From the NCBI RefSeq assembly GCF_000353285.1, contig NZ_KB731324.1, forward strand, positions 2,870,577 to 2,934,576: a DNA stretch of 64,000 nucleotides, given 5' to 3'. Position numbers and translations under genes: made by a program. This stretch comes from Leptolyngbya boryana PCC 6306. Its GTDB lineage: Bacteria > Cyanobacteriota > Cyanobacteriia > Leptolyngbyales > Leptolyngbyaceae. Shown here piece after piece: positions 1 to 64,000 of the stretch. Each line of letters opens with the position of its first letter. The stretch's first letter is position 1. Below the pieces are notes generated by a model. It was given only the letters and a program-made list of their open reading frames with translations, made no database searches and was not told the origin of the DNA.

Positions 1-11
1 GCTCATAAGTT

Positions 12-1073
12 TTAGTGAGGGTTACACAGCGATCGCGATTGCTCTAAATCATGGGTAATCGCAGCACAGAGATGATCAAGCTGGTACAAATCATCTGGAC
101 GATAGAGTTTACGAATTGGTAGAGTTTGCGCAATCCGAGTAAGATGTTGCAGTTCTGCTTGTTGCCCCGATCTCGATAAGATCGATCGCCCGTAAGCATG
201 GGTAAGTAACTGATGGAGGGCTGCGATCGGGGTAAGAGGATCAATCCTTACTTGGGTCAGCTGCGGATCTCGTTCTGTGAGCACATACACAGCGCTCAGA
301 GGTAAGGGGTGTGCAGTAAAGCTTTGAGGTTTGGACTGGGTGGCAATACTAGGATTTGTATCGTTCTCCATCTGAGTACTCAGGTCTAGCAGTCGTTTAT
401 CCCAGCGGTTAGCAACCCGTCGCAGTTTAGAGGTAGAAACTTGTAGCGCATCCAGCGAGGGACTCCACAACCGCAAAGCAGGATATCCAGGCTGCACCCA
501 GAATTGCTGATTCATCCAAGTCAGCGCAGCAATATCATCACTGAGAACGCTGTATCCTCGTAGAGCGAAGGCAGCAGCAGTGGTCGATTTCCCAGCCCCC
601 GACTCACCGACTAGCGCGATCGCGCGATCGGCAATTTCCACCACGCTGGCATGGAGGCAAATCACATTGCGCAGCCGCAAAACATGCCCCAACACTGCCC
701 CTAACAGCATCGATACAGCATCTTGAAACAGGTCTTCGTGTGACCAAAAGCCCCAAACTTCAGTCCCAGTGGGATTGATCACAAAATCCAGCCGATCGCC
801 TCCCTCATAGGATCGTAGGCGTGAGTAAATGCCATCTGGTCGCTGGGTCTGCCACAAATACAAGCCCTCTTGTTGATCACTGGTGTCTGAAGCTTGCCAA
901 TAGCTCGGTTGCACAAAGGCATAATCAGCAGTCGCTGTGCCTAGCAAATTCACTCGAATTGGATCTTGCAAGGCAGTACGGGCAGGCAAGATGGGTAAAC
1001 CAGGAAGCGATCTCTGGGTAACAAACTGACAGCCGTAGACTGAATAACAATACAGGCGATCAGAATTGAGCAT
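12..1073 (-). CDS. HPr kinase-like P-loop protein of a peptide-modification locus
   Basis: The 353-residue protein has a Walker A loop GESGAGKST at residues 156-164, preceded by the CLHAS segment (His141) and followed by the acidic pair SDD at 178-180. This arrangement is typical of HprK-like kinases. The N-terminal 130 residues are not recognised. In known lasso-peptide pathways, HprK homologues phosphorylate the peptide C-terminus, and other members occur next to PqqD proteins with unknown targets. Here it is the last visible gene of a minus-strand group with a lasso-leader peptide, a glycosyltransferase and a PqqD protein. A role in modifying that peptide is inferred. It is not the catabolite-repression HprK, because the neighbourhood has no PTS genes. 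The gene ends 12 bases inside the window, so downstream operon members may lie outside. Confidence 0.75.
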   Translation of the reverse strand: MLNSDRLYCYSVYGCQFVTQRSLPGLPILPARTALQDPIRVNLLGTATADYAFVQPSYWQASDTSDQQEGLYLWQTQRPDGIYSRLRSYEGGDRLDFVINPTGTEVWGFWSHEDLFQDAVSMLLGAVLGHVLRLRNVICLHASVVEIADRAIALVGESGAGKSTTAAAFALRGYSVLSDDIAALTWMNQQFWVQPGYPALRLWSPSLDALQVSTSKLRRVANRWDKRLLDLSTQMENDTNPSIATQSKPQSFTAHPLPLSAVYVLTERDPQLTQVRIDPLTPIAALHQLLTHAYGRSILSRSGQQAELQHLTRIAQTLPIRKLYRPDDLYQLDHLCAAITHDLEQSRSLCNPH

Positions 1074-1143
1074 AGGACAGATAAGTGGGATAAAGGTTGA
1101 GCAAGACGCAGGCGGATCTCTATCTCATGGAAATGCGATTCGA

Positions 1144-1184
1144 GGAGTGATCTGCGATCGCCAGAAGCACCCGCAGATCACTCC
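1144..1184 (-). terminator. Strong hairpin between precursor and kinase genes
   Basis: A perfect 13-bp inverted repeat, GGAGTGATCTGCG at 1144-1156 and its complement at 1172-1184, closes a 15-nt loop. It lies 30 bases after the stop codon of the precursor gene in the direction of transcription and before the kinase start. There is no U-tract after it. It could act as a partial terminator or as an mRNA 3' stabiliser giving more precursor than kinase transcript; that role is inferred. Confidence 0.5.
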
Positions 1185-1213
1185 TTACCCTGGTACAAGC
1201 CAAGATAACAGCA

Positions 1214-1372
1214 TTAGAGCGGCAAGATAGGTCCGGAAGTTGTCGGCGCAGTTGTCGGTGCGGCTGTCGTCGAAATGCCACCGCTTCCAACGACTTGGTG
1301 AGTCAGTCCAGCGATTGTGCCGTGTTCAACGAGCTGCGGAGAGCAATAGGTTTGCTTGTTGTTGTTAGACAT
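1214..1372 (-). CDS. RiPP precursor peptide with lasso-type leader and Thr-rich core
   Basis: This small gene encodes 52 residues. A Shine-Dalgarno AGAGGA lies about 10 nt before the ATG. The leader contains Tyr9, Pro12, Leu14, Gly18 and Thr24, exactly the spacing YxxPxLxxxGxxxxxT that the PqqD-like B1 protein recognises in lasso-peptide leaders. In lasso peptides this Thr sits at position -2, which places the core at residues 26-52. That core starts with Gln rather than Gly and has no Asp or Glu at all, so the lasso isopeptide ring cannot form. Instead it holds nine Ser/Thr residues and a tandem APTT-APTT at 38-45, ending in SGPILPL. Neighbouring genes encode a PqqD protein, a glycosyltransferase and an HprK-like kinase. 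The mature product is unknown. NCBI uses a family name for lasso-leader proteins without a canonical core, and this gene fits it. Confidence 0.8.
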   Translation of the reverse strand: MSNNNKQTYCSPQLVEHGTIAGLTHQVVGSGGISTTAAPTTAPTTSGPILPL

Positions 1373-1465
1373 TTGAAGAAGTTCCTCTGTTGTTGTTCGA
1401 TTGACGTGGGTAGATCACAATTCCTGAAACTCGTATTGAGGCGTATGGAATGAAGCGCACGCTGA

Positions 1466-2653
1466 TTAAACTGCTTGAGCAAGTGCTGTCTGTTGTCCCA
1501 CCTGTTCTAGCGTCTGAAGAAATCGCTGTTTCCATATCGCTTCGTCAAACTGCTCGATGACCTGTTGGCGAATGCGATCGCAATGTTCCTGGTGCTCCGC
1601 CAACGATTGGTTTGCGACCTGAATCATCGTTTCAGCCAGTGCTTGTGGATGCCTTGGTGCAGTCAATGTACAAATCTGCTCAAAAATCGTGCCCCGATAG
1701 GCCGGTAAATCTGAGCTAATAATCGTACATTCGCAAGCGGCTGCTTCAAGCAATGTTGAAGGAAAAGCATCAGCCCCCAAATAGTTCACGACCACATCTG
1801 CCAAGTTATACAGTGTTGGCATCCAGAGATGGGGAAAGTGAGGTAACCAGTGCAGATGCTCCCTGAGATTGGCAGCTTCCGCCTGTTGGCAAACTTCCTT
1901 GTATACTTCTTGCACATCCTGCTGAGTTGATCGACCCATTCCACACATCACCAACTGTGTAGACTGCTGGAAATGAGGATAAGCCAGTATATAGGCTTGC
2001 ATAATATATTCCTGCCCATAGCCGCGTCCCAGTCCGCGTGGCGACAGAAATATGAAGGTGTCTGGCGCAACTTTCAGCAAATCTTGTTTCCACTTTTTCA
2101 GGTCGCGCGTTGCCCCGCGATGAAATCGGGCAGTGTCTACTCCCAGTGGCAAAAGTGCAATCTCGGCACCTGGCGGTAGGAGCGCTTGAGAGGGTTCGAC
2201 TAACTTCGGGTTTTCTACAATCAGCAGATCAGTGTGCTTCAGCACAAATTTGCCTAGTTCCGAGTGTTCGTCTACTCGGTCATATAGCAGAAAATTTAGA
2301 AACCCCCAGGCTGAGACAACAAGTGGATGCAAGCCCGCTAACGCACAGCTATACGCATACCAACCAATGCCATTTGTATGGATCACATCTGGTTGAAACT
2401 CAGTAGCAATTTCGCGTAAGCGAGGAGCTAATTTGATCGCCATGCGATGTTCTGTCGCTTGATCATCGATCGTGGTTTCATCTATCCAAGTTTCAATCAG
2501 CTTTTGAGCCTGAAAAAAGCGATAGTTCTCTGGGTGATGGTTTGGAAAAAAATCGCCATCGCTCACAAGGCAAACCTGGTGTCCTGCCGCAACCAGCCAT
2601 TGAACTGGGCGCTCTGCCGCAATCCCTCCGGAAGAAACAACTAAAATTCGCAT
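1466..2653 (-). CDS. GT4-type glycosyltransferase in the precursor locus
   Basis: The 395-residue protein begins MRILVVSSGGIAAERP and has the two-Rossmann GT-B layout. The C-terminal donor-binding half contains FPSTLLEAAACECTIISSD at about 300-318, the usual nucleotide-sugar-binding region with its conserved Glu, and ends in a long helix. The middle contains FLSPRGLGRGYG at about 202-213, at the start of the C-terminal domain. Acceptor and donor are unknown. The gene lies between the PqqD gene (50 nt upstream) and the precursor gene (93 nt downstream) on the same strand. The Thr/Ser-rich precursor core is therefore a candidate acceptor, by inference only. Action on a lipid or surface polysaccharide is the alternative. 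Confidence 0.8.
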   Translation of the reverse strand: MRILVVSSGGIAAERPVQWLVAAGHQVCLVSDGDFFPNHHPENYRFFQAQKLIETWIDETTIDDQATEHRMAIKLAPRLREIATEFQPDVIHTNGIGWYAYSCALAGLHPLVVSAWGFLNFLLYDRVDEHSELGKFVLKHTDLLIVENPKLVEPSQALLPPGAEIALLPLGVDTARFHRGATRDLKKWKQDLLKVAPDTFIFLSPRGLGRGYGQEYIMQAYILAYPHFQQSTQLVMCGMGRSTQQDVQEVYKEVCQQAEAANLREHLHWLPHFPHLWMPTLYNLADVVVNYLGADAFPSTLLEAAACECTIISSDLPAYRGTIFEQICTLTAPRHPQALAETMIQVANQSLAEHQEHCDRIRQQVIEQFDEAIWKQRFLQTLEQVGQQTALAQAV

Positions 2654-2703
2654 CGTGAATGAAGGTAAAGATTGTGAACTTCAACAGAAATACTTTCACT
2701 TGC

Positions 2704-3015
2704 TCAGGTTCGCATTTGCAGTTCAATTAATTCAGCCTTCAGTAGCTGTTCGATGAAGCTCAGGAGATCCTGCTTCAACCGCTCTGGTGTAACTTCATAA
2801 CGCTCTAACAGCAAATCATACGCCGCCGCGATCGAATCCGACTCCGTTAACACTGAAAGCATCTCGGTTGCTATTGCATTTTGACTGAAGTACTTTTCAG
2901 TTTGCAGATTCAACAAGGCTGTCTCATCCGCTACATCTTGCATCAAAATATGAGGAACAAGCGCCACAGCATGATCTGGCAGAATTTGCGGTTTGATATG
3001 GCTGCTGTTTAGCAT
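2704..3015 (-). CDS. PqqD-family leader-recognition protein (RRE)
   Basis: This is a protein of about 103 residues with the PqqD fold pattern: a short basic start, LVPHILMQDVADETALLNL, then the NLQTEKYF...N..A.EML segment, and a helical Glu/Leu-rich tail ending in a strand (AELIEL). Such RiPP recognition elements bind the YxxPxL part of the leader, and that motif is present in the peptide at 1214-1372. I chose the ATG at 3015. An upstream TTG at 3042 would add nine residues, and neither start has a clear Shine-Dalgarno. In lasso systems this protein is called B1 and works with a B2 protease and a lasso cyclase; neither is visible here. Confidence 0.75.
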   Translation of the reverse strand: MLNSSHIKPQILPDHAVALVPHILMQDVADETALLNLQTEKYFSQNAIATEMLSVLTESDSIAAAYDLLLERYEVTPERLKQDLLSFIEQLLKAELIELQMRT

Positions 3016-3114
3016 TGGAAGGCTCAAGAGTAATTGGTACAAGTAAATCTACTTACATTTTTTTATACGTCCGGATGGATTGAACCGTTTGTTCAGAGGA
3101 AAGATCCCCAACCC

Positions 3115-4089
3115 CTAATGAAACGGATAAAGGATTTGCGCCCAATAGGTTCTAACGACGCTGGGAAGCGTGAATTTTTGTGCGATCGGAAATTGTGGAT
3201 CATCAATTCCCGTTCCTGGATAATCCTGAGTATCGTGATGTTGAGTACCAAACAAAAAATCCCAGATGGTCAGGAGAGAGCCATAGTTCTGATTATGTTG
3301 GCGCAGTTCGATCGAGTGATGAACGCGATGATATTGCGGTGTGACAAAAATATGCTTTAGCCAACCCATGTTACAGCGAATTCCGGAATGACAAAAACGC
3401 CCATACCAGTTGTAAAAGAAGATATAGTACATTTGCCCGGGATAGGGAATTGCAAATAGATACCATGGAAGAACCAAGATTGGATATCTCAGTAACATTT
3501 CCCCAGGATGAACCCGCAAAGAGGTGAATAGATTGAGCTGTGCCTGGGAGTGATGAATGACATGAAACCGCCACAGGAATGAATGCTGATGCATCAGAAG
3601 ATGACTCAGCCAGGTAACAAAATCTGCAAAAATTATCGACAAAATAAACCGCAACCAATCGGGTAAAGCCAGCAGTTGTGGTAGATTGATGCCCCAATTT
3701 CCTAGTAGCTTTGTGTAAAGCCAATCTATCCCCATCGTGCAAGGCGCTATCCAACAGAATCGCATCACAAAGCTTCCAAGCAGCCAGATTGAATCTTGCA
3801 ATAGTCCAATCGAAAAGGTTTTCTGCTTTGGCTCTACCGGGAAGAGCCGCTCCAGCAGCAAAATCGCTGCGGTCATTCCATAAAATATCGGATTGAAGAT
3901 GACTTCAGTCATACTGGTCTTGATCGCGGCTTTAAGATTGCTCAACAGCCAAATTGTGATCGGTTTTAGCTGTAGTAGAAAATACAACCCAGTAGCTTTT
4001 TGCCAGTACAAAATACAAACTAACCCTACTAGCACTAGAAGCCCGTGCTTTTGGAGATTGAGCCGAACCAAGCGATCTCGCTTTTGCAT
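3115..4089 (-). CDS. Sterol desaturase / fatty acid hydroxylase family membrane protein
   Basis: The product is about 324 residues from the ATG at 4089 (a TTG at 4104 is possible). It has several hydrophobic segments and the His clusters of the di-iron fatty-acid-hydroxylase family: HLLMH, RFHVIHHS and YHRVHHS. These ligate two irons and use O2 to hydroxylate or desaturate a lipid substrate in the membrane. The substrate cannot be read from sequence. The gene is the first of the minus-strand run into the PqqD, glycosyltransferase and precursor genes, about 100 nt upstream of the PqqD start, so co-transcription is possible. Whether it acts in peptide modification or merely lies nearby is open. 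Confidence 0.75.
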   Translation of the reverse strand: MQKRDRLVRLNLQKHGLLVLVGLVCILYWQKATGLYFLLQLKPITIWLLSNLKAAIKTSMTEVIFNPIFYGMTAAILLLERLFPVEPKQKTFSIGLLQDSIWLLGSFVMRFCWIAPCTMGIDWLYTKLLGNWGINLPQLLALPDWLRFILSIIFADFVTWLSHLLMHQHSFLWRFHVIHHSQAQLNLFTSLRVHPGEMLLRYPILVLPWYLFAIPYPGQMYYIFFYNWYGRFCHSGIRCNMGWLKHIFVTPQYHRVHHSIELRQHNQNYGSLLTIWDFLFGTQHHDTQDYPGTGIDDPQFPIAQKFTLPSVVRTYWAQILYPFH

Positions 4090-4154
4090 AATACGGAGAA
4101 TCAACTACCGAGTAGACAGAATGACAAAGCAATACGGTAGAGTCCCCAAAATCT

Positions 4155-4197
4155 GCACCACAATTTGCTTGTCCTACAGAACAGCAAATTGTGGTGC
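4155..4197. other. 15-bp perfect hairpin in a divergent intergenic region
   Basis: GCACCACAATTTGCT at 4155-4169 pairs perfectly with 4183-4197 across a 13-nt loop. It sits between the desaturase gene (minus) and the CIA30 gene (plus), in a gene-free stretch of about 360 bases (4090-4452). No U-tract follows on either strand. It could be a 5' untranslated-region structure of the desaturase/precursor operon. Apart from this hairpin I see no gene or clear promoter in the stretch. Confidence 0.55.
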
Positions 4198-4452
4198 TAA
4201 CGAATCGTATGGACAATCAGTTAAACTTCACACCTGATGTAAATACATAAAGGAATATGTAGCATAAAAACCTAGTGTAGTCATCCACAATCAACAAATT
4301 CTCTGCAAAGGCGTAGCGCAACTCACCCAATTCGGTAGATCTAAGGAAAAAGGCTGACAATACTGAGGGCGATAATCCTACTGAAATATGATGTAGAATT
4401 TCTCAATTTTGCTCGCTAGAGTAGGGGAAAGCCTCTTCATTTGGTGAATATC

Positions 4453-5100
4453 ATGGCTCAGTGGGATCTTGGTCGATTTGTGCAAACATTAGAGTATTTT
4501 GAAGCGATACCCGTCGTTAGCTGGCTACAAAACATGTTTCAACCACGCCCCAAACCTTTGACCTCAAATGAAACTGTTCTCTTCGACTTCAACGATTCAG
4601 CAACAGATTTGAAAAATACTTGGGGGGCACTTGATGATGTCGTGATGGGCGGTGTTAGTAATAGTGGCATCCGTCTTGAGGGGGGTGTTGCTGTTTTTAC
4701 AGGCAATGTCTCGATCGAGAATTCTGGAGGATTTGCCTCAGTTCGGACACGCAATTTTGATCCACCCCTGGATTTATCGAATAGATCCGGAGTTGAACTG
4801 CGGATCAAAGGTGACGGCAATCGCTATAAATTTCTCATCCGCGATAGTGATGGGTGGGATAGTACAGGTTATTCTTACTCGTTTGATACTGTTGCTGGCG
4901 AATGGATGACGATTCAAATTCCTTTTGCCCAGACGGTTCCAGTGTTCCGGGCAAAGACCGTTCTAAATGCCAGACTGGCGACTGAACATCTTCGGTCGTT
5001 TCAACTGATGCTGAGTAAATTTGAATATGATGGAGCGTTGAATCCCAGATTTAATCCTGGGACATTTCGCTTAGAAATTTTGTCGATCGCTGCCTACTAG
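4453..5100 (+). CDS. CIA30 family protein
   Basis: The product is about 215 residues from the ATG at 4453; in-frame TTG 4441 and GTG 4444 are alternatives. The body matches the CIA30 family (complex I intermediate-associated protein 30): LFDFNDSA near the start, then [34 protein letters not shown] and the [11 protein letters not shown] strand region. The fold is a galactose-binding-like beta sandwich. In plants and cyanobacteria such proteins are linked to assembly of membrane complexes, including NDH-1 or photosystems; a specific role here is not shown. The stop codon overlaps the Shine-Dalgarno of the glyoxalase gene 10 nt downstream, so the two are likely co-transcribed. Confidence 0.85.
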
Positions 5101-5110
5101 GAGAAAGTTG

Positions 5111-5539
5111 ATGCGGTTATTACACACGATGCTACGAGTTGGAAACTTAGACGAGTCGCTGAAATTCTACTGCGACACGCTCGGAATGAAACTCTTACGC
5201 AAAAAAGATTATCCCGGCGGCGAATTTACTTTAGCGTTTGTCGGCTATGGCGAAGAAGCAGATCACACCGTCATCGAACTCACCTACAACTGGGGAAAAG
5301 AGCAGTATGACTTAGGCGATGCTTACGGTCATATTGCGATCGGGGTCGATGATATTTACGCAACCTGTGAGGCGATCGCCGCGCGTGGCGGAAAAGTAAC
5401 GCGGCAACCTGGTCCAATGAAACATGGCTCTACTGTGATTGCCTTTGTTGAAGATCCGAATGGGTACAAGATCGAATTGATTCAGCTTGGAACACAAGGA
5501 TCAACTTCAGAGAAAAAGGAGGCAACTGCGAACGCTTAA
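5111..5539 (+). CDS. gloA: Lactoylglutathione lyase (glyoxalase I)
   Basis: The 142-residue protein isomerises the methylglyoxal-glutathione hemithioacetal to S-lactoylglutathione. It matches short bacterial Ni-type GloA from end to end: [49 protein letters not shown] and [10 protein letters not shown], ending in [16 protein letters not shown]. Expected metal ligands are the early His, Glu in IELT, His in GHIA and Glu in KIEL. The ATG at 5111 follows a GGAGA that overlaps the upstream stop codon, so translation may be coupled to the CIA30 gene. Confidence 0.95.
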
Positions 5540-5602
5540 AGCGCGCTCGGGTTCAGAGGGCTGCTATAACTAAGTTTGGCAGCCCGTCTGAGGAGTGAGT
5601 CT

Positions 5603-7078
5603 GTGAAAGAGTTGAATTGGATCTGTATCGGTATAATCCTTGCAACCGCCGTTTTGCCAGCGCGATCGCAGCCCGTTTCCGATGAGCCGAGCGAGCCAAT
5701 GGAGCAAGTCACGACTGTTTCAGAATTGACCGATATTCGTCCTAGCGATTGGGCATATCAAGCGGTTAAATCCTTAGTCGAGCGTTATGGAATTCTCTCC
5801 GGCTATCCAGATCGCACCTTTCGCGGCAATCGTCCTCTGACTCGGAATGAATTTGCAGCCGCGATCGCAAATGTCATCGGTCGAATTGAAGAACAATTAA
5901 TTGCAGGCAATTCAGCCAATACGATCGCAGAAGATATGCAAACAATTCGCCGCGTGGTTGCCGCTTATGGAGAAGCCTTATCGCAGCTACGATCGCGCGT
6001 TGATGACCTGGACAATCGGACAGCTACAGTCGAACGTCAGCAATTTTCGACAACGACAAAGCTGAGCGGGCAAGTTTATTACGGTGTGACGAATGGCACA
6101 AATGATCAGGCAACATTGCTGTCTCGCGTGCGGTTAAACTTACTCACCAGCTTTCAAGGGAACGATGTGTTAGTGACGCAACTCCAAGCCGGAAATGATG
6201 GGCGAGATGCAATTTCCAAAGCACACGACGAGCGGCAAAACTTACTAGGAACAAATGGAATTTTGGCAGATGGTGGCGGACTCGATGCTGTGGGAGTTCC
6301 GCGTGAATTAAAGATTCGCAAACTCTACTATTCGTTTCGCCCAAGTGAGAATTTGCAGGTTTCAGTCGGATCAAATTTGCCGCCTAGCGATTTTATCGAT
6401 CGCAATCAGTTTGCGAACCAATCCGGGCAAAACTTTGGGTCGAGCTTTTTCGCGAACAATCCTTTGATTGTGCAGAATGAAATCGATCGCTTTGGGGGAG
6501 CTGGTGCGGCAATTGCTTGGAATGCGAATCGAGCATTGGTGATTCGAGGACTGTACGCTGCTGCCGATTCTGCAACCACAGGATTGTTTCAAGACCGCTA
6601 TCAAGCCAGTCTCGAAGCTGAATATACGATTCCAAATCAACCGATCACCGTTCGCGCCCAGTACACTCATGCTGATATTAATGGCACGCAGATCAATGCG
6701 GCTGGTTTAAGCGCAGAATGGGCGATTCAAAGGCGATTCGGAGTGTTTGGAATATTTGGGCGATTGGGAATTGGGAGCTATGAAGGCTTTAACTCCATTC
6801 TCCAACAAGATTTAGACCTCAATCCAAAAACTTGGGCGTTAGGGGTTTCGTTTCAGAACTTTTTAATTCCCGGATCGAAAGCTGGACTTGCTGTTGGACA
6901 GCCATTTATTAGCGATCGCTTAGGCAATAAGACTCAGACGAATTTTGAAGCATTCTTTGGTCTGTTGCTCAACGATCGCTTGAATATCAGTCCTTCTGTT
7001 ACGGTCGTATCGAATCCGAATAATCGGGCGAGTCCGACGATTTTAGAGTGGTCGTTGCGGGTGTTGTATGAGTTTTAG
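5603..7078 (+). CDS. SLH-domain iron-uptake-type porin (OprB family)
   Basis: The product is about 491 residues, starting at a GTG (5603) with AGGAG seven bases upstream. A signal peptide (MKELNWICIGIILATAVLPARS) leads into an SLH domain: IRPSDWAYQAVKSLVERYGILSG..., with PDRTFRGNRPLTRNEFAA. A short coiled coil follows, then QQFSTTTKLSGQVYY and a beta-barrel domain ending in aromatic ...LRVLYEF, the usual C-terminus of cyanobacterial outer-membrane porins. The SLH domain anchors to peptidoglycan-linked polymer and the barrel passes small solutes or inorganic iron. A paralogue lies at 11151-12848. Confidence 0.9.
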   Translation: MKELNWICIGIILATAVLPARSQPVSDEPSEPMEQVTTVSELTDIRPSDWAYQAVKSLVERYGILSGYPDRTFRGNRPLTRNEFAAAIANVIGRIEEQLIAGNSANTIAEDMQTIRRVVAAYGEALSQLRSRVDDLDNRTATVERQQFSTTTKLSGQVYYGVTNGTNDQATLLSRVRLNLLTSFQGNDVLVTQLQAGNDGRDAISKAHDERQNLLGTNGILADGGGLDAVGVPRELKIRKLYYSFRPSENLQVSVGSNLPPSDFIDRNQFANQSGQNFGSSFFANNPLIVQNEIDRFGGAGAAIAWNANRALVIRGLYAAADSATTGLFQDRYQASLEAEYTIPNQPITVRAQYTHADINGTQINAAGLSAEWAIQRRFGVFGIFGRLGIGSYEGFNSILQQDLDLNPKTWALGVSFQNFLIPGSKAGLAVGQPFISDRLGNKTQTNFEAFFGLLLNDRLNISPSVTVVSNPNNRASPTILEWSLRVLYEF

Positions 7079-7103
7079 GTTGGTCGTGAATTGCATTACG
7101 AAA

Positions 7104-7126
7104 AAGCCCCCGATAATCGAGGGCTT
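7104..7126 (-). terminator. Rho-independent terminator between convergent genes
   Basis: AAGCCC at 7104-7109 pairs with GGGCTT at 7121-7126, with a partly paired interior. On the minus strand the stem is followed by a run of T, suiting the lipoprotein gene that ends at 7136. It may also stop the porin transcript from the other side. Confidence 0.7.
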
Positions 7127-7135
7127 ACCAAATCT

Positions 7136-7993
7136 TTAACGCCTTCTGCCGCTACCGAACGACGAACGAGATCGCGTTCCGCTGCCAAATCCACCTGGGC
7201 GATTGACTCGGCTTGGAGTGGAGCGATTCGATCGACGAAGGGTGCTGGTTCCGTATCCCGATCCGGTTGGGCGATCGCGATTAATCGCCGGGCGGCGCAC
7301 GCGCGGATTATTCAATCCTGGAGAACCGATTCGACCCGTTGAACGGAAGACTTGTCGATTTCGTTCAACCACAGGTGCAGAGCGATAGCGTTCTTGGTAG
7401 CGATTCACCGCTTGACCGTAAGAAGAACCATAACCACCAAATCCTGTCAAAGGCACACCTGGCTGATAGAAGGGCGGCACATAGTACTGAGGACGGAAGA
7501 GTAAACTCCCGATCGCTTGACCTGCTAAAGCCCCTGCAAACGGAGACCAGAAACTCGGCTCTTGGCGCACAACCACCGTTTCAGTCCGACCCGTTTGGGG
7601 ATCAGTGACATTCTCGGTAACGTTATGGACGTACTCAATTTTGAACTCTTCAGGAATATGCAGCGACACTTCCCCGTTTTCAGACTTGAGGTAAGCTTTT
7701 TGACCTGCTTTTACCTCGTCTGGAGTCAATTGAGCTAGCTTCAAATTTTCAGTTCTAAACGCCGAATTGACTCCAGCAGGCGTATCTCTGAGAAGAACCG
7801 TATACTCGCCTGTGCCATCATCAAACGTGGCTTGCTGAACCCCAAACTGACCATTGGGCAATTTTTGATCCGCACGAGTGGTTGCAGCGGGGCGATCTTG
7901 CGGACGTTGAGGATCGCCTAAAGAAGAACTGCTACAGCCAACTGCAGTCCAACATAAAGCTACCGACATAGAGAGGGCAAGAAATTTTCGCAT
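7136..7993 (-). CDS. Putative lipoprotein with Arg/Ser/Gly-rich tail
   Basis: About 285 residues from the ATG at 7993; an upstream ATG at 8026 would add eleven. The N-terminus MMRKFLALSMSVALCWTAVGC is a lipoprotein signal with lipobox AVGC. The middle part carries VSLHIPEEFKIEYVHNVTENV and a hydrophobic AGALAGQAIGSLLF segment. The last 80 residues are low-complexity and basic (many RSR, GSG and RPTGSGYG-like stretches). I do not recognise a named family. It is probably exported and membrane-anchored. The basic tail could contact cell-wall or outer-membrane polymers, which is speculation. Confidence 0.7.
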   Translation of the reverse strand: MRKFLALSMSVALCWTAVGCSSSSLGDPQRPQDRPAATTRADQKLPNGQFGVQQATFDDGTGEYTVLLRDTPAGVNSAFRTENLKLAQLTPDEVKAGQKAYLKSENGEVSLHIPEEFKIEYVHNVTENVTDPQTGRTETVVVRQEPSFWSPFAGALAGQAIGSLLFRPQYYVPPFYQPGVPLTGFGGYGSSYGQAVNRYQERYRSAPVVERNRQVFRSTGRIGSPGLNNPRVRRPAINRDRPTGSGYGTSTLRRSNRSTPSRVNRPGGFGSGTRSRSSFGSGRRR

Positions 7994-8057
7994 CATCGAT
8001 CGAGCGAGGTTAATGGAGATAAACATGGGTGTTTCAGTACCGTTCTAGAGTCTCAGA

Positions 8058-8089
8058 GGTGGGGGAGTGGGGAGTGGGGGAGTGGGGAG
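8058..8089. repeat. Short GGGGAGT-type tandem repeat
   Basis: Four imperfect units of GTGGGGAG/GTGGGGGAG run in tandem between two minus-strand genes. A C-rich stretch at 8101-8124 is partly complementary. Similar ACTCCCC-type short repeats are common in intergenic DNA of cyanobacteria, and a short piece recurs at about 11094-11106. Confidence 0.7.
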
Positions 8090-8140
8090 AAATTACCTTT
8101 TGCCCCGTGCCCCTATTCCCCCGTTCTTTACCTTCCGATT

Positions 8141-8743
8141 CTAAAGGGGAATCAGTTCTGGAAAAAATTCTATAAGCTGATCGGTGCTAAGTTCGTCACC
8201 CAAACGAGAGGGAGAGAAATGAACTTGAACGGCTCGGAGACGTTCTTGGTAGTGCAAATTGATGATCGCTTTCAGTCCAGCTTGCAGTGCCCGCAAATCC
8301 GCTAAATCCGTTTCGAGTTCAGGAGCTTCTCCCTCTGCTGCGATCGTAATCATCACGACTAGATTCTGCGTGACGGGTAACGTCAATTCGTCAGGTGAGG
8401 TTTCCGCACTTTCAAGCTCAGGGGCACTGAGATAGCGTTGAGCCGAATCGGTAAATAATTCGTTCACGTAGTCGCCTGCTTCGCCTTCATCCCGAATTGC
8501 ATCGCCTTCATTGGCTGCCGATCGCCAGTAGGTTTGGTACTGCAATAAACTTTGACAAATTTCAACTAACCCTTCGCCGAGGGTATGTAAATCGCCCTCT
8601 GACGCGATCGCATCTCGACCTGCTTGGTTCAACACGCCTAACAATGGCGCGACTTCATCCCCCGCCAAATGGATAAAAATACGGCAGACGACAAAGCGAC
8701 TTCTGCCTGTGAATTGATTGAAGCGATCGCGCCATGAACTCAT
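8141..8743 (-). CDS. DUF1517 family protein
   Basis: The product is 200 residues, chosen from the ATG at 8743; an in-frame TTG two codons earlier is also possible. The C-terminal half has the DUF1517 pattern: VTQNLVVMITIAAEGEAPEL, then DLADLRALQAGLKAI and VQVHFSPSRLGDELSTDQLIEFFPELIPL. Members are widespread in cyanobacteria and plastids and some are thylakoid proteins. This one has no transmembrane segment or signal and looks soluble. Its function is unknown. Confidence 0.75.
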   Translation of the reverse strand: MSSWRDRFNQFTGRSRFVVCRIFIHLAGDEVAPLLGVLNQAGRDAIASEGDLHTLGEGLVEICQSLLQYQTYWRSAANEGDAIRDEGEAGDYVNELFTDSAQRYLSAPELESAETSPDELTLPVTQNLVVMITIAAEGEAPELETDLADLRALQAGLKAIINLHYQERLRAVQVHFSPSRLGDELSTDQLIEFFPELIPL

Positions 8744-8808
8744 AATCAATGCGTCCCCAGTCTAAAATCTTTCAGAATGATAAACCGCCCTAGAAACAGA
8801 AATTTCTA

Positions 8809-8836
8809 TCCCAGGTTGAAATCTTTGCACCTGGGA
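8809..8836 (-). terminator. Terminator-like hairpin
   Basis: TCCCAGGT at 8809-8816 and ACCTGGGA at 8829-8836 form an 8-bp perfect stem just downstream of the membrane-protein gene that ends at 8839. No strong U-tract follows, so it may be only a weak terminator. Confidence 0.5.
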
Positions 8837-8838
8837 GA

Positions 8839-9483
8839 TTAGCTAATCGAAATTGGTACATTGCGAAATACACGGACATTTGGAATATCGAGATCAATGC
8901 GATCGAGCGTATCAGGAACTCGGAGCGTCACCGAAGTGTTCAGGCTTGATCCAGGACGCAAGTTACTTAGACTGATGAATTGATTATTAGAGGCGGGTGT
9001 CTGAATGACTGGATACTGCTCATTTGTGCGGGAATTGAGCGCGATCGCATTGGCAAGATTGATAGTCGGAGCCGCAGTGACTGGGCGATCAAGCCGACGC
9101 ACTTGCAGTTGAATCGTGGCTGAATTCGACGAGCCGCGCGTTGCAGATAACAGTTCAACCTGAGCAGAACGGTCTTCAGTTGGTTGGATAAATTGACCCT
9201 GTGTAACCTGCTGCGGTTGGGACAGAAAGGGCAACAATGGACGGCTTACAGACGGATTCGACGATTGCGGTTGAACAGAAGATTGCCGTCTGACTTGAAT
9301 CACCGCGTAGGCACTGAGAAAAAATGCAATCAGCGATATGAGTAACGCTAACCCTGAGAGAATATCGCTTAAAGGGGTGCCGGAATTTTCATGCCGCATC
9401 GGCGGGATCGGGCGATCGCCAAGTGGACGATCGAGATCTGACTCCTGCATTTTCCGGGGTCGAAGATCACGTTCTTGCACCAT
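8839..9483 (-). CDS. Hypothetical single-pass membrane protein
   Basis: About 214 residues from the ATG at 9483 (GTG 9492 and TTG 9513 are also in frame). The first 45 residues are charged and Pro-rich. A single membrane segment, ILSGLALLISLIAFFLSAYA, follows. The remaining part is a predicted beta-rich domain (VELLSATRGSSNSATIQLQV..., TSVTLRVPDTLDRIDLDIP) reminiscent of an immunoglobulin-like or DUF4352-like fold. I do not recognise the family. It is divergent from dacB, and only 115 nt separate the two starts. Confidence 0.65.
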   Translation of the reverse strand: MVQERDLRPRKMQESDLDRPLGDRPIPPMRHENSGTPLSDILSGLALLISLIAFFLSAYAVIQVRRQSSVQPQSSNPSVSRPLLPFLSQPQQVTQGQFIQPTEDRSAQVELLSATRGSSNSATIQLQVRRLDRPVTAAPTINLANAIALNSRTNEQYPVIQTPASNNQFISLSNLRPGSSLNTSVTLRVPDTLDRIDLDIPNVRVFRNVPISIS

Positions 9484-9598
9484 AATGATCACTCTTTGAA
9501 GATTGTGCTTCAATTCTATTGGTGAAAGATAAACTTCCGCACTGTACTAAGGGGAGATTTCACCGATATCTACCGTGAATTGTTGTTGCAAAATCGTC

Positions 9599-11056
9599 AT
9601 GACCGTGTTCTCTCAGCGATTGATTATTAGTCTACTAGGATGGTTTTTTCTGGGTCTGACAGGGTTCACGACAAGTTTGCGTGCCGAATCGGGGGCAATT
9701 TGCTCGCAACAATTAACTCCGCAAATTGATGCGATCGTCAATCGTCCAGAGTTTGCCCGATCCAGATTTGGGGTGATGATTCAGACGCTGGACAGTCGCC
9801 AGACGCTTTATCGCCGAGATGCCGATCGCTTTTTTATTCCGGCTTCTAATATGAAGCTGTTCACGACGGCGATCGCGCTGAAAGAGTTCAGTCCTAATTT
9901 TCGGATTCGCACTTCGGTGTATGGTACGCCGACTGCAAATGGATGGCGGTTACGATTAGTCGGGCGAGGCGATCCGAGTTTGAGCGATCAACAGTTGAAA
10001 GAAATGGTGCAGCAGTTGAAGCGGCGCGGGATTCAGCGAATTGCAGAATTGACGATCGAGGATAGTTATTTTGGACAGGATAGTTTGATTTCCAGTTGGG
10101 CAGTCGGAGATATCCAAGCGCCTTACGCGGTGCCTGTCAATAGTTTGATTTTGAATCAGAACAGTTTAGGCTTTCAGGTGATACCGCAAGCCGTTGGACA
10201 ACCGTTGCAATTAAAATGGGACGATCCAACGCAGGCGCAGTACTGGCAAATCGATAATCGCTCTCGAACGGTCGAGACAAAGACCAAAGAATTTTTGCAA
10301 ATTCAGCGAGATTTGAGCCAGTCGATTTTGAAAGTCGAGGGGCAGTTGCAAGTTGGAGCGAAGCCCGATCTCTGGGCGATCGCGGTTCCGAACCCGAACC
10401 AGTATTTTCTGCGGCAGTTGGTGCGATTTCTTCAGGAAGAGAAGATCTCAGTCGCGCGATCGCAGATTAGTGATCAAGCAATGCGACCGTTTGGAATTGA
10501 GGTTGCAGGAATTGATTCGCCGCCTTTGAGTGAATTGGTGAAAGAAACGAATACGAATAGTAATAACCTCTTTGCAGAAGCACTGCTGAGGACGATTGGA
10601 GCAAAGAACCCACAGGCAGAGGGTCGCACGGTTTTAGAGAAAGGGCTAGCAACTGTCGCTGTGCGATTAAGCCGTTTGGGTATTGAATCGAACGAGATTG
10701 AACTCGAAGACGCAGCCGGATTGTCGAGAAAAAATTGGAGTACACCTGCGGCTTTTGTGAAGTTACTCCAAGTCATGCTCCAGCAACCAGAAGCAAAATA
10801 TTTTCGAGAATCTTTAGCGATCGGTGGAGAAACCGGGACATTAGCAGGTCGATTTCAAGATCATCCAGCAAGAGGCATCACCCAAGCCAAAACGGGAACT
10901 TTAACCGGAGCAACAGCGCTATCTGGGTATATTACTCCGCCCCGTTATTCCCCGATCGCATTTAGCATCATCATCAATAACGCACAAGATTTTACAGCCC
11001 AACGAACTGCAATCAGTGAAATTGTGGCAATACTAGCACGATTGAAATCTTGCTAA
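9599..11056 (+). CDS. dacB: D-alanyl-D-alanine carboxypeptidase/endopeptidase (PBP4 type)
   Basis: About 485 residues from the ATG at 9599; a GTG at 9575 is an alternative. A hydrophobic signal (LIISLLGWFFLGLTG) directs export. The penicillin-binding motifs of the S13 family are present: SNMK with the nucleophilic Ser about residue 83, the SNN triad in TNSNNLFAEALL, and KTGT near 430. The long insertion between the first two motifs is typical of DacB/PBP4. It trims pentapeptide stems and cuts cross-links in periplasmic peptidoglycan. It sits between two SLH porins that attach to the wall, a plausible but unproven functional link. Confidence 0.9.
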   Translation: MTVFSQRLIISLLGWFFLGLTGFTTSLRAESGAICSQQLTPQIDAIVNRPEFARSRFGVMIQTLDSRQTLYRRDADRFFIPASNMKLFTTAIALKEFSPNFRIRTSVYGTPTANGWRLRLVGRGDPSLSDQQLKEMVQQLKRRGIQRIAELTIEDSYFGQDSLISSWAVGDIQAPYAVPVNSLILNQNSLGFQVIPQAVGQPLQLKWDDPTQAQYWQIDNRSRTVETKTKEFLQIQRDLSQSILKVEGQLQVGAKPDLWAIAVPNPNQYFLRQLVRFLQEEKISVARSQISDQAMRPFGIEVAGIDSPPLSELVKETNTNSNNLFAEALLRTIGAKNPQAEGRTVLEKGLATVAVRLSRLGIESNEIELEDAAGLSRKNWSTPAAFVKLLQVMLQQPEAKYFRESLAIGGETGTLAGRFQDHPARGITQAKTGTLTGATALSGYITPPRYSPIAFSIIINNAQDFTAQRTAISEIVAILARLKSC

Positions 11057-11150
11057 GTTGAATGATCTTGATGCAACAGCGATCGCATTCATTTCCCCAC
11101 TCCCCACAATCAACCTACTGAACTACTAGCACGGATGAATTGAAATGGTA

Positions 11151-12848
11151 CTAGAACAGAAATGTTCCCCGTAAAGTTCCAATCACAACATCAGGATTCT
11201 CATTAGATTGATTCGGTGCAGTCAACCAAATTAGACCTCCGGTGATAGAAAGATTATCCGTCAACTGGTGCTTGTAAAAGCCTTCAACACGGAATGGAAA
11301 GGCTTGCTGGAAAGGAACACGTGCTCCATCCAGATAAAATCCTGTGAGATAAGGCTCAACTCCTAGTACGATCCCGCCCAGATTTCCTTTTTTCCCTAGG
11401 TCTGGAAATGCGAATGCTAGTGCATAAGACCAAGTGTAATAGTAATCCGATGATCCTCTAGGAATCGTAAAATCGCGACCATTCGTTGTCGTTACCCATC
11501 CATTGATCACAATTCTGGGACTCACCCGAAAGGTTGCTGCGACTCCAAAGGAATTATTGTAAGTGTCTTCAGGCACAAAAGTATTGGCAGTCGTCAGTTT
11601 TGTCCCTGTAACCTCAGCGAAATTCGTGTTAGTAATTGCTGTGAGGTAGGTGTAATTGTAGGTCAATCCCAATGAGAAGCGATCACTGGGTGTAATCGTC
11701 AATTGTGCCAGTGCTGAAAAGCTTCCATCTAGAAAGCCTCCATACTGACCTGGGAAATTACCTGTTCCGTTTGCTAGATAGCCGAGAGAGAATTCTAAGA
11801 CTCGATTGAGTTGAGTCGTAATGCCAACGCCCGAACCAAAACTACTGCCCATTCGGTAGATTGGACTACGTTGCCCAAAAGTAGAGAGAGAGCCATTGCC
11901 CCCATCAAAGTCTTCAAAGTAAGGATTTAAAGTAGGTACATAATCTGCATGTTCCCCTCCATTCGCAATCACAGCCACTTTCGTTGTCTTTCCAACGGGA
12001 AAGCGATAGAGAAGAGAACTGAGATAAATGGCTCCAGGGGTCGCTGTTGGGTTTGGAGAGATAGAGGGAACACAGCAGCTTTGAGTGTTGGGGAAAGGAC
12101 GGATGACATTAAACGTTTGGATGCCTTCCCGATTTGGAAAGCCAGGTTGAGCTGCGATCGTAAAGCCAGGAATATCAAAGTTACCGGATTGAAACCGGAG
12201 TCTGAGTAGATCTGTGCCTAAAAAACTGGTGTCAAAGTTTAAGCGCACCCGATTCGCAAGAACAGCATTTTGAGTTGGAGTAGTATCTGATGTCGCTTGA
12301 GTGACGCGCGTTTGATTATCGTCGCCCGTCAACACATCCGTCAGCGCGAAGATGACTTCACCCGTGAGTTTGGTCGTTGTCGAAAATTGTTGCTTTTCGA
12401 GTGCTAGAGTCCGTTCTTCTAGTTGACCTACCTTTTCACGAAGCATTGCAAGCTCTGCTGCAAAATCTTGCTGAAGTCGTTGGAGTACAGTTAGATCCTC
12501 TGCCCGTACTAAGTCAGCCGCTGCTGTTTCAAGTATCTGATTCAATCGATTGATGCAGGCGTTCAATCCCGCAGCAAATTCGTAACGAGTCAGTGCTCGA
12601 TTGCCTTGAAAATTGCGATCGGGATAACCCTCTATGCACTTGTAGCGTTCCGCCAGAGATTGTACCGCTTGAAATGCCCAATCAGTAGGCTGAACCTGGG
12701 AAAGTTCTGATACGGCAGTGATCGACTTCAGGGATGAAGACATGTCTTCATTTACACTATCTTCCGACGGCTGCTCAATTGGTGCGGCTAGAACTGAAGG
12801 AGAAAAAGCGATGCCAATACTTAGGATAGCGAATAGAGAAAGCCACAT
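11151..12848 (-). CDS. SLH-domain iron-uptake-type porin, second copy
   Basis: This 565-residue protein has a signal peptide ending SVLAAP, an SLH domain (VQPTDWAFQAVQSLAERY, PDRNFQGNRALTRYEFAAGL), a coiled coil and the KQQFSTTTKLTGEV junction before the barrel. It ends with the aromatic GTLRGTFLF. It shares the architecture of the protein at 5603-7078 but is longer, with extra loops such as the Cys-containing segment near residue 255. Function: outer-membrane passage of small solutes, possibly inorganic iron. I saw no Fur-type box in the 210 bases upstream. Confidence 0.9.
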   Translation of the reverse strand: MWLSLFAILSIGIAFSPSVLAAPIEQPSEDSVNEDMSSSLKSITAVSELSQVQPTDWAFQAVQSLAERYKCIEGYPDRNFQGNRALTRYEFAAGLNACINRLNQILETAAADLVRAEDLTVLQRLQQDFAAELAMLREKVGQLEERTLALEKQQFSTTTKLTGEVIFALTDVLTGDDNQTRVTQATSDTTPTQNAVLANRVRLNFDTSFLGTDLLRLRFQSGNFDIPGFTIAAQPGFPNREGIQTFNVIRPFPNTQSCCVPSISPNPTATPGAIYLSSLLYRFPVGKTTKVAVIANGGEHADYVPTLNPYFEDFDGGNGSLSTFGQRSPIYRMGSSFGSGVGITTQLNRVLEFSLGYLANGTGNFPGQYGGFLDGSFSALAQLTITPSDRFSLGLTYNYTYLTAITNTNFAEVTGTKLTTANTFVPEDTYNNSFGVAATFRVSPRIVINGWVTTTNGRDFTIPRGSSDYYYTWSYALAFAFPDLGKKGNLGGIVLGVEPYLTGFYLDGARVPFQQAFPFRVEGFYKHQLTDNLSITGGLIWLTAPNQSNENPDVVIGTLRGTFLF

Positions 12849-13057
12849 TTAAGACCAAACTCCGTGAATCAATACTGAGAAAACCCCACAATTAAAACAC
12901 AGAAACAAGAAAATGAACGTCGTGCAAAATTGCATCAACTTTCATGCGACTTGAGCAATTGTTGTTGCTGCTCAGTTTGGGTTCGGTTTCTCCCTGGAAC
13001 GCTTTGGAATCTCAACGATCTGATCAATTTTGTGCTCATCCGGTGCTTTATCGATCG

Positions 13058-14449
13058 CTAACGTGACTTCACCGGTGTTCCTGTTGTGATTTGTTCATTC
13101 GGATGCAGGATCACTGTTTCTCCAGCTTGTAAGCCTTTTTGAACTTCTGCTTCAAAGGTGCTGCGCTGACCAATCTCAATCGATCGTTCTTGAGCTTTGC
13201 TATCTTGAACACTAAAAACACACCAAGCTTGGTCACAGCGAAACAAAGCACTCAATGGCACTTTCAAAACATTTGGATTCTGCCAAACGACAATTTGCAC
13301 ATCTGAACGATAGCCATCACCGAGCGATGCAGGCGCATTGATAAAATCACCAATAACATTGACGCGCTGTTCTTCCACACCCAAGGCAGAAATTTTAGTA
13401 AATGCTGAAGGCTCAACCTGACGAACTTTCGCTTTGAGCATTGGCATTCCCGATCCCGCTTGGACTAAGATCACATTTCCAGGTTTGATCCTCAAAGCAT
13501 CGGTTGATAAGACATCAATCACAATCTCTAATTTTGAGATATCTCCAATTTCGAGCAATGGGGTTCCAGCCGTGACGGATTGGGCGCTTTGCTGCAAGAG
13601 TCGTAAGACTTGACCACCGCTTGGAGAACGAACGGATGTGCGATTCGCTTCATCTTGCAGTTTTGCAAGATCTGCTTCGATGCTAGCAATTCTCGCATCA
13701 TATACTTTCAGCAAATAGTCTGGATCTCGCTGTTCGGCTTGTAAAACGGTGAGTGCTGCTCGTGCAACATCGACCTCAGCCGATGCTGCTTTTGCGGCGA
13801 GTGTCGCACTCTCTAGCTCTTTGGCTCTTGTAATTTCAACGAGTTCCGCATTTTCGCGATCGCGTCGAGAAATCACCCCGGACGCTGCCATTTCTTGGGC
13901 ACGTTGGCGATCGCGCTGAGCTTGATTGAAGGCTGCTTGTGCTTGAGCCACACTGGCTTCAGCTTGGCGTTGAGTCGCGATCGCGGCTTGAATCCGCGTT
14001 TGTGCTTGGGCGAGTGTTGCAGATTTCGGTCTTTGCGTTGCAACTCCTTCTCGCTGAGCACGCGCTTCTGCGAGTCGTCCCAACGCTTCCTGAACGGGTG
14101 CAGTTAAGGTTAAAGGTTCAATCTGAGCAACAATTTCACCAGGTTGAACAGCATCGCCAGCTTTAAGCTGAATCCGGGTTAAGCGACCACTAACAGGTGC
14201 AGAAATGACAAAGCGATCGCGAATCCGAGTTTTCCCTTCAGCAGCGACGCTCACTTGTAATTCGCCTCGTGTGACTGCCTGAGTTTCGACCACGATCGGA
14301 GTGGGACGAAATGCCCAAACGATTGCCGTGAAAGTTGCGATCGCGGCTCCCCCGTAAATGAGCCACCGGGATTTTTTCTTTGGAGAATGCGGAGATAAGT
14401 CTTCTCTCAGGTCTGACGCAGGCTGAGTTGTCCGAGGGAGCAGCTTCAT
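13058..14449 (-). CDS. HlyD-family efflux adaptor subunit
   Basis: This is a 463-residue membrane-fusion protein. After about 30 residues comes a membrane anchor (WLIYGGAAIATFTAIVWAF), then the half-lipoyl strand VSAAEGKTRIRDRFVISAPVSGRL. A long Ala/Gln/Arg-rich coiled-coil hairpin follows (about residues 120-270), with the returning lipoyl half near RSPSGGQVLRLL and a beta-barrel C-terminus. Such proteins bridge an inner-membrane ABC exporter to an outer-membrane channel. It lies 60 nt downstream of the FtsX-type permease and belongs to the same minus-strand operon. No outer-membrane factor is encoded beside it. The substrate is unknown. Confidence 0.9.
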   Translation of the reverse strand: MKLLPRTTQPASDLREDLSPHSPKKKSRWLIYGGAAIATFTAIVWAFRPTPIVVETQAVTRGELQVSVAAEGKTRIRDRFVISAPVSGRLTRIQLKAGDAVQPGEIVAQIEPLTLTAPVQEALGRLAEARAQREGVATQRPKSATLAQAQTRIQAAIATQRQAEASVAQAQAAFNQAQRDRQRAQEMAASGVISRRDRENAELVEITRAKELESATLAAKAASAEVDVARAALTVLQAEQRDPDYLLKVYDARIASIEADLAKLQDEANRTSVRSPSGGQVLRLLQQSAQSVTAGTPLLEIGDISKLEIVIDVLSTDALRIKPGNVILVQAGSGMPMLKAKVRQVEPSAFTKISALGVEEQRVNVIGDFINAPASLGDGYRSDVQIVVWQNPNVLKVPLSALFRCDQAWCVFSVQDSKAQERSIEIGQRSTFEAEVQKGLQAGETVILHPNEQITTGTPVKSR

Positions 14450-14509
14450 GGCAATCTACCAACACTGACGTTTCCAGAGTAAAGAAGAAGTTTGAGGAAG
14501 TTGTGAGGA

Positions 14510-16873
14510 CTACTCGCGCGTTTTCAGCACTGCAACTAAATCCAGATGATCTAGCTTCCGCCGCACGATTAATCCTGAAATGAATGCCGCACTGGTTACA
14601 ACAATCACGGCAAAGGCATAGCTCGCACTCGTTACAATTGGCGGAAGTCGATAAAGTTCGGTGTTGTAGGCGATCGACAGCAGGACAACTAATCCATAGC
14701 CAACTAAAAAGCCAACGGGAATTGCTGCGATCGTTAATGCTGCCTGTTCTCCGAGTAGAACGACCGCAATTTGAACGCGTGAGAAGCCAATAATGCGCAG
14801 AGTTGCAAGTTCTCGACTGCGTTCGGATAAGGCAATTCGAGCCGCATTGTAAACGACACCAAACGCAATAATGCAAGCAAAGACGATTTCAACGGCATTC
14901 ATGATCTGTCGCGTATCCGCGATCGTTTTCTGAAATCGCTCAATCGTGGTTTTGCGAAGGTTTACTGACGCGATCGCGGGCGTTTGCTTGAGTAATGCGT
15001 ACAATCGATCCAGTTGAGCCGCATCGACTGCGAGGTACGCGCCAGAACTCGTCTCCCCTTCCTGCATCAATCGATTCAATGCCCGTCGTTCCATATAGGC
15101 AGATAAGCCGACTAAATCATCAACCAGTCCTGCAACTTTGACATACCGAGTCGGGCGATCGCCTTCTAGCACTTCGACAGTTAGCGTTTCTCCGGTTCGG
15201 ATATGCAGCTTTTCTCCGAGTTTAGCTGTTAGTAAAATTCCGTCTATCGGTAATGGAATGGGATTGAGTTGTTGATCCACAAGTTGGTGCAATTGCCCGT
15301 TTTCGACTAATCCTTGAATGCCAAGCTGGTGCGTATACTGCTGATTGCGAAACCGAACAGCTACTATGCGAAACGGTTCAGAGTAAAGCACACCTGGTAA
15401 ATGATCGACTTCATACCGCACGGATGCAGAACGTGGCTCATTGAAAATAATCGTGACATCTTCACGCTGCATTAAGCGGAATTGCACATCGATCAGATAG
15501 CTAATCGCATCTTGAGAATAGCGCCCAACAATTAACATGGCGATCGCTAAAGCAATTCCCACGATCGACAACAGTGCTTGAATCGGCTTCCGCTCTAAAT
15601 TCCGTAGAATAATCCGTCCTACAGGCGAGAGAAAGCTCTGTAATCCCAATCTTTCCATCAATGTTCGCCGGAAATGAGCCGGAGGCTCTGGACGCATAGC
15701 TTCGGCTGGCGGCAGCGAAACGGCATGTCGAACTGCAACAAATGCCCCAATGATCGCCGCACTCGCACTAATCGCGATCGCACCTAACACTAATCCTAGA
15801 CTAATCTGATAGTTCAAATTCGGAAAATGATAGTACTGCGTGTACATTTTCAGCATTCCTGAACCCATCCAGAGTCCAACCCCTGTGCCGATCGCGCCAC
15901 CTAAAAACACAATGACTAAGACTAATTTTAGAAAATGCCATCCCACACTCCAGTTGCTATATCCAAAAGCTTTGAGAATCGCAATTTGATCGCGCTGTGT
16001 TCCAATCAACCGAGATAGCAGAATGTGGAGTAAAAAAGCAGCGATCGCCAAGAAAATACTTGGAACAATCATCGCGTGAGATCTGAGTTGAGTGATCTCG
16101 TCAGTCACAAACTTAGTCGAGATCTGATCTGCTTGCTCATACGCTCCAAATCCTCCATAAGGCTTGAGCAATTGATCGAGCTGAAAAATCACAGCTTCTG
16201 GATTCGTCTGAGGACTCAGAGAGAGGGCTAGATCATTAAATGCGCCATCAAGGTTAAACGCAGTGCCTAAAGCTTTTCTGCCCATCCAAAATACGCCGAA
16301 CCGTTGATTGTCAGGCAGCACATCCCCCGCTCGAATTTCGTACACATATTCGGGTGAAAGTGCAATTCCGACAATGCTAAGCTGTTGCCATCGACCGTTG
16401 ATAATGGCTCCAACGCGATCGCCTATTTTCAGGTGATTTGCGTTAGCAAATGCCTCACTGACTAAGACTTCTTCGGCTCGTCCAGGTTCTAGATACCGTC
16501 CTTGACGAATAAATAAATCATTGAGTATGGGTATCGGTTGCTCTGGTACAGACACGAGTCGCCCAATGGCTGGTTCTTTCTGTCCGGGCACATCCAGCGT
16601 GACATCCACTACGACTCTAGATTGAACCTGAGCCACTCCTGGAATTGCTTGAATTTGCTCGATGAGAGGCTCTGGCGCACGTTTGAGTTGAGCAAAAACT
16701 TGGGCAAGTCGATACTGCTGATAGTAAGCAGATTGCGATGCAGCGAGCGATTGATAAGCACTAATCATGGCAATAAAAATTGCAATCCCACAAGCCACGA
16801 CTAATGCGATCGCAATCACCTGCCCGCGCAGTTTCCACAAATCTCGCACCAGTTTGTAATTGAGTGCTTTCAT
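14510..16873 (-). CDS. FtsX-like ABC transporter permease (large, duplicated)
   Basis: The 787-residue permease starts at the ATG inside a TGATG overlap with the ATPase stop codon, which implies translational coupling. It has an N-terminal membrane segment (VIAIALVVACGIAIFIAMI), a first periplasmic MacB-type domain, three membrane segments (residues about 265-385), a second periplasmic domain and a final three-segment FtsX block. This double FtsX layout resembles large MacB/YbbP-like permeases rather than the small DevC type. With the ATPase and HlyD adaptor it forms a tripartite exporter for an unknown substrate. Confidence 0.88.
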   Translation of the reverse strand: MKALNYKLVRDLWKLRGQVIAIALVVACGIAIFIAMISAYQSLAASQSAYYQQYRLAQVFAQLKRAPEPLIEQIQAIPGVAQVQSRVVVDVTLDVPGQKEPAIGRLVSVPEQPIPILNDLFIRQGRYLEPGRAEEVLVSEAFANANHLKIGDRVGAIINGRWQQLSIVGIALSPEYVYEIRAGDVLPDNQRFGVFWMGRKALGTAFNLDGAFNDLALSLSPQTNPEAVIFQLDQLLKPYGGFGAYEQADQISTKFVTDEITQLRSHAMIVPSIFLAIAAFLLHILLSRLIGTQRDQIAILKAFGYSNWSVGWHFLKLVLVIVFLGGAIGTGVGLWMGSGMLKMYTQYYHFPNLNYQISLGLVLGAIAISASAAIIGAFVAVRHAVSLPPAEAMRPEPPAHFRRTLMERLGLQSFLSPVGRIILRNLERKPIQALLSIVGIALAIAMLIVGRYSQDAISYLIDVQFRLMQREDVTIIFNEPRSASVRYEVDHLPGVLYSEPFRIVAVRFRNQQYTHQLGIQGLVENGQLHQLVDQQLNPIPLPIDGILLTAKLGEKLHIRTGETLTVEVLEGDRPTRYVKVAGLVDDLVGLSAYMERRALNRLMQEGETSSGAYLAVDAAQLDRLYALLKQTPAIASVNLRKTTIERFQKTIADTRQIMNAVEIVFACIIAFGVVYNAARIALSERSRELATLRIIGFSRVQIAVVLLGEQAALTIAAIPVGFLVGYGLVVLLSIAYNTELYRLPPIVTSASYAFAVIVVTSAAFISGLIVRRKLDHLDLVAVLKTRE

Positions 16874-17616
16874 CACCACTCCAATGCCGAGGGGGCTAGC
16901 TTGTGTTCGTTGTATTGAATGTTTGTAATTTCGCCGCTGCGCATCGTAATCACTCGATCTGCCATGCCTGCAATTCCAGCATTGTGAGTAATCACAGCCG
17001 TAGTTGTACCTAGCTCTTGATTCACTTGTGCTAATGCTTCTAAAACAATCTTGCCAGTTTGAAAATCTAATGCCCCTGTCGGCTCATCGCATAGTAAAAC
17101 TTCAGGACGTTTAGCGATCGCTCTAGCAATGGCAACGCGTTGTTGCTCTCCGCCGGATAGCTGAGCCGGGAAATGATCGAGTCGATCTCTGAGTCCGACT
17201 AATTCCAATGCTTGTTCCGGTTTCATCGGATGTCGAGCAATCTCAGTCACGAGTGCTACATTTTCGCGTGCGGTCAGGCTCGGAATCAGATTGTAAAACT
17301 GAAAGATAAACCCGACCGAATTTCGGCGAAATCGAGTTAAAACGGCATCATTCGCATTGGTTAAATCCTGATTGCGAAAGTAGAAATGCCCACTTGAGGG
17401 AATATCCAATCCGCCTAAAATATTCAGCAACGTGGATTTACCACTGCCAGAAGGTCCAAGCAGGACTACAAATTCACTTTCGTAGAGATCAAGATTTAGC
17501 GATCGTAAAGCATGTACTTCAACTTCTCCCATGCGATACACCTTGCTAATCCCTTCGACATGAAAAATCACAGGAGCAGATTGCCGAGTGGTTGGTTGAG
17601 CGAGGGAGATGTTCAT
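16873..17616 (-). CDS. ABC transporter ATP-binding protein (LolD/MacB/DevA type)
   Basis: The 247-residue ATPase has Walker [11 protein letters not shown]-loop [18 protein letters not shown], signature [16 protein letters not shown], Walker B VLLCDEP and the switch His in VITHN. The FQFYNLIP region is characteristic of the LolD/MacB export branch. It is the first gene of the exporter operon, followed by the permease with a one-base overlap and the HlyD adaptor. It energises export from the inner membrane. Confidence 0.93.
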
Positions 17617-17700
17617 AGGAGGTGAGGGGTGAGCGATGCAGAACCGATATTCTTCTTAGTTGTAGGCAAAGAAGTTGAGGAACTTGTGAGGGTTATCTAG

Positions 17701-17845
17701 ACTGCGTTTCTATCCCGCACCGGATTCAAAACCCGGTGCTAATCGTGCGAACTCCCTGAAGGGACTCCCGAACTCAGCCATTGGCTTGGAAATGCAGTCT
17801 CTTCAGAGACTTTGTCCGACGAGCACGGGGCTTCAACCTCGTGCG
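17701..17845. repeat. Cloverleaf-type palindromic repeat, copy A
   Basis: This 145-base element contains consecutive hairpins: GCACCGG...CCGGTGC, an AGTCTCTTCAGAGACT palindrome and GCACGGGG...CTCGTGC. A central CAGCCATTGGCTTG is shared in part with the elements at 33884 and 43691. It lies between the exporter operon and the metal-transporter permease. The adjoining 17846-17880 is GCGC/CTCG-rich low-complexity sequence. I see no gene here. Confidence 0.65.
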
Positions 17846-17880
17846 GCGCGCTCGCGCTCGTGCGGCTCTCTCGTGCAGCT

Positions 17881-18756
17881 CTAAGCCTTATTGAATTTAG
17901 TTCTGCTCCGCCAGAGTTCCAATGATTTCGTAGCGACAAACACTACGATAAATAAACAAAACTGAACCAGAACAATGCTTGGGCCTGAAGGAAAATTGAA
18001 AGCACCTGACACTAGCATTCCGGCAATGCTGCTTAATGCTCCGATCGCAACTGACCCTGCCAAATAGGGATTAAATCGATGGCTGATCAATTTCGCAGTC
18101 GAAGCTGGAATGACAAGAAACGCATTGACTAGCAAAATCCCGATCGCTTTAATCGCTACTGCTACCGTCAACGACAACAGCACCACAAATAAATAACGAT
18201 GAAACTGTACGGAAACACCTTGTACCTTAGCAACTGCCTGATTCAACGTTAAAAGAATCTGCTGTTTCAACGTCGCCATCAAGATCGTCACACTCACAAT
18301 CAGTAGCAATCCTGTCAGTGTGATATCTGCCCAATTGACTGCCAGAATATCTCCGAACAGCACGCCCATCAGATTGCCCCGATAGCCTTGAATAAACGTC
18401 GTCAGAATCACCCCGATCGCTAAAGCTCCCGACAGTACAATATTCAGAACACTATCGCTCCAAAGATTGGTTTGATCAATCAAATAAAGCACTGCTACGC
18501 CAAACAGTAACGTGAATGGTAACAGCGTCCAGTTTGGATCGATTTGTAGCAAAACGCCGATCGCGATTCCAACGAGTGCTGCATGACCCACCGCATGAGA
18601 AAAGAAAGACAACTGCCGCAACGCCACAAAACTGCCTAAAAAACCACACAACAATCCCATCAGTACCCCGGCAACGATCGCGCGCTGCATAAAGGGATAT
18701 TGCACAAGATTGATCAAATTAGTGCTGATGTCGGTAACGGCTAAAGGCAGATCCAT
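17881..18756 (-). CDS. znuB: Metal ABC transporter permease (ABC-3 family, ZnuB-like)
   Basis: This 291-residue, strongly hydrophobic protein has seven to nine membrane segments and the ABC-3 family signature region RQLSFFSHAVGHAALVGIAIG near residue 47. The loop with GDILAVNW is also present. It forms the membrane channel for Zn2+ or Mn2+ import. Its start overlaps the end of the ATPase gene by 38 nt. The His-rich binding protein of the operon favours zinc. The C-terminal residues run into the repeat region just upstream of the stop on the map. Confidence 0.88.
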   Translation of the reverse strand: MDLPLAVTDISTNLINLVQYPFMQRAIVAGVLMGLLCGFLGSFVALRQLSFFSHAVGHAALVGIAIGVLLQIDPNWTLLPFTLLFGVAVLYLIDQTNLWSDSVLNIVLSGALAIGVILTTFIQGYRGNLMGVLFGDILAVNWADITLTGLLLIVSVTILMATLKQQILLTLNQAVAKVQGVSVQFHRYLFVVLLSLTVAVAIKAIGILLVNAFLVIPASTAKLISHRFNPYLAGSVAIGALSSIAGMLVSGAFNFPSGPSIVLVQFCLFIVVFVATKSLELWRSRTKFNKA

Positions 18757-19444
18757 AAGTTTGTAGCAAATTATCGCGGGATAGAGCGACCTCCGGCTTG
18801 CCTGTGCAAACCAGCGATCGATTCAGACACAGAACATAATCGCAGTGCCGATTCACCATGTCTAGATCATGCGACACTTGCAGCACTGTCCAACGTTCTT
18901 CTTGCTGAAGCTCGTGCAGAAATTGATAAAATTCCGCCTCGCCCTGCACATCCACTTCTGCAAAAGCTTCATCCAAAATCAGCAATTTGCGAGGACTGAC
19001 TAAACAATATGCCAGTAAAACCCGCTTCAACTCGCCGCCGCTCAGCGTTCCGATCGCTTGATGATGTAAATGCAATGCATTCACTCGACGTAATGCAGTT
19101 GCTACGGCAGTGCGTTTCTGCCCTTTTCCCGTGTATCCCAATGCGACTAATTCTTCAACAGAAATCGGAAAGCTGCGATCGAAGATGAAATTTTGAGGCA
19201 TATAGCCAATCTGCGATCGCAAATTTCCCAAGCGTCGAATCGGACGACCGAAAATTTCGACCGTGCCCGTGGATTTGGGAAGTAAGTCCAGAATGGCTTG
19301 GACTAACGTACTTTTTCCAGAGCCGTTCGGACCCACGATCGCACTGAGACTGCCCGCCGGAATTTCAAACGAAATATTTTCGATCGCAGTGTATCGTCCC
19401 CGTTGTACCGTCAGTCCTTCGACTTTCAAAATAGAATCAATCAC
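18719..19444 (-). CDS. znuC: Metal ABC transporter ATP-binding protein (ZnuC-like)
   Basis: The 241-residue ATPase has Walker A GPNGSGKST, Q-loop IGYMPQNFIFDRSFPISVEE, signature LSGGELKRVLLAYCL, Walker B LLILDEAF and switch His VSHD. The MPQ and FPISVEE regions are typical of the zinc/manganese importer branch. Translation starts at a GTG whose GTGA overlaps the stop of the binding-protein gene, indicating coupling. It powers import together with the ABC-3 permease. Confidence 0.9.
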   Translation of the reverse strand: MIDSILKVEGLTVQRGRYTAIENISFEIPAGSLSAIVGPNGSGKSTLVQAILDLLPKSTGTVEIFGRPIRRLGNLRSQIGYMPQNFIFDRSFPISVEELVALGYTGKGQKRTAVATALRRVNALHLHHQAIGTLSGGELKRVLLAYCLVSPRKLLILDEAFAEVDVQGEAEFYQFLHELQQEERWTVLQVSHDLDMVNRHCDYVLCLNRSLVCTGKPEVALSRDNLLQTYGSAFSRYRHQH

Positions 19445-20409
19445 TTGAAGGCTTGTGTGAGAGTTTGCAAATTCGATCGCATTGCTGTGAGATAGTACTG
19501 AGGGTCAGTTTCTCCCGCTTCTAGAGAATCTAGAGGGCGTAACGTCACTTTGAGATCATTAGAAAGACTATTCAATAATTTGTTATCGACCCCTGGTTCA
19601 CTGAATAAGGCTTTCGCCTGAAATTGTTTGACTGCATCGACTGTGGCTTGCACATCGGCTGGAGAGAGTTGATCTTCAGGAATTTCAACCACCGCAACTT
19701 GTTTGAGGTCATACCGTTTTGCCAAGTAGGGAAAGGCATCGTGAAACGTGATAAAGGTACGGTCTTGAAAGGGTTTTAATGTTTGTTCAAATTCAGTATT
19801 GAGTGCTGCTAATTGTTGCAGATAAGCGGCTGCATTGGCTTCGTATTTCGATTTATTTTTAGGATCGGCGGCGATCAGCCCGTCTCGAATCGTGGTGACT
19901 TGCTGTTTGGCAAGTACGGGATCGAGCCAGACGTGCGGATTGCCGTCGCTATGGTCGTGATCATGTCCCGCTTCTTGCCCTGTTTTGACGACTTGCGAGG
20001 TTTCGCCGATCGGGGTAATCCCTTTGCTGGCATCGATCACTTTGAGTTTAGTGTTTTGTGCGCTTTTGATGGTGTCGTCGAGAAATTCTTCCATGCCTAA
20101 GCCGTTTTTGACGACGACATCAGTTTCGCTCAAGGCTTTGACATCAGCCGGAGTAGATTGATATTCATGCACCTCGGTTCCAGGTTTGAGCAGGATATCA
20201 ACTTGTGCCGCATCGCCTGCAACGGCTTTGGTGAAGAGATAGACCGGGAGAAAAGTGGCGACGACGCGCAATTTCTTCTCAGAATTCGCAGCAGGGGAAG
20301 ACTGGACATCTCCAGTCGTTTGGGGAGGCGGGGCGGACTGTGTACAACTTGTGAGCAGTCCAAAGATGAGTAGAGAGGTAGCACAAGCGATCGTCGATTT
20401 CCTTCTCAT
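19441..20409 (-). CDS. znuA: Metal-binding lipoprotein of ABC importer (ZnuA-like)
   Basis: About 322 residues from the ATG at 20409, which has GGAG nine bases upstream; upstream ATGs exist near 20445-20448. MRRKSTIACATSLLIFGLLTSC is a lipoprotein signal with lipobox LTSC. The mature part is an A-I cluster metal-binding protein: VATFLPVYLFTKAVAGD, a metal-site His in EVHEY, a short His/Asp loop GHDHDHSDGNPHVWLDP, and ITFHDAFPYLAKRY. The His-rich loop is shorter than in many ZnuA proteins but points to Zn2+. It is the first gene of the znuACB-like operon. Confidence 0.9.
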   Translation of the reverse strand: MRRKSTIACATSLLIFGLLTSCTQSAPPPQTTGDVQSSPAANSEKKLRVVATFLPVYLFTKAVAGDAAQVDILLKPGTEVHEYQSTPADVKALSETDVVVKNGLGMEEFLDDTIKSAQNTKLKVIDASKGITPIGETSQVVKTGQEAGHDHDHSDGNPHVWLDPVLAKQQVTTIRDGLIAADPKNKSKYEANAAAYLQQLAALNTEFEQTLKPFQDRTFITFHDAFPYLAKRYDLKQVAVVEIPEDQLSPADVQATVDAVKQFQAKALFSEPGVDNKLLNSLSNDLKVTLRPLDSLEAGETDPQYYLTAMRSNLQTLTQAFK

Positions 20410-20452
20410 GAGAGACACTCCAACCGATGAAAAGACGAATTTCATCATACAG

Positions 20453-20467
20453 TGAGAATGAGTCTCA
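20453..20467. promoter_or_regulatory. Fur-family (probable Zur) operator
   Basis: TGAGAAT-G-AGTCTCA is a 7-1-7 inverted repeat with six of seven paired positions. It extends into the perfect palindrome AATGAGTCTCATT at 20457-20469. Its centre lies about 50 bases upstream of the znuA start at 20409. Fur-family boxes have the form TGAnAAT-n-ATTnTCA, and the gene context argues for the zinc sensor Zur. Confidence 0.65.
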
Positions 20468-20571
20468 TTTTAATTGATCTGAATTTCTTAATCGATTTCT
20501 CACTCTGGGATAAAACGGTTCTGTCGCCTCGGAGCGATTCTCAGAAACGCTGATAAATGTTCTATCATTAC

Positions 20572-21006
20572 TTATGATTGTGCTGGTAATCGTTGAAATT
20601 CCAGCCCGACTTGAATAAAATGTGCATCTTCAGTGAGGACGTGAAGAATGCCAAACTCCTGCATCACTGCCATTGAAGTGAGATCCGTGAAAGAAATCTG
20701 TGGTTTATCGAGATACTTCAGGCGTAGGGTTGGGGCTTGGGAAAAGCGCGTTTCATCTATCTGAATCAGTTGAAATTGGTCGGTAGAGAATGCGGCAGAA
20801 AGTTGAAGCATTGCTTTCTGTGCTTGATAGGCATTGAGGCGCTTAAAAAATAAGGTAAAGGTTTCGTCTAGGACGAACGTTGTTGTGTAGATCAGTGTTT
20901 TTTGTTTAAGTAGAGTGCGATAGAGAGTTGCAACTTGTTGGTGTCGCCGTTCTCCAGCATCGTTTAAGGTTAACCATCCCCAAGTATCGATCAAAATGGA
21001 ATTAAC
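20572..21006 (-). CDS. PIN-domain toxin (VapC-like ribonuclease)
   Basis: The 144-residue protein starts MVNSILIDTWGW at the ATG that overlaps the upstream antitoxin-like gene by five bases. The PIN acidic residues are visible: Asp8, Glu49 in LDET, Asp109 in SFTDLTSMAVM and Asp128 in TEDAHF. Together these bind Mg2+ for RNA cleavage. A C-terminal QVGLEFQRLP segment is common in cyanobacterial VapC-like proteins. It is paired with the small gene at 21002-21220. RNA target unknown. Confidence 0.8.
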   Translation of the reverse strand, partial: VNSILIDTWGWLTLNDAGERRHQQVATLYRTLLKQKTLIYTTTFVLDETFTLFFKRLNAYQAQKAMLQLSAAFSTDQFQLIQIDETRFSQAPTLRLKYLDKPQISFTDLTSMAVMQEFGILHVLTEDAHFIQVGLEFQRLPAQS

Positions 21007-21220
21007 CATAGAGTGTGTCATCGATCGAGCTTGCAAGATGACCGTGGGTATTTGAGCCGACAAATTCAATTAGAGGGTCAACTGTTGTGGGATCGTTCAG
21101 CGGAAGAGGGGGGGTTTTCTGTAGAGTTTCGACCCACTGGAGCAGAAGAATCACTTGACGATCGCTCAGATCAGAAATCGCTTCAATCAGTTGTTGGCGC
21201 GGTGTAGTTTGGGAGTTCAT
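21002..21220 (-). CDS. Antitoxin-like partner of the PIN toxin
   Basis: This is a 72-residue protein from the ATG at 21220. The N-terminal half, QQLIEAISDLSDRQVILLLQWVETLQ, is helical and could be a DNA-binding or dimerisation part. The C-terminal part, LIEFVGSNTHGHLASSIDDTLYG, is the kind of short tail that occupies a PIN active site. The stop overlaps the toxin start by five bases, typical of type II toxin-antitoxin pairs. I do not recognise a precise family, so the assignment relies on position and size. Confidence 0.65.
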   Translation of the reverse strand: MNSQTTPRQQLIEAISDLSDRQVILLLQWVETLQKTPPLPLNDPTTVDPLIEFVGSNTHGHLASSIDDTLYG

Positions 21221-21299
21221 TGTATGGAATGAGGTGTAACTCGGCTTCATTTTAGCAAGGATGAGATTGAGTTTTATTTGGGCGATCGCTCAGACAAAA

Positions 21300-21336
21300 T
21301 TAGACCTCCAAAGATTTGGAAACCTCGGAGGTCTAA
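21300..21336 (-). terminator. Rho-independent terminator of the peroxiredoxin gene
   Basis: TTAGACCTCC at 21300-21309 pairs with GGAGGTCTAA at 21327-21336. On the minus strand the stem is followed by ATTTTG. It lies 26 bases downstream of the peroxiredoxin stop codon. Confidence 0.7.
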
Positions 21337-21361
21337 GCTCTATGTGATCGTTTTGAACAAA

Positions 21362-21904
21362 CTACTGAAGCTCTGCCAATGTCGCCAGTACTTCACGACT
21401 ATGGACGATCGGATTCACCCCTGTAAACGTCGCCCGCAAAATTCCTTCAGGGTCAATAATGAAGGTGTGCCGCGCCGATCGAACTCCGATCCAAGACCCA
21501 TACGCCTTGCTGATTGTGCCTTTCTCATCTGCCAATAACGGGAATTTCAACCCTTCAGAATCACAAAAGTCACTGTGAGAATTCACATCATCTGCACTAA
21601 TCCCCAACACTTGCGTATTGCGATCGCGATATTTCGGCAAATCTTCCTGAAATTTTCGCGCCTCTAATGTACAGCCCGGTGTAAAGTCAGCCGGGTAAAA
21701 ATATGCCACAACCCATTGACCACGGTAGTCTGAGAGCGAAACCATGCCTGCGTCAGAATTGCTCGGCAAGGTAAATTCGGGTGCAGGTTTATTAATCTCA
21801 GGGAGCACTCCCCCCATGGCAAACGCTGGAAAAGTGAAGCTCAGGCTGGCAACGATCGCCAGCACACTACTGAAAAATCCAAGGATGAGAGTTCGACGGG
21901 TCAT
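21362..21904 (-). CDS. Peroxiredoxin, PrxQ/BCP type, with signal peptide
   Basis: About 180 residues from the ATG at 21904. An N-terminal signal (RRTLILGFF...SFTFPAFA) precedes the mature MGGVLPEINKPAPEFTLPS. The peroxidatic Cys lies in FTPGCTLEARKFQE (about Cys78). There is no Cys five residues later as in classical PrxQ; another Cys sits in SDFCDSEG (about 114). It reduces peroxides using thioredoxin. The signal suggests the periplasm or thylakoid lumen. The twin Arg in MTRRTLI could be a weak Tat signal. The pucC-family gene lies 31 nt upstream on the same strand. Confidence 0.88.
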   Translation of the reverse strand: MTRRTLILGFFSSVLAIVASLSFTFPAFAMGGVLPEINKPAPEFTLPSNSDAGMVSLSDYRGQWVVAYFYPADFTPGCTLEARKFQEDLPKYRDRNTQVLGISADDVNSHSDFCDSEGLKFPLLADEKGTISKAYGSWIGVRSARHTFIIDPEGILRATFTGVNPIVHSREVLATLAELQ

Positions 21905-21934
21905 AAGCAACAAAACTTAATAAAAACACATCTT

Positions 21935-23329
21935 CTAATCTAACTCTCCTTGCAAAATTGTCGAGATTGCAGCTTTCGTCTTCAAATGAAACGCTTTCAC
22001 ATCGACACGATTGAGTAAGGTCACGGCGATCAACATGCCGATCGCTTGCAGCCCAAACACAAGCGCATAAGCCAAGGTCAAATTCGGGAAAATGGCTTTT
22101 CCTAAATCCAAAGCACCCCCACCCATAACCGTTGCTAACGCTCTCGCCAACGCCTGCGCCAAACCCCAAGCACCAATGAATGTTCCCGCCGTTTCAACTG
22201 CTGTGAGATCAAGCATCAAACTCAATGCTCCAGTTGTGGTCACGCCGGAAGCTAGCCCAAATAAGAACAATCCGCTTTGCAAAAGCTTTGGATTTGCCAT
22301 AAAGCCCGCAAAGATGAGCAACGTCATACAAGCCGCAACGAGCACACAGCCGAGCTTTGCAGTTCTGGTTTTCCCTAACCGTGGCACGATCGCAAAGCCA
22401 GCACTACTAATGCCAACCAAGGTTCCCGTACCCCAAAACGCATTTAATCGAGTCGTCTCGGACACCGACATCTTGAACACTTGCCCACCATACGATTCCA
22501 TCACTGCGTCTTGCATAAATAAGCTAATCGTCATCAAGAGCAAGAAAGAGAAAAATAATCCTGTTTGTGGAGAAGCGGTTAACACGCGGACTGCACGACC
22601 CAATGTAATTTGATCTTCGCGATCGTTGTCTTGCGATCGCGTTGCAAAGTGCGAATACTTTTTCTCAACTCCCAACGTTGCTAAGATACAAAGCCCGCAA
22701 ACAATCCCTGGAACGATCATAAATAAGCGATCGACGGCTGGACGCAACTGTTCGAGTGGAATACTGCCCTCAGTCGGCAACAATCGAGAACTCAGAATTG
22801 CACCCAGAACAATTCCAACCATCAACATTGACCAAACGACCCCGACGAGTCTCGATCGATTGTCTTCCTCGGACACATCGACCAGCAAGGCGGCAAAAGG
22901 CGTGGAGCCTGCACTCAAGGTCAATCCATACAGTGCAAAGACCAATCCCAATACGACAAGCCACATCTGAGTCGGCGCTGCCCATCCTACAGATTGCAAG
23001 CTCGCGCCCAATTGCCACATGACTTGAACCGCGAGAAATGCCGCGATCGCAAACAGTCCTGAAGCAATCCAAACGTAGCCTGTGCGGTGATAGCCTGCGA
23101 TCGGCTTCGCATCAGACAGTTGCCCAAACCATAAGCGCGCCGGAGCCATGAATTGATGAACTGCGATCGCACTGGCTGCGAGGGTTGCTGGAATTGCCAG
23201 TTCTTTAATCATGATGCGGTTCAAAACCCCCAAGGTTAGCACTGACATCATGCCGAGTCCCATCTGGTACAACCCAAGTTGAAACATCGTGAAAAGCTTG
23301 ATTTTAGAAGGTGTTTTTACCGCTTCCAT
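21935..23329 (-). CDS. PucC/BCH-family MFS transporter
   Basis: About 464 residues from the ATG at 23329, with 12 predicted membrane segments. It opens with KLFTMFQLGLYQMGLGMMSVLTLGVLNRIMIKELAIPATLAAS, typical of the PucC (BCH1/BCH2) branch of the major facilitator superfamily, followed by RLWFGQLSDAKPIAGYHRTGYVW. In phototrophs these proteins are linked to (bacterio)chlorophyll delivery or light-harvesting complex assembly; the cyanobacterial role is not settled. It is probably co-transcribed with the downstream peroxiredoxin. Confidence 0.88.
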   Translation of the reverse strand: MEAVKTPSKIKLFTMFQLGLYQMGLGMMSVLTLGVLNRIMIKELAIPATLAASAIAVHQFMAPARLWFGQLSDAKPIAGYHRTGYVWIASGLFAIAAFLAVQVMWQLGASLQSVGWAAPTQMWLVVLGLVFALYGLTLSAGSTPFAALLVDVSEEDNRSRLVGVVWSMLMVGIVLGAILSSRLLPTEGSIPLEQLRPAVDRLFMIVPGIVCGLCILATLGVEKKYSHFATRSQDNDREDQITLGRAVRVLTASPQTGLFFSFLLLMTISLFMQDAVMESYGGQVFKMSVSETTRLNAFWGTGTLVGISSAGFAIVPRLGKTRTAKLGCVLVAACMTLLIFAGFMANPKLLQSGLFLFGLASGVTTTGALSLMLDLTAVETAGTFIGAWGLAQALARALATVMGGGALDLGKAIFPNLTLAYALVFGLQAIGMLIAVTLLNRVDVKAFHLKTKAAISTILQGELD

Positions 23330-23460
23330 AACAAAATCTAACACTGCGAATTGATATTCATTAGCTTACGGTAGTCGCTAGGTCGTTCTAAAGGCGAATG
23401 TCAGAATTGAAATCAATTATTAAACTTAAAATAACGTTACAAACGCAAAGTGAGATCTGC

Positions 23461-24414
23461 ATGGAAACATTGATGACGCTCGGCAAAACGGATTTGAAGG
23501 TTCCATCCCTGTGCATTGGAACTTGGGCGTGGGGCGATTCGTTGTTCTGGAGCTTTGGCAAAGAGTATGGAGAAGCAGATCTAAAACAGGCATTTGATCA
23601 AGCGATCGCTGCGGGTGCAACGTTTTTTGATACGGCTGAAATTTACGGATTGGGAAAGTCTGAGCAGTTTATCGGTCAGTTTATGCGGCAGAATCCGCAG
23701 CCGATTCAAATTGCGACCAAGTATATGCCCCTGCCGTGGCGCTTCAATGCGGATGCGGTGCATGATGCGGTGACAGCAAGTTTGCAGCGTTTGGGCGTAG
23801 ATTCGATCGCGCTATATCAAGTGCATATGCCGTTTGACTTTTTTATGAGTAAAAAAACGCTGATGGAAGCGTTAGCCGCAGAAGTCGATCGCGGACGGAT
23901 TCAAGCGATCGGCGTGAGTAATTATTCGGCAGATCAGATGCGAGAGGCACAAGGGTATCTCGCAGCAAAGGGAGTGCCGCTTGCTGTGAATCAAGTCCGA
24001 TATTCGCTGCTGAATCGCGAGATTGAGGCAAATGGGATTTTTGACACGGCAAAAGATTTAGGCGTAACAATTCTGGCTTATAGTCCACTTGCTCAAGGGT
24101 TACTGACTGGCAAATATAAGCCGGAGAATGCAGATTCAGTGACCGGAGCGAGAAAGCTTGATCCAAAATTTAGTCGGCAGGGGTTAGAGAAACTGATGCC
24201 TGTGATTGAGCAGTTAACGGAGATTGGGAAAAAGTACGATCGCACTCCGGCTCAGGTGGCGTTGAATTGGTTGATTGCTCAGGGCAATGTGATTCCAATT
24301 CCGGGTGCAAAAACGGCAAGTCAGGCAGAACAAAATGCAGGAGCAATGGGCTGGACGATGGAACCGGAAGAGTTAACGAAATTGGATGCGCTAACGAGAA
24401 GCTATCGTAAGTAA
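23461..24414 (+). CDS. Aldo/keto reductase
   Basis: About 317 residues, starting at the ATG 23461 with METLMTLGKTDLKVPSLCIGTWAWGD. An in-frame upstream ATG at 23398 would add 21 residues that do not look like the family. The (beta/alpha)8 fold has catalytic Asp-Tyr in FFDTAEIYG, Lys in IATKY and His in YQVHMP. The NADPH-binding end is IPGAKTASQAEQNAGAMGW. It reduces aldehydes or ketones; the substrate is unknown. Divergent from the pucC-family gene. Confidence 0.9.
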   Translation: METLMTLGKTDLKVPSLCIGTWAWGDSLFWSFGKEYGEADLKQAFDQAIAAGATFFDTAEIYGLGKSEQFIGQFMRQNPQPIQIATKYMPLPWRFNADAVHDAVTASLQRLGVDSIALYQVHMPFDFFMSKKTLMEALAAEVDRGRIQAIGVSNYSADQMREAQGYLAAKGVPLAVNQVRYSLLNREIEANGIFDTAKDLGVTILAYSPLAQGLLTGKYKPENADSVTGARKLDPKFSRQGLEKLMPVIEQLTEIGKKYDRTPAQVALNWLIAQGNVIPIPGAKTASQAEQNAGAMGWTMEPEELTKLDALTRSYRK

Positions 24415-24424
24415 GAGCAATCCG

Positions 24425-24460
24425 GAGATGGCTAGAAATTATGAGAATTCTAGCCATCTC
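24425..24460. terminator. Terminator hairpin between convergent genes
   Basis: A perfect 13-bp stem (GAGATGGCTAGAA at 24425-24437, complement at 24448-24460) has a 10-nt loop. It lies 11 bases after the aldo/keto reductase stop, followed by TAAAAGGATCTTTTT. It can serve both convergent genes. Confidence 0.75.
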
Positions 24461-24494
24461 TAAAAGGATCTTTTTATACCTTCAAAATATCCTC

Positions 24495-25337
24495 TTAGGC
24501 GTTATGGTCTAACCAAGCTGTCAAATCCTCGCTCTGGGTGAAGTCTAACAAGGCTTCGCCTAACGCTTCCAATTGCTCGATCGACAATGCTTCAACTTGA
24601 GCAGTGAGTTCTGGTGAAGGAGCACCAACTCGACGAGTGAGTTGTTTTAAGATCAGCGATCGCTCCCGCTGTTCTCCTTCTCGTAAAATCTCCTGATACC
24701 AGGGTGATTCTCGCAGTACTGCCATATCCCACCTCATGATTTGCCGCACAACTTCACTACTCATCACAAAACTAGCAAAAAATGCCAGCAGTGATTCCAA
24801 TTCTACTAATTGCTCGTCCCTGCGCAATTGATTTAAGGCACGTTGTACCACAGTCGTCTCTCCACCATTCTTCAGCACGGGGACAAACGGCAAAAGTGCG
24901 TTCAACGATTGCTCAAATACGATCGTCGCTTCGACTTCCCATAGGTTAATCACGTGGTAATCTTGCCGCACCGCTAGCCCCATGAAATTTGATTCGTAGC
25001 GATTGAGAATCGTGACTGTAGATGCGGGGGGCAAGATGTTGATTAAGACTGGATAGGTCGGGAGGCTGTACTTCTCTTCAGCTAGAGCTGCATACGCTCG
25101 CATTCGCACGGGCAACTTGTCGTTGTAGCGCAACTGCAACTCATTGAGAATTAGAAACTCTCCCTGCGTGGGACTGTAAGCTTTTACCAAAACATCGTTT
25201 TCTCGACTGACCCACTGAAAGTCAGATCCGAGGATTCCTTGAGCAATCACATCGGGTTGCTGAGTTACCCATTGCACCCAGGCAGTCGGTGCCAGACTAA
25301 TGAGACGTTTACTACCAATATCAGCTTTTTTGACCAC
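24495..25337 (-). CDS. Rpn-type PD-(D/E)XK nuclease with DUF4351-like tail
   Basis: The 280-residue protein starts at a GTG. The N-terminal two thirds resemble the Rpn/transposase-31-like nuclease family of cyanobacteria: DFQWVSRENDVLVKAYSP, then GEFLILNELQLRYNDKLPVRMRAYAAL with the E-x-Q catalytic pair. The C-terminal RERSLILKQLTRRVGAPSPELTAQVEALSIEQLEALGEALLDF is the DUF4351 helical tail. Such genes are abundant in cyanobacteria. Rpn proteins are nicking nucleases linked to recombination or phage defence. Specific role unknown. Confidence 0.75.
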   Translation of the reverse strand: MVKKADIGSKRLISLAPTAWVQWVTQQPDVIAQGILGSDFQWVSRENDVLVKAYSPTQGEFLILNELQLRYNDKLPVRMRAYAALAEEKYSLPTYPVLINILPPASTVTILNRYESNFMGLAVRQDYHVINLWEVEATIVFEQSLNALLPFVPVLKNGGETTVVQRALNQLRRDEQLVELESLLAFFASFVMSSEVVRQIMRWDMAVLRESPWYQEILREGEQRERSLILKQLTRRVGAPSPELTAQVEALSIEQLEALGEALLDFTQSEDLTAWLDHNA

Positions 25338-25428
25338 AGACTATCGTTGAGAAGTAGTTCAAATAGCCTACCATCTTTTGATTGAAGTCGTAGATTTTGC
25401 CGAATGAGTGGGTGAATTCAATCTCAAA

Positions 25429-25458
25429 AAGTCGGATTCTTTGAGAAAAATCCGACTT
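25429..25458 (-). terminator. Rho-independent terminator of uvrB
   Basis: AAGTCGGATT at 25429-25438 pairs with AATCCGACTT at 25449-25458. On the minus strand the stem is followed by TTTTTGAG, just after the uvrB stop codon. Confidence 0.8.
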
Positions 25459-25466
25459 CTACTCGA

Positions 25467-27470
25467 TTACGCTCGATTGCCCAACAGCTTGTCTCGCAAG
25501 TGTTTGATCTTGTCGCGATATTTTGCTGCTTCTTCAAACTCCATCTTTTTCGCCGCTTCTTTCATTTGACCTTCAAGCTGAGTAATCAACGTTGGAATAT
25601 CTTCTAAGGGAATCTCATCTGCGTGCTCATAGACTTGATCCAACTCTTGAGCATTCAAACGGCGCGACACTTCCAGAAATGCCAAAATCGCATTGTTCGA
25701 TTTCTTGATGATCGGCTTCGGAACAATGCCATGTTTTTCGTTATATTCCATCTGGATAGCTCGTCGTCGCTCCGTTTCGCTAATCGCACCTGCCATGCTA
25801 TCGGTTAAATTATCCGCATACAGAATGGCTTTTCCTTCTACATGTCGAGCAGCACGTCCCATCGTTTGAATCAGCGATCGCTTCGCTCGCAAGAATCCTT
25901 CCTTATCTGCATCCAGAATCGCAACCAGCGAAACTTCTGGTAAATCTAATCCTTCCCGCAGTAGGTTGACCCCAATCAGCACATCGAATGTGCCTTCTCG
26001 AAGGTCTTGCAGAATTTCGATCCGTTCGATCGACGTAATCTCCGAATGTAAATATCTAACGCGAATGCCGCGCTCTTGGAAATACTCGGTCAGATCTTCT
26101 GCCATTCGCTTCGTCAGCGTTGTGATCAGCGTACGTTCTCGTTTCTCAACTCGAATTTTGATCTCGTGCAGCAGATCATCGACCTGTCCCTGAGTCGGGC
26201 GCACAAAGACTTCCGGATCAAGCACACCCGTCGGTCGAATCACTTGTTCAACCACACGATCTTCTGAAATTTCGAGTTCCCAATCGCCCGGAGTCGCAGA
26301 AATGAACACACACTGATTCACTTTTGCCCAAAATTCCTCTGCTTTCAATGGGCGATTATCTGCCGCACTCGGAAGCCGGAAACCATGATCGATTAGCACT
26401 TTCTTCCGGGCTTGGTCACCGTTGTACATGCCTCGAATTTGCGGAATAGTTACGTGAGATTCATCGATCGCAAGTAACCAATCATCCGGAAAGTAGTTCA
26501 GCAAACATTCCGGCGGATCGCCAGGATTGCGTCCTGCTAGATGTCTTGAATAGTTTTCAACGCCATTGCAAAATCCTACCTCTCTCAAAACTTCCAAATC
26601 GTAGCGGGTACGTTGTTCTAAGCGTTGAGCTTCTAGTAATTTTCCTTCAGTCTCAAGCTCGACTAAACGCTGTTTTAGCTCTAGCTCAATGTCATCGCAA
26701 GCTTGCTGTAATCGATCTTCGGGTGTGACAAAGTGACGCGCCGGATAAATACTCACTGCGTCCATACTTTGCAAAGTCGCACCTGTTACCGGATCGATAT
26801 AGCGAATCGCATCAATTTCATCGCCGAAAAATTCGACTCGAATAATGCGATCTTCGTAAGCTGGTCCAATTTCTAGAACATCCCCTTTGACTCGGAATTT
26901 GCCCCGACCCAGATCGAGATCATTGCGAGAATATTGCACAGACGCGAGATCTCGTAAAACTTGCCGTTGATTGATCTCTTCTCCAACTCGCAATGGAATC
27001 GACGCATTCAAGTATTCCGAAGCAATCCCTAACCCGTAAATACAGCTAATTGAAGCCACTACAATTACATCGCGACGTTCAAACAGCGATCGCGTTGCCG
27101 AATGCCGCAACATATCAATTTCTTCGTTAATCGAAGCGGTTTTCTCAATGTAAGTATCGCTGACCGGAATATAAGCTTCAGGCTGATAGTAATCGTAATA
27201 GCTGATGAAATACTCAACTGCATTATTCGGAAAGAATTCGCGCAATTCATTACACAGTTGGGCTGCCAGCGTTTTGTTGTGAGCTAGGAGTAAGGTCGGT
27301 TTGCCAATTTTCTCGATCGTTCTTGCGATCGTGTGCGTTTTTCCGGTTCCAGTCGCGCCGAGCAGGGTTTGATAACGATTGCCTGCCTGAATACTTTTGA
27401 CCAGTTGTGCGATCGCTTTGGGCTGGTCGCCAGTCGGCTCAAAGGGAGTGTGGATGTTAAATTCTGGCAT
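25467..27470 (-). CDS. uvrB: Excinuclease ABC subunit B
   Basis: This 667-residue DNA helicase-like subunit of nucleotide excision repair starts [20 protein letters not shown]. It has Walker A GATGTGKT, the [12 protein letters not shown] beta-hairpin that inserts at the lesion, DESHVTIPQ, the helicase C-terminal motifs [17 protein letters not shown] and [17 protein letters not shown], and a UVR motif near the end ([20 protein letters not shown]) that binds UvrC. The length is normal. It acts with UvrA and UvrC in the cytoplasm. Confidence 0.98.
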
Positions 27471-27620
27471 TGTGAATTCACTGGGGTTCTATTCAATTTT
27501 AGCGGTTTCTTTTCCGGCAGTGGCGGCACTTCTCTATCGATCGAGGGAGAAATTGATCACGCAACAATCCAACTCTAGCCAGACTCAAAAATTAAGAAAA
27601 ATCGTTAAATTCGATACATA

Positions 27621-27636
27621 TCGATAGCGCTATCGA
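27621..27636. promoter_or_regulatory. Perfect 16-base palindrome upstream of the CsbD gene
   Basis: TCGATAGCGCTATCGA is self-complementary over all 16 bases. Its centre is about 43 bases upstream of the CsbD start codon, where it would overlap a promoter. It could be an operator; the binding protein is unknown. HIP1-like composition makes chance occurrence possible. Confidence 0.4.
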
Positions 27637-27670
27637 CTGATTTATCAACAAATTTCTAAGGAGAATGATC

Positions 27671-27859
27671 ATGAGTTTAGAAGAAAGAGCGAAGGCAGCT
27701 GCGAAGAACGTTGAAGGTAAAGTTCAAGAAGCTGTAGGCAACATCACCAACGACCCAGCCGACAAGATGGAAGGCAAAGCGAAACAAGCCGAAGCTGGCG
27801 CGCGCAACGCTAAAGAAGATGTGAAAGACGCAGCGAAAGATGTTGTTGACCGTGCATAG
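27671..27859 (+). CDS. CsbD family stress protein
   Basis: This small 62-residue hydrophilic protein begins MSLEERAKAAAKNVEGKVQEAVGN and contains the CsbD pattern NITNDPADKMEGKAKQAE. The ATG at 27671 has AAGGAGA six bases upstream; the ATG at 27665 directly abuts that site and is less likely. CsbD proteins are abundant, helical and induced by general stress in other bacteria, with unknown biochemical role. It is a single gene with its own terminator. Confidence 0.92.
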   Translation: MSLEERAKAAAKNVEGKVQEAVGNITNDPADKMEGKAKQAEAGARNAKEDVKDAAKDVVDRA

Positions 27860-27890
27860 TCGCTCTTAATTTTCACTTCAACTTGATCAA

Positions 27891-27919
27891 GAGATGCCTG
27901 AGCTGGGCATCTCTTTTTT
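27891..27919 (+). terminator. Rho-independent terminator of the CsbD gene
   Basis: GAGATGCC at 27891-27898 pairs with GGCATCTC at 27906-27913, followed by six T. It lies about 30 bases after the CsbD stop codon. Confidence 0.9.
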
Positions 27920-28107
27920 ACGAAAAACCGACATTTTGAAAAAACGTAGCTTAATTTACATTTAGTTTCCGCTTAAAGTCAGATTGTTAGAATAAGTTAG
28001 ATCTATGTCTAATTGTTAAGAAATTGTGATTGAGAAAGACGATCGAGCGTAATCTGACGATGAAGACACGATCCCGCAGACCGCCTAATTTTTGTTAATT
28101 TATAGGC

Positions 28108-29604
28108 ATGTTTATTACTGCTGATCTCCTGCTCAATTATCAACGCTGTAGTCGTCGAGCATTCCTCGATCGATATGGAGATGCTGAGCAAAAAGATCCG
28201 CCCAATGATTATCTGCTGAAACTGATTCAAGACAGTGCAGAAAATCGCCGACAAGTCCTCGCAACCGAAGATCAAGAACATCGCCAACCGACTTATAAAA
28301 GTGGAGATTGGCAAAAAGGTGCGGAAGAAACCTTGAAGTTAATGCGGGCGGGTGTAGAAAGAATTTATCAGCCGATTCTGTTAGCAGAAGAAGGAAATGT
28401 AACGCTCGTTGCCAATCCAGATTTATTAGTCAAACGACCGGGACAATCCATTTTTGGCGATTGGATTTATGTTCCGACTGAGATCAAACTCAGCAAGCGT
28501 CCGAAGCAGGAATATCAAATTATCGTGGCGTACTTTGTGAAGGTGCTGGCTGCGGTGCAAGGAGCTTGGGTCGAGGAAGCTTGGTTGATTTTGAAAGAAC
28601 GGGGCGCGTTTGCGGTGGATTTGTGGGAAATCATTCCGCGAATGGAAACGATTCTGACCAGTTGTATTGAAGCGGTGACAGGCGAAGAAGAACCGGAAGT
28701 GTTTATTTCTCGCAGTCGATGTAGTTTATGCCATTGGTTCAGTCATTGTTATGCGATCGCCAAATCCGACAATCATTTATCGCTGCTTCCCGGTGTGACT
28801 CAATCGCGTTATGCACAATTACAAGCGTTAAATATTACGACCTTAGAAGCCCTAGCTGAAATTCCTGCAAATCAGTTAGAACCGTTACCTGGATTTGGCA
28901 GCGAGACGGCGCGCAAGTTGGTCAGACAAGCGCGAGCAACTTTGCAGAATGTGGCGCTCTTAGGTGAAAGTTTAGCCGCGCATACGGTAGGAAAACGACC
29001 GTTTGTGATGCCAACGATTCCTACGGCTGCGATCGAACTTTATTTTGATATCGAAGCTGAGCCGAGTTTGAATCTGGTGTACTTGCATGGCGTGTTGGTC
29101 GTCGATCGCCTCCAGCAGACGGAAACGTTCCATCCCCTGCTTGCAGAGAAACCAGAAGAAGAAGCGATAGTGTGGCAAAAATTGTTGGATTTAATGTGGG
29201 CGTATCCGAATGCGCCCATTTTTCATTTTTGCCCCTATGAAGTACAGACGATGGAGCGATTGGGTAAGGTCTTTGAGACTCCTGATGAGTTGGTTAAACC
29301 GCTGCTGACGCGATTCATCGATTTGCATGACTACGTCACACAGACCGTGACGCTTCCGGTTGAGAGCTATGCGCTGAAACATATTGCGCGATGGGTTGGC
29401 TTTGATTGGCGCGATTCGACGGCAAATGGGGCACAGTCGATCTATTGGTATGCTCAATGGTTAGCAACGAGCGATCGCAGTTATTTAGACTCGATCGTGA
29501 TGTACAACGAAGATGACTGTCGAGCGACCTATCAGGTGAAAGAGTGGCTAGTTGAATTTTTAGAAGCGGCGACTTTAGCCGATGATTTTGGCTACGCGGT
29601 TTAG
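28108..29604 (+). CDS. TM0106-family RecB-like nuclease with HhH and exonuclease-like domains
   Basis: A 498-residue protein. The N-terminal third is a Cas4/RecB-like PD-(D/E)XK nuclease: YQRCSRRAFLDRYG, VANPDLLVK, WIYVPTEIKLSKRPKQEYQ, and a Cys group near CSLCHWFSHCYA that may hold an Fe-S cluster with the first Cys. The middle LNITTLEALAEIPANQLEPLPGFGSETARKLVRQAR is a helix-hairpin-helix region. The C-terminal part begins ELYFDIEAEPSLN, a DnaQ/RNase H-like DxE start, and ends with YNEDDCRATYQVKEWL. No CRISPR array or cas gene is nearby, so a general DNA-processing role is likelier. Confidence 0.85.
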   Translation: MFITADLLLNYQRCSRRAFLDRYGDAEQKDPPNDYLLKLIQDSAENRRQVLATEDQEHRQPTYKSGDWQKGAEETLKLMRAGVERIYQPILLAEEGNVTLVANPDLLVKRPGQSIFGDWIYVPTEIKLSKRPKQEYQIIVAYFVKVLAAVQGAWVEEAWLILKERGAFAVDLWEIIPRMETILTSCIEAVTGEEEPEVFISRSRCSLCHWFSHCYAIAKSDNHLSLLPGVTQSRYAQLQALNITTLEALAEIPANQLEPLPGFGSETARKLVRQARATLQNVALLGESLAAHTVGKRPFVMPTIPTAAIELYFDIEAEPSLNLVYLHGVLVVDRLQQTETFHPLLAEKPEEEAIVWQKLLDLMWAYPNAPIFHFCPYEVQTMERLGKVFETPDELVKPLLTRFIDLHDYVTQTVTLPVESYALKHIARWVGFDWRDSTANGAQSIYWYAQWLATSDRSYLDSIVMYNEDDCRATYQVKEWLVEFLEAATLADDFGYAV

Positions 29605-29735
29605 CGGTGAATCGAGAATCGTTGATGCTCAAGTTCATGAATCCGATGCGTAAAATCTGATGAGCTATCGATAGTGAGAGGGAGACGTGATGTGCGATCG
29701 CGCTGACTCTCTTTACAGCTAGACTCATCCTTCCG

Positions 29736-29778
29736 GTAGTGAAAACTACAACGCTCCTCTACGATCGCGCTTTACGCT
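29736..29778 (+). promoter_or_regulatory. NtcA-activated promoter of the Nit1C flavoprotein gene
   Basis: GTAGTGAAAACTAC at 29736-29749 fits GTA-N8-TAC, the NtcA consensus. Exactly 23 bases later TACGCT (29773-29778) fits the TAN3T -10 element. Class II NtcA promoters need 20-24 bases here. The first gene starts at 29807 with GGAG six bases upstream. Confidence 0.65.
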
Positions 29779-29806
29779 GCCTAAAAATGCGATCGTGGAG
29801 TTTTCA

Positions 29807-31075
29807 ATGCAAAGCCATTATCCGGTCATTATTGTTGGCGGAGGGCAATCAGGCTTATCGATGAGCTATTGCCTGAAGCAGAAGAATATTGAGCATCTGA
29901 TTTTCGAGAAACATAAGATCGCTCATGCGTGGCAAGCCAAACGCTGGGATACTTTCTGCTTAGTGACTCCAAACTGGCAATGTCGGCTCCCAGGCTTTCC
30001 TTATGCAGGCGACGATCCGCGCGGATTTATGCAAAAAGATGCGATCGTGGATTACATCAAGAGCTATGCTGCTTCGTTCGATCCACCGATTCGAGAAGGT
30101 GTTGAAGTCTTGAAGATTATCAAAAATGACGATCGATTTGAGCTAACAACTTCAATTGGCGATTACACAGCCGATCAAGTTGTCATCGCCGCAGGAAGCT
30201 ACCATCAACCGAAAATTCCACGTCTTTCTGAACGATTTCCGTCAGCGATCGTCCAACTCCATGCGTCTGAATACAAAAGTCCAGACTTTCTACCCGATCA
30301 AATTCTAGTTGTAGGAACTGGACAATCCGGCTGTCAAATTGCTGAAGATTTGCATCTTGCAGGTAAAAAAGTCCATCTTGCTGTCGGAAGTGCTCCGCGA
30401 TCGCCTCGGCTGTATCGCGGTAAAGATATCGTGGATTGGTTAGATCAGATGGGGTACTACGATCTCTCGATCGACGATCATCCTCAAAAAGAATCGGTCA
30501 GAAGTAAAGCAAATCACTATGTCACAGGTCGTGATGGCGGACGAGAAATTGACTTGCGGCACTTTGCGCGAGAAGGAATGAAGCTCTACGGCAGATTGAA
30601 AGATGTCAATGGCAGCACGATCGAGTTTGAGAACAATCTCAAACAGAACCTAGATCATGCCGATGCAGTTGCCGAAAGTATTAAGCGAACCGTCGATCAA
30701 TTCATTGAAAAGAACCAGATTGATGCTCCAATCGAGCCACCTTACCAACCTGTATGGGAGCCAGACTCAGAAGAGTTAACGCTGAATGCTGCTGACATTG
30801 AAGCGATCGTGTGGTGTACCGGATATCAATCTGATTTTCGCTGGGTGGAAGTTCCAGTGTTTGATGGCAAAGGCTATCCAGGACATGAGCGCGGCGTAAC
30901 GCAGATTTGGGGCTTGTACTTCCTCGGCTTACCTTGGCTCTATACCTGGGGTTCTGGACGATTCTCAGGAATTGCCAGAGATGCTCAGTATCTTGCAGAT
31001 TATATTGCTGCAAGAAAGAAAGTCTCACAAGATAGTGCTTGGAGTGTTGTGAATGAGTTTTTACTCGGATCATGA
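29807..31075 (+). CDS. MSMEG_0569-family flavin-dependent oxidoreductase (Nit1C cluster)
   Basis: About 422 residues from the ATG at 29807, preceded by GGAG. It has an FAD-binding GxGxxG (VIIVGGGQSGLSMSYCLKQ) at the start, an NADPH-binding second site LVVGTGQSGCQIAEDLHLAG near 175, and the late ATG-like motif VWCTGYQSDF. This is the layout of flavin monooxygenases and thioredoxin-reductase-like enzymes. It belongs to a family defined by the conserved Nit1C cluster whose other members follow. In Pseudomonas, Nit1C clusters have been linked to growth on cyanide as a nitrogen source. The chemical substrate here is unknown. Confidence 0.9.
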   Translation: MQSHYPVIIVGGGQSGLSMSYCLKQKNIEHLIFEKHKIAHAWQAKRWDTFCLVTPNWQCRLPGFPYAGDDPRGFMQKDAIVDYIKSYAASFDPPIREGVEVLKIIKNDDRFELTTSIGDYTADQVVIAAGSYHQPKIPRLSERFPSAIVQLHASEYKSPDFLPDQILVVGTGQSGCQIAEDLHLAGKKVHLAVGSAPRSPRLYRGKDIVDWLDQMGYYDLSIDDHPQKESVRSKANHYVTGRDGGREIDLRHFAREGMKLYGRLKDVNGSTIEFENNLKQNLDHADAVAESIKRTVDQFIEKNQIDAPIEPPYQPVWEPDSEELTLNAADIEAIVWCTGYQSDFRWVEVPVFDGKGYPGHERGVTQIWGLYFLGLPWLYTWGSGRFSGIARDAQYLADYIAARKKVSQDSAWSVVNEFLLGS

Positions 31076-31168
31076 CCTGTTGATTTAGATAGGTCAGTTT
31101 TTGGGTTTTGCTAGCTGTGTAACCCTTCGATCAAGCTCCCTAGTTTTATGATCAGTGTTCTAGTTCTA

Positions 31169-31211
31169 GTAGCCAGCACTACAAAAGTTAGTAACCAATC
31201 CCCACTAATCT
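31169..31211 (+). promoter_or_regulatory. NtcA-activated promoter of the Sll0783-type gene
   Basis: GTAGCCAGCACTAC at 31169-31182 fits GTA-N8-TAC. TAATCT at 31206-31211, 23 bases later, fits the TAN3T -10 element. A start of transcription near 31218 would give a leader of about 30 bases before the ATG at 31249. The spacing equals that at 29736. Confidence 0.7.
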
Positions 31212-31248
31212 TGCAGCAAGCTCATCTATCAAATTTAAGGAGATCGCT

Positions 31249-31731
31249 ATGCCAGAGGTTACAGCTCCCGCACATCAAACTGGCGATTTCTTTGTAGACT
31301 ACGAAGAAAAAGTTTTTCCAGATGTCAAAGCGGAACCTGGCGAGAAAGCTTTAGTCACGTTTCACACCGTTGCTTTTGAAGGCTCGATCGGGTTTGTCAA
31401 CTTGCTTCAAGCGACCCGATTACTCAGAAAAGGCTTTGAAACTTCGATTTTGCTCTATGGACCTGGTGTAACTTTGGGGGTACAACGCGGCTTCCCGAAA
31501 CTCGGAGATTCTGCTTTTCCGGGACACCAGAACTTCAATGATCAACTGAGCAAATTCATGGCAGAAGGCGGCAAAGTTTATGCATGTCGCTTTGCATTGC
31601 AAGCGCTCTATGGTCATGGTGAACCTTCTTTAATTCCAGGCATTCGACCAATTAATCCATTGGATGTCTTGGATCTCGTTCTGATGCATCGCAAAGATGG
31701 TGCATTTATCCTCGATACCTGGACACTTTAA
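31249..31731 (+). CDS. MSMEG_0572/Sll0783-family nitrogen-starvation response protein
   Basis: A 160-residue protein with AAGGAGA upstream of its ATG. It matches the Sll0783 family: [44 protein letters not shown], a DsrE-like alpha/beta fold region ([22 protein letters not shown]) and [30 protein letters not shown]. In Synechocystis sll0783 is strongly induced by nitrogen starvation, and its loss impairs PHB accumulation. The biochemical function is unknown. Its own NtcA-type promoter lies 40-80 bases upstream. Confidence 0.93.
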
Positions 31732-31783
31732 AAGCTCCGAAAATCTCCGATTGCAAGTCTAATTTTCACTTACCTCTCCCACA

Positions 31784-32764
31784 ATGACAGATGCTCACAT
31801 TGTTCGAGCGGCAGCCGTACAAATTAGTCCAGTCCTGTTTAGCCGTGATGGGACAACCGAGAAGGTTTTAGACGCGATCGCGTCCGCTGCCAAATCAGGC
31901 GCGCAGCTCGTTGTCTTTCCAGAAACCTTGATTCCGTACTATCCCTACTTCTCGTTCATTCAGCCTCCAGTGCTAATGGGCAAAGAACATATGCGGCTGT
32001 ACGAAGAAGCTGTGATTGTTCCCAGTCCAGTCACAGATGCGATCGCTCGTGCTGCTCGATCGTATGGTGTCGTTGTCGTTGTGGGAGTGAACGAGCGAGA
32101 CAACGGATCGCTCTATAACACTCAGCTTGTTTTTGATGCGAATGGAACCTTGGTTTTGAAACGCCGCAAAATTACGCCAACTTACCATGAGCGCATGGTT
32201 TGGGGACAGGGAGACGGTGCGGGACTAAAAGCGATCGACACTGCGATCGGGAAGCTTGGAGTGCTTGCCTGTTGGGAGCATTACAATCCACTTGCTCGCT
32301 ATGCCTTGATGGCACAGCATGAGCAAATTCATTGTTCACAGTTTCCAGGCTCAATGGTTGGGCAAATTTTTACGGATCAAATCGAAGTTACCATTCGCCA
32401 TCATGCTTTAGAAGCAGGCTGCTTTGTTGTGAATGCGACAGGTTGGCTCTCGCCTGAGCAAGTTGCACAAATTACGAGCGATGAGAAGCTTCAGAAGGTT
32501 CTAACAGGTGGTTGTAATACCGCAATTATTAGTCCCGAAGGTAATCATCTTTGTCCACCGATTTTAGAAGGAGAAGGAATTGCGATCGCGGATCTCGATT
32601 TCTCGCTGATTACGAAGCGCAAGCGCATGATGGATTCTGTGGGGCATTATGCTCGTCCTGATCTCCTTCAGTTGCAGGCAAATTTTGATACTCAAACGGT
32701 GCTAAAGGAGTCGCTCGAAGTGCAGCCAGCAGAACAGTTTTTAATCCCTAACCTCAATGAATAA
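31784..32764 (+). CDS. Nit6803-type nitrilase (Nit1C cluster)
   Basis: A 326-residue nitrilase that hydrolyses organic nitriles to the acid and ammonia. The catalytic triad is visible as Glu47 in [12 protein letters not shown], Lys129 in [15 protein letters not shown] and the nucleophile Cys163 in [12 protein letters not shown]. The GxLxCWEHxNPL motif is typical of true nitrilases such as Synechocystis Nit6803. The last eight bases overlap the radical SAM gene, so both are translated as one unit. The physiological nitrile is not known. Confidence 0.95.
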
Positions 32765-33833
32765 GCAACAACTCATTACGGACTTACAATCACATGGATT
32801 GAAGCTGATTGACTCTCAAATCGGTGCATCAGGGCGACAAGGTGGAGCAGGGCCTTCAGATCACAAAGCAGTGACGATCGAAGGAACAACCATTATGGTT
32901 CCGATTTACAATACACCTGCTGCAAGTTCTCCCTATAGCACTAATCAAACGGCTCAAGTTTTAGAACTAAATGGAGAAGCGATCGCCCCGATTAGTTTTC
33001 CTAAGCAACCCAAGTTCTACAACCTCACCACAGAAGACGGGATTCCTTACTGGAAGATTGCGTTACTTCATAGTCACGATGTCCTTGCAACCACAGTTTT
33101 GCAGACCTGTATGCGATACAGCGATGCGGCTACAGCTTGTCAGTTTTGCGCGATCGGGCAATCTTTAGCGGCAGGGAAAACTATTGCTCGTAAAACGCCA
33201 GCGCAACTTGCAGAAGTTGCAGAAGCGGCAGTTCGGCTCGATCACGTGAAACACATGGTGATGACGACCGGAACACCAAATACGAGCGATCGCGGTTCAG
33301 CTTACCTGACAGAATGTGCAGCCGCCATCAAAGCAAAAGTAAATCTTCCCATTCAAGCTCAATGTGAGCCACCGGATGATTTTGCTTGGTTCGATCGGAT
33401 GAAAACGGCTGGAGTGGATAGCTTAGGAATGCACTTAGAAGCGGCTGATCCAGAAGTGCGAGCAAAAATCATGCCGGGCAAAGCTTCTGTCCCACTAGAT
33501 TACTATTACAAAGCTTTTGAGGCATCTGTTAAAGTGTTTGGCCGGGGTCAAGTTAGCACTTACTTGCTTGCAGGACTCGGTGATAGCTTAGAGACTTTGA
33601 TTGAAATGTGCGATCGCTTAATTCGTCTCGGTGTTTATCCGTTTGTTGTGCCGTTTGTTCCGATTACAGGCACGCCTTTAGAAGGACATGCTGCTCCAGA
33701 TCGTGACTTTATGCTGGCTTTGTATCAGCAAGTTGGAGCAATGATCCAGCAATCAGACTTCTCTGCAACTGAGATGAAAGCAGGCTGTGCAAAATGTGGA
33801 GCTTGCTCTGCTTTATCCAATTTTGAGTCTTAG
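32757..33833 (+). CDS. MSMEG_0568-family radical SAM protein (Nit1C cluster)
   Basis: A 358-residue protein in the radical SAM family tied to Nit1C clusters. Instead of CxxxCxxC the likely cluster cysteines are Cys118, Cys128 and Cys131 (C-x9-C-x2-C, within [18 protein letters not shown]). Downstream strands include [12 protein letters not shown] (near the SAM-binding GGE position), IQAQCEPP and [18 protein letters not shown]. The C-terminus has three further cysteines at 344, 347 and 350 (CAKCGAC), possibly an auxiliary cluster. Related proteins resemble biotin synthase-like and lipoyl synthase-like enzymes. Substrate unknown. It overlaps the nitrilase gene by eight bases. Confidence 0.9.
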
Positions 33834-33883
33834 GGGAATAGTTTGTTAATCGTGTACTAGAAAACATTTTTTCGCTGCGTTGC

Positions 33884-34018
33884 GATTCCGCCCTCGATTA
33901 AAATCGGGGCTAACAAAACGAAGTCCACTAAAGGGACTAAAACAGCCAGCCTGAGAGTGTTCCAGTCCCTTCAGTGGACTTTTCTCTATTAGCCCCGATT
34001 TTAATCGAGGGCGAGGCA
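33884..34018. repeat. Cloverleaf-type palindromic repeat, copy B
   Basis: Perfect 23-bp outer arms lie at 33891-33913 and 33989-34011 (starting CCCTCGATTAAAATCGGGGC). Inner arms at 33921-33938 and 33964-33981 pair with one mismatch, and each can also form its own AGTCC...GGACT hairpin. The element separates the radical SAM gene from the GNAT gene inside the Nit1C cluster. It is related to the copies at 17701 and 43691. I see no gene in 33834-34103. Confidence 0.8.
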
Positions 34019-34103
34019 GAATCGGAGCTTAGGGACTTTATTAACCGCAAGTTCCTAGCTATCAAATTTTGAGTCTTAGCTGTCGAATTTTGAATCCTAA
34101 CCT

Positions 34104-34589
34104 ATGTCCTATCAGTTTAAACTTGCTCAATCAGCGAGAGAGGTTCAAGCTTACTTCGATCTGCGTCGATTAATTTTTACAGAAGAACAACAACTCTTTG
34201 AAGATGATGTAGACGAACTCGATCGAATTTCCTATCCGATTATTGCTGTCGATCAGTCTCAAGTTGTCGGTGTTGTGAGAATCTACGAAATCGAACCTGG
34301 AATCTGGTACGGTGGCAGATTAGGCACGCATCCAGACTATCGAAAAGGCTGGCAGATTGGCAAAGGTTTGATTTACAAGGCAGTCACAACTGCCAACACT
34401 TGGGGCTGTCAGCAGTTCTTAGCCACCGTGCAGCTTCAAAATGTGCGATTCTTTCAAAGATTACATTGGCGATCGCAAAAAGAACTGATGATCTGCGATC
34501 GACCTCACCATTTGATGGAAGCTGACCTCGATTTCTATCCGCCCGGAACTGAACCGCGCCCAATTCTTGAGGTTCGGGAGGCATCTTGA
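34104..34589 (+). CDS. MSMEG_0567-family GNAT N-acetyltransferase (Nit1C cluster)
   Basis: A 161-residue GNAT-fold protein: YQFKLAQSAREVQAYFDLRRLIFTEEQQLF at the start, VVGVVRIYEIEPGIWYGGRLGTHPDYRKGWQIGKGLI as the acetyl-CoA-binding loop region, and RFFQRLHWRSQKELMICDRPHHLMEADL at the end. The Sll0786-type member of Nit1C clusters has this form. The acceptor is unknown. The TGA stop shares a base with the next start (TGATG), so the downstream genes are coupled. Confidence 0.9.
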   Translation: MSYQFKLAQSAREVQAYFDLRRLIFTEEQQLFEDDVDELDRISYPIIAVDQSQVVGVVRIYEIEPGIWYGGRLGTHPDYRKGWQIGKGLIYKAVTTANTWGCQQFLATVQLQNVRFFQRLHWRSQKELMICDRPHHLMEADLDFYPPGTEPRPILEVREAS

Positions 34590-35542
34590 TGCTGTCATCT
34601 CTGGCTGACCAACTTCATCGCTCTTTGGGGTTGCTGCAAAAGCAAGATATTCAAACTGCGGCGAATGCGTTGAAATCTGACTGGAGCAATGCAAAAATTC
34701 GATTAGGGGATGATTGCGCAGCAATTCGCGATCGCGATGGCTATCTTCTCTTTGCGGCTGAGGGAATGTTGCCGCAATTTGTCGAGCAGGAGCCTTGGTT
34801 TGCGGGCTGGTCGGCAGTCATGGTGAATGTGAGTGATATCTATGCCATGGGAGGAACCCCGATCGCGGTTGTCGATACGATTTGGAGCAAAACTGGGCAG
34901 AATACGGACGCAATCTGGGAAGGAATGAGAGCTGCATCTGCGGCTTACAATGTCCCCATTGTTGGCGGACACACAAACTGCCATAGTTCTTATACAGCAT
35001 TATCTGTCGCAATTCTGGGACGCGCAAATCGTGTGATTACTAGCTTTGATGCTCAACCTGGAGATTTATTATTAGTTGCTACTGATCTTCGAGGTCAACC
35101 TTATCCCAACTATCCCTTCTGGAATGCTGCAACTAATGCCGATCCAACTCAACTGCGAAAGAACTTGTCGATTTTGCCAAAACTAGCTGAAACTGGGCTT
35201 TGCAAGGCAGGCAAAGATATCAGTATGGGCGGCATTATTGGAACGCTGATTATGTTGTTAGAGACTTCTAACTGTGGAGCGATTCTCAATCTTGAACAAG
35301 TTCCCTGCCCGAATGAGCTTGCATTGCACGAGTGGTTAGTGCATTTTCCAAGCTATGGCTTTTTATTGAGTATTGCGCCTCCTCTCGTTCAGCAGGTGCA
35401 AGCTTTATTTCGAGAACAGGATTTAGTCTGTGAAGTTGTTGGAGAGATTCAGGCGAATCCGCAGTTGATTCTACGATCGTATGGTGAATCGATCGAATTC
35501 TGGGATCTCTCTAAGCAGGGACTGACAGGGTTTGCACCATGA
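34589..35542 (+). CDS. Sll0787-family AIR synthase-like protein (Nit1C cluster)
   Basis: A 317-residue protein of the PurM/SelD/ThiL/HypE (AIR synthase-related) superfamily. It shows the glycine-rich DDCAAIRDRDGYLLFAAEGM entry to the ATP site, WSAVMVNVSDIYAMGGTPIAVVDTIW and VGGHTNC, then a C-terminal domain with GKDISMGGIIGTLIMLLE. Such enzymes bind ATP and activate an oxygen or carboxyl group of their substrate. The Nit1C substrate is unknown. The ATG at 34589 overlaps the GNAT stop, and its own stop overlaps the glycosyltransferase start (ATGA). Confidence 0.9.
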   Translation: MLSSLADQLHRSLGLLQKQDIQTAANALKSDWSNAKIRLGDDCAAIRDRDGYLLFAAEGMLPQFVEQEPWFAGWSAVMVNVSDIYAMGGTPIAVVDTIWSKTGQNTDAIWEGMRAASAAYNVPIVGGHTNCHSSYTALSVAILGRANRVITSFDAQPGDLLLVATDLRGQPYPNYPFWNAATNADPTQLRKNLSILPKLAETGLCKAGKDISMGGIIGTLIMLLETSNCGAILNLEQVPCPNELALHEWLVHFPSYGFLLSIAPPLVQQVQALFREQDLVCEVVGEIQANPQLILRSYGESIEFWDLSKQGLTGFAP

Positions 35543-36639
35543 AAATCGCACTCCTGACTTACTCAACCAAACCGCGAGGAAGTGTCATTCATACCTTAGA
35601 GCTTGCAGAAGCTTTGCATGATTTAGGACATTCTGTTTGTGTGTTTGCGCTGGATAAAGATGGCAAGGGATTTGATTATCCGCTCTCTTGCCAGGTGCAA
35701 TTGATTCCAGCCCATCCTGCTCCATCGGAAATTGACCAACTGATTGCTCAACGGATTCAAGAATTTGTCAATTACTTCAATCAGTTTCCGCAGCAGTTTG
35801 ACTGCTACCATGCTCAAGATTGTTTGAGTGCAAATGCGCTAGCAATTTTGCGAGAACAAGGATATATCCCGCATTTTGTTCGCACAGTGCATCATATTGA
35901 AGACTATCAAAGTATTTATTTGCAACACTGTCAGGATCGATCGATTCGAGAAGCTTCTCTGTGCTTTTGTGTCAGCGATCGCTGGAAGTCTGAACTTCAA
36001 GAACACTATCAAATCAATGCTCCACGTGTGATCAATGGCGTAAACCTCAAACGATTTTCGGCTCAAGATCATTTCTTTGATTTTTCAGGTCATCCCATCT
36101 ATCTGACCGTCGGCGGCATTGAACCCCGAAAAAACTCTATCTGTCTCTTGCAAGCGTTTCAGAAAGTTCTGACTCGATTTCCTCAAGCGCAATTGGTGAT
36201 TGCAGGGGGAGCGACTTTATTTGACTATCAAGAGTATCGAGATGAATTCTTTGCGATCGCCGAATCTCTCAATCTAAAAGACTCACTGGTACTACTTGGC
36301 GTAGTTGCTGATGCTGACCTACCCAAGCTTTACCAAAGTGCCGATGTCTTTGTATTTCCATCTGTAAAAGAAGGTTGGGGCTTAGTCATTTTAGAAGCGA
36401 TCGCTAGTAAAATTCCTGTAATTACTTCCAAACAGCCGCCGTTTACTGAATTTCTCAACGAAACGCAAGCGCTACTCGTTGATCCTTACTCAGTTGATGC
36501 GATTGTCTCAGCAATGTGTTCCGTGTTTGATTCTGCCGATTCTCTAGTCGCTCAGAGCCAATCGGTTCTCTCCCAATACACTTGGGAAATTTCCGCTCAG
36601 CAACATATTCACCACTACCAAACTTTACTTTATGCCTGA
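35539..36639 (+). CDS. MSMEG_0565-family glycosyltransferase (Nit1C cluster)
   Basis: A 366-residue GT4-type, GT-B fold enzyme. It starts MKIALLTYSTKPRGSVIHTLELAEAL and contains the family linker VNGVNLKRFS, LTVGGIEPRKNSICLLQAF and the donor-binding FVFPSVKEGWGLVILEAIASKIPVI with the E-x7-E pair. It is a constant member of Nit1C clusters. The presence of a glycosyltransferase suggests that the pathway makes a glycosylated metabolite rather than acting only in nitrile breakdown. It overlaps both neighbours by four and eight bases. Confidence 0.92.
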   Translation: MKIALLTYSTKPRGSVIHTLELAEALHDLGHSVCVFALDKDGKGFDYPLSCQVQLIPAHPAPSEIDQLIAQRIQEFVNYFNQFPQQFDCYHAQDCLSANALAILREQGYIPHFVRTVHHIEDYQSIYLQHCQDRSIREASLCFCVSDRWKSELQEHYQINAPRVINGVNLKRFSAQDHFFDFSGHPIYLTVGGIEPRKNSICLLQAFQKVLTRFPQAQLVIAGGATLFDYQEYRDEFFAIAESLNLKDSLVLLGVVADADLPKLYQSADVFVFPSVKEGWGLVILEAIASKIPVITSKQPPFTEFLNETQALLVDPYSVDAIVSAMCSVFDSADSLVAQSQSVLSQYTWEISAQQHIHHYQTLLYA

Positions 36640-36919
36640 AATCCGGTTTCAAATCCGTTGGTCTGACGGAACACAAGATTCTTGCTATTCTCCCTCGCTG
36701 ATTGTTAAAGAGTACTTTAGTCCCAACACAGATTACGCGCTAGACGATTTTGTTGAGCGATCGCGCACTGCCTTGAATATTGCCAGCGATCGCGTCAAAG
36801 CAAAATACGGAAGACCCTGTGGGCTTGCGCTTGGGCAACTGCAAGAAATTGAGGAAAAATCAAAACAGTATGCTCAGATTCCTAATGCAAAAGTCCGTGT
36901 GATTGGATTTATTGAATAG
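36632..36919 (+). CDS. MSMEG_0570-family nitrogen starvation response protein
   Basis: A 95-residue small protein, last of the cluster. It begins MPEIRFQIRWSDGTQDSCYSPSLIVKEYF and continues FVERSRTALNIASDRVKAKYGRPCGLALGQL, matching the short MSMEG_0570 family found only with Nit1C genes. No catalytic motif is evident. It could be a subunit or carrier. Its start overlaps the glycosyltransferase stop by eight bases, so its synthesis is coupled. Confidence 0.92.
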   Translation: MPEIRFQIRWSDGTQDSCYSPSLIVKEYFSPNTDYALDDFVERSRTALNIASDRVKAKYGRPCGLALGQLQEIEEKSKQYAQIPNAKVRVIGFIE

Positions 36920-36964
36920 CCAGTTAATGCATTCAGAAGCATTGGATTTGAGCAAGTTGGACAA

Positions 36965-38602
36965 TTACTCAAGTCCATGACTTTTGCCAATCACCCAACT
37001 GCGGCGGAAAAATCGCGCCAAACTCGACTCTTCCAACGATAGATAAATCGGACGACCATGTGGGCAAGTCCGTGGATTTCGAGTGCGCTGCCAGCGATCG
37101 ATTAAACTCTGCATTTCCTCAAGCGACAATGGCACTCCATTCCGAATCGCACTTCGGCAAGCAACTGCCACCTGTGCCGCCTGCAAATCTCCTCCCAAAC
37201 TCAATTCAATCAATGCATCGGCACAATCCTCGCGTTGAGCGAGTAACTCAGGAGCCGATCGGACTGCCCACAATTGCTCTCCAAACGGATCAACTTCAAT
37301 CCCAATCCGCTCAAGCTGTTCGATTTGAGAGCTAGAAAGCTGATTCAGAACAATGGCAGGGTCGAGTGGAATGAGTTGCCAGCGATCGCTAATTTCTTCA
37401 AACAACACTCGCTCATGAGCAATATGCTGTTCGATCAACCACATGCCTGAAGCATGTTCTGCCAAAATATATCGATTGTGAACTTGAGTCAGAGCTTTTA
37501 ATGGAGAAAACGGAGCAGGTTCAGGCTGGATTTCACGCGACACATGATAGCCAGCCTCAGCTTCCGCTGCTTTGATCAGTTGGCTTGCTTGAGCCGTATA
37601 AAGACTATCAGGAACCGTATCAGGATGAATGCGAAGCGCTTGAGCGATCGTACCTTTCACCCGCTCTTTCCACTCATCCAAGTGATGTAAGTACACTTCA
37701 GCTTTGGCAGGGTGGCGATTCCAATCGATATGTTCAGGATCAAGTTGCAGATGCACTAAGCAAATCGGATGTCGATCGCGAGGTAACGTTCGCCGAAATG
37801 CGCCTAAAATCGTTTGCTCTAGGTCTGAAAATTTTACAAATCGCCCATTCACAGCAACTCTCACCCAATCTGGACGATGTCGATGCGCGCGATCGGGCAA
37901 TCCTAAGACGACAGAAATTCCAGGCGATTGCAGTTCCGTTAAATCCTCGATTCGCACATCTTTCAACAATTGTGGAAGAAGATCTTTCGCAGAGTGACCG
38001 CCCCAGAGATTAAACCATACGCGATCGTTTTGATAAACCTGCCAGGTGATGCGCGGATGAGCTAACGCAATTTGATAAATCGTTTGTTGAATTGCTTTTA
38101 ATTGCTGTGAAGTAGAAGGTAGTCCTTCCCGTCGCGCTTCCCAGATTTCAAATAAGCGATCGACTATGACAATCGTTCCGGGTGCGATCGCAACCGATTC
38201 GATTTGATTCGCTTCTCCCTCAGAACTATAAGCCACGCGCCATCCCGGTTCTGAAGCACTGCGGCTGAGGATTTCTAAACTAGAGAGTTGCGCCAGACTG
38301 TGCAATGCTTCGCCTCGAAATCCTAGACTATGAATTTGCCAGAGATCGGCGCGATCGCGAATTTTACTGGTGCTATGCGGCTGTGCAGCTTGGCGCAAGT
38401 TCTCCAAAGTCATGCCTGCCCCATTGTCTGCAACTCGTACTCGCCACTGGTCTGCCCAAATGGAAACAGTAATGCGAGTCGCTCCAGCATCAATAGCATT
38501 TTCCACGAGTTCACGAACAACTGCGGCAAGAGAGTCGATCACTTCTCCAGCGGCGATGAGGTGAATTACGTCGATCGGTAGCGGTTGAATCTGCTGTCCC
38601 AT
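36965..38602 (-). CDS. mutL: DNA mismatch repair protein MutL
   Basis: A 545-residue GHKL ATPase, on the short side for MutL. N-terminal motifs: ELVENAIDAGAT, VADNGAGM and STSKI...LGFRGEALHSL. The C-terminal dimerisation/endonuclease domain has EQHIAHERVLFEE where latent-endonuclease MutL proteins have DQHAxxERxxxE, plus ACRSAIRNG and the zinc-site CPHGRPIYLSL. The Asp-to-Glu and Ala-to-Ile changes are worth noting, although CPHGRP supports an endonuclease-type MutL. It works with MutS on replication errors. Confidence 0.95.
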   Translation of the reverse strand: MGQQIQPLPIDVIHLIAAGEVIDSLAAVVRELVENAIDAGATRITVSIWADQWRVRVADNGAGMTLENLRQAAQPHSTSKIRDRADLWQIHSLGFRGEALHSLAQLSSLEILSRSASEPGWRVAYSSEGEANQIESVAIAPGTIVIVDRLFEIWEARREGLPSTSQQLKAIQQTIYQIALAHPRITWQVYQNDRVWFNLWGGHSAKDLLPQLLKDVRIEDLTELQSPGISVVLGLPDRAHRHRPDWVRVAVNGRFVKFSDLEQTILGAFRRTLPRDRHPICLVHLQLDPEHIDWNRHPAKAEVYLHHLDEWKERVKGTIAQALRIHPDTVPDSLYTAQASQLIKAAEAEAGYHVSREIQPEPAPFSPLKALTQVHNRYILAEHASGMWLIEQHIAHERVLFEEISDRWQLIPLDPAIVLNQLSSSQIEQLERIGIEVDPFGEQLWAVRSAPELLAQREDCADALIELSLGGDLQAAQVAVACRSAIRNGVPLSLEEMQSLIDRWQRTRNPRTCPHGRPIYLSLEESSLARFFRRSWVIGKSHGLE

Positions 38603-38772
38603 TCCTTCAGTTTACAGAAATCAAAAAGGGGATTGGAGGAATGAAAATCACAATCGCCCGAAGTTCTATCTCATTCGCCTTCAGATCCGGTCTGATGGAT
38701 GGATTCGCTCAGGCAAAGCAAACAACTCTCTTCTGATGCGCTGTGAAAAAATGGTGTCTAGAAAAGAAAAAA

Positions 38773-38801
38773 GCCATTGCTGGAATCTCTTCAGCAATGG
38801 C
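38773..38801 (-). terminator. Rho-independent terminator of ilvE
   Basis: GCCATTGCTG at 38773-38782 pairs with CAGCAATGGC at 38792-38801. On the minus strand a TTTTTTCTTTTC run follows. It lies 25 bases after the aminotransferase stop codon. Confidence 0.9.
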
Positions 38802-38825
38802 AAGGGTTGGATTTTGTTTGATCAA

Positions 38826-39794
38826 TTAGCCAACTGTAGTTAGCTCGGGAGCTGATGCAACCTTACTAGGAGCCGGAATCAGAGAGAAATCAACAGCCGG
38901 ATGCGGATCAAGTCCAGTCACAGCATTGTGATACCGTTCCGCGATCGCATTGATAATCGGAGAATCCCCATACACGGTTTTCTCAACCGATTTCACAGGT
39001 GTAACCTCGCTCAAGGTTCCAACGATTCCGACTTCATCAGCGATGATCAACTCGGTACGCTCGATTGGGCGACGCTCAAACGGGATGCCCATCGATTGAC
39101 ATAGGCTTTCAATGATATCAACAGTGATGCTCTCTAGCGCACCTTCCCACGCTGGAGGTGTGAAAACTTTGCCATCTCGCACGACCAGAACACAAGTTTG
39201 TAGGGTTTCAGCGACTCGTCCTGATTCGTTGAGGATAATCATGTCGGAATATCCGCGATCGCGTCCTTCGATTTTGACAAAGCGAGCGATCTGATAATTT
39301 GTGCTGGTTTTCACGCGTGCAGGCAGCGCTAAATCTGACCCGCGCTTCCAAGGCGTAACCCCCAAATTCATAGGAGCAGGGCGAGTCATGGGAGTTTGAT
39401 ATGCGGTGAGAACGAGATTGCTGGTACTGCCTTCGCCCCAGAAGCCTTCATCGCCGTATAGAGTGGCTCTGACCCACATATTGCGATCGGGTCGCCACAG
39501 CAGTTTGACCAAATCATGATGCGCCTGCTCGAATTCCTCGTAACTCATCTCGAAAGGGATATAGAGCACCTTGGCAGAGCGAATTAAGCGATCGTAGTGT
39601 CTTCGCATTGCCACAATACCGAAACTTCCGTCCGGTTGCCAGTATCCTTTGAGACCTTCAAAAACGTTAAGTCCTCGAAGTATAGCTTCACTCGAAATAT
39701 GAAAATTGGCTTCTTCCCAAAGGCAAATCTTGCCGCCAAAGTAAACATATTTCGGTTTTTGCAGTTGAGTAACAGAAGGAGGGGGTGAAACCAT
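38826..39794 (-). CDS. ilvE: Branched-chain amino acid aminotransferase (class IV)
   Basis: About 322 residues from the ATG at 39794; a TTG at 39836 could extend it by 14. It is a PLP-dependent class IV transaminase: YVYFGGKICLWEEANFHISSEAILRGLNVFEGLKGY, MRRHYDRLIRSAKVL, the catalytic Lys in RVKTSTNYQIARFVKIEG and LNESGRVAETLQTCVLVVRDGKV. It carries out the last step of Leu, Ile and Val synthesis. It is a lone gene with its own terminator. Use of D-amino acids or aminodeoxychorismate by relatives makes the exact substrate less than certain. Confidence 0.88.
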   Translation of the reverse strand: MVSPPPSVTQLQKPKYVYFGGKICLWEEANFHISSEAILRGLNVFEGLKGYWQPDGSFGIVAMRRHYDRLIRSAKVLYIPFEMSYEEFEQAHHDLVKLLWRPDRNMWVRATLYGDEGFWGEGSTSNLVLTAYQTPMTRPAPMNLGVTPWKRGSDLALPARVKTSTNYQIARFVKIEGRDRGYSDMIILNESGRVAETLQTCVLVVRDGKVFTPPAWEGALESITVDIIESLCQSMGIPFERRPIERTELIIADEVGIVGTLSEVTPVKSVEKTVYGDSPIINAIAERYHNAVTGLDPHPAVDFSLIPAPSKVASAPELTTVG

Positions 39795-40031
39795 GAGCTT
39801 TAGATGTGAAAGTGAATAGGATAAAGTGGAGGTCAAAAAGTAATTAAGGATTCAGAGTCTCCACTCACTCTTATCGTCAATTATTGGTCTTCTGTCTAGC
39901 AATTCTACGGATATCTTCATTGAATCCTTGTATCCCTGCGCGATGTTTAAATTTTGCGCGTGAATGTCTTCGATCAAACGGGGTCGCCAAGAACCAGTAT
40001 TGTGATTAGGCAATCCATACCATTGTGTGAG

Positions 40032-41645
40032 ATGAATACTCGTTCAATTCCCAAAATTTCGGTCTGGTTAATTCTGACTCTGGCGATCGCAACGGTCTAC
40101 GCCGGGTTGGCACTGAAAGATGCGTTCTCAGACGCAACCGTAATTCAGGATGATGCGCGAGTGTATTTGATCTGGATGCAGCGATTTCTCGATCCGTCGC
40201 TGTTTCTCAATGATCCAATGGCGCAATATTTTCATTCGGTTACCCCTTGGGGGTTGGGGACGCTGTATTGGCTGGCATCACAGCTTGGAATTACGCCGAT
40301 CGTATTCAGCAAAATTCTACCTATACTGGTCACACTGCTTCTAGGCTGGTATGGCTATCGCTTGACTTTGGTCTTGTTTCCTGTGCCAATGGCTGGATTT
40401 CTGAGCAGCGTCATTCTGCTGCAAAGTTGCTGGCAGCGGGATGATCTGGCTTCAGGGTCTCCGCGAGCATTTTGGGCATTGTTGTTAGCTGCATTCCTTT
40501 ACTATTTTGTAAAACGGGCTTGGATTGCGATCGCGCTAGTTGTGATTGCGATGGGGTTACTGTGCCCGTTAGCTGCTGTGCTGATTTGCATCTGGTTGGG
40601 ATTGCGAGGACTTTGGGGACTAAAGCGCCGATCGATTCAACGAGCAGAATGGATCATTTTGGGAATTACGATCGCCATGTTACTGCCTTATGTCTTCAGT
40701 CAATCGGAGTTTGCGCCAACGGTGAATGCGGCTCAAGCCCGATTGATGCCAGAATTTCAGCCAGGGGGGCGCTTGCCATTTTTCTTTCCCAATCCAATGC
40801 GGTTTTGGTTTGAGGGAACAGATAGCGGGTTTCAAGTTTCATTCAATCCGGCTGTGATTGGCTTGGGATTGTTGTTACCAGGGCTTGCTAAGTTTCGGAT
40901 GCCTGAACAGTTAAAGCCTGAATGGGTTGTATTGCCACAATTAGCTGGAGCCGGAATTGTTGGCTTTTTTCTCGCTCATGCTTTGTTTGTGAAATTACAC
41001 TTTCCTAGCCGATACATCACTCATAGTTGGCGGATTGCAATGGCAGTCAGTGCGGGAATTGTCATTGCGATCGCACTTGAAAAGTTAAAACCACAGCGCT
41101 GGCTCTGTGCAATGCTCGTCATCGGAATTGTTGTATTTCCGCATTTTGCTTGGAAAGATTTTCCGTATACCGGGTATGCAGGTGGTAAAAATCCAGAACT
41201 GTATGAATTCTTGAAAGTACTGCCAAAGACGACATTAACCGCTTATCTTGGCGAAGATGCGAATAATCTACCTTTACTGTCTCAGCGATCGACTTTAGTT
41301 GCTCAAGAATATGCTGTGCCGTTTCATCTAGGCTATTATTTACCGATGCGGCAGAAAGCAGTCGATCTGATCAATGCACAGTATAGTGAATCATTAGAGC
41401 CTGCAAAAAAAATGATTCGGCAGTATCAAGTCACGCATTGGTTAATTGATGCAAATGCATTCACGCCAGGCTATTTGGATAGCTATCGTTGGTTTAACGT
41501 ATTTCAGCAAGAGAAGAAACAAGCGATCGCAGTTCTAACCTCTGGAAAGGTTCCGGCGCTCTATCGATTCATACCCAGATGTGCGATAACTACTATTTCA
41601 GGCACAACGGTTGTCGATGCCGTTTGCGTACTCGCACAAAAATAG
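40032..41645 (+). CDS. Polytopic membrane protein, possible GT-C-like enzyme
   Basis: About 537 residues from the ATG at 40032; an in-frame GTG at 39954 lacks support. There are ten or more membrane segments, beginning ISVWLILTLAIATVYAGLAL. An acidic loop follows the first one (DATVIQDDARVYLIWMQRFLDPSLFLND), which is the position and type of the metal/lipid-sugar-binding loop in GT-C glycosyltransferases. The C-terminal 120 residues are soluble (YEFLKVLPKTTLTAYLGEDANNLPLL). I do not recognise a family by name, so the GT-C idea is inference from topology. Confidence 0.65.
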   Translation: MNTRSIPKISVWLILTLAIATVYAGLALKDAFSDATVIQDDARVYLIWMQRFLDPSLFLNDPMAQYFHSVTPWGLGTLYWLASQLGITPIVFSKILPILVTLLLGWYGYRLTLVLFPVPMAGFLSSVILLQSCWQRDDLASGSPRAFWALLLAAFLYYFVKRAWIAIALVVIAMGLLCPLAAVLICIWLGLRGLWGLKRRSIQRAEWIILGITIAMLLPYVFSQSEFAPTVNAAQARLMPEFQPGGRLPFFFPNPMRFWFEGTDSGFQVSFNPAVIGLGLLLPGLAKFRMPEQLKPEWVVLPQLAGAGIVGFFLAHALFVKLHFPSRYITHSWRIAMAVSAGIVIAIALEKLKPQRWLCAMLVIGIVVFPHFAWKDFPYTGYAGGKNPELYEFLKVLPKTTLTAYLGEDANNLPLLSQRSTLVAQEYAVPFHLGYYLPMRQKAVDLINAQYSESLEPAKKMIRQYQVTHWLIDANAFTPGYLDSYRWFNVFQQEKKQAIAVLTSGKVPALYRFIPRCAITTISGTTVVDAVCVLAQK

Positions 41646-41756
41646 CTCTTGTAATATCTGTATTATATGTAGTATGCTAGTCGATCTTACAGGCTGAAAG
41701 GTTCATCATTTCAGCCAAATTTCGATTAGGGACGATCGACCATCGCCGGAGGATGT

Positions 41757-43574
41757 ATGGCTAAATTTTTAGACATTCTCAAATATTTTCGCAACTACTG
41801 GAAGATTTCGCTTTTTAGTATTGCGATGATGAGTTTGTTCGAGATTATTGACTTATCTGTGCCGTATGCGATCGGGCAAATTTTGAACGTGTTATCTGGA
41901 CAACCGTTAGATCGAGTTGTACAAGGTGGCGTAACTGCGATCGCTCAACTTGGCAATTTCGAGATGACGCAAACGTTTACACTGACCTCGCTGTTAATTT
42001 TGGTCGGGCTAATTTCGGTTGGACGTGCCCCGATTCAACCTTGGTTAGGACCTTGGTTTGCCTGGGATACAGCATTTCGAGCACGCCGAGATAATGCTGA
42101 AGCAGCGTTGAGAAAAGTATTGACGTTGCCGTTAGAATTTTACGACGAAAATAATGCGGGTAGAATTGCGGCTCGTGTTGCTAAAGGTTTATCAAACCAC
42201 ACCTGGACTTTTCCTGATCTCACATCTCATCTATTACCGAAGTTTTTCCGAGTCATTGGGATTTTCGCAGTTATCTGGTTTATTGAGTGGCGAATTGCGC
42301 TTCTCTTATTAGTCTCTTTCATCGGCATCTTAGCGTTTAACTTATCGGGATTAAAGCGATTATCCCAACAAGAAGAACGCTTAGATAAATATATGGAAGA
42401 TACCGAAAGCCGGACTTCTGAGATTATTACCAACATTAAGACCGTTAAAGCGTTTGCGACTGAAACATCAGAACTCAAACGGCAGCAACAAAGACTCGAT
42501 CGAGAATTCAAAGTCCTCGATTACCGGATTCACAAAGGGTATGTGATTCTTGGAACCTATGAACGCACGATCGTACAATCCTGTGTTTTCTTGGTCTTTG
42601 CACTGACTGTATTTGCAACGGCTCAAGGTACAATCTCGCTCGGTCATTTCATTACGACCTTTACAGTCGCGAGTATGGCGTATGCTGAGGTTGAACCGAT
42701 TAGCCAATTTGCTGAGTTCTTTGCTCGTCGATATGGCTCCATGATTCGCTTCCATGAGTTTATGAAGCTCCCGGTCGGTGTGGATGCGAGTAGTCTTGCT
42801 GAGACTCCAGAAGCCGTTCCGCAGTATCAATTTACTGGAAAAGTTGAATTCTCTCATCTGAAGTTCGGGTACAGTGCCGATCGCCCTGTACTCAAAGATA
42901 TCAATCTACTCATTGAACCGTATCAGACGGTGGCATTAGTCGGTCGATCAGGTTCAGGGAAATCAACGCTAGTAAAACTCTTGTTCCGTTACTTTGAACC
43001 GAATCAGGGCAAGATTCTGATTGATGGTCAAGATATCCGACGGTTAGATGTGAGCGGTTACCGGAAACGATTAGCGATCGTTCACCAAGAAGTCGATATT
43101 TTCAATGGCACGTTGCTCGATAACCTAATGTATGGCAATCCCAATGCCACGATCGAGCAAGTCCGCGAAGCCTGTAGAATTGCTCAGGCTGAGGACTTTA
43201 TCAAACAGATGCCTGCGGGATATTCTACGATCGTGGGAGAACGAGGCGTTCGACTCTCAGGAGGACAACGACAGCGCATTGGGATTGCACGGGCGCTGAT
43301 TGTTGATCCAGATGTGCTGATCTTTGACGAAGCAACATCGAGTTTGGACTATGAATCTGAGCGCTCGATTCAGCTAGCCATGCGATCGATTCTCGGTACG
43401 AGAACGTTGATTATTATTGCTCACCGACTGAGTACGGTGCGTGAAGCAGACAAAATTGTGGTGCTAGACCAAGGCAATATTGTCGAGGTCGGTAGCCATG
43501 ATGAACTGCTTCAGCAAGGCGGATTGTATCAACGTTTGCACTCACTTCAGGAGACGGGTGAATTGCTAGCTTAG
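41757..43574 (+). CDS. ABC transporter, fused permease and ATPase
   Basis: A 605-residue half-transporter with GGAGG shortly before its ATG. An N-terminal six-segment domain (about 1-330) begins FLDILKYFRNYWKISLFSIAMMSLFEIIDLSVPYAIGQI. The ATPase domain contains GRSGSGKST, IVHQEVDIFNGTLLDNLMYG, signature LSGGQRQRIGIARALI, Walker B VLIFDEATSSLD and IIAHRLST. It would work as a homodimeric exporter of lipid, peptide or drug-like substrate. The MsbA-like pattern gives no specific substrate. Confidence 0.92.
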   Translation: MAKFLDILKYFRNYWKISLFSIAMMSLFEIIDLSVPYAIGQILNVLSGQPLDRVVQGGVTAIAQLGNFEMTQTFTLTSLLILVGLISVGRAPIQPWLGPWFAWDTAFRARRDNAEAALRKVLTLPLEFYDENNAGRIAARVAKGLSNHTWTFPDLTSHLLPKFFRVIGIFAVIWFIEWRIALLLLVSFIGILAFNLSGLKRLSQQEERLDKYMEDTESRTSEIITNIKTVKAFATETSELKRQQQRLDREFKVLDYRIHKGYVILGTYERTIVQSCVFLVFALTVFATAQGTISLGHFITTFTVASMAYAEVEPISQFAEFFARRYGSMIRFHEFMKLPVGVDASSLAETPEAVPQYQFTGKVEFSHLKFGYSADRPVLKDINLLIEPYQTVALVGRSGSGKSTLVKLLFRYFEPNQGKILIDGQDIRRLDVSGYRKRLAIVHQEVDIFNGTLLDNLMYGNPNATIEQVREACRIAQAEDFIKQMPAGYSTIVGERGVRLSGGQRQRIGIARALIVDPDVLIFDEATSSLDYESERSIQLAMRSILGTRTLIIIAHRLSTVREADKIVVLDQGNIVEVGSHDELLQQGGLYQRLHSLQETGELLA

Positions 43575-43586
43575 TAGCATAGATTG

Positions 43587-43613
43587 AATGAGGGCAAGAA
43601 TCTCGCCCTCATT
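43587..43613 (+). terminator. Terminator-like hairpin after the ABC exporter
   Basis: AATGAGGGC at 43587-43595 pairs with GCCCTCATT at 43605-43613 around a 9-nt loop, 13 bases after the stop codon. Only a short T-run (ACTATTT) follows. The rest of 43614-43896 holds repeat copy C and the deformylase leader, with no further gene. Confidence 0.65.
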
Positions 43614-43690
43614 ACTATTTCAGGACATTGAAGATTCTGTAATCTGTGTTCTTGATTAATGTGGATAGGCGCAATTAACTTGAAGATAGT

Positions 43691-43845
43691 TGCTGCGTTT
43701 GCGTCTCGCCCCGCATTGAAAATACGGGTCTAACTGTGCGAAGTGGGTTGAAACCCACTGAAGAAGACGTTACGATTGGCTTGTCAGTCCAGTTTATTGG
43801 ACTTCGCAGCGTTAGCCCCGAATTCATTCCGGGCGGGTGAGCAAC
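43691..43845. repeat. Cloverleaf-type palindromic repeat, copy C
   Basis: Outer arms are imperfect: CGCCCCGCATTGAAAATACG near 43707 faces TTAGCCCCGAATTCATTCCG near 43812. Two inner hairpins are AGTGGGTTGAAACCCACT and AGTCCAGTTTATTGGACT. TGCGAA and GATTGGCTTG segments match copy A. Its right end reaches into the region just upstream of the deformylase start. Confidence 0.7.
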
Positions 43846-43896
43846 GAAGCGAGAGGAACTTTGAACTTGAAAGCTGGTTTTAGGAAGGAATTTTCT

Positions 43897-44424
43897 ATGG
43901 CTGAACTCTTAGATATTATTGAATTGGGTCATCCGATCCTGAGGCAGAAAGCCCAAGACATCGACAATATTCAAGACGATCGCATTCAAACGCTCATTGA
44001 TAACTTACTCGTCACGGTTAAACATGCAAATGGGGTTGGCATTGCTGCGCCTCAAGTTGCGGAGTCTTATCAACTCATGATCATCGCCTCGCGCCCAAAT
44101 TTGCGATATCCGACTGCGCCATCGATGGAGCCGACCCCAATCATTAACCCGCGCATTCTCTCACATTCGACTGAGATGGTGAAAGGGTGGGAAGGATGTT
44201 TGAGTGTTCCAGGGATTCGAGGCAATGTTCCGAGATATCAAGCGATCGAGATCGAATTTCTCGATCGCTTTGGCAAGACTCAAAAAATGGAGATGACCGA
44301 TTTCGTTGCCCGGATTTTTCAACATGAATTCGATCACTTTAATGGGACTGTGTTTGTCGATCGCGTTGAAAGCACGGCAGATCTGATCACGGAGAAAGAA
44401 TATCAGAAGCTCTTAACGAAATAA
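43897..44424 (+). CDS. def: Peptide deformylase
   Basis: A 175-residue metalloenzyme removing the formyl group from nascent proteins. The three motifs are present: GVGIAAPQ (46-53), EGCLS (99-103) and HEFDH (143-147), giving the Cys-His-His metal site and catalytic Glu. I chose the ATG at 43897 with AGGAAGGA upstream. A GTG at 43837 would add 20 residues that fall in the repeat-derived sequence and do not belong to the family. The 3' end overlaps the convergent TauE-like gene by 12 bases. Confidence 0.96.
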   Translation: MAELLDIIELGHPILRQKAQDIDNIQDDRIQTLIDNLLVTVKHANGVGIAAPQVAESYQLMIIASRPNLRYPTAPSMEPTPIINPRILSHSTEMVKGWEGCLSVPGIRGNVPRYQAIEIEFLDRFGKTQKMEMTDFVARIFQHEFDHFNGTVFVDRVESTADLITEKEYQKLLTK

Positions 44425-44784
44425 GAGATACCGAAATCCGATCGCGAGGAGAAACACTCCGTACAACTTTTTCATGGTTTCTCCACTAATAAAAGGCTGA
44501 TTGGCAAACAAAGCCCCAAAGTAATTGCCAATGACTAAGCCAACTGCAATCAAAATTGAATATTTAATATTAACGTTGCCCTTTTGGTAATAGACATAAG
44601 CCGCTAGAATCCCGATCGGTAAAATTTGTGCAGCAACGGATGTCCCGGTTGCGAATTTCTGCTCCATTCCCATCAGTAGAACCATCGCCGGAACCATAAT
44701 TGCCCCGCCTCCGATTCCGAACATTCCGCCAGCAACTCCCGCAGCTAAGCCAATCAGCAAAAGCTGAACCCATACGATCGACAT
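44413..44784 (-). CDS. TauE/SafE (TSUP) family protein, half-size
   Basis: About 123 residues with four membrane segments, opening LLLIGLAAGVAGGMFGIGGGAIMVPAMVLLMG, the glycine-rich start typical of the sulfite exporter TauE/SafE family. Full-length members are about 250 residues with two such halves; this one has only the first. Half-size TSUP proteins that dimerise occur in many bacteria, so it may be functional. The ATG at 44784 was chosen because the preceding 16 codons are not hydrophobic. Transports sulfite-like or organic anions, if active. Confidence 0.82.
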   Translation of the reverse strand: MSIVWVQLLLIGLAAGVAGGMFGIGGGAIMVPAMVLLMGMEQKFATGTSVAAQILPIGILAAYVYYQKGNVNIKYSILIAVGLVIGNYFGALFANQPFISGETMKKLYGVFLLAIGFRYLLFR

Positions 44785-44852
44785 AATCTGAAGTCCTCGA
44801 TAACCTGTCTGGATAGTACAGGATACGCTCATCTGATTTGTTCAAATCTGTC

Positions 44853-45353
44853 TTACGGCTTACATTCACCATCCAAAAGGCGATACATCACATAAGCATC
44901 AACATATCCAAGTGTTTTGTGATTGAAGGCTTTTGGGAGTGTTCCAACGATCGAGAATCCGAGCTTTTGCCAAAGTGCGATCGCGGCGTGATTCGTACTC
45001 ACCACAAAATTGAACTGTATCGCCAAGTAGCCCAAATTCTTAGCTTCTTGCAGACAATGTAATCCCATGGCTCGACCAATTCCTCGACCATGACAAGTTG
45101 GATCGACCATGAAGCTAGCATTTGCAACATGAGAACCGCGATCGCGTTGATTTGCAACGAGCTTGTACATTCCGATAATTTGACCCTCTTCTTCTGCAAC
45201 GTAAGAGAGGACTCCTGCTCCAAACCAGTATAAAAACGCATCGTCACGACTTGTATTTGAGTCAAAAACGTATGTATCTCCTGGCTCAATAACTACTTTG
45301 AAGATGTTCCAAATCGAGTGAAAATCGGACTTGATCGCGCGACGAATTAGCAT
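44853..45353 (-). CDS. GNAT family N-acetyltransferase
   Basis: A 166-residue acetyltransferase starting MLIRRAIKSDFHSIWNIFKVVIEPGDTYVFD. The acetyl-CoA loop is visible in ASFMVDPTCHGRGIGRAMGLHCLQEAKNLGY, followed by FNFVVSTNHAAIALWQKLGFSIVGTLPKAF. This pattern is close to phosphinothricin/L-amino-acid acetyltransferase-like GNATs. Acceptor unknown. It lies between argS and the TauE-like gene on the same strand, with gaps of about 65 bases on each side. Confidence 0.88.
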   Translation of the reverse strand: MLIRRAIKSDFHSIWNIFKVVIEPGDTYVFDSNTSRDDAFLYWFGAGVLSYVAEEEGQIIGMYKLVANQRDRGSHVANASFMVDPTCHGRGIGRAMGLHCLQEAKNLGYLAIQFNFVVSTNHAAIALWQKLGFSIVGTLPKAFNHKTLGYVDAYVMYRLLDGECKP

Positions 45354-45418
45354 CACAAAAACTGTATTGCCCTTAAATGAACCGAAGATCAGCTATCGTC
45401 GATAGCTGATCTGTATTG

Positions 45419-47185
45419 TTACATTCGCTCTAAAACTTGAATTCCTAACAGCGATAACCCAAGCTTCAACGTTCTCGCTGTCAAATCACAAAGCACCAAT
45501 CGAGAAGTCCGTGCGGGTTCTGGTGCATTCAGAACTGGAACCCCTTGTTCGCGATCGTAGAACACATTAAACTTCTGACTCAGTTGGAACAGATAATCAC
45601 ACAATCGATTCGGAAATAGATCTTGCTCGACTTCGGATAAAGCAGTACTAAACTGAAGTAAATGCTTAGCGAGAGCTAATTCAGTTTCATGCTCTAGCAC
45701 CATTTGTACATCAGAACCAAGTTGAGTGAAATCAATGTCCCCTTTCCGGCTAATGCCTTGAATTCGAGCATAGGCATACAACATATACGGTGCAGTATTG
45801 CCCTTGAGATCCAGCATCTTGTCGTAACTGAAGATATAGTTACTCGTGCGATTTTGGCTCAAGTCAGCATACTTGACCGCACTCAGCCCCACAGTTTTAG
45901 CAACTTGATCAATAAAGTTCTCAGATTCTTGGCGTTCTTCAGCCACAAGCCGAGCTTCGATATCAGCACGCGCTCGTTCAACTGCCTCATCCAGTAAATC
46001 TCTCAACCGAACTGTATCACCCGATCGCGTTTTCAGTTTCTTGCCATCTTCGCCTTGGACTAATCCAAATGGAACATGCACAATCTCAACGGATTCAGGA
46101 ATCCAACCCGCTCGACGTGCGACCTGAAAAACTTGAGCAAAATGATTCGCTTGACCTGCATCTGTCACGTAAATTAAGCGATCGCTCTGATCCTGCTGCA
46201 CTCGATATCGAATAGCTGCTAAATCCGTTGTTGCATAGTTATAACCCCCATCTGACTTTTGAATAATCAGAGGTAATGGATTGCCTTCACGATTCGTAAA
46301 CCCTTCTAGGAACACACACTTTGCACCTTGATCTTCAACCAGCAAACCCAACTGATCTAAATCTTCGACAACCTGCCCTAACCGCGAATTGTAAAAAGAC
46401 TCTCCCCGCTCAGTCAGTTGAATATCCAGCAAATCATAGATGACTTGAAACTCTCGACGAGACTGATCACACAACAATCTCCAAGCTCTCAACGTATCTT
46501 CTGCACCGGATTGTAATCTCACCACTTCTTGACGCGATCGCTCTTGAAACTCAGAATCTTCATCAAATCGCTGTTTTGCTTTCTTGTAAAACGCAACCAA
46601 ATCACCTAAATCTAAAGCATCCGCCGTGGTCAAAGCTTCCGGCGCAACCTCTCTTAAATAAGTGATCAACATGCCAAATTGTGTTCCCCAATCGCCCACA
46701 TGATTGAGCCGCAAGACATCATGACCTTGAAATTCTAAAATTCGTGCGATCGAATCTCCAATAATCGTCGAGCGTAAATGTCCGACGTGCATCTCTTTCG
46801 CAATATTCGGACTCGAAAAATCGACAACAACTTTTTTCGGCTCTTTCACCGCAGCAATGCCCAAGCGTGAATCCCCTGCCATTGCCGTTAATTGCGTTTG
46901 AAGGTAAGCAGGTTTCAGCGTCAAGTTGATGAATCCCGGACCTGCAATCTCAGGCGGTTCACAAAGGTCATCAATCTGCAACTGCTGAGAAATTTCTTGC
47001 GCGATCGCTCTCGGCGCTTTCCCTAAGCGCTTTGCCAATGACATCGCCACATTCGCTTGATAATCCCCAAACTTTGGATTACTCGTCGGAACCAGCATCG
47101 GATCAGTCCCAGCCAAATCAGCTCCAAACGCTGATACCAACGCGGCTTCCAAGCGATTTTTTAATTCAGCGATCGTCGCATTCAT
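45419..47185 (-). CDS. argS: Arginyl-tRNA synthetase
   Basis: A 588-residue class I aminoacyl-tRNA synthetase. N-terminal additional domain with [30 protein letters not shown]-type motif in [21 protein letters not shown]; a KMSKS-like loop at [21 protein letters not shown]; and the ArgRS C-terminal DALR domain (ANVAMS...[32 protein letters not shown] region) ending [10 protein letters not shown]. Charges tRNA-Arg in the cytoplasm. Normal length. Confidence 0.97.
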
Positions 47186-47467
47186 ATAAATTCCTAGTCC
47201 GAAAATAGCGCAAACCTATCCTAGGATACAGACTCTACTCATTTAAAAGCGATGAATCTTCAAGAAAATGCTCTAAGTGAAAATCGAGAGAAATCATCTA
47301 AAAAATATATCTGTAGACAGAAGATGGAATACTTTCAAAATGATCCTCAGGAATCGGCTTTTTCGACCTCTGAATATTTCTTGGTTCTGTAATGCTACTA
47401 ACAATTTCTTGGATTTTTATCTGGTTGTATACAGTATGTAATCTTCATCACCCTGACAAATCATCTT

Positions 47468-48910
47468 ATGACAGAGGCAAATGCAGAACTCGCCGCTTTG
47501 GATGTTCCAGAAGAAGAGTTAGTTAATCGATCGCAATTACTTTACGGTCTGACGGATAGGCCTCCCGTTGTGGAAGCAATCTTTGTCGCGTTTCAGCATG
47601 TTCTTGCTGCTTTTGTTGGGATTATCACCCCCCCAATCATCATTTGCAGTAGCTTAGGATTAGATGCTGCAAATACTAGCTATCTCATTAGCATGTCGCT
47701 GTTTGCTTCCGGGCTTTGTACCTTCATTCAGTGCAAGAAGATAGGACCAGTTGGTTCAGGACTCTTGAGCTTGCAGGGAACGAGTTTTGCATTCCTTGGA
47801 CCCATTTTAGGAGTAGGGTCGATCGCATTACAAGGTGGAAAAACCCCAGAACAGGCACTCGCTCTAATTTTTGGAGTTTGCTTCTTTGGCTCTTTTGTCG
47901 AAATCATTCTGAGCCGATTTTTGCACCTAATGAACAAGATCATTACCCCCGTCGTATCTGGAACGGTTGTCATGATCATTGGGTTAGGTTTAATCAAGAC
48001 TGGAGTAACCAGTTTGGCAGGAGGAGCCGCAGCACTGGCTAAAAATGACGGTTCATTTGGCAGTTGGCAGAATCTCGCTTTAGGCGGCACTGTATTGTTG
48101 ATTGTAGTGCTGCTTACCCTGTCTAAAAATCGCTTCTTACGAATGGGTGCGATCGCAATCGGACTAGCTGTCGGCTATATCGCTTCGCTATTTATGGGAA
48201 TTGTGAATTTCAGCGGGCTTAGTGCGCTTCCACTCTTTAGCCTGCCGATTCCTTTTCGATATGGAATGAGCTTCGATTGGGGAGCTTTTTTGCCGTTTAT
48301 TTTGCTCTATGTCCTCACTGCTATCGAAACAGTCGGCGACTTGACTGCGACTTCTGCAGTTTCAGGGGAACCCGTGAAAGGATCGCTCTACATTCGTCGC
48401 ATCAAAGGTGGTGTTTTGGGAGATGGAGTCAACTCTCTAATCGCTGCGGTGCTCAACACGTTCCCCAACACAACCTTCAGCCAAAACAATGGCGTAATCC
48501 AAATGACTGGCGTTGGCAGCCGCTATGTTGGCTTTTATGTTGCCGCAATTTTCTCGCTTCTTGGATTAGTGCCGATTGTAGGAGGTGTATTCCAAGCAAT
48601 TCCTCAACCTGTTTTAGGGGGTGCGACTTTAGTGATGTTTGGCTCGATCGCAGTTGCAGGATTGAATATTGTGACTTCGGTAGAACTTGATCGACGCTCA
48701 ATGATTATTGTTGCAGTTTCTTTAGGGCTAGGACTAGGCGTTGTCTTCATGCCGCAAATCTTTGCGAATAAACCTCCTTTGTTTAGCAACTTGTTCGGCT
48801 CTGCTATTTCGACCGGAGGCTTGACAGCAATCCTTCTCAGCGCGTTGCTCCCGCGTGAACTCCCCTCCTCAACTTCTAGCAAAGCTGAAAGACTTGCGGA
48901 AGTTGAATAA
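47468..48910 (+). CDS. NCS2-family uracil/xanthine permease
   Basis: A 480-residue protein with about 14 membrane segments. NCS2 features: LYGLTDRPPVVEAIFVAFQHVLAAFVGIITPP near the N-terminus, the QGTSFAFLGPI segment, and ETVGDLTATSAVSGEPV with LLNTFPNTTFSQNNGVIQMTGV-type substrate region (here VLNTFPNTTFSQNNG). These match nucleobase:cation symporters for uracil, xanthine or uric acid. It is a lone gene. The 282 bases upstream hold no clear promoter motif that I can name. Confidence 0.9.
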   Translation: MTEANAELAALDVPEEELVNRSQLLYGLTDRPPVVEAIFVAFQHVLAAFVGIITPPIIICSSLGLDAANTSYLISMSLFASGLCTFIQCKKIGPVGSGLLSLQGTSFAFLGPILGVGSIALQGGKTPEQALALIFGVCFFGSFVEIILSRFLHLMNKIITPVVSGTVVMIIGLGLIKTGVTSLAGGAAALAKNDGSFGSWQNLALGGTVLLIVVLLTLSKNRFLRMGAIAIGLAVGYIASLFMGIVNFSGLSALPLFSLPIPFRYGMSFDWGAFLPFILLYVLTAIETVGDLTATSAVSGEPVKGSLYIRRIKGGVLGDGVNSLIAAVLNTFPNTTFSQNNGVIQMTGVGSRYVGFYVAAIFSLLGLVPIVGGVFQAIPQPVLGGATLVMFGSIAVAGLNIVTSVELDRRSMIIVAVSLGLGLGVVFMPQIFANKPPLFSNLFGSAISTGGLTAILLSALLPRELPSSTSSKAERLAEVE

Positions 48911-49056
48911 TTGAGCCGAATTCATCGCGAACATCAGAATCCATTGGTTTTTCCAAGGCTTGCCCCTGCAAAATTGCGAAGTTGCTCATCCGAAAAATCG
49001 GGAACGCTATAGAAGCAATTGATATGTGTTCACTTACCACTTAAGGGGCAAGCCTG

Positions 49057-49842
49057 ATGTCACTGACCCTCAAAATTGACACCAATACAGTTCTAAAGAG
49101 AAAACCGATTCAGTCAGCTGAACTGCCTGAAGAGCAAAAACACGCAGTTCAAGCAGGCAGGGTATTTAAGATTGATTCTTATACGATCGAACGAGACCAC
49201 GTTCGCTGTTTTCTCAGCGAAGAAACGATTAAAGACACAAATGTTTGGTACGCCTTCGGGAAACACGTCAAAATTTTCCGCGAGTCACAAGTCTATCCCC
49301 GTACTCTTCCAGCCACAATCAAGCTCAATATTCCTTATAAATCTCAGCGCGACAATGTTCTCAATCCTGATGGCGCGTGCAATGTCACTTCGATCGCAAT
49401 GTGTCTCCGCTATCTCGGTGCAACTCCCCGACGCTCTGATGTTCAATTTGAAGACGAACTCTATAACTACGCCATTCAGAAAGGCTACAGCCGCCATAGC
49501 CCCTACGATCTTGCCAAAATTGTTCAGGACTACGGCTTCCGTGACGATTTCAGAACTAATGCCACGATCGAACAAGTCCGCGCTTGGCTCGCTGATGGCA
49601 ACCCGATTGTTATCCACGGCTATTTCACCGATTTCGGTCACATTGTTGCGGTTGCAGGCTACGACGAGCGCGGCTTTTTTGTCCACGATCCCTATGGAGA
49701 ATGGTTCTGGTGGGGCTACGATCTAAATGAGCCTGGCAGAAACAATCGCAAAGGCGAATATATCCATTACTCCTACACTATGATCGAGCGGCTCTGCATT
49801 CCAGATGGTCATTTCTGGGTTCATTTCATTTCTAAGCCTTAA
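49057..49842 (+). CDS. C39-like cysteine peptidase family protein
   Basis: A 261-residue protein. The first 90 residues are a small, possibly SH3-like domain (VFKIDSYTIERDHVRCFL). The rest is a papain-like peptidase_C39_2 domain: KLNIPYKSQRDNVLNPDGACNVTSIAMCLRYLG with the likely nucleophile Cys, GNPIVIHGYFTDFGHIVAVAGYD with the His, and VHDPYGEW with the Asp. There is no signal peptide or membrane segment. Related proteins are bacteriocin-processing-like or cell-wall hydrolases; the substrate is unknown. The stop overlaps the convergent nadC gene by 11 bases. Confidence 0.8.
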   Translation: MSLTLKIDTNTVLKRKPIQSAELPEEQKHAVQAGRVFKIDSYTIERDHVRCFLSEETIKDTNVWYAFGKHVKIFRESQVYPRTLPATIKLNIPYKSQRDNVLNPDGACNVTSIAMCLRYLGATPRRSDVQFEDELYNYAIQKGYSRHSPYDLAKIVQDYGFRDDFRTNATIEQVRAWLADGNPIVIHGYFTDFGHIVAVAGYDERGFFVHDPYGEWFWWGYDLNEPGRNNRKGEYIHYSYTMIERLCIPDGHFWVHFISKP

Positions 49843-50689
49843 ACCGCATACTCAGATCCAACCAAGTCGATCGCGTAATCGGAGCGCTACTCGAAATGAA
49901 ATCTACTCCGGTTTCCGCGATCGATCTCAACGTTTCGAGAGTCACATTCCCAGAAGCCTCAACCCGAATTCGGTCATTCTTCCGGCGAATCATCTCTACG
50001 GCTTGACGCATCATTTCCAGAGGCATATTGTCCAGCATGATAATGTCTGCTCCATGCTCCAGTGCCTGTTCAACCATGTCCAAAGTTTCAGTTTCGACCT
50101 CGATTGTCAAAGGATAAGGAATATTGGCGCGAACTTGCGCGATCGCCGCTCCAATTCCTCCGGCTGCAACAATATGATTGTCTTTGATCATCGCTGCATC
50201 ATCTAATCCCATTCGATGATTGACCGCTCCCCCCACTCGTGTCGCATACTTCTCCAACACCCGCAATCCCGGAGTCGTCTTGCGTGTATCCGTTAATCGA
50301 GTTGGTAAATCTTCAATCTTCTCGACATATCGACGAGTCAAAGTTGCAATTCCACTCAACCGCATCGCCAAATTGAGTGCAACCCTTTCTCCAGTCAGAA
50401 GCGCATCATAAGCACCTTGAATTTCAGCGATTGTTTGCCCTTTCTGAACGGCCTCCCCCTCTTGAACGATTGGAGTGAATACAGTAGAGGCGTTAAGAAG
50501 TTGAAAAACCCGTTCAGCGATCGGCAATCCAGCAATCACTCCATTCTCTTTGGCGATCCAAACCGCTTGACGAGTTCCAGAGATGAGAGATTGAGTTGTG
50601 CGATCGCCCCGCCCAATATCTTCAAGAAGCCATTCTTGAAGCAGCTTATCTAAGATGAATTGTGATGGCAGAGTAGCAGTTCTGTTCAA
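49832..50689 (-). CDS. nadC: Nicotinate-nucleotide pyrophosphorylase
   Basis: A 285-residue enzyme that converts quinolinate and PRPP to nicotinate mononucleotide in NAD synthesis. Family motifs: LEDIGRGDRTTQSL, ALNLAMRLSGIATLTRRYV, TRKTTPGLRVLEKYAT (RKTxPG), GGAVNHRMGLDDAAMIKDNHI and ADIIMLDNMP. The start is a TTG at 50689, giving MNRTATLPSQF; no ATG fits. Six bases separate it from the upstream NYN gene, so they form an operon. Confidence 0.95.
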   Translation of the reverse strand: MNRTATLPSQFILDKLLQEWLLEDIGRGDRTTQSLISGTRQAVWIAKENGVIAGLPIAERVFQLLNASTVFTPIVQEGEAVQKGQTIAEIQGAYDALLTGERVALNLAMRLSGIATLTRRYVEKIEDLPTRLTDTRKTTPGLRVLEKYATRVGGAVNHRMGLDDAAMIKDNHIVAAGGIGAAIAQVRANIPYPLTIEVETETLDMVEQALEHGADIIMLDNMPLEMMRQAVEMIRRKNDRIRVEASGNVTLETLRSIAETGVDFISSSAPITRSTWLDLSMRFKA

Positions 50690-50695
50690 AGTGTT

Positions 50696-51553
50696 TTAAC
50701 CTTTCAGCTTGACGTATACCACTTTAACAACAGGATTATGCTCACTCGGCACTTCCTGAATTTCAAATAATCCTACATCCCTGATCAATGCACCCAACTT
50801 GCTATATTCATAGTTTCTAGAGTCAAAAGAGGGAGAGATCTTATTGATTTGTGATCCAAAGGCTCCCAAATTTGCTAATCCATCTTCTCCTGCTGCCGCC
50901 TCATAAGCACGTTGCAATAGATTGATTAACTTTTTATCTTGTTGAAGTTTAGCAGTGCGCGAAGAAGGATTTTCTTTCTCTAAGTCCGCAGCCTTCTTGA
51001 AATGTTCATTTTTGCTTGATTGAACCTGCCCATTTTTGGATTCAGCGATCGCTTCCGAAACTTCATGCCCTACTAAAATCTCGGTGTAAGTGAACTTATC
51101 ACAGGCTTTCTGAAATGGTATTGGAGTTTGTTTCCGTCCAAACCCATAGACAAACAATCCTGATTCCCTCAACCTGCAAGCCAATCTTGTAAAGTCACTG
51201 TCGCTTGACACCAAACAGAAACCATCAAAATGGCCTGTATACAGCAAATCCATCGCATCAATAATTAGTGCGCTGTCCGTTGCATTCTTTCCCGACGTGT
51301 AGCTGTACTGTTGAATCGGTTGGATTGCGTATATGTGCAGCTTTTCTTTCCAACCTCCAAGATTTGGCTTTGTCCAGTCGCCATAAATTCTTTTGACATT
51401 TGCAGTGCCGTATTTAGCAATTTCTTCCATCAAAGGCTCGATTAAACTTGCCGTTGCGTTATCAGCATCAATTAAAACGGCTAAGCGATCGTCTCTAAGT
51501 TTTCTCTCACCCACAAATGTTCTCTCCACAGTGCTTAAGATGAGAATTCCCAT
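50696..51553 (-). CDS. NYN-domain protein with OST-HTH/LOTUS-like tail
   Basis: A 285-residue protein. The N-terminal NYN (LabA-like, PIN-fold) domain shows LAVLIDADNATASLIEPLMEEIAKYG, IYGDWT, KNATDSALIIDAMDLLY and LVSSDSDFTRLACRLRESG, with the Asp residues of an RNase active site. After a charged linker (about 180-215) the C-terminal LLQRAYEAAAGEDGLANLGAFGSQINKISPSFDSRNYEYSKLGALIRDVGLFEI is an OST-HTH/LOTUS RNA-binding domain. It probably binds and cleaves RNA. It is co-transcribed with nadC. Target unknown. Confidence 0.88.
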   Translation of the reverse strand: MGILILSTVERTFVGERKLRDDRLAVLIDADNATASLIEPLMEEIAKYGTANVKRIYGDWTKPNLGGWKEKLHIYAIQPIQQYSYTSGKNATDSALIIDAMDLLYTGHFDGFCLVSSDSDFTRLACRLRESGLFVYGFGRKQTPIPFQKACDKFTYTEILVGHEVSEAIAESKNGQVQSSKNEHFKKAADLEKENPSSRTAKLQQDKKLINLLQRAYEAAAGEDGLANLGAFGSQINKISPSFDSRNYEYSKLGALIRDVGLFEIQEVPSEHNPVVKVVYVKLKG

Positions 51554-51654
51554 TCACCCAGTCCTAAACAGCGTGGATTTCAAGAATTGATGTCGCTCAA
51601 AAGCTTTTACCGAGGTGATTTGAGAACGAACTAGACGAAACTCAAAAAAAGGAG

Positions 51655-51684
51655 TTGACACCTTCTGATTAATGGCGCTATATT
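51655..51684 (+). promoter_or_regulatory. Consensus promoter of the rRNA operon
   Basis: TTGACA at 51655-51660 and TATATT at 51679-51684 are separated by 18 bases, a near-perfect sigma-70 promoter (TATTAT at 51681 is the alternative -10). It lies about 195 bases upstream of the mature 16S 5' end. The leader between them has no gene. The rest of 51554-51876 shows no other feature I can name. Confidence 0.75.
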
Positions 51685-51876
51685 ATCAAAGCGCGGGTGA
51701 GGGAAGAGCGAGCGAAAGCGGACTCAGCTTCATCTGCGAGAAACTGAACCTATAAAACAGAATAGTTTAGAAGCCAGAGAAAGGAAAGCCTTCGTCAAGA
51801 AAATGTTCCTAACGAGTTAGGAACCGGAAAGGTAACCGGATAAATTACTGAATTGAGCTACAAGCTTACTCTATTT

Positions 51877-53364
<1,488 letters not shown>

Positions 53365-53478
53365 AAAGGAGACCTACCCTCTCACTTAGCTAAAGCTAGG
53401 ATGAGAAAGGTCAACTAGGTCGTTCGAAGCTTTCCATAAATTTCGATGTGCTTCTAAACTATCCCGGTTCAGGGATGG

Positions 53479-53552
<74 letters not shown>

Positions 53553-53566
53553 CTCCATTAAGACAA

Positions 53567-53642
53567 GGGGGTTTAGCTCAGTTGGTAGAGCGCCTGCTTT
53601 GCAAGCAGGATGTCAGCGGTTCGAGTCCGCTAACCTCCACCA
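53567..53642 (+). tRNA. tRNA-Ala (TGC)
   Basis: Acceptor GGGGGTT pairs with AACCTCC, D-arm TAGCTCAGTTGGTAGAGC, anticodon loop TTTGCAA (anticodon TGC), T-arm GGTTCGAGTCC. It is the second spacer tRNA. The sequence after the discriminator A reads CCA, so CCA is present in the DNA. Confidence 0.97.
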
Positions 53643-53840
53643 ACCGATTGATTGAATCACTCTGTTGAATTTTTGTTGAATTGAGCGATTGAGGATATGC
53701 GACAGCAACTCATCTGCGAGATGTAGAGAGCCTGCTGGATTATGTCCAGTACAAGAACCAAGAAAACTGCATAGTAATGATGTCAGGTAGAGATACACAG
53801 ACACCAATGTAAAGGACTAAAACTGATTGAAATAATTAGT

Positions 53841-56727
<2,887 letters not shown>

Positions 56728-56838
56728 GAATCAGATTGAATCTAAGCCTTGGTGTTTGAGATTTCTACATTCAAAACTGACATCAAAAACTATGCAGCCT
56801 TCTGGGTTCTGGTGAATTTGAGCCAGACTCAACGAGTT

Positions 56839-56956
56839 TCCTGGTGGTGATGGCGATGTGGACCCACACTCATCCATCCCGAACTGAGTGGTGAAACGCA
56901 TTTGCGGCGACGATAGTTGGAGGGTAGCCTCCTGTCAAAATAGCTAACCGCCAGGG
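56839..56956 (+). rRNA. 5S ribosomal RNA
   Basis: About 118 bases from TCCTGGTGG to CCGCCAGGG, whose ends pair. It contains the conserved CATCCCGAACTGAGTGGTGAAAC-type segment (56875-56897). It closes the rRNA operon. Confidence 0.95.
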
Positions 56957-56970
56957 TATCATTCAACGGA

Positions 56971-57004
56971 AAGCGTTCTAAGAGAAGTCTTAGAACGCTT
57001 TTTT
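56971..57004 (+). terminator. Strong terminator of the rRNA operon
   Basis: AAGCGTTCTAAGA at 56971-56983 pairs perfectly with its complement at 56988-57000 around a GAAG loop, followed by a run of six T. It lies 15 bases after 5S rRNA. Confidence 0.93.
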
Positions 57005-57085
57005 AGTTTATAAATTCTCTTGTGTGTTTCACGGTGCTTCTGATTTGGGAACGTTTGCCAATACTAAACTTGACAAATATTTTCT

Positions 57086-57730
57086 ATGAATAATCAACTG
57101 ATGCAATCTATTACAAAGGAGAAGCTTTTATTTGAGCCTTGGATAGGTAGTCAGTACGGGAGCGACAGTTTATTTGGAATTTCGATCTTGGTTGTTGGAG
57201 AGTCGAACTACACAGATAATCAAGATCGAGAGCTGCCTCACAATACTTTTACTCATCGATTGATTGAAGATGCGATCGATGGCTGCCAAAAACATCGTTT
57301 TTTCAAATACATTCGCCGTACTTTCATGGATGACGTTTCACCGAAAGCATTCTGGCACTCTGTTGCATATCAGGAATACATTCAAGACTGGCTTCCTTGT
57401 CCTGGAGTTAGTCCTGATGAGGAAATGTGGCAAAAGGCAAAACCTCTCTTTCAAGACGTGGTGAATGAGTTGAAACCTCAGTGCATTTTGTTTGTCAGTA
57501 AAGGAGTTTACGATCGAGCATCAAAAAATTTCTCAGATGCTACATCTTTGACAATCTGCGATGATGTCGCCTTGAGAATCTACAAGCCTTCTCATCCAAC
57601 TGTTCAGATTCATCAATCACTAGCTTCTTGGATTTACCATCCATCTTCTCGCCGAGGTGGCTTCAGAAGACCAAGACCAGTTGTTAAGGCTCTAGTTGAA
57701 GCTGCTGGAGGTAGATTGAGTAAGACTTAA
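57086..57730 (+). CDS. Unrecognised protein, possibly uracil-DNA-glycosylase-like fold
   Basis: A 214-residue soluble protein from the ATG at 57086. I do not recognise a named family. What can be seen: a strand-loop FGISILVVGESNYTDNQ near 29-45, a second strand CILFVSKGVYDRA near 133-145, and HPSSRRGGF near 188-196. The order Gly-Glu loop, buried strand and late His-Pro-Ser resembles the uracil-DNA glycosylase superfamily, but the catalytic Asp/Asn after the first strand is not clear. Codon use is A/T-richer than neighbours. It sits directly after the rRNA terminator, a place where mobile accessory genes may land. Confidence 0.6.
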   Translation: MNNQLMQSITKEKLLFEPWIGSQYGSDSLFGISILVVGESNYTDNQDRELPHNTFTHRLIEDAIDGCQKHRFFKYIRRTFMDDVSPKAFWHSVAYQEYIQDWLPCPGVSPDEEMWQKAKPLFQDVVNELKPQCILFVSKGVYDRASKNFSDATSLTICDDVALRIYKPSHPTVQIHQSLASWIYHPSSRRGGFRRPRPVVKALVEAAGGRLSKT

Positions 57731-57787
57731 AGTACGATCGCTGTCCCTCCGATATACTGGCAGATGGACGTTTCGCCTTGAATAGCT

Positions 57788-58699
57788 ATGAAAGTTGCAG
57801 TGACAGGATCAACCGGATTTGTTGGAAGTCGGTTGGTGGAAAGATTGTTGGCGGAGAACCATCAAGTGGTGGCATTTACTCGGAATGTAAGTAGTGCTGA
57901 ACGAGTGTTGCCAAAATCTGAAAATCTGGAAATTGTGGCTTATAGTCCGAAAGAAGCGGGGGAATGGCAAGAGAAAATTTCAGGATGCGATGGCGTTGTG
58001 AATTTGGCGGGAGAGCCGATCGCTGAAAATCGTTGGACTCCTGAATTGAAAAAAACATTGCTCGAAAGTCGAACTTTGACTACGCAGAATGTGGTGAATG
58101 CGATCGCACAAGCTAATCCAAAACCTTCAGTGCTTGTAAATGCTTCAGCGATCGGTTTCTATGGCACGAGCGAAACAGCTAGCTTTGATGAAAATAGTGC
58201 ATCAGGACAGGATTTCTTAGCCGAAGTTTGTCGAGCTTGGGAAGCAGAAGCAAACAAAGTGAAAGAGAGCGGAACAAGACTCGTCGTTCTCCGAATTGGG
58301 ATTGTTTTAGAAAATGGCGGGGCACTTGGAAAAATGTTGGCTCCGTTCAAAATGTTTGCAGGTGGACCAATTGGCTCAGGAAAACAATGGTTCTCTTGGA
58401 TTCATCGGGAGGATTTGGTGAGCTTGATGATTCGGGCACTCACCTCAGATATGGAAGGCGTTTACAATGCAACGGCTCCGAATCCTGTGAAAATGGCGGA
58501 GTTGACAAACACATTAGGGCAGGTGATGAATCGTCCGTCTTGGTTGCCTGTGCCGGGATTTGCACTCGAAGCAATGTTGGGGGATGGCGCGATCGTGGTT
58601 CTTGAAGGACAGCAAGTCTTGCCGAAGCGTACTCTAGAATCCGGCTTCGAGTATGCTTATCCAACGGTAAAACAGGCATTAGAAGCGATATTAAAATAA
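57788..58699 (+). CDS. TIGR01777-family NAD-dependent epimerase-like protein
   Basis: A 303-residue short-chain dehydrogenase of the TIGR01777 (SulA-like/YfcH) family. MKVAVTGSTGFVGSRLVERLL is the NAD(P)-binding TGxxGxxG. Then come VVNLAGEPIAENRWTPELKKTLLESR, NASAIGFYGTSE (the YG with neighbouring Ser), VVLRIGIVLENGGALGKMLAPFKMFAGGPIGSGKQWFSWIHREDLV and FALEAMLGDGA...GQQVLPKR. In cyanobacteria and plants relatives are linked to photosystem assembly and cell division. The exact role is unknown. Confidence 0.93.
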   Translation: MKVAVTGSTGFVGSRLVERLLAENHQVVAFTRNVSSAERVLPKSENLEIVAYSPKEAGEWQEKISGCDGVVNLAGEPIAENRWTPELKKTLLESRTLTTQNVVNAIAQANPKPSVLVNASAIGFYGTSETASFDENSASGQDFLAEVCRAWEAEANKVKESGTRLVVLRIGIVLENGGALGKMLAPFKMFAGGPIGSGKQWFSWIHREDLVSLMIRALTSDMEGVYNATAPNPVKMAELTNTLGQVMNRPSWLPVPGFALEAMLGDGAIVVLEGQQVLPKRTLESGFEYAYPTVKQALEAILK

Positions 58700-58851
58700 A
58701 CTGCGGAAACCCTAGATTTCATGGGAATTTCAGCCCTGATCCCATTTATGAATTTGTGCTAAAATTGTCCCAATATGAGGCGAAGCAGGTATACTTTCTA
58801 GGCATCTTTTTTCGCTCATAAAGTAGTACAAAAGTATTTCGGAGTCTCCGT

Positions 58852-61509
58852 ATGACATTCTCCCAGGAACCGCCTCAAGATCGGATTATTCCAACCGATT
58901 TACGCAACGAAATGCAGCGGTCTTACCTGGAATACGCGATGAGCGTGATTGTGGGGCGAGCGCTACCCGATGCACGAGATGGGCTGAAACCTGTGCATCG
59001 TCGCATTCTCTACGCAATGCACGAATTGGGGCTGACCCACGATCGACCGTTCAGAAAATGCGCCCGTGTCGTCGGGGAAGTGTTGGGTAAATATCATCCG
59101 CACGGTGATACAGCGGTTTACGATGCGTTAGTGCGGATGGCGCAGGACTTTTCGATGCGATCGCCTCTGATCGATGGGCATGGCAACTTTGGTTCGATCG
59201 ATAACGATCCACCTGCGGCAATGCGATATACCGAATGTCGTTTGACCTCTTTGACAGCCTATTCGCTGCTGCAAGATATCGAATCGGAAACGGTTGACTT
59301 TGCAGATAACTTTGATGGTTCCGTTCAAGAGCCAACGGTTCTCCCTTCACGAATCCCGCAACTGCTTTTGAATGGTTCAGCCGGGATTGCTGTTGGGATG
59401 GCAACCAACATTCCGCCTCATAATTTAGGGGAATTGATTGATGGGTTGGTGGCATTGATTGAGAATCCAGATTTGACGGATTTGGATTTGATGCAGTACA
59501 TTCCAGGGCCTGATTTTCCGACGGGAGCGCAGATTTTAGGACGCACTGGAATTCGTGAAGCTTATACGACGGGACGTGGATCAATCACAATGCGCGGTGT
59601 TGCTGCGATCGAAACAATCGAGCAACGGGGACGACCCGATAAAGACGCAATCATCATTACCGCATTGCCGTATCAAACCAATAAAGCAGCGCTGATTGAG
59701 CGAATTGCAGAATTGGTCAACGATCGCAAGATTGAAGGCATTTCTGATGTACGCGACGAGAGCGATCGCGATGGGATGCGGATTGTGATTGAACTGCGGC
59801 GAGACGCTTATCCGCGTGTTGTCCTGAACAATCTTTATAAGCAGACTCCGATTCAAGCCAATTTTGGGGCAAATATGCTGGCGCTCGTTAACGGCGAGCC
59901 ACAGCTGTTGACCTTGAAGCAGTTTTTGACGGTGTTCTTAGAGTTCCGGGTTGAGGCGATTACTCGTCGGACTCAGTATCAACTTCGCAAGGCAGAAGAA
60001 CGCGATCATCTCTTGCAAGGGTTGTTAATTGCCTTGTCGAATCTGGATGGCATTATTGCTCTGATTCGGAGTGCAGCGGATACTGCTACTGCGAAGCAGC
60101 AATTGATTGAGACGTATTCGCTCTCTGAATCGCAAGCGGATGCCATTCTGCAAATGCAATTGCGACGCTTGACTGCGTTAGAAGCGGAAAAGATCGAGCA
60201 AGAACATGAAGACTTGCAAGCTCAAATTCGAGACTTGTTAGATATCTTGGCAAGACGCGAGCGGATTTTAGAAATCATTACGACTGAGGTAACGCAGCTT
60301 AAAGCAACCCATGCAACGCCACGGCGAACGGTGATCGAGCAATCAGAAGATGAGTTGGGAGATATTGATCTCATCGCGAACGAGAAATCGATCGTTCTCG
60401 TCACCGAGCAAGGCTACATTAAGCGGATGCCGATCAGTACTTTTGAAGCACAGAGCCGGGCAACCCGCGGGAAATCCGGGGCGAAGATGAAGGAAGACGA
60501 TGCGGTTGAACACTTCATTAGCTGTTGTGACCACGATAGTGTGTTGTTCTTTAGCGATCGTGGAGTTGTATACGCGCTGAAAGCCTATCAAATTCCCCTT
60601 GGGTCGAGAACTTCGCGTGGGACTCCGATCGTTCAACTGCTCACCGTTCCACACGAAGAGAAAATTACCTCTGTCATTTCGGTCTCAGAGTTTTCAGACG
60701 ACGAGTATCTGGTGATGTTGACCAACAAAGGTTACATCAAGAAAACTGCCCTTTCAGCGTTTAGCAACATTCGGACGAATGGGTTGATTGCGATTTCTTT
60801 GGAAGAAGGCGATCAACTGCGATGGGTGCGGCTGTCGCGAGTCGATGACAGTATCATCATTGGATCGAGTCTAGGTCGATCGATTCACTTCCGAGTCAAC
60901 CATGAGCAGCTCCGTCCTTTGGGTCGGGCGACCCGTGGCGTTCGGGCAATGTCGCTCAGAAATGGTGACAGCCTAGTCGGTATGGCAATCTTGCCAGGGC
61001 AGATTGTGGCAGATGTCGCACAAGCTCAGGCGGAAGGGGCTGCCGATGAGGATGAAGAAACGGGAGTCGATGAGAATGCAGAATTGCCGCCTCAATCCGG
61101 GCCTTGGGCACTTGTGATTACAACAGGAGGCTATGGTAAGCGGGTTCCCGTGAAACAGTTCCGACTGCAAAATCGAGCAGGCATGGGAATTGTGGCAACG
61201 AAATTCCGTAAGCCTGGAGATACCTTATCTGCCCTGCATATTGTGAACGAAGGCGATGAAATGATGCTGATCACAAATCGCGGCATTATCATTCGGCAAT
61301 CTGTGGATGCGATTTCATCTCAGTCGCGGGCAGCGACAGGGGTACGTGTACAGCGATTGGATGAAGATGATGCGATCGCAGCCGTTGCTCTAGTGCCTGC
61401 TACCTCTGAAGAAGGGGGAATGATTGAGGATGAGATTGAAGCTGAAATCGCAGCCGAGGAAATCGCAACCGAAATCACAACCGAAATTGCAACCGAAGTA
61501 GAAGAGTAA
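58852..61509 (+). CDS. gyrA: DNA gyrase subunit A
   Basis: An 885-residue topoisomerase subunit. The active-site Tyr126 is in [10 protein letters not shown]; the 81-91 segment [11 protein letters not shown] corresponds to the quinolone-resistance region, with Thr87 where E. coli has Ser83. The C-terminal domain has six-bladed-propeller repeats and the GyrA-box [13 protein letters not shown], supporting negative supercoiling rather than topoisomerase IV. An acidic insertion lies near 720-745, and the last 35 residues are a Glu/Ile/Ala/Thr repeat tail. Followed by a terminator at 61608. Confidence 0.96.
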
Positions 61510-61607
61510 GATTCGGGAAGAACTCCCGATACATTGCTGTCTTTCTGAGTAAGGGGCGCGATCTTCAAAAGTTGAAAGCGCCAAGCTGCTACATGACCTA
61601 AATGGAG

Positions 61608-61642
61608 AAAGCTGTCTTTCTACTCGGGAGGCAGCTTTTTTT
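61608..61642 (+). terminator. Rho-independent terminator of gyrA
   Basis: AAAGCTGTC at 61608-61616 pairs with GGCAGCTTT at 61630-61638 (one G-U), then a run of T to 61642. It overlaps the 3' end of the convergent small gene. Confidence 0.72.
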
Positions 61643-61826
61643 CGGAAGTCGCTTCTTGAGCTTGAATAAGTTGCTCGATTTCTGCTACGGCTTGTTCTAA
61701 ATCGATTGGGCAGCTTGCAGGGGTTGGCTCATCTTCAGGCGACCAAATTGTTTGCTCCAGCTTATTGAGCGATTCTGCAAACGCTTGAGCCGCAGCACGA
61801 CGTAATTCTCGCTGTTGATGATCCAT
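61620..61826 (-). CDS. Small hypothetical protein
   Basis: A 68-residue acidic, helical protein, MDHQQRELRRAAAQAFAESL at the start and ending SEKKLPPE, with AGGAG seven bases before its ATG. LNKLEQTIW and LEQAVAEIEQLIQAQ are amphipathic helices. It has no motif I recognise. It is convergent with gyrA and its last codons lie in the gyrA terminator stem. The good ribosome site supports it being real. Confidence 0.7.
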   Translation of the reverse strand: MDHQQRELRRAAAQAFAESLNKLEQTIWSPEDEPTPASCPIDLEQAVAEIEQLIQAQEATSEKKLPPE

Positions 61827-62013
61827 ATCTTGACTCCTAAACGGGTTGAAACTCGAACTTGAGCTTCAACGGGAATACTCCAATTTCCACGGTGGCTCCG
61901 CTTGAATCAGGATGCCCAGTTCGGAATCGAGGGATGCCATTTTAGAAAAATCGTATTGTCGAATGGGCGCTTCACGGTTGAGAATAAATAGGCATTAAGA
62001 ACGGGAGGGGACT

Positions 62014-63435
62014 GTGGCTCACGATTATGATTTAGTGATTGTAGGCGCGGGCGTGGGTGGTCATGGAGCGGCGCTTCATGCCGTTGATTGTGGTCTGAAA
62101 ACTGCGATCGTGGAAGCAGCAGATATGGGCGGGACTTGTGTGAATCGCGGCTGCATTCCCTCTAAAGCACTGCTTGCCGCATCAGGACGAGTGAGAGAAT
62201 TGCAGCAGACAGACCATCTCAAGGCATTAGGCGTTGATGTGGGAGATGTTTCCTTTGACCGGGCTGCGATCGCGCAACATGCTCAGAATTTGGTCAATAA
62301 ACAGCGTGAAGGCTTAATTGGGAGTCTGAAACGTCTGAATGTCGATGTGATTCAAGGTCATGCCAAAGTCGCAGGTGCGCAAAAATTGATTGTCTCCACC
62401 CCAGAAGGTGAGAAAACGATTACGGCGGAGAATATTATTCTAGCTCCGGGGTCAATTCCATTTGTACCGCCCGGAGTGCAAGTGGACGGCAAAACTGTTT
62501 TTACCAGCGATGATGCGATTAAGTTGGAATCATTGCCGCCTTGGATTGCGATCGTGGGAAGTGGGTACATCGGATTAGAATTCTCTGATGTTTATACGGC
62601 ACTCGGTTGTGAAGTCACGATGATCGAAGGTCTGGATCAATTGATGCCAGGATTTGATCCAGATATTGCCAAGTTAGCGCAGCGGATTTTGATTACTCCC
62701 CGCGATGTGGAAACGAAAGTTGGAGTGTTTGCCGCGAAAGTCACACCTGGATCGCCAGTGACGATCGAGCTAATTGACGCAAAAACGAAAGAACTCGTCG
62801 ATGTGCTCGAAGTCGATGCTTGCTTGGTTGCAGCCGGGCGAGTGCCTGCCGCGAATGACATGGGCTTAGAATCAGTTGGAGTGGAACTCAATCGCGGGTT
62901 TATTCCGGTGAATGACAAGATGCAAGTTTTGTCAGACGGCAAGCCTGTGCCGCATTTATGGGCAATTGGGGATGCGACTGGGAAAATGATGCTGGCTCAC
63001 GCGGCTTCTGCTCAAGGAATCATTGCCATCGAAAATATGTGCGGTCGAACCCGAGAGATTGATTATCGATCGATTCCGGCGGCAGCCTTTACGCATCCAG
63101 AAATCAGCTTTGTCGGATTAACTGAACCGCAGGCAAAAGACCTCGCGAAAGCGGAAGGATTTGAAGTTGCAGTGGCAAGAACCTACTTTAAGGGCAATGC
63201 GAAAGCGTTGGCTGAGGGTGAAGCTGAAGGAATTGCCAAGATCGTGTTTCGCAAAGATAACGGCGAACTTTTAGGGGTGCATATTATTGGAATACATGCG
63301 GCTGATTTGATTCAGGAAGCGGCGAATGCGATCGCAAAACGCGAATCGGTCAACACGTTGGCATTCTTGGTACATACCCATCCAACGTTGTCAGAAATTC
63401 TGGATGAGGCGTACAAGCGGGCAGCCGCACATTGA
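62014..63435 (+). CDS. lpdA: Dihydrolipoyl dehydrogenase
   Basis: A 473-residue flavoprotein, E3 of pyruvate dehydrogenase and related complexes. It starts at a GTG with GGGAGGGG upstream: [23 protein letters not shown]. The redox-active disulfide is Cys42-Cys47 in [16 protein letters not shown]. The NAD-binding [13 protein letters not shown], the FAD site [20 protein letters not shown] and the C-terminal HTHPTLSEI with the catalytic His-Glu are all present. The [10 protein letters not shown] form is typical of the cyanobacterial/plastid branch. Confidence 0.96.
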
Positions 63436-63460
63436 TTGTGGCTTTATTCCAGTCAGTTTT

Positions 63461-63562
63461 AGCCTCCTAGATGCTCAACATTGGGGAACTTTGATTGAAA
63501 ACTTCTTGAAATTCGGGAAATCTTTCTTCTCAAAGTTCTTCAAATTGGGGATTTAGGAGGCT
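63461..63562. other. Nested inverted-repeat foldback upstream of trpC
   Basis: Outer arms AGCCTCCTA (63461-63469) and TAGGAGGCT (63554-63562), and inner arms GAACTTTGA (63486-63494) and TCAAAGTTC (63530-63538), are perfectly complementary and nested. About 50 bases separate the element from the trpC start. It could be a leader RNA structure or a small inserted foldback; no peptide resembling a Trp-rich leader is seen. Confidence 0.5.
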
Positions 63563-63613
63563 CTTCAGAAAATTCTCAATTTGATCCAATCCTTTCCTAA
63601 CCTGAACCCACGC

Positions 63614-64000
63614 TATGGAAATTCGTCGTCGTCCCCCGAACCCATCTATCGCTGTTGAAGAACTGCGCTATCAAATCAAAACACCCAACAGCGAACCTGC
63701 CAACATTCTTGAAGAAATCATTTGGCATAAGGAAACTGAAGTTGATCAACTTCGGGAAAAGCTGCCCCTCAGCGAACTGCAACGCAAACTCAAAGATGCC
63801 CCCGCTCCGAAAGACTTTCTCGCGGCTTTAAGAAACAACCCCAAGAAACCTGCGGTGATCGCCGAAGTAAAAAAAGCTTCTCCAAGCAAAGGTGTTATCC
63901 GTGAAGATTTCGATCCGGTTGCGATCGCAAAATCCTATCAATCCGGCGGCGCATCCTGTCTGTCTGTCCTCACCGACACTAAGTTTTTCCAGGGCAGCTT
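63614..64000 (+). CDS. trpC: Indole-3-glycerol phosphate synthase, 5' part
   Basis: The first 129 codons are in the window and the gene runs off the right edge. It begins [20 protein letters not shown]. Then come [22 protein letters not shown], the N-terminal extension typical of the cyanobacterial enzyme, and [47 protein letters not shown] with the catalytic Lys of KKASPSKG. It closes the indole ring in tryptophan synthesis. The remaining catalytic residues are outside the window. Confidence 0.95.

Follow-up and report, generated by a model that had tools for sequence, protein, structure and literature searches.

A cyclase-free locus with a lasso-type leader peptide in Leptolyngbya boryana PCC 6306 and its relatives in Nostocaceae: a putative family of linear RiPPs

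Introduction

In lasso peptides, the ring is closed on an Asp or Glu residue at position 7-9 of the core. Some lasso peptides are modified further. HprK-like kinases phosphorylate the C-terminal Ser of paeninodin-type lasso peptides, and in pseudomycoidin the proteins PsmK and PsmN are linked to phosphorylation and hexosylation of a Ser; PsmN is required if one or two hexoses are to be added to the phosphorylated residue, but a host enzyme may also be involved, and whether PsmN itself adds them is presented as unsettled (PMC9266682). Iterative glycosylation of a lasso peptide is the subject of work cited in PMC13381572. The nearest described case to the locus presented here is, within the open-access literature, that of the linear polyphosphorylated peptides (LPPs) of Bacillota (Nat Commun, May 2026; PMC13381572). 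According to that report, the kinase LppK acts on Ser3 in the core of a linear peptide made without a cyclase, phosphorylating this residue but not a Thr in its place, and the deletion of lppN, which encodes an NTP transferase, brought no visible change.

On a larger scale, the discrete lasso RRE model of RRE-Finder is reported to be the best match of almost 8,000 retrieved proteins; a leader peptidase and a cyclase accompany only about 4,000 of these, and others were called possible false positives (PMC7470986). A search of the open-access literature yielded no cyclase-free lasso-leader family in cyanobacteria.

The window analysed here is a stretch of 64,000 nucleotides (G000:C1:2870577-2934576) that contains the gene of a small peptide. 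An earlier note on this DNA had described the peptide as a lasso-type leader fused to a core that cannot form a lasso.

Results

Precursor Peptide

The small gene begins with an ATG codon preceded by a Shine-Dalgarno-like GAGGAA stretch, and its 52-residue product carries Y9, P12, L14, G18 and T24 exactly where the earlier note had placed them. The description of the core also held, as residues 26-52 contain neither Asp nor Glu. A six-frame scan of the whole window gave a single hit to the strict motif Y..P.[LIVMF]...G.{5}T, against 0.08 on average, and 1 at most, in 100 mononucleotide shuffles. The NCBIfam model lasso_cyano (NF033528) matched residues 6-31 with an E value of 0.001 and 19 bits (cut-off 33), and the Pfam search of the peptide gave no match.

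The peptide is conserved in 13 other genomes, and over the 29 codons that run from the Tyr of the leader to shortly behind the Thr-Thr pair pS is 0.28 and pN 0.047 (435 pairs, 30 copies), so we do not regard it as a chance ORF. Between this copy and the other 29 precursors, pS is 0.72 and pN 0.28. Most precursor start codons of the family follow an AAGGA- or GAGGA-like stretch.

Gene Cluster

The genes of the locus are collected in Table 1. The PqqD-like partner mentioned in the earlier note is present and scores above the Pfam cut-off. The same note saw no B2 protease and no lasso cyclase. For the protease this is true only inside the window and is an edge effect: extension of the contig to the left of position 1 (L004, 20 kb) placed the B2 gene and that of the ABC exporter about 4 kb away. 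The extension revealed no cyclase near the peptide, and a search of the whole genome bore this out, with no macrolactam cyclase (Asn synthetase-like, PF00733) in the cluster. Every gene from NTP_transf_5 through PqqD was assigned.

Table 1. Genes of the precursor cluster and its neighbour in Leptolyngbya boryana PCC 6306. Positions are those of the window unless given on contig C1.
Product	Length	Position	Strand	Remarks
NTP_transf_5 protein		C1:2864951-2866120	(-)	left of the window; cluster member
B2 leader peptidase		C1:2866237-2866686	(+)	left of the window; NF033537, 83.6 bits against a cut-off of 33
MsbA-like ABC exporter		C1:2866729-2868591	(+)	left of the window; cluster member
GalE-like epimerase		C1:2868604-2869548	(-)	left of the window; cluster member
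GT2 glycosyltransferase (only the start in the window)		1-8	(-)	rest to the left, G000:C1:2869551 to about 2870584
HprK-like Ser kinase	353 aa	12-1073	(-)	Walker A GESGAGKST and DD motif; 44% identity to the best Nostocaceae copies
Precursor peptide	52 aa	1214-1372	(-)	leader, residues 1-25, YxxPxLxxxGxxxxxT; core, residues 26-52, QVVGSGGISTTAAPTTAPTTSGPILPL
GT4 glycosyltransferase	395 aa	1466-2653	(-)	matched in 13 of 13 related loci
PqqD-like discrete RRE (leader-binding chaperone)	112 aa	2704-3042	(-)	Pfam 50.7 bits against a cut-off of 23.4; best PDB match TbiB1
Fatty acid hydroxylase-like protein		3115-4104	(-)	adjoins PqqD on the same strand

The locus has both the lasso hallmark (a YxxPxL...T leader, an RRE of the PqqD/B1 type and a B2 peptidase) and the gene set of the LPPs (RRE, HprK, NTP transferase and MsbA-like ABC protein without a cyclase). 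Exopolysaccharide-type models were among the best matches of both glycosyltransferases, and PDB searches with the GT4 protein as a single sequence (E up to 1e-8) or a profile (1e-10) found no match. The hydroxylase-like gene, 72 bases upstream of PqqD, was found in none of the 13 related stretches described below, and its product is therefore probably not a core component. The extension to the left also contains a protein of 886 aa (L004:11129-13789) that appears TIR-NACHT-like by eye, with a degenerate LDRELDRD-rich repeat near its C-terminus.

Survey and Precursor Family

The B2 domain (PF13471) was sought in 388 genomes of the class, giving 77 matches in 63 genomes, two of them in the genome studied here. 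The other 75 were fetched as 73 stretches and annotated with profiles started from the proteins of the locus; by these profiles, a cyclase was present in 52 stretches and absent from 21. Three of the latter (L038, L041 and L056) share the order NTP_transf_5, ABC, B2, (epimerase), GT2, HprK, two precursors, GT4 and PqqD, and their precursors align to the window peptide along the leader and the start of the core. The remaining 18 are a mixture of short contigs, isolated B2 or PqqD-B2 genes, partial sets and two fuller loci; five of them have no B2 by our own profile, four of these lying below the Pfam cut-off.

The two fuller loci, L036 (5079-10560, genome G012) and L087 (4732-10600, G138), contain lasso-leader ORFs, HprK, NTP_transf_5, ABC, B2 and PqqD with no cyclase nearby, and their genomes have NF033535 matches of at most 100-108 bits. 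These two loci make clear that the family of the window peptide is not alone in lacking a local cyclase. As Asp is kept in their cores (at position 9 in both peptides of L087 and at position 10 in L036), they are not counted as members.

A search of 97 relatives with the single peptide found only its own copy and four weak matches, so alignment-based searches were needed. A seven-row alignment matched 41 of 217 Nostocaceae genomes at E up to 0.01. The strong matches, 30 in 13 genomes, had E values below 1e-22. The 28 weak genomes (E 8.9e-5 or worse) were taken as carrying ordinary lasso leaders, and the three that were fetched (L135-L137) all have a cyclase. A 19-row alignment run class-wide against the 388 genomes matched strongly only the genome studied here, G148, G292 and G335, and weakly seven more, all examined except G258. 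One weakly matched genome, G317 (L151), was considered a distant member by its leader and then rejected, its locus being of the lasso type with a cyclase and an acidic core. A genome-contig scan with the kinase of the locus found no relative, and one with the precursor alignment A2 gave ten named loci, from Nostoc (including N. linckia z4, N. paludosum FACHB-159 and N. calcicola FACHB-3891), Cylindrospermum, Desmonostoc, the latter two likewise Nostocaceae, and one uncultured cyanobacterium.

The tabulated set consists of 14 loci (13 and our own) with 30 intact precursors (29 and our own); a second match in G494, with an inner stop, and a partial third match in G487 were left out. The family is thus kept in 14 genomes of five genera, with one to four precursors per locus and variable tails. 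Among the genomes searched from the strain's own genus and family, no other one matched, which makes the copy of the strain an outlier.

Core Register and Ring Acceptor

The family motif is YxxPxLxxHGxIxGLT followed by [QA]V[GV]xSxG, and the core start shared by the 30 precursors of the 14 loci reads [QA]V[GV]xS[GR]G[FI]xTT. V, S, G, T and T stand at core positions 2, 5, 7, 10 and 11 in all 30. With the leader Thr set at -2, position 9 is Gly in 20, Ser in 7, Ala in 2 and Asp in one; in the window peptide, whose core starts with QVVGSGGISTT, it is Ser. The one precursor with Asp, L131:10480-10638, has three sister copies with Gly.

As comparators we used ORFs picked out by a regular expression; 41 of the 56 cyclase loci yielded such ORFs, and the sample misses unusual precursors such as that of L006. 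An Asp or Glu at core 7-9 was found in 1 of 30 family precursors against 47 of 57 from the cyclase loci, 34 of which have Asp at position 9; counted per locus, the ratio is 1 of 14 against 36 of 41. Fisher's p values of 1.6e-13 per peptide and 7e-8 per locus are guides only, as the sequences are related, and 10 of the 57 lasso precursors also lack an acidic residue at 7-9 in the same register. Cores with no acidic residue at all make up 19 of 30 in the family against none of 57. Moreover, Thr accounts for 21.7% of core residues against 8.1% in lasso cores, and a C-terminal Ser ends 0 of 30 family cores against 14 of 57. Cys is absent from the family cores, and Lys and Arg total 7 across the 30 peptides.

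The lasso cores AVGSLKFSDTI (L074) and QVGMTFTTDSF (L070) line up with the family core QVGGSGGFGTT. Because the core starts align in the same register, the family looks like a lasso precursor in which the acceptor was replaced, the lasso form presumably having come first. The earlier note had named a cyclase together with an acidic core in close homologues as evidence against its reading. Both were sought: none of the 13 related stretches has a cyclase, and the acidic residue at 7-9 is absent from 29 of 30 precursors.

Cyclases Elsewhere in the Genomes

The genome of the strain has four PF00733 matches, all outside the cluster, the nearest about 359 kb from the peptide. Its sole lasso-type cyclase (C1 about 2.324 Mb) lies about 546 kb from the peptide and belongs to a second cluster, L006, together with B2, PqqD, HprK and ABC genes. 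In this second cluster (L006:5387-14388; G000:C1 about 2.321-2.330 Mb), NTP_transf_5 and B2 are fused. The leader of its precursor, L006:10260-10421, lacks the usual Pro (YLSMQVSQLG), and since the first core Asp lies beyond position 9, a ring is not obvious. At a third PqqD locus (L007:5709-8323; G000:C1 about 3.747-3.749 Mb), an NTP_transf_5 gene and an HprK gene of highly divergent sequence lie close to two GT2 genes; the L007 stretch showed neither a B2 nor a cyclase, and none of its ORFs was convincing as a lasso leader.

For cyclases acting in trans, NF033535 was searched against the 14 genomes that carry the precursor family. One protein exceeded the cut-off, in G292, inside a separate lasso cluster (L050). 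Eleven further genomes, including our own, gave matches of 194 to 243 bits, and a cyclase-like protein of more than 190 bits was present somewhere in 12 of the 14. In G478 and G495, both with a completeness rating of 99%, no match in the genome exceeds 121 bits, a level common in most other genomes and presumably that of AsnB. In the class searched, the sole B2 match of each of G047, G050 and G057 is separated from the cyclase-like proteins, which score 306-350 bits. Split lasso systems therefore seem to exist in these cyanobacteria, and the lack of a neighbouring cyclase is not proof by itself. As far as the genomes are complete, a trans-acting cyclase is excluded in 2 of the 14; it is unlikely in all of them because the ring acceptor is missing.

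Co-Inherited Genes

The enzymes of the cluster are in part inherited together with the precursor. Among the 13 related stretches, of which 11 hold the whole cluster and two (L128 and L132) are cut by contig ends, GT4 occurs in 13, PqqD, HprK and GT2 in 12, B2, ABC and NTP_transf_5 in 11, and the epimerase in 9; in the 11 complete loci, the epimerase is full-length in eight and a fragment in one (L056).

The identities differ between genes. Our GT4 is 44-46% identical to related copies (7 of 13 aligned), with a best cyclase-locus match of 25% over 155 aa. The epimerase reaches 63-64% against 27-30% in cyclase loci, HprK 44% against 36%, and PqqD 59% against 40% in cyclase loci and 47% in other cyclase-free loci. 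The values are close for ABC (59% to related, 61% to lasso-locus copies) and NTP_transf_5 (33% and 31%). The GT2 is only 29% identical to those of Nostocaceae, and B2 is 47-48% identical to other B2s and 30% to those of related loci.

In the trees, all of them quick ones from short alignments with many open forks and some long branches, the own and related copies form one clade for HprK (SH-aLRT 93) and one for PqqD (SH-aLRT 96). The B2s form no single clade, that of the window locus grouping with other B2s. The nearest HprK outside the family comes from the cyclase loci L053 and L055. The GT2 and B2 results indicate that the locus is a mosaic. From identities and clades, the core module consists of the peptide, PqqD, the kinase, GT4 and usually the epimerase, while B2 is kept with a different descent. 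NTP_transf_5, ABC and B2 also occur in lasso loci and are thus no mark of a new chemistry.

The Cys and His of B2 are conserved in our locus and all 11 complete related ones, and so are the P-loop and DD motif of the kinase. Beyond the genes named, the 11 complete clusters contain ORFs of at least 110 aa only for further sugar enzymes, a second GT4 in three (L056, L131 and L134; one of the three checked by Pfam) and a Core-2/I-branching enzyme in one. The latter (PF02485) lies at L131:5267-6178. Near the family in the PqqD tree are L029, L034, L067 and L068, in which PqqD and B2 are paired but neither a cyclase nor HprK nor a visible precursor adjoins them; as cyclase-like proteins of 253-350 bits occur elsewhere in their genomes, these pairs may belong to split lasso systems.

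Discussion

We consider it probable that the window peptide gives rise, without a cyclase, to a linear RiPP of a pathway derived from cyanobacterial lasso biosynthesis, in which the core is phosphorylated, glycosylated, trimmed by B2 and exported. From the sequences we infer the cleavage site, phosphorylation, glycosylation, export and each assigned residue. PqqD would bind the YxxPxL leader, and B2 would cleave after residue 25, which sets T at -2. The core start retains the lasso spacing, and with Ser at position 9 (Gly, Ser or Ala in the family) instead of the ring-closing Asp that many cyanobacterial lasso peptides have there, no isopeptide ring would form. The HprK-like kinase would phosphorylate core Ser5 (S30), its likeliest target because this Ser is invariant in the family, in which a C-terminal Ser is never found. 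Sugar may then be put on Ser5 or on the Thr-rich tail by the NTP_transf_5 protein, GT4 and GT2, aided by the epimerase, and the ABC transporter would export the finished peptide. Thr10-11 and the Thr-rich tail are candidate O-glycosylation sites.

A more specific reading is offered tentatively, as one that may well prove wrong: lasso machinery without the cyclase and the position-9 acceptor, and with a private GT4 and epimerase (in some loci also branching or extra glycosyltransferases), may make exported linear phospho-glycopeptides in which the invariant Ser5/Thr-Thr block carries a sugar phosphate or a longer glycan, as a RiPP class parallel to and distinct from the LPPs of Bacillota.

The lasso-type leader seems to act in a pathway that forms no lasso ring. 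The proposal of the earlier note that it serves another chemistry gains support from the 13 stretches without a cyclase and the 29 of 30 cores without an acceptor. Its further claim, that of a non-lasso RiPP class sharing the lasso leader, has a precedent in the LPPs described in PMC13381572.

As far as described there (PMC13381572), the LPPs and the cyanobacterial family have in common a YxxPxx lasso-like leader, a discrete RRE, an HprK-like kinase, an NTP transferase, an MsbA-like exporter and the lack of a macrolactam cyclase, as well as few precursors per locus, variable C termini and a glycosyltransferase-rich setting. The peptidase differs, being SipW-like SpI in LPPs and lasso B2 here; no candidate for an archaeal-type SpI (SipW-like) was found among ORFs of at least 110 aa inside the 11 complete clusters or our own. 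The LPP motif is YxxPxVLxHQxIxFETxxS with the phospho-Ser at core 3, whereas the family combines its own leader motif with Ser at core 5 and TT at 10-11, and none of its precursors has Ser at +3 after the leader Thr. Moreover, GT4 is present in 14 of 14 family loci, an epimerase is usual, and the hosts are Cyanobacteria and not Bacillota. Given the differences in peptidase, leader motif, site spacing, conserved GT4 and host phylum, we regard the family as a parallel variant and not a member of the LPPs as reported.

With cyanobacterial lasso peptides (lasso_cyano NF033528, with a paeninodin-like gene set), the family shares leader, PqqD, B2, HprK, NTP_transf_5, ABC and core register. It differs from them in the missing cyclase, the replaced position-9 acceptor, the Thr-rich tail, the lack of a C-terminal Ser, and a GT4 and epimerase without a close match in cyclase loci. 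The kinase and nucleotidyltransferase-like protein accompanying a lasso-type precursor recall pseudomycoidin, in which PsmN is tied to Ser phosphate and hexose; pseudomycoidin, however, is a true lasso modified at its C-terminal Ser (PMC9266682).

The locus looks like a traceable conversion of one RiPP class into another, as leader, recognition protein, peptidase and core register are the same, and the ring enzyme and acceptor are gone. Cyclase-free lasso-leader loci are now seen outside Bacillota, and families of this kind may explain some of the RRE-Finder proteins without a peptidase and cyclase at hand (PMC7470986). The named Nostoc strains are offered for probing the kinase, the nucleotidyltransferase-like protein and the glycosyltransferases.

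Other explanations were weighed against this pathway. It is very unlikely that the product is an ordinary lasso peptide closed in trans by a cyclase of another cluster, such as L006 in the genome studied here. That cluster has B2, PqqD, lasso-type cyclase, HprK and ABC of its own, cyclase-like proteins above 190 bits occur in 12 of 14 genomes, B2 and cyclase-like genes stand apart in G047, G050 and G057, and one precursor has Asp at core 9; yet the acceptor is missing in the other 29, G478 and G495 offer no candidate above the 121-bit level, and the 11 complete loci keep B2, PqqD, kinase and exporter while no stretch has a cyclase. A lasso cluster in decay, having lost its cyclase and with the remainder drifting, is highly improbable. 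The missing cyclase and acceptor would fit it, and so would the epimerase fragment of L056, the inner stop in G494 and the partial match in G487, but retention in 14 genomes of five genera, five invariant core residues beside variable tails in one to four precursors per locus, a pN far below pS, and intact B2 and kinase motifs argue against drift.

The two remaining alternatives concern the product. The VGGSGGFxTT block is rigid, and its uniformity seems to exceed what a region serving only for glycosylation would require, which could point to closure of the core by other chemistry (e.g., a lactone or backbone cross-link) through an unrecognised enzyme, with glycosylation as a side branch. We hold this to be quite unlikely, as the leftover ORFs of at least 110 aa inside the 11 complete clusters encode sugar enzymes only and the cores offer no Cys and few Lys or Arg. 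Unlikely, too, is that the peptide is a protein-like primer of an exported glycan, its phosphorylated and sugar-bearing core being elongated and delivered to the envelope instead of being set free as a small natural product. This would agree with the exopolysaccharide-type matches of the two glycosyltransferases, the epimerase and the MsbA-like exporter, with the second GT4 in 3 and the branching glycosyltransferase in 1 of 11 complete related loci, and with the report that the clusters for LPPs and paeninodin are often situated within capsule loci (PMC13381572). The linear, exported phospho-glycopeptide remains our preferred reading.

As to the surroundings of the family, six loci are flanked by P450, FAD-NAD(P)-binding and fasciclin genes, named after the copies in L125.
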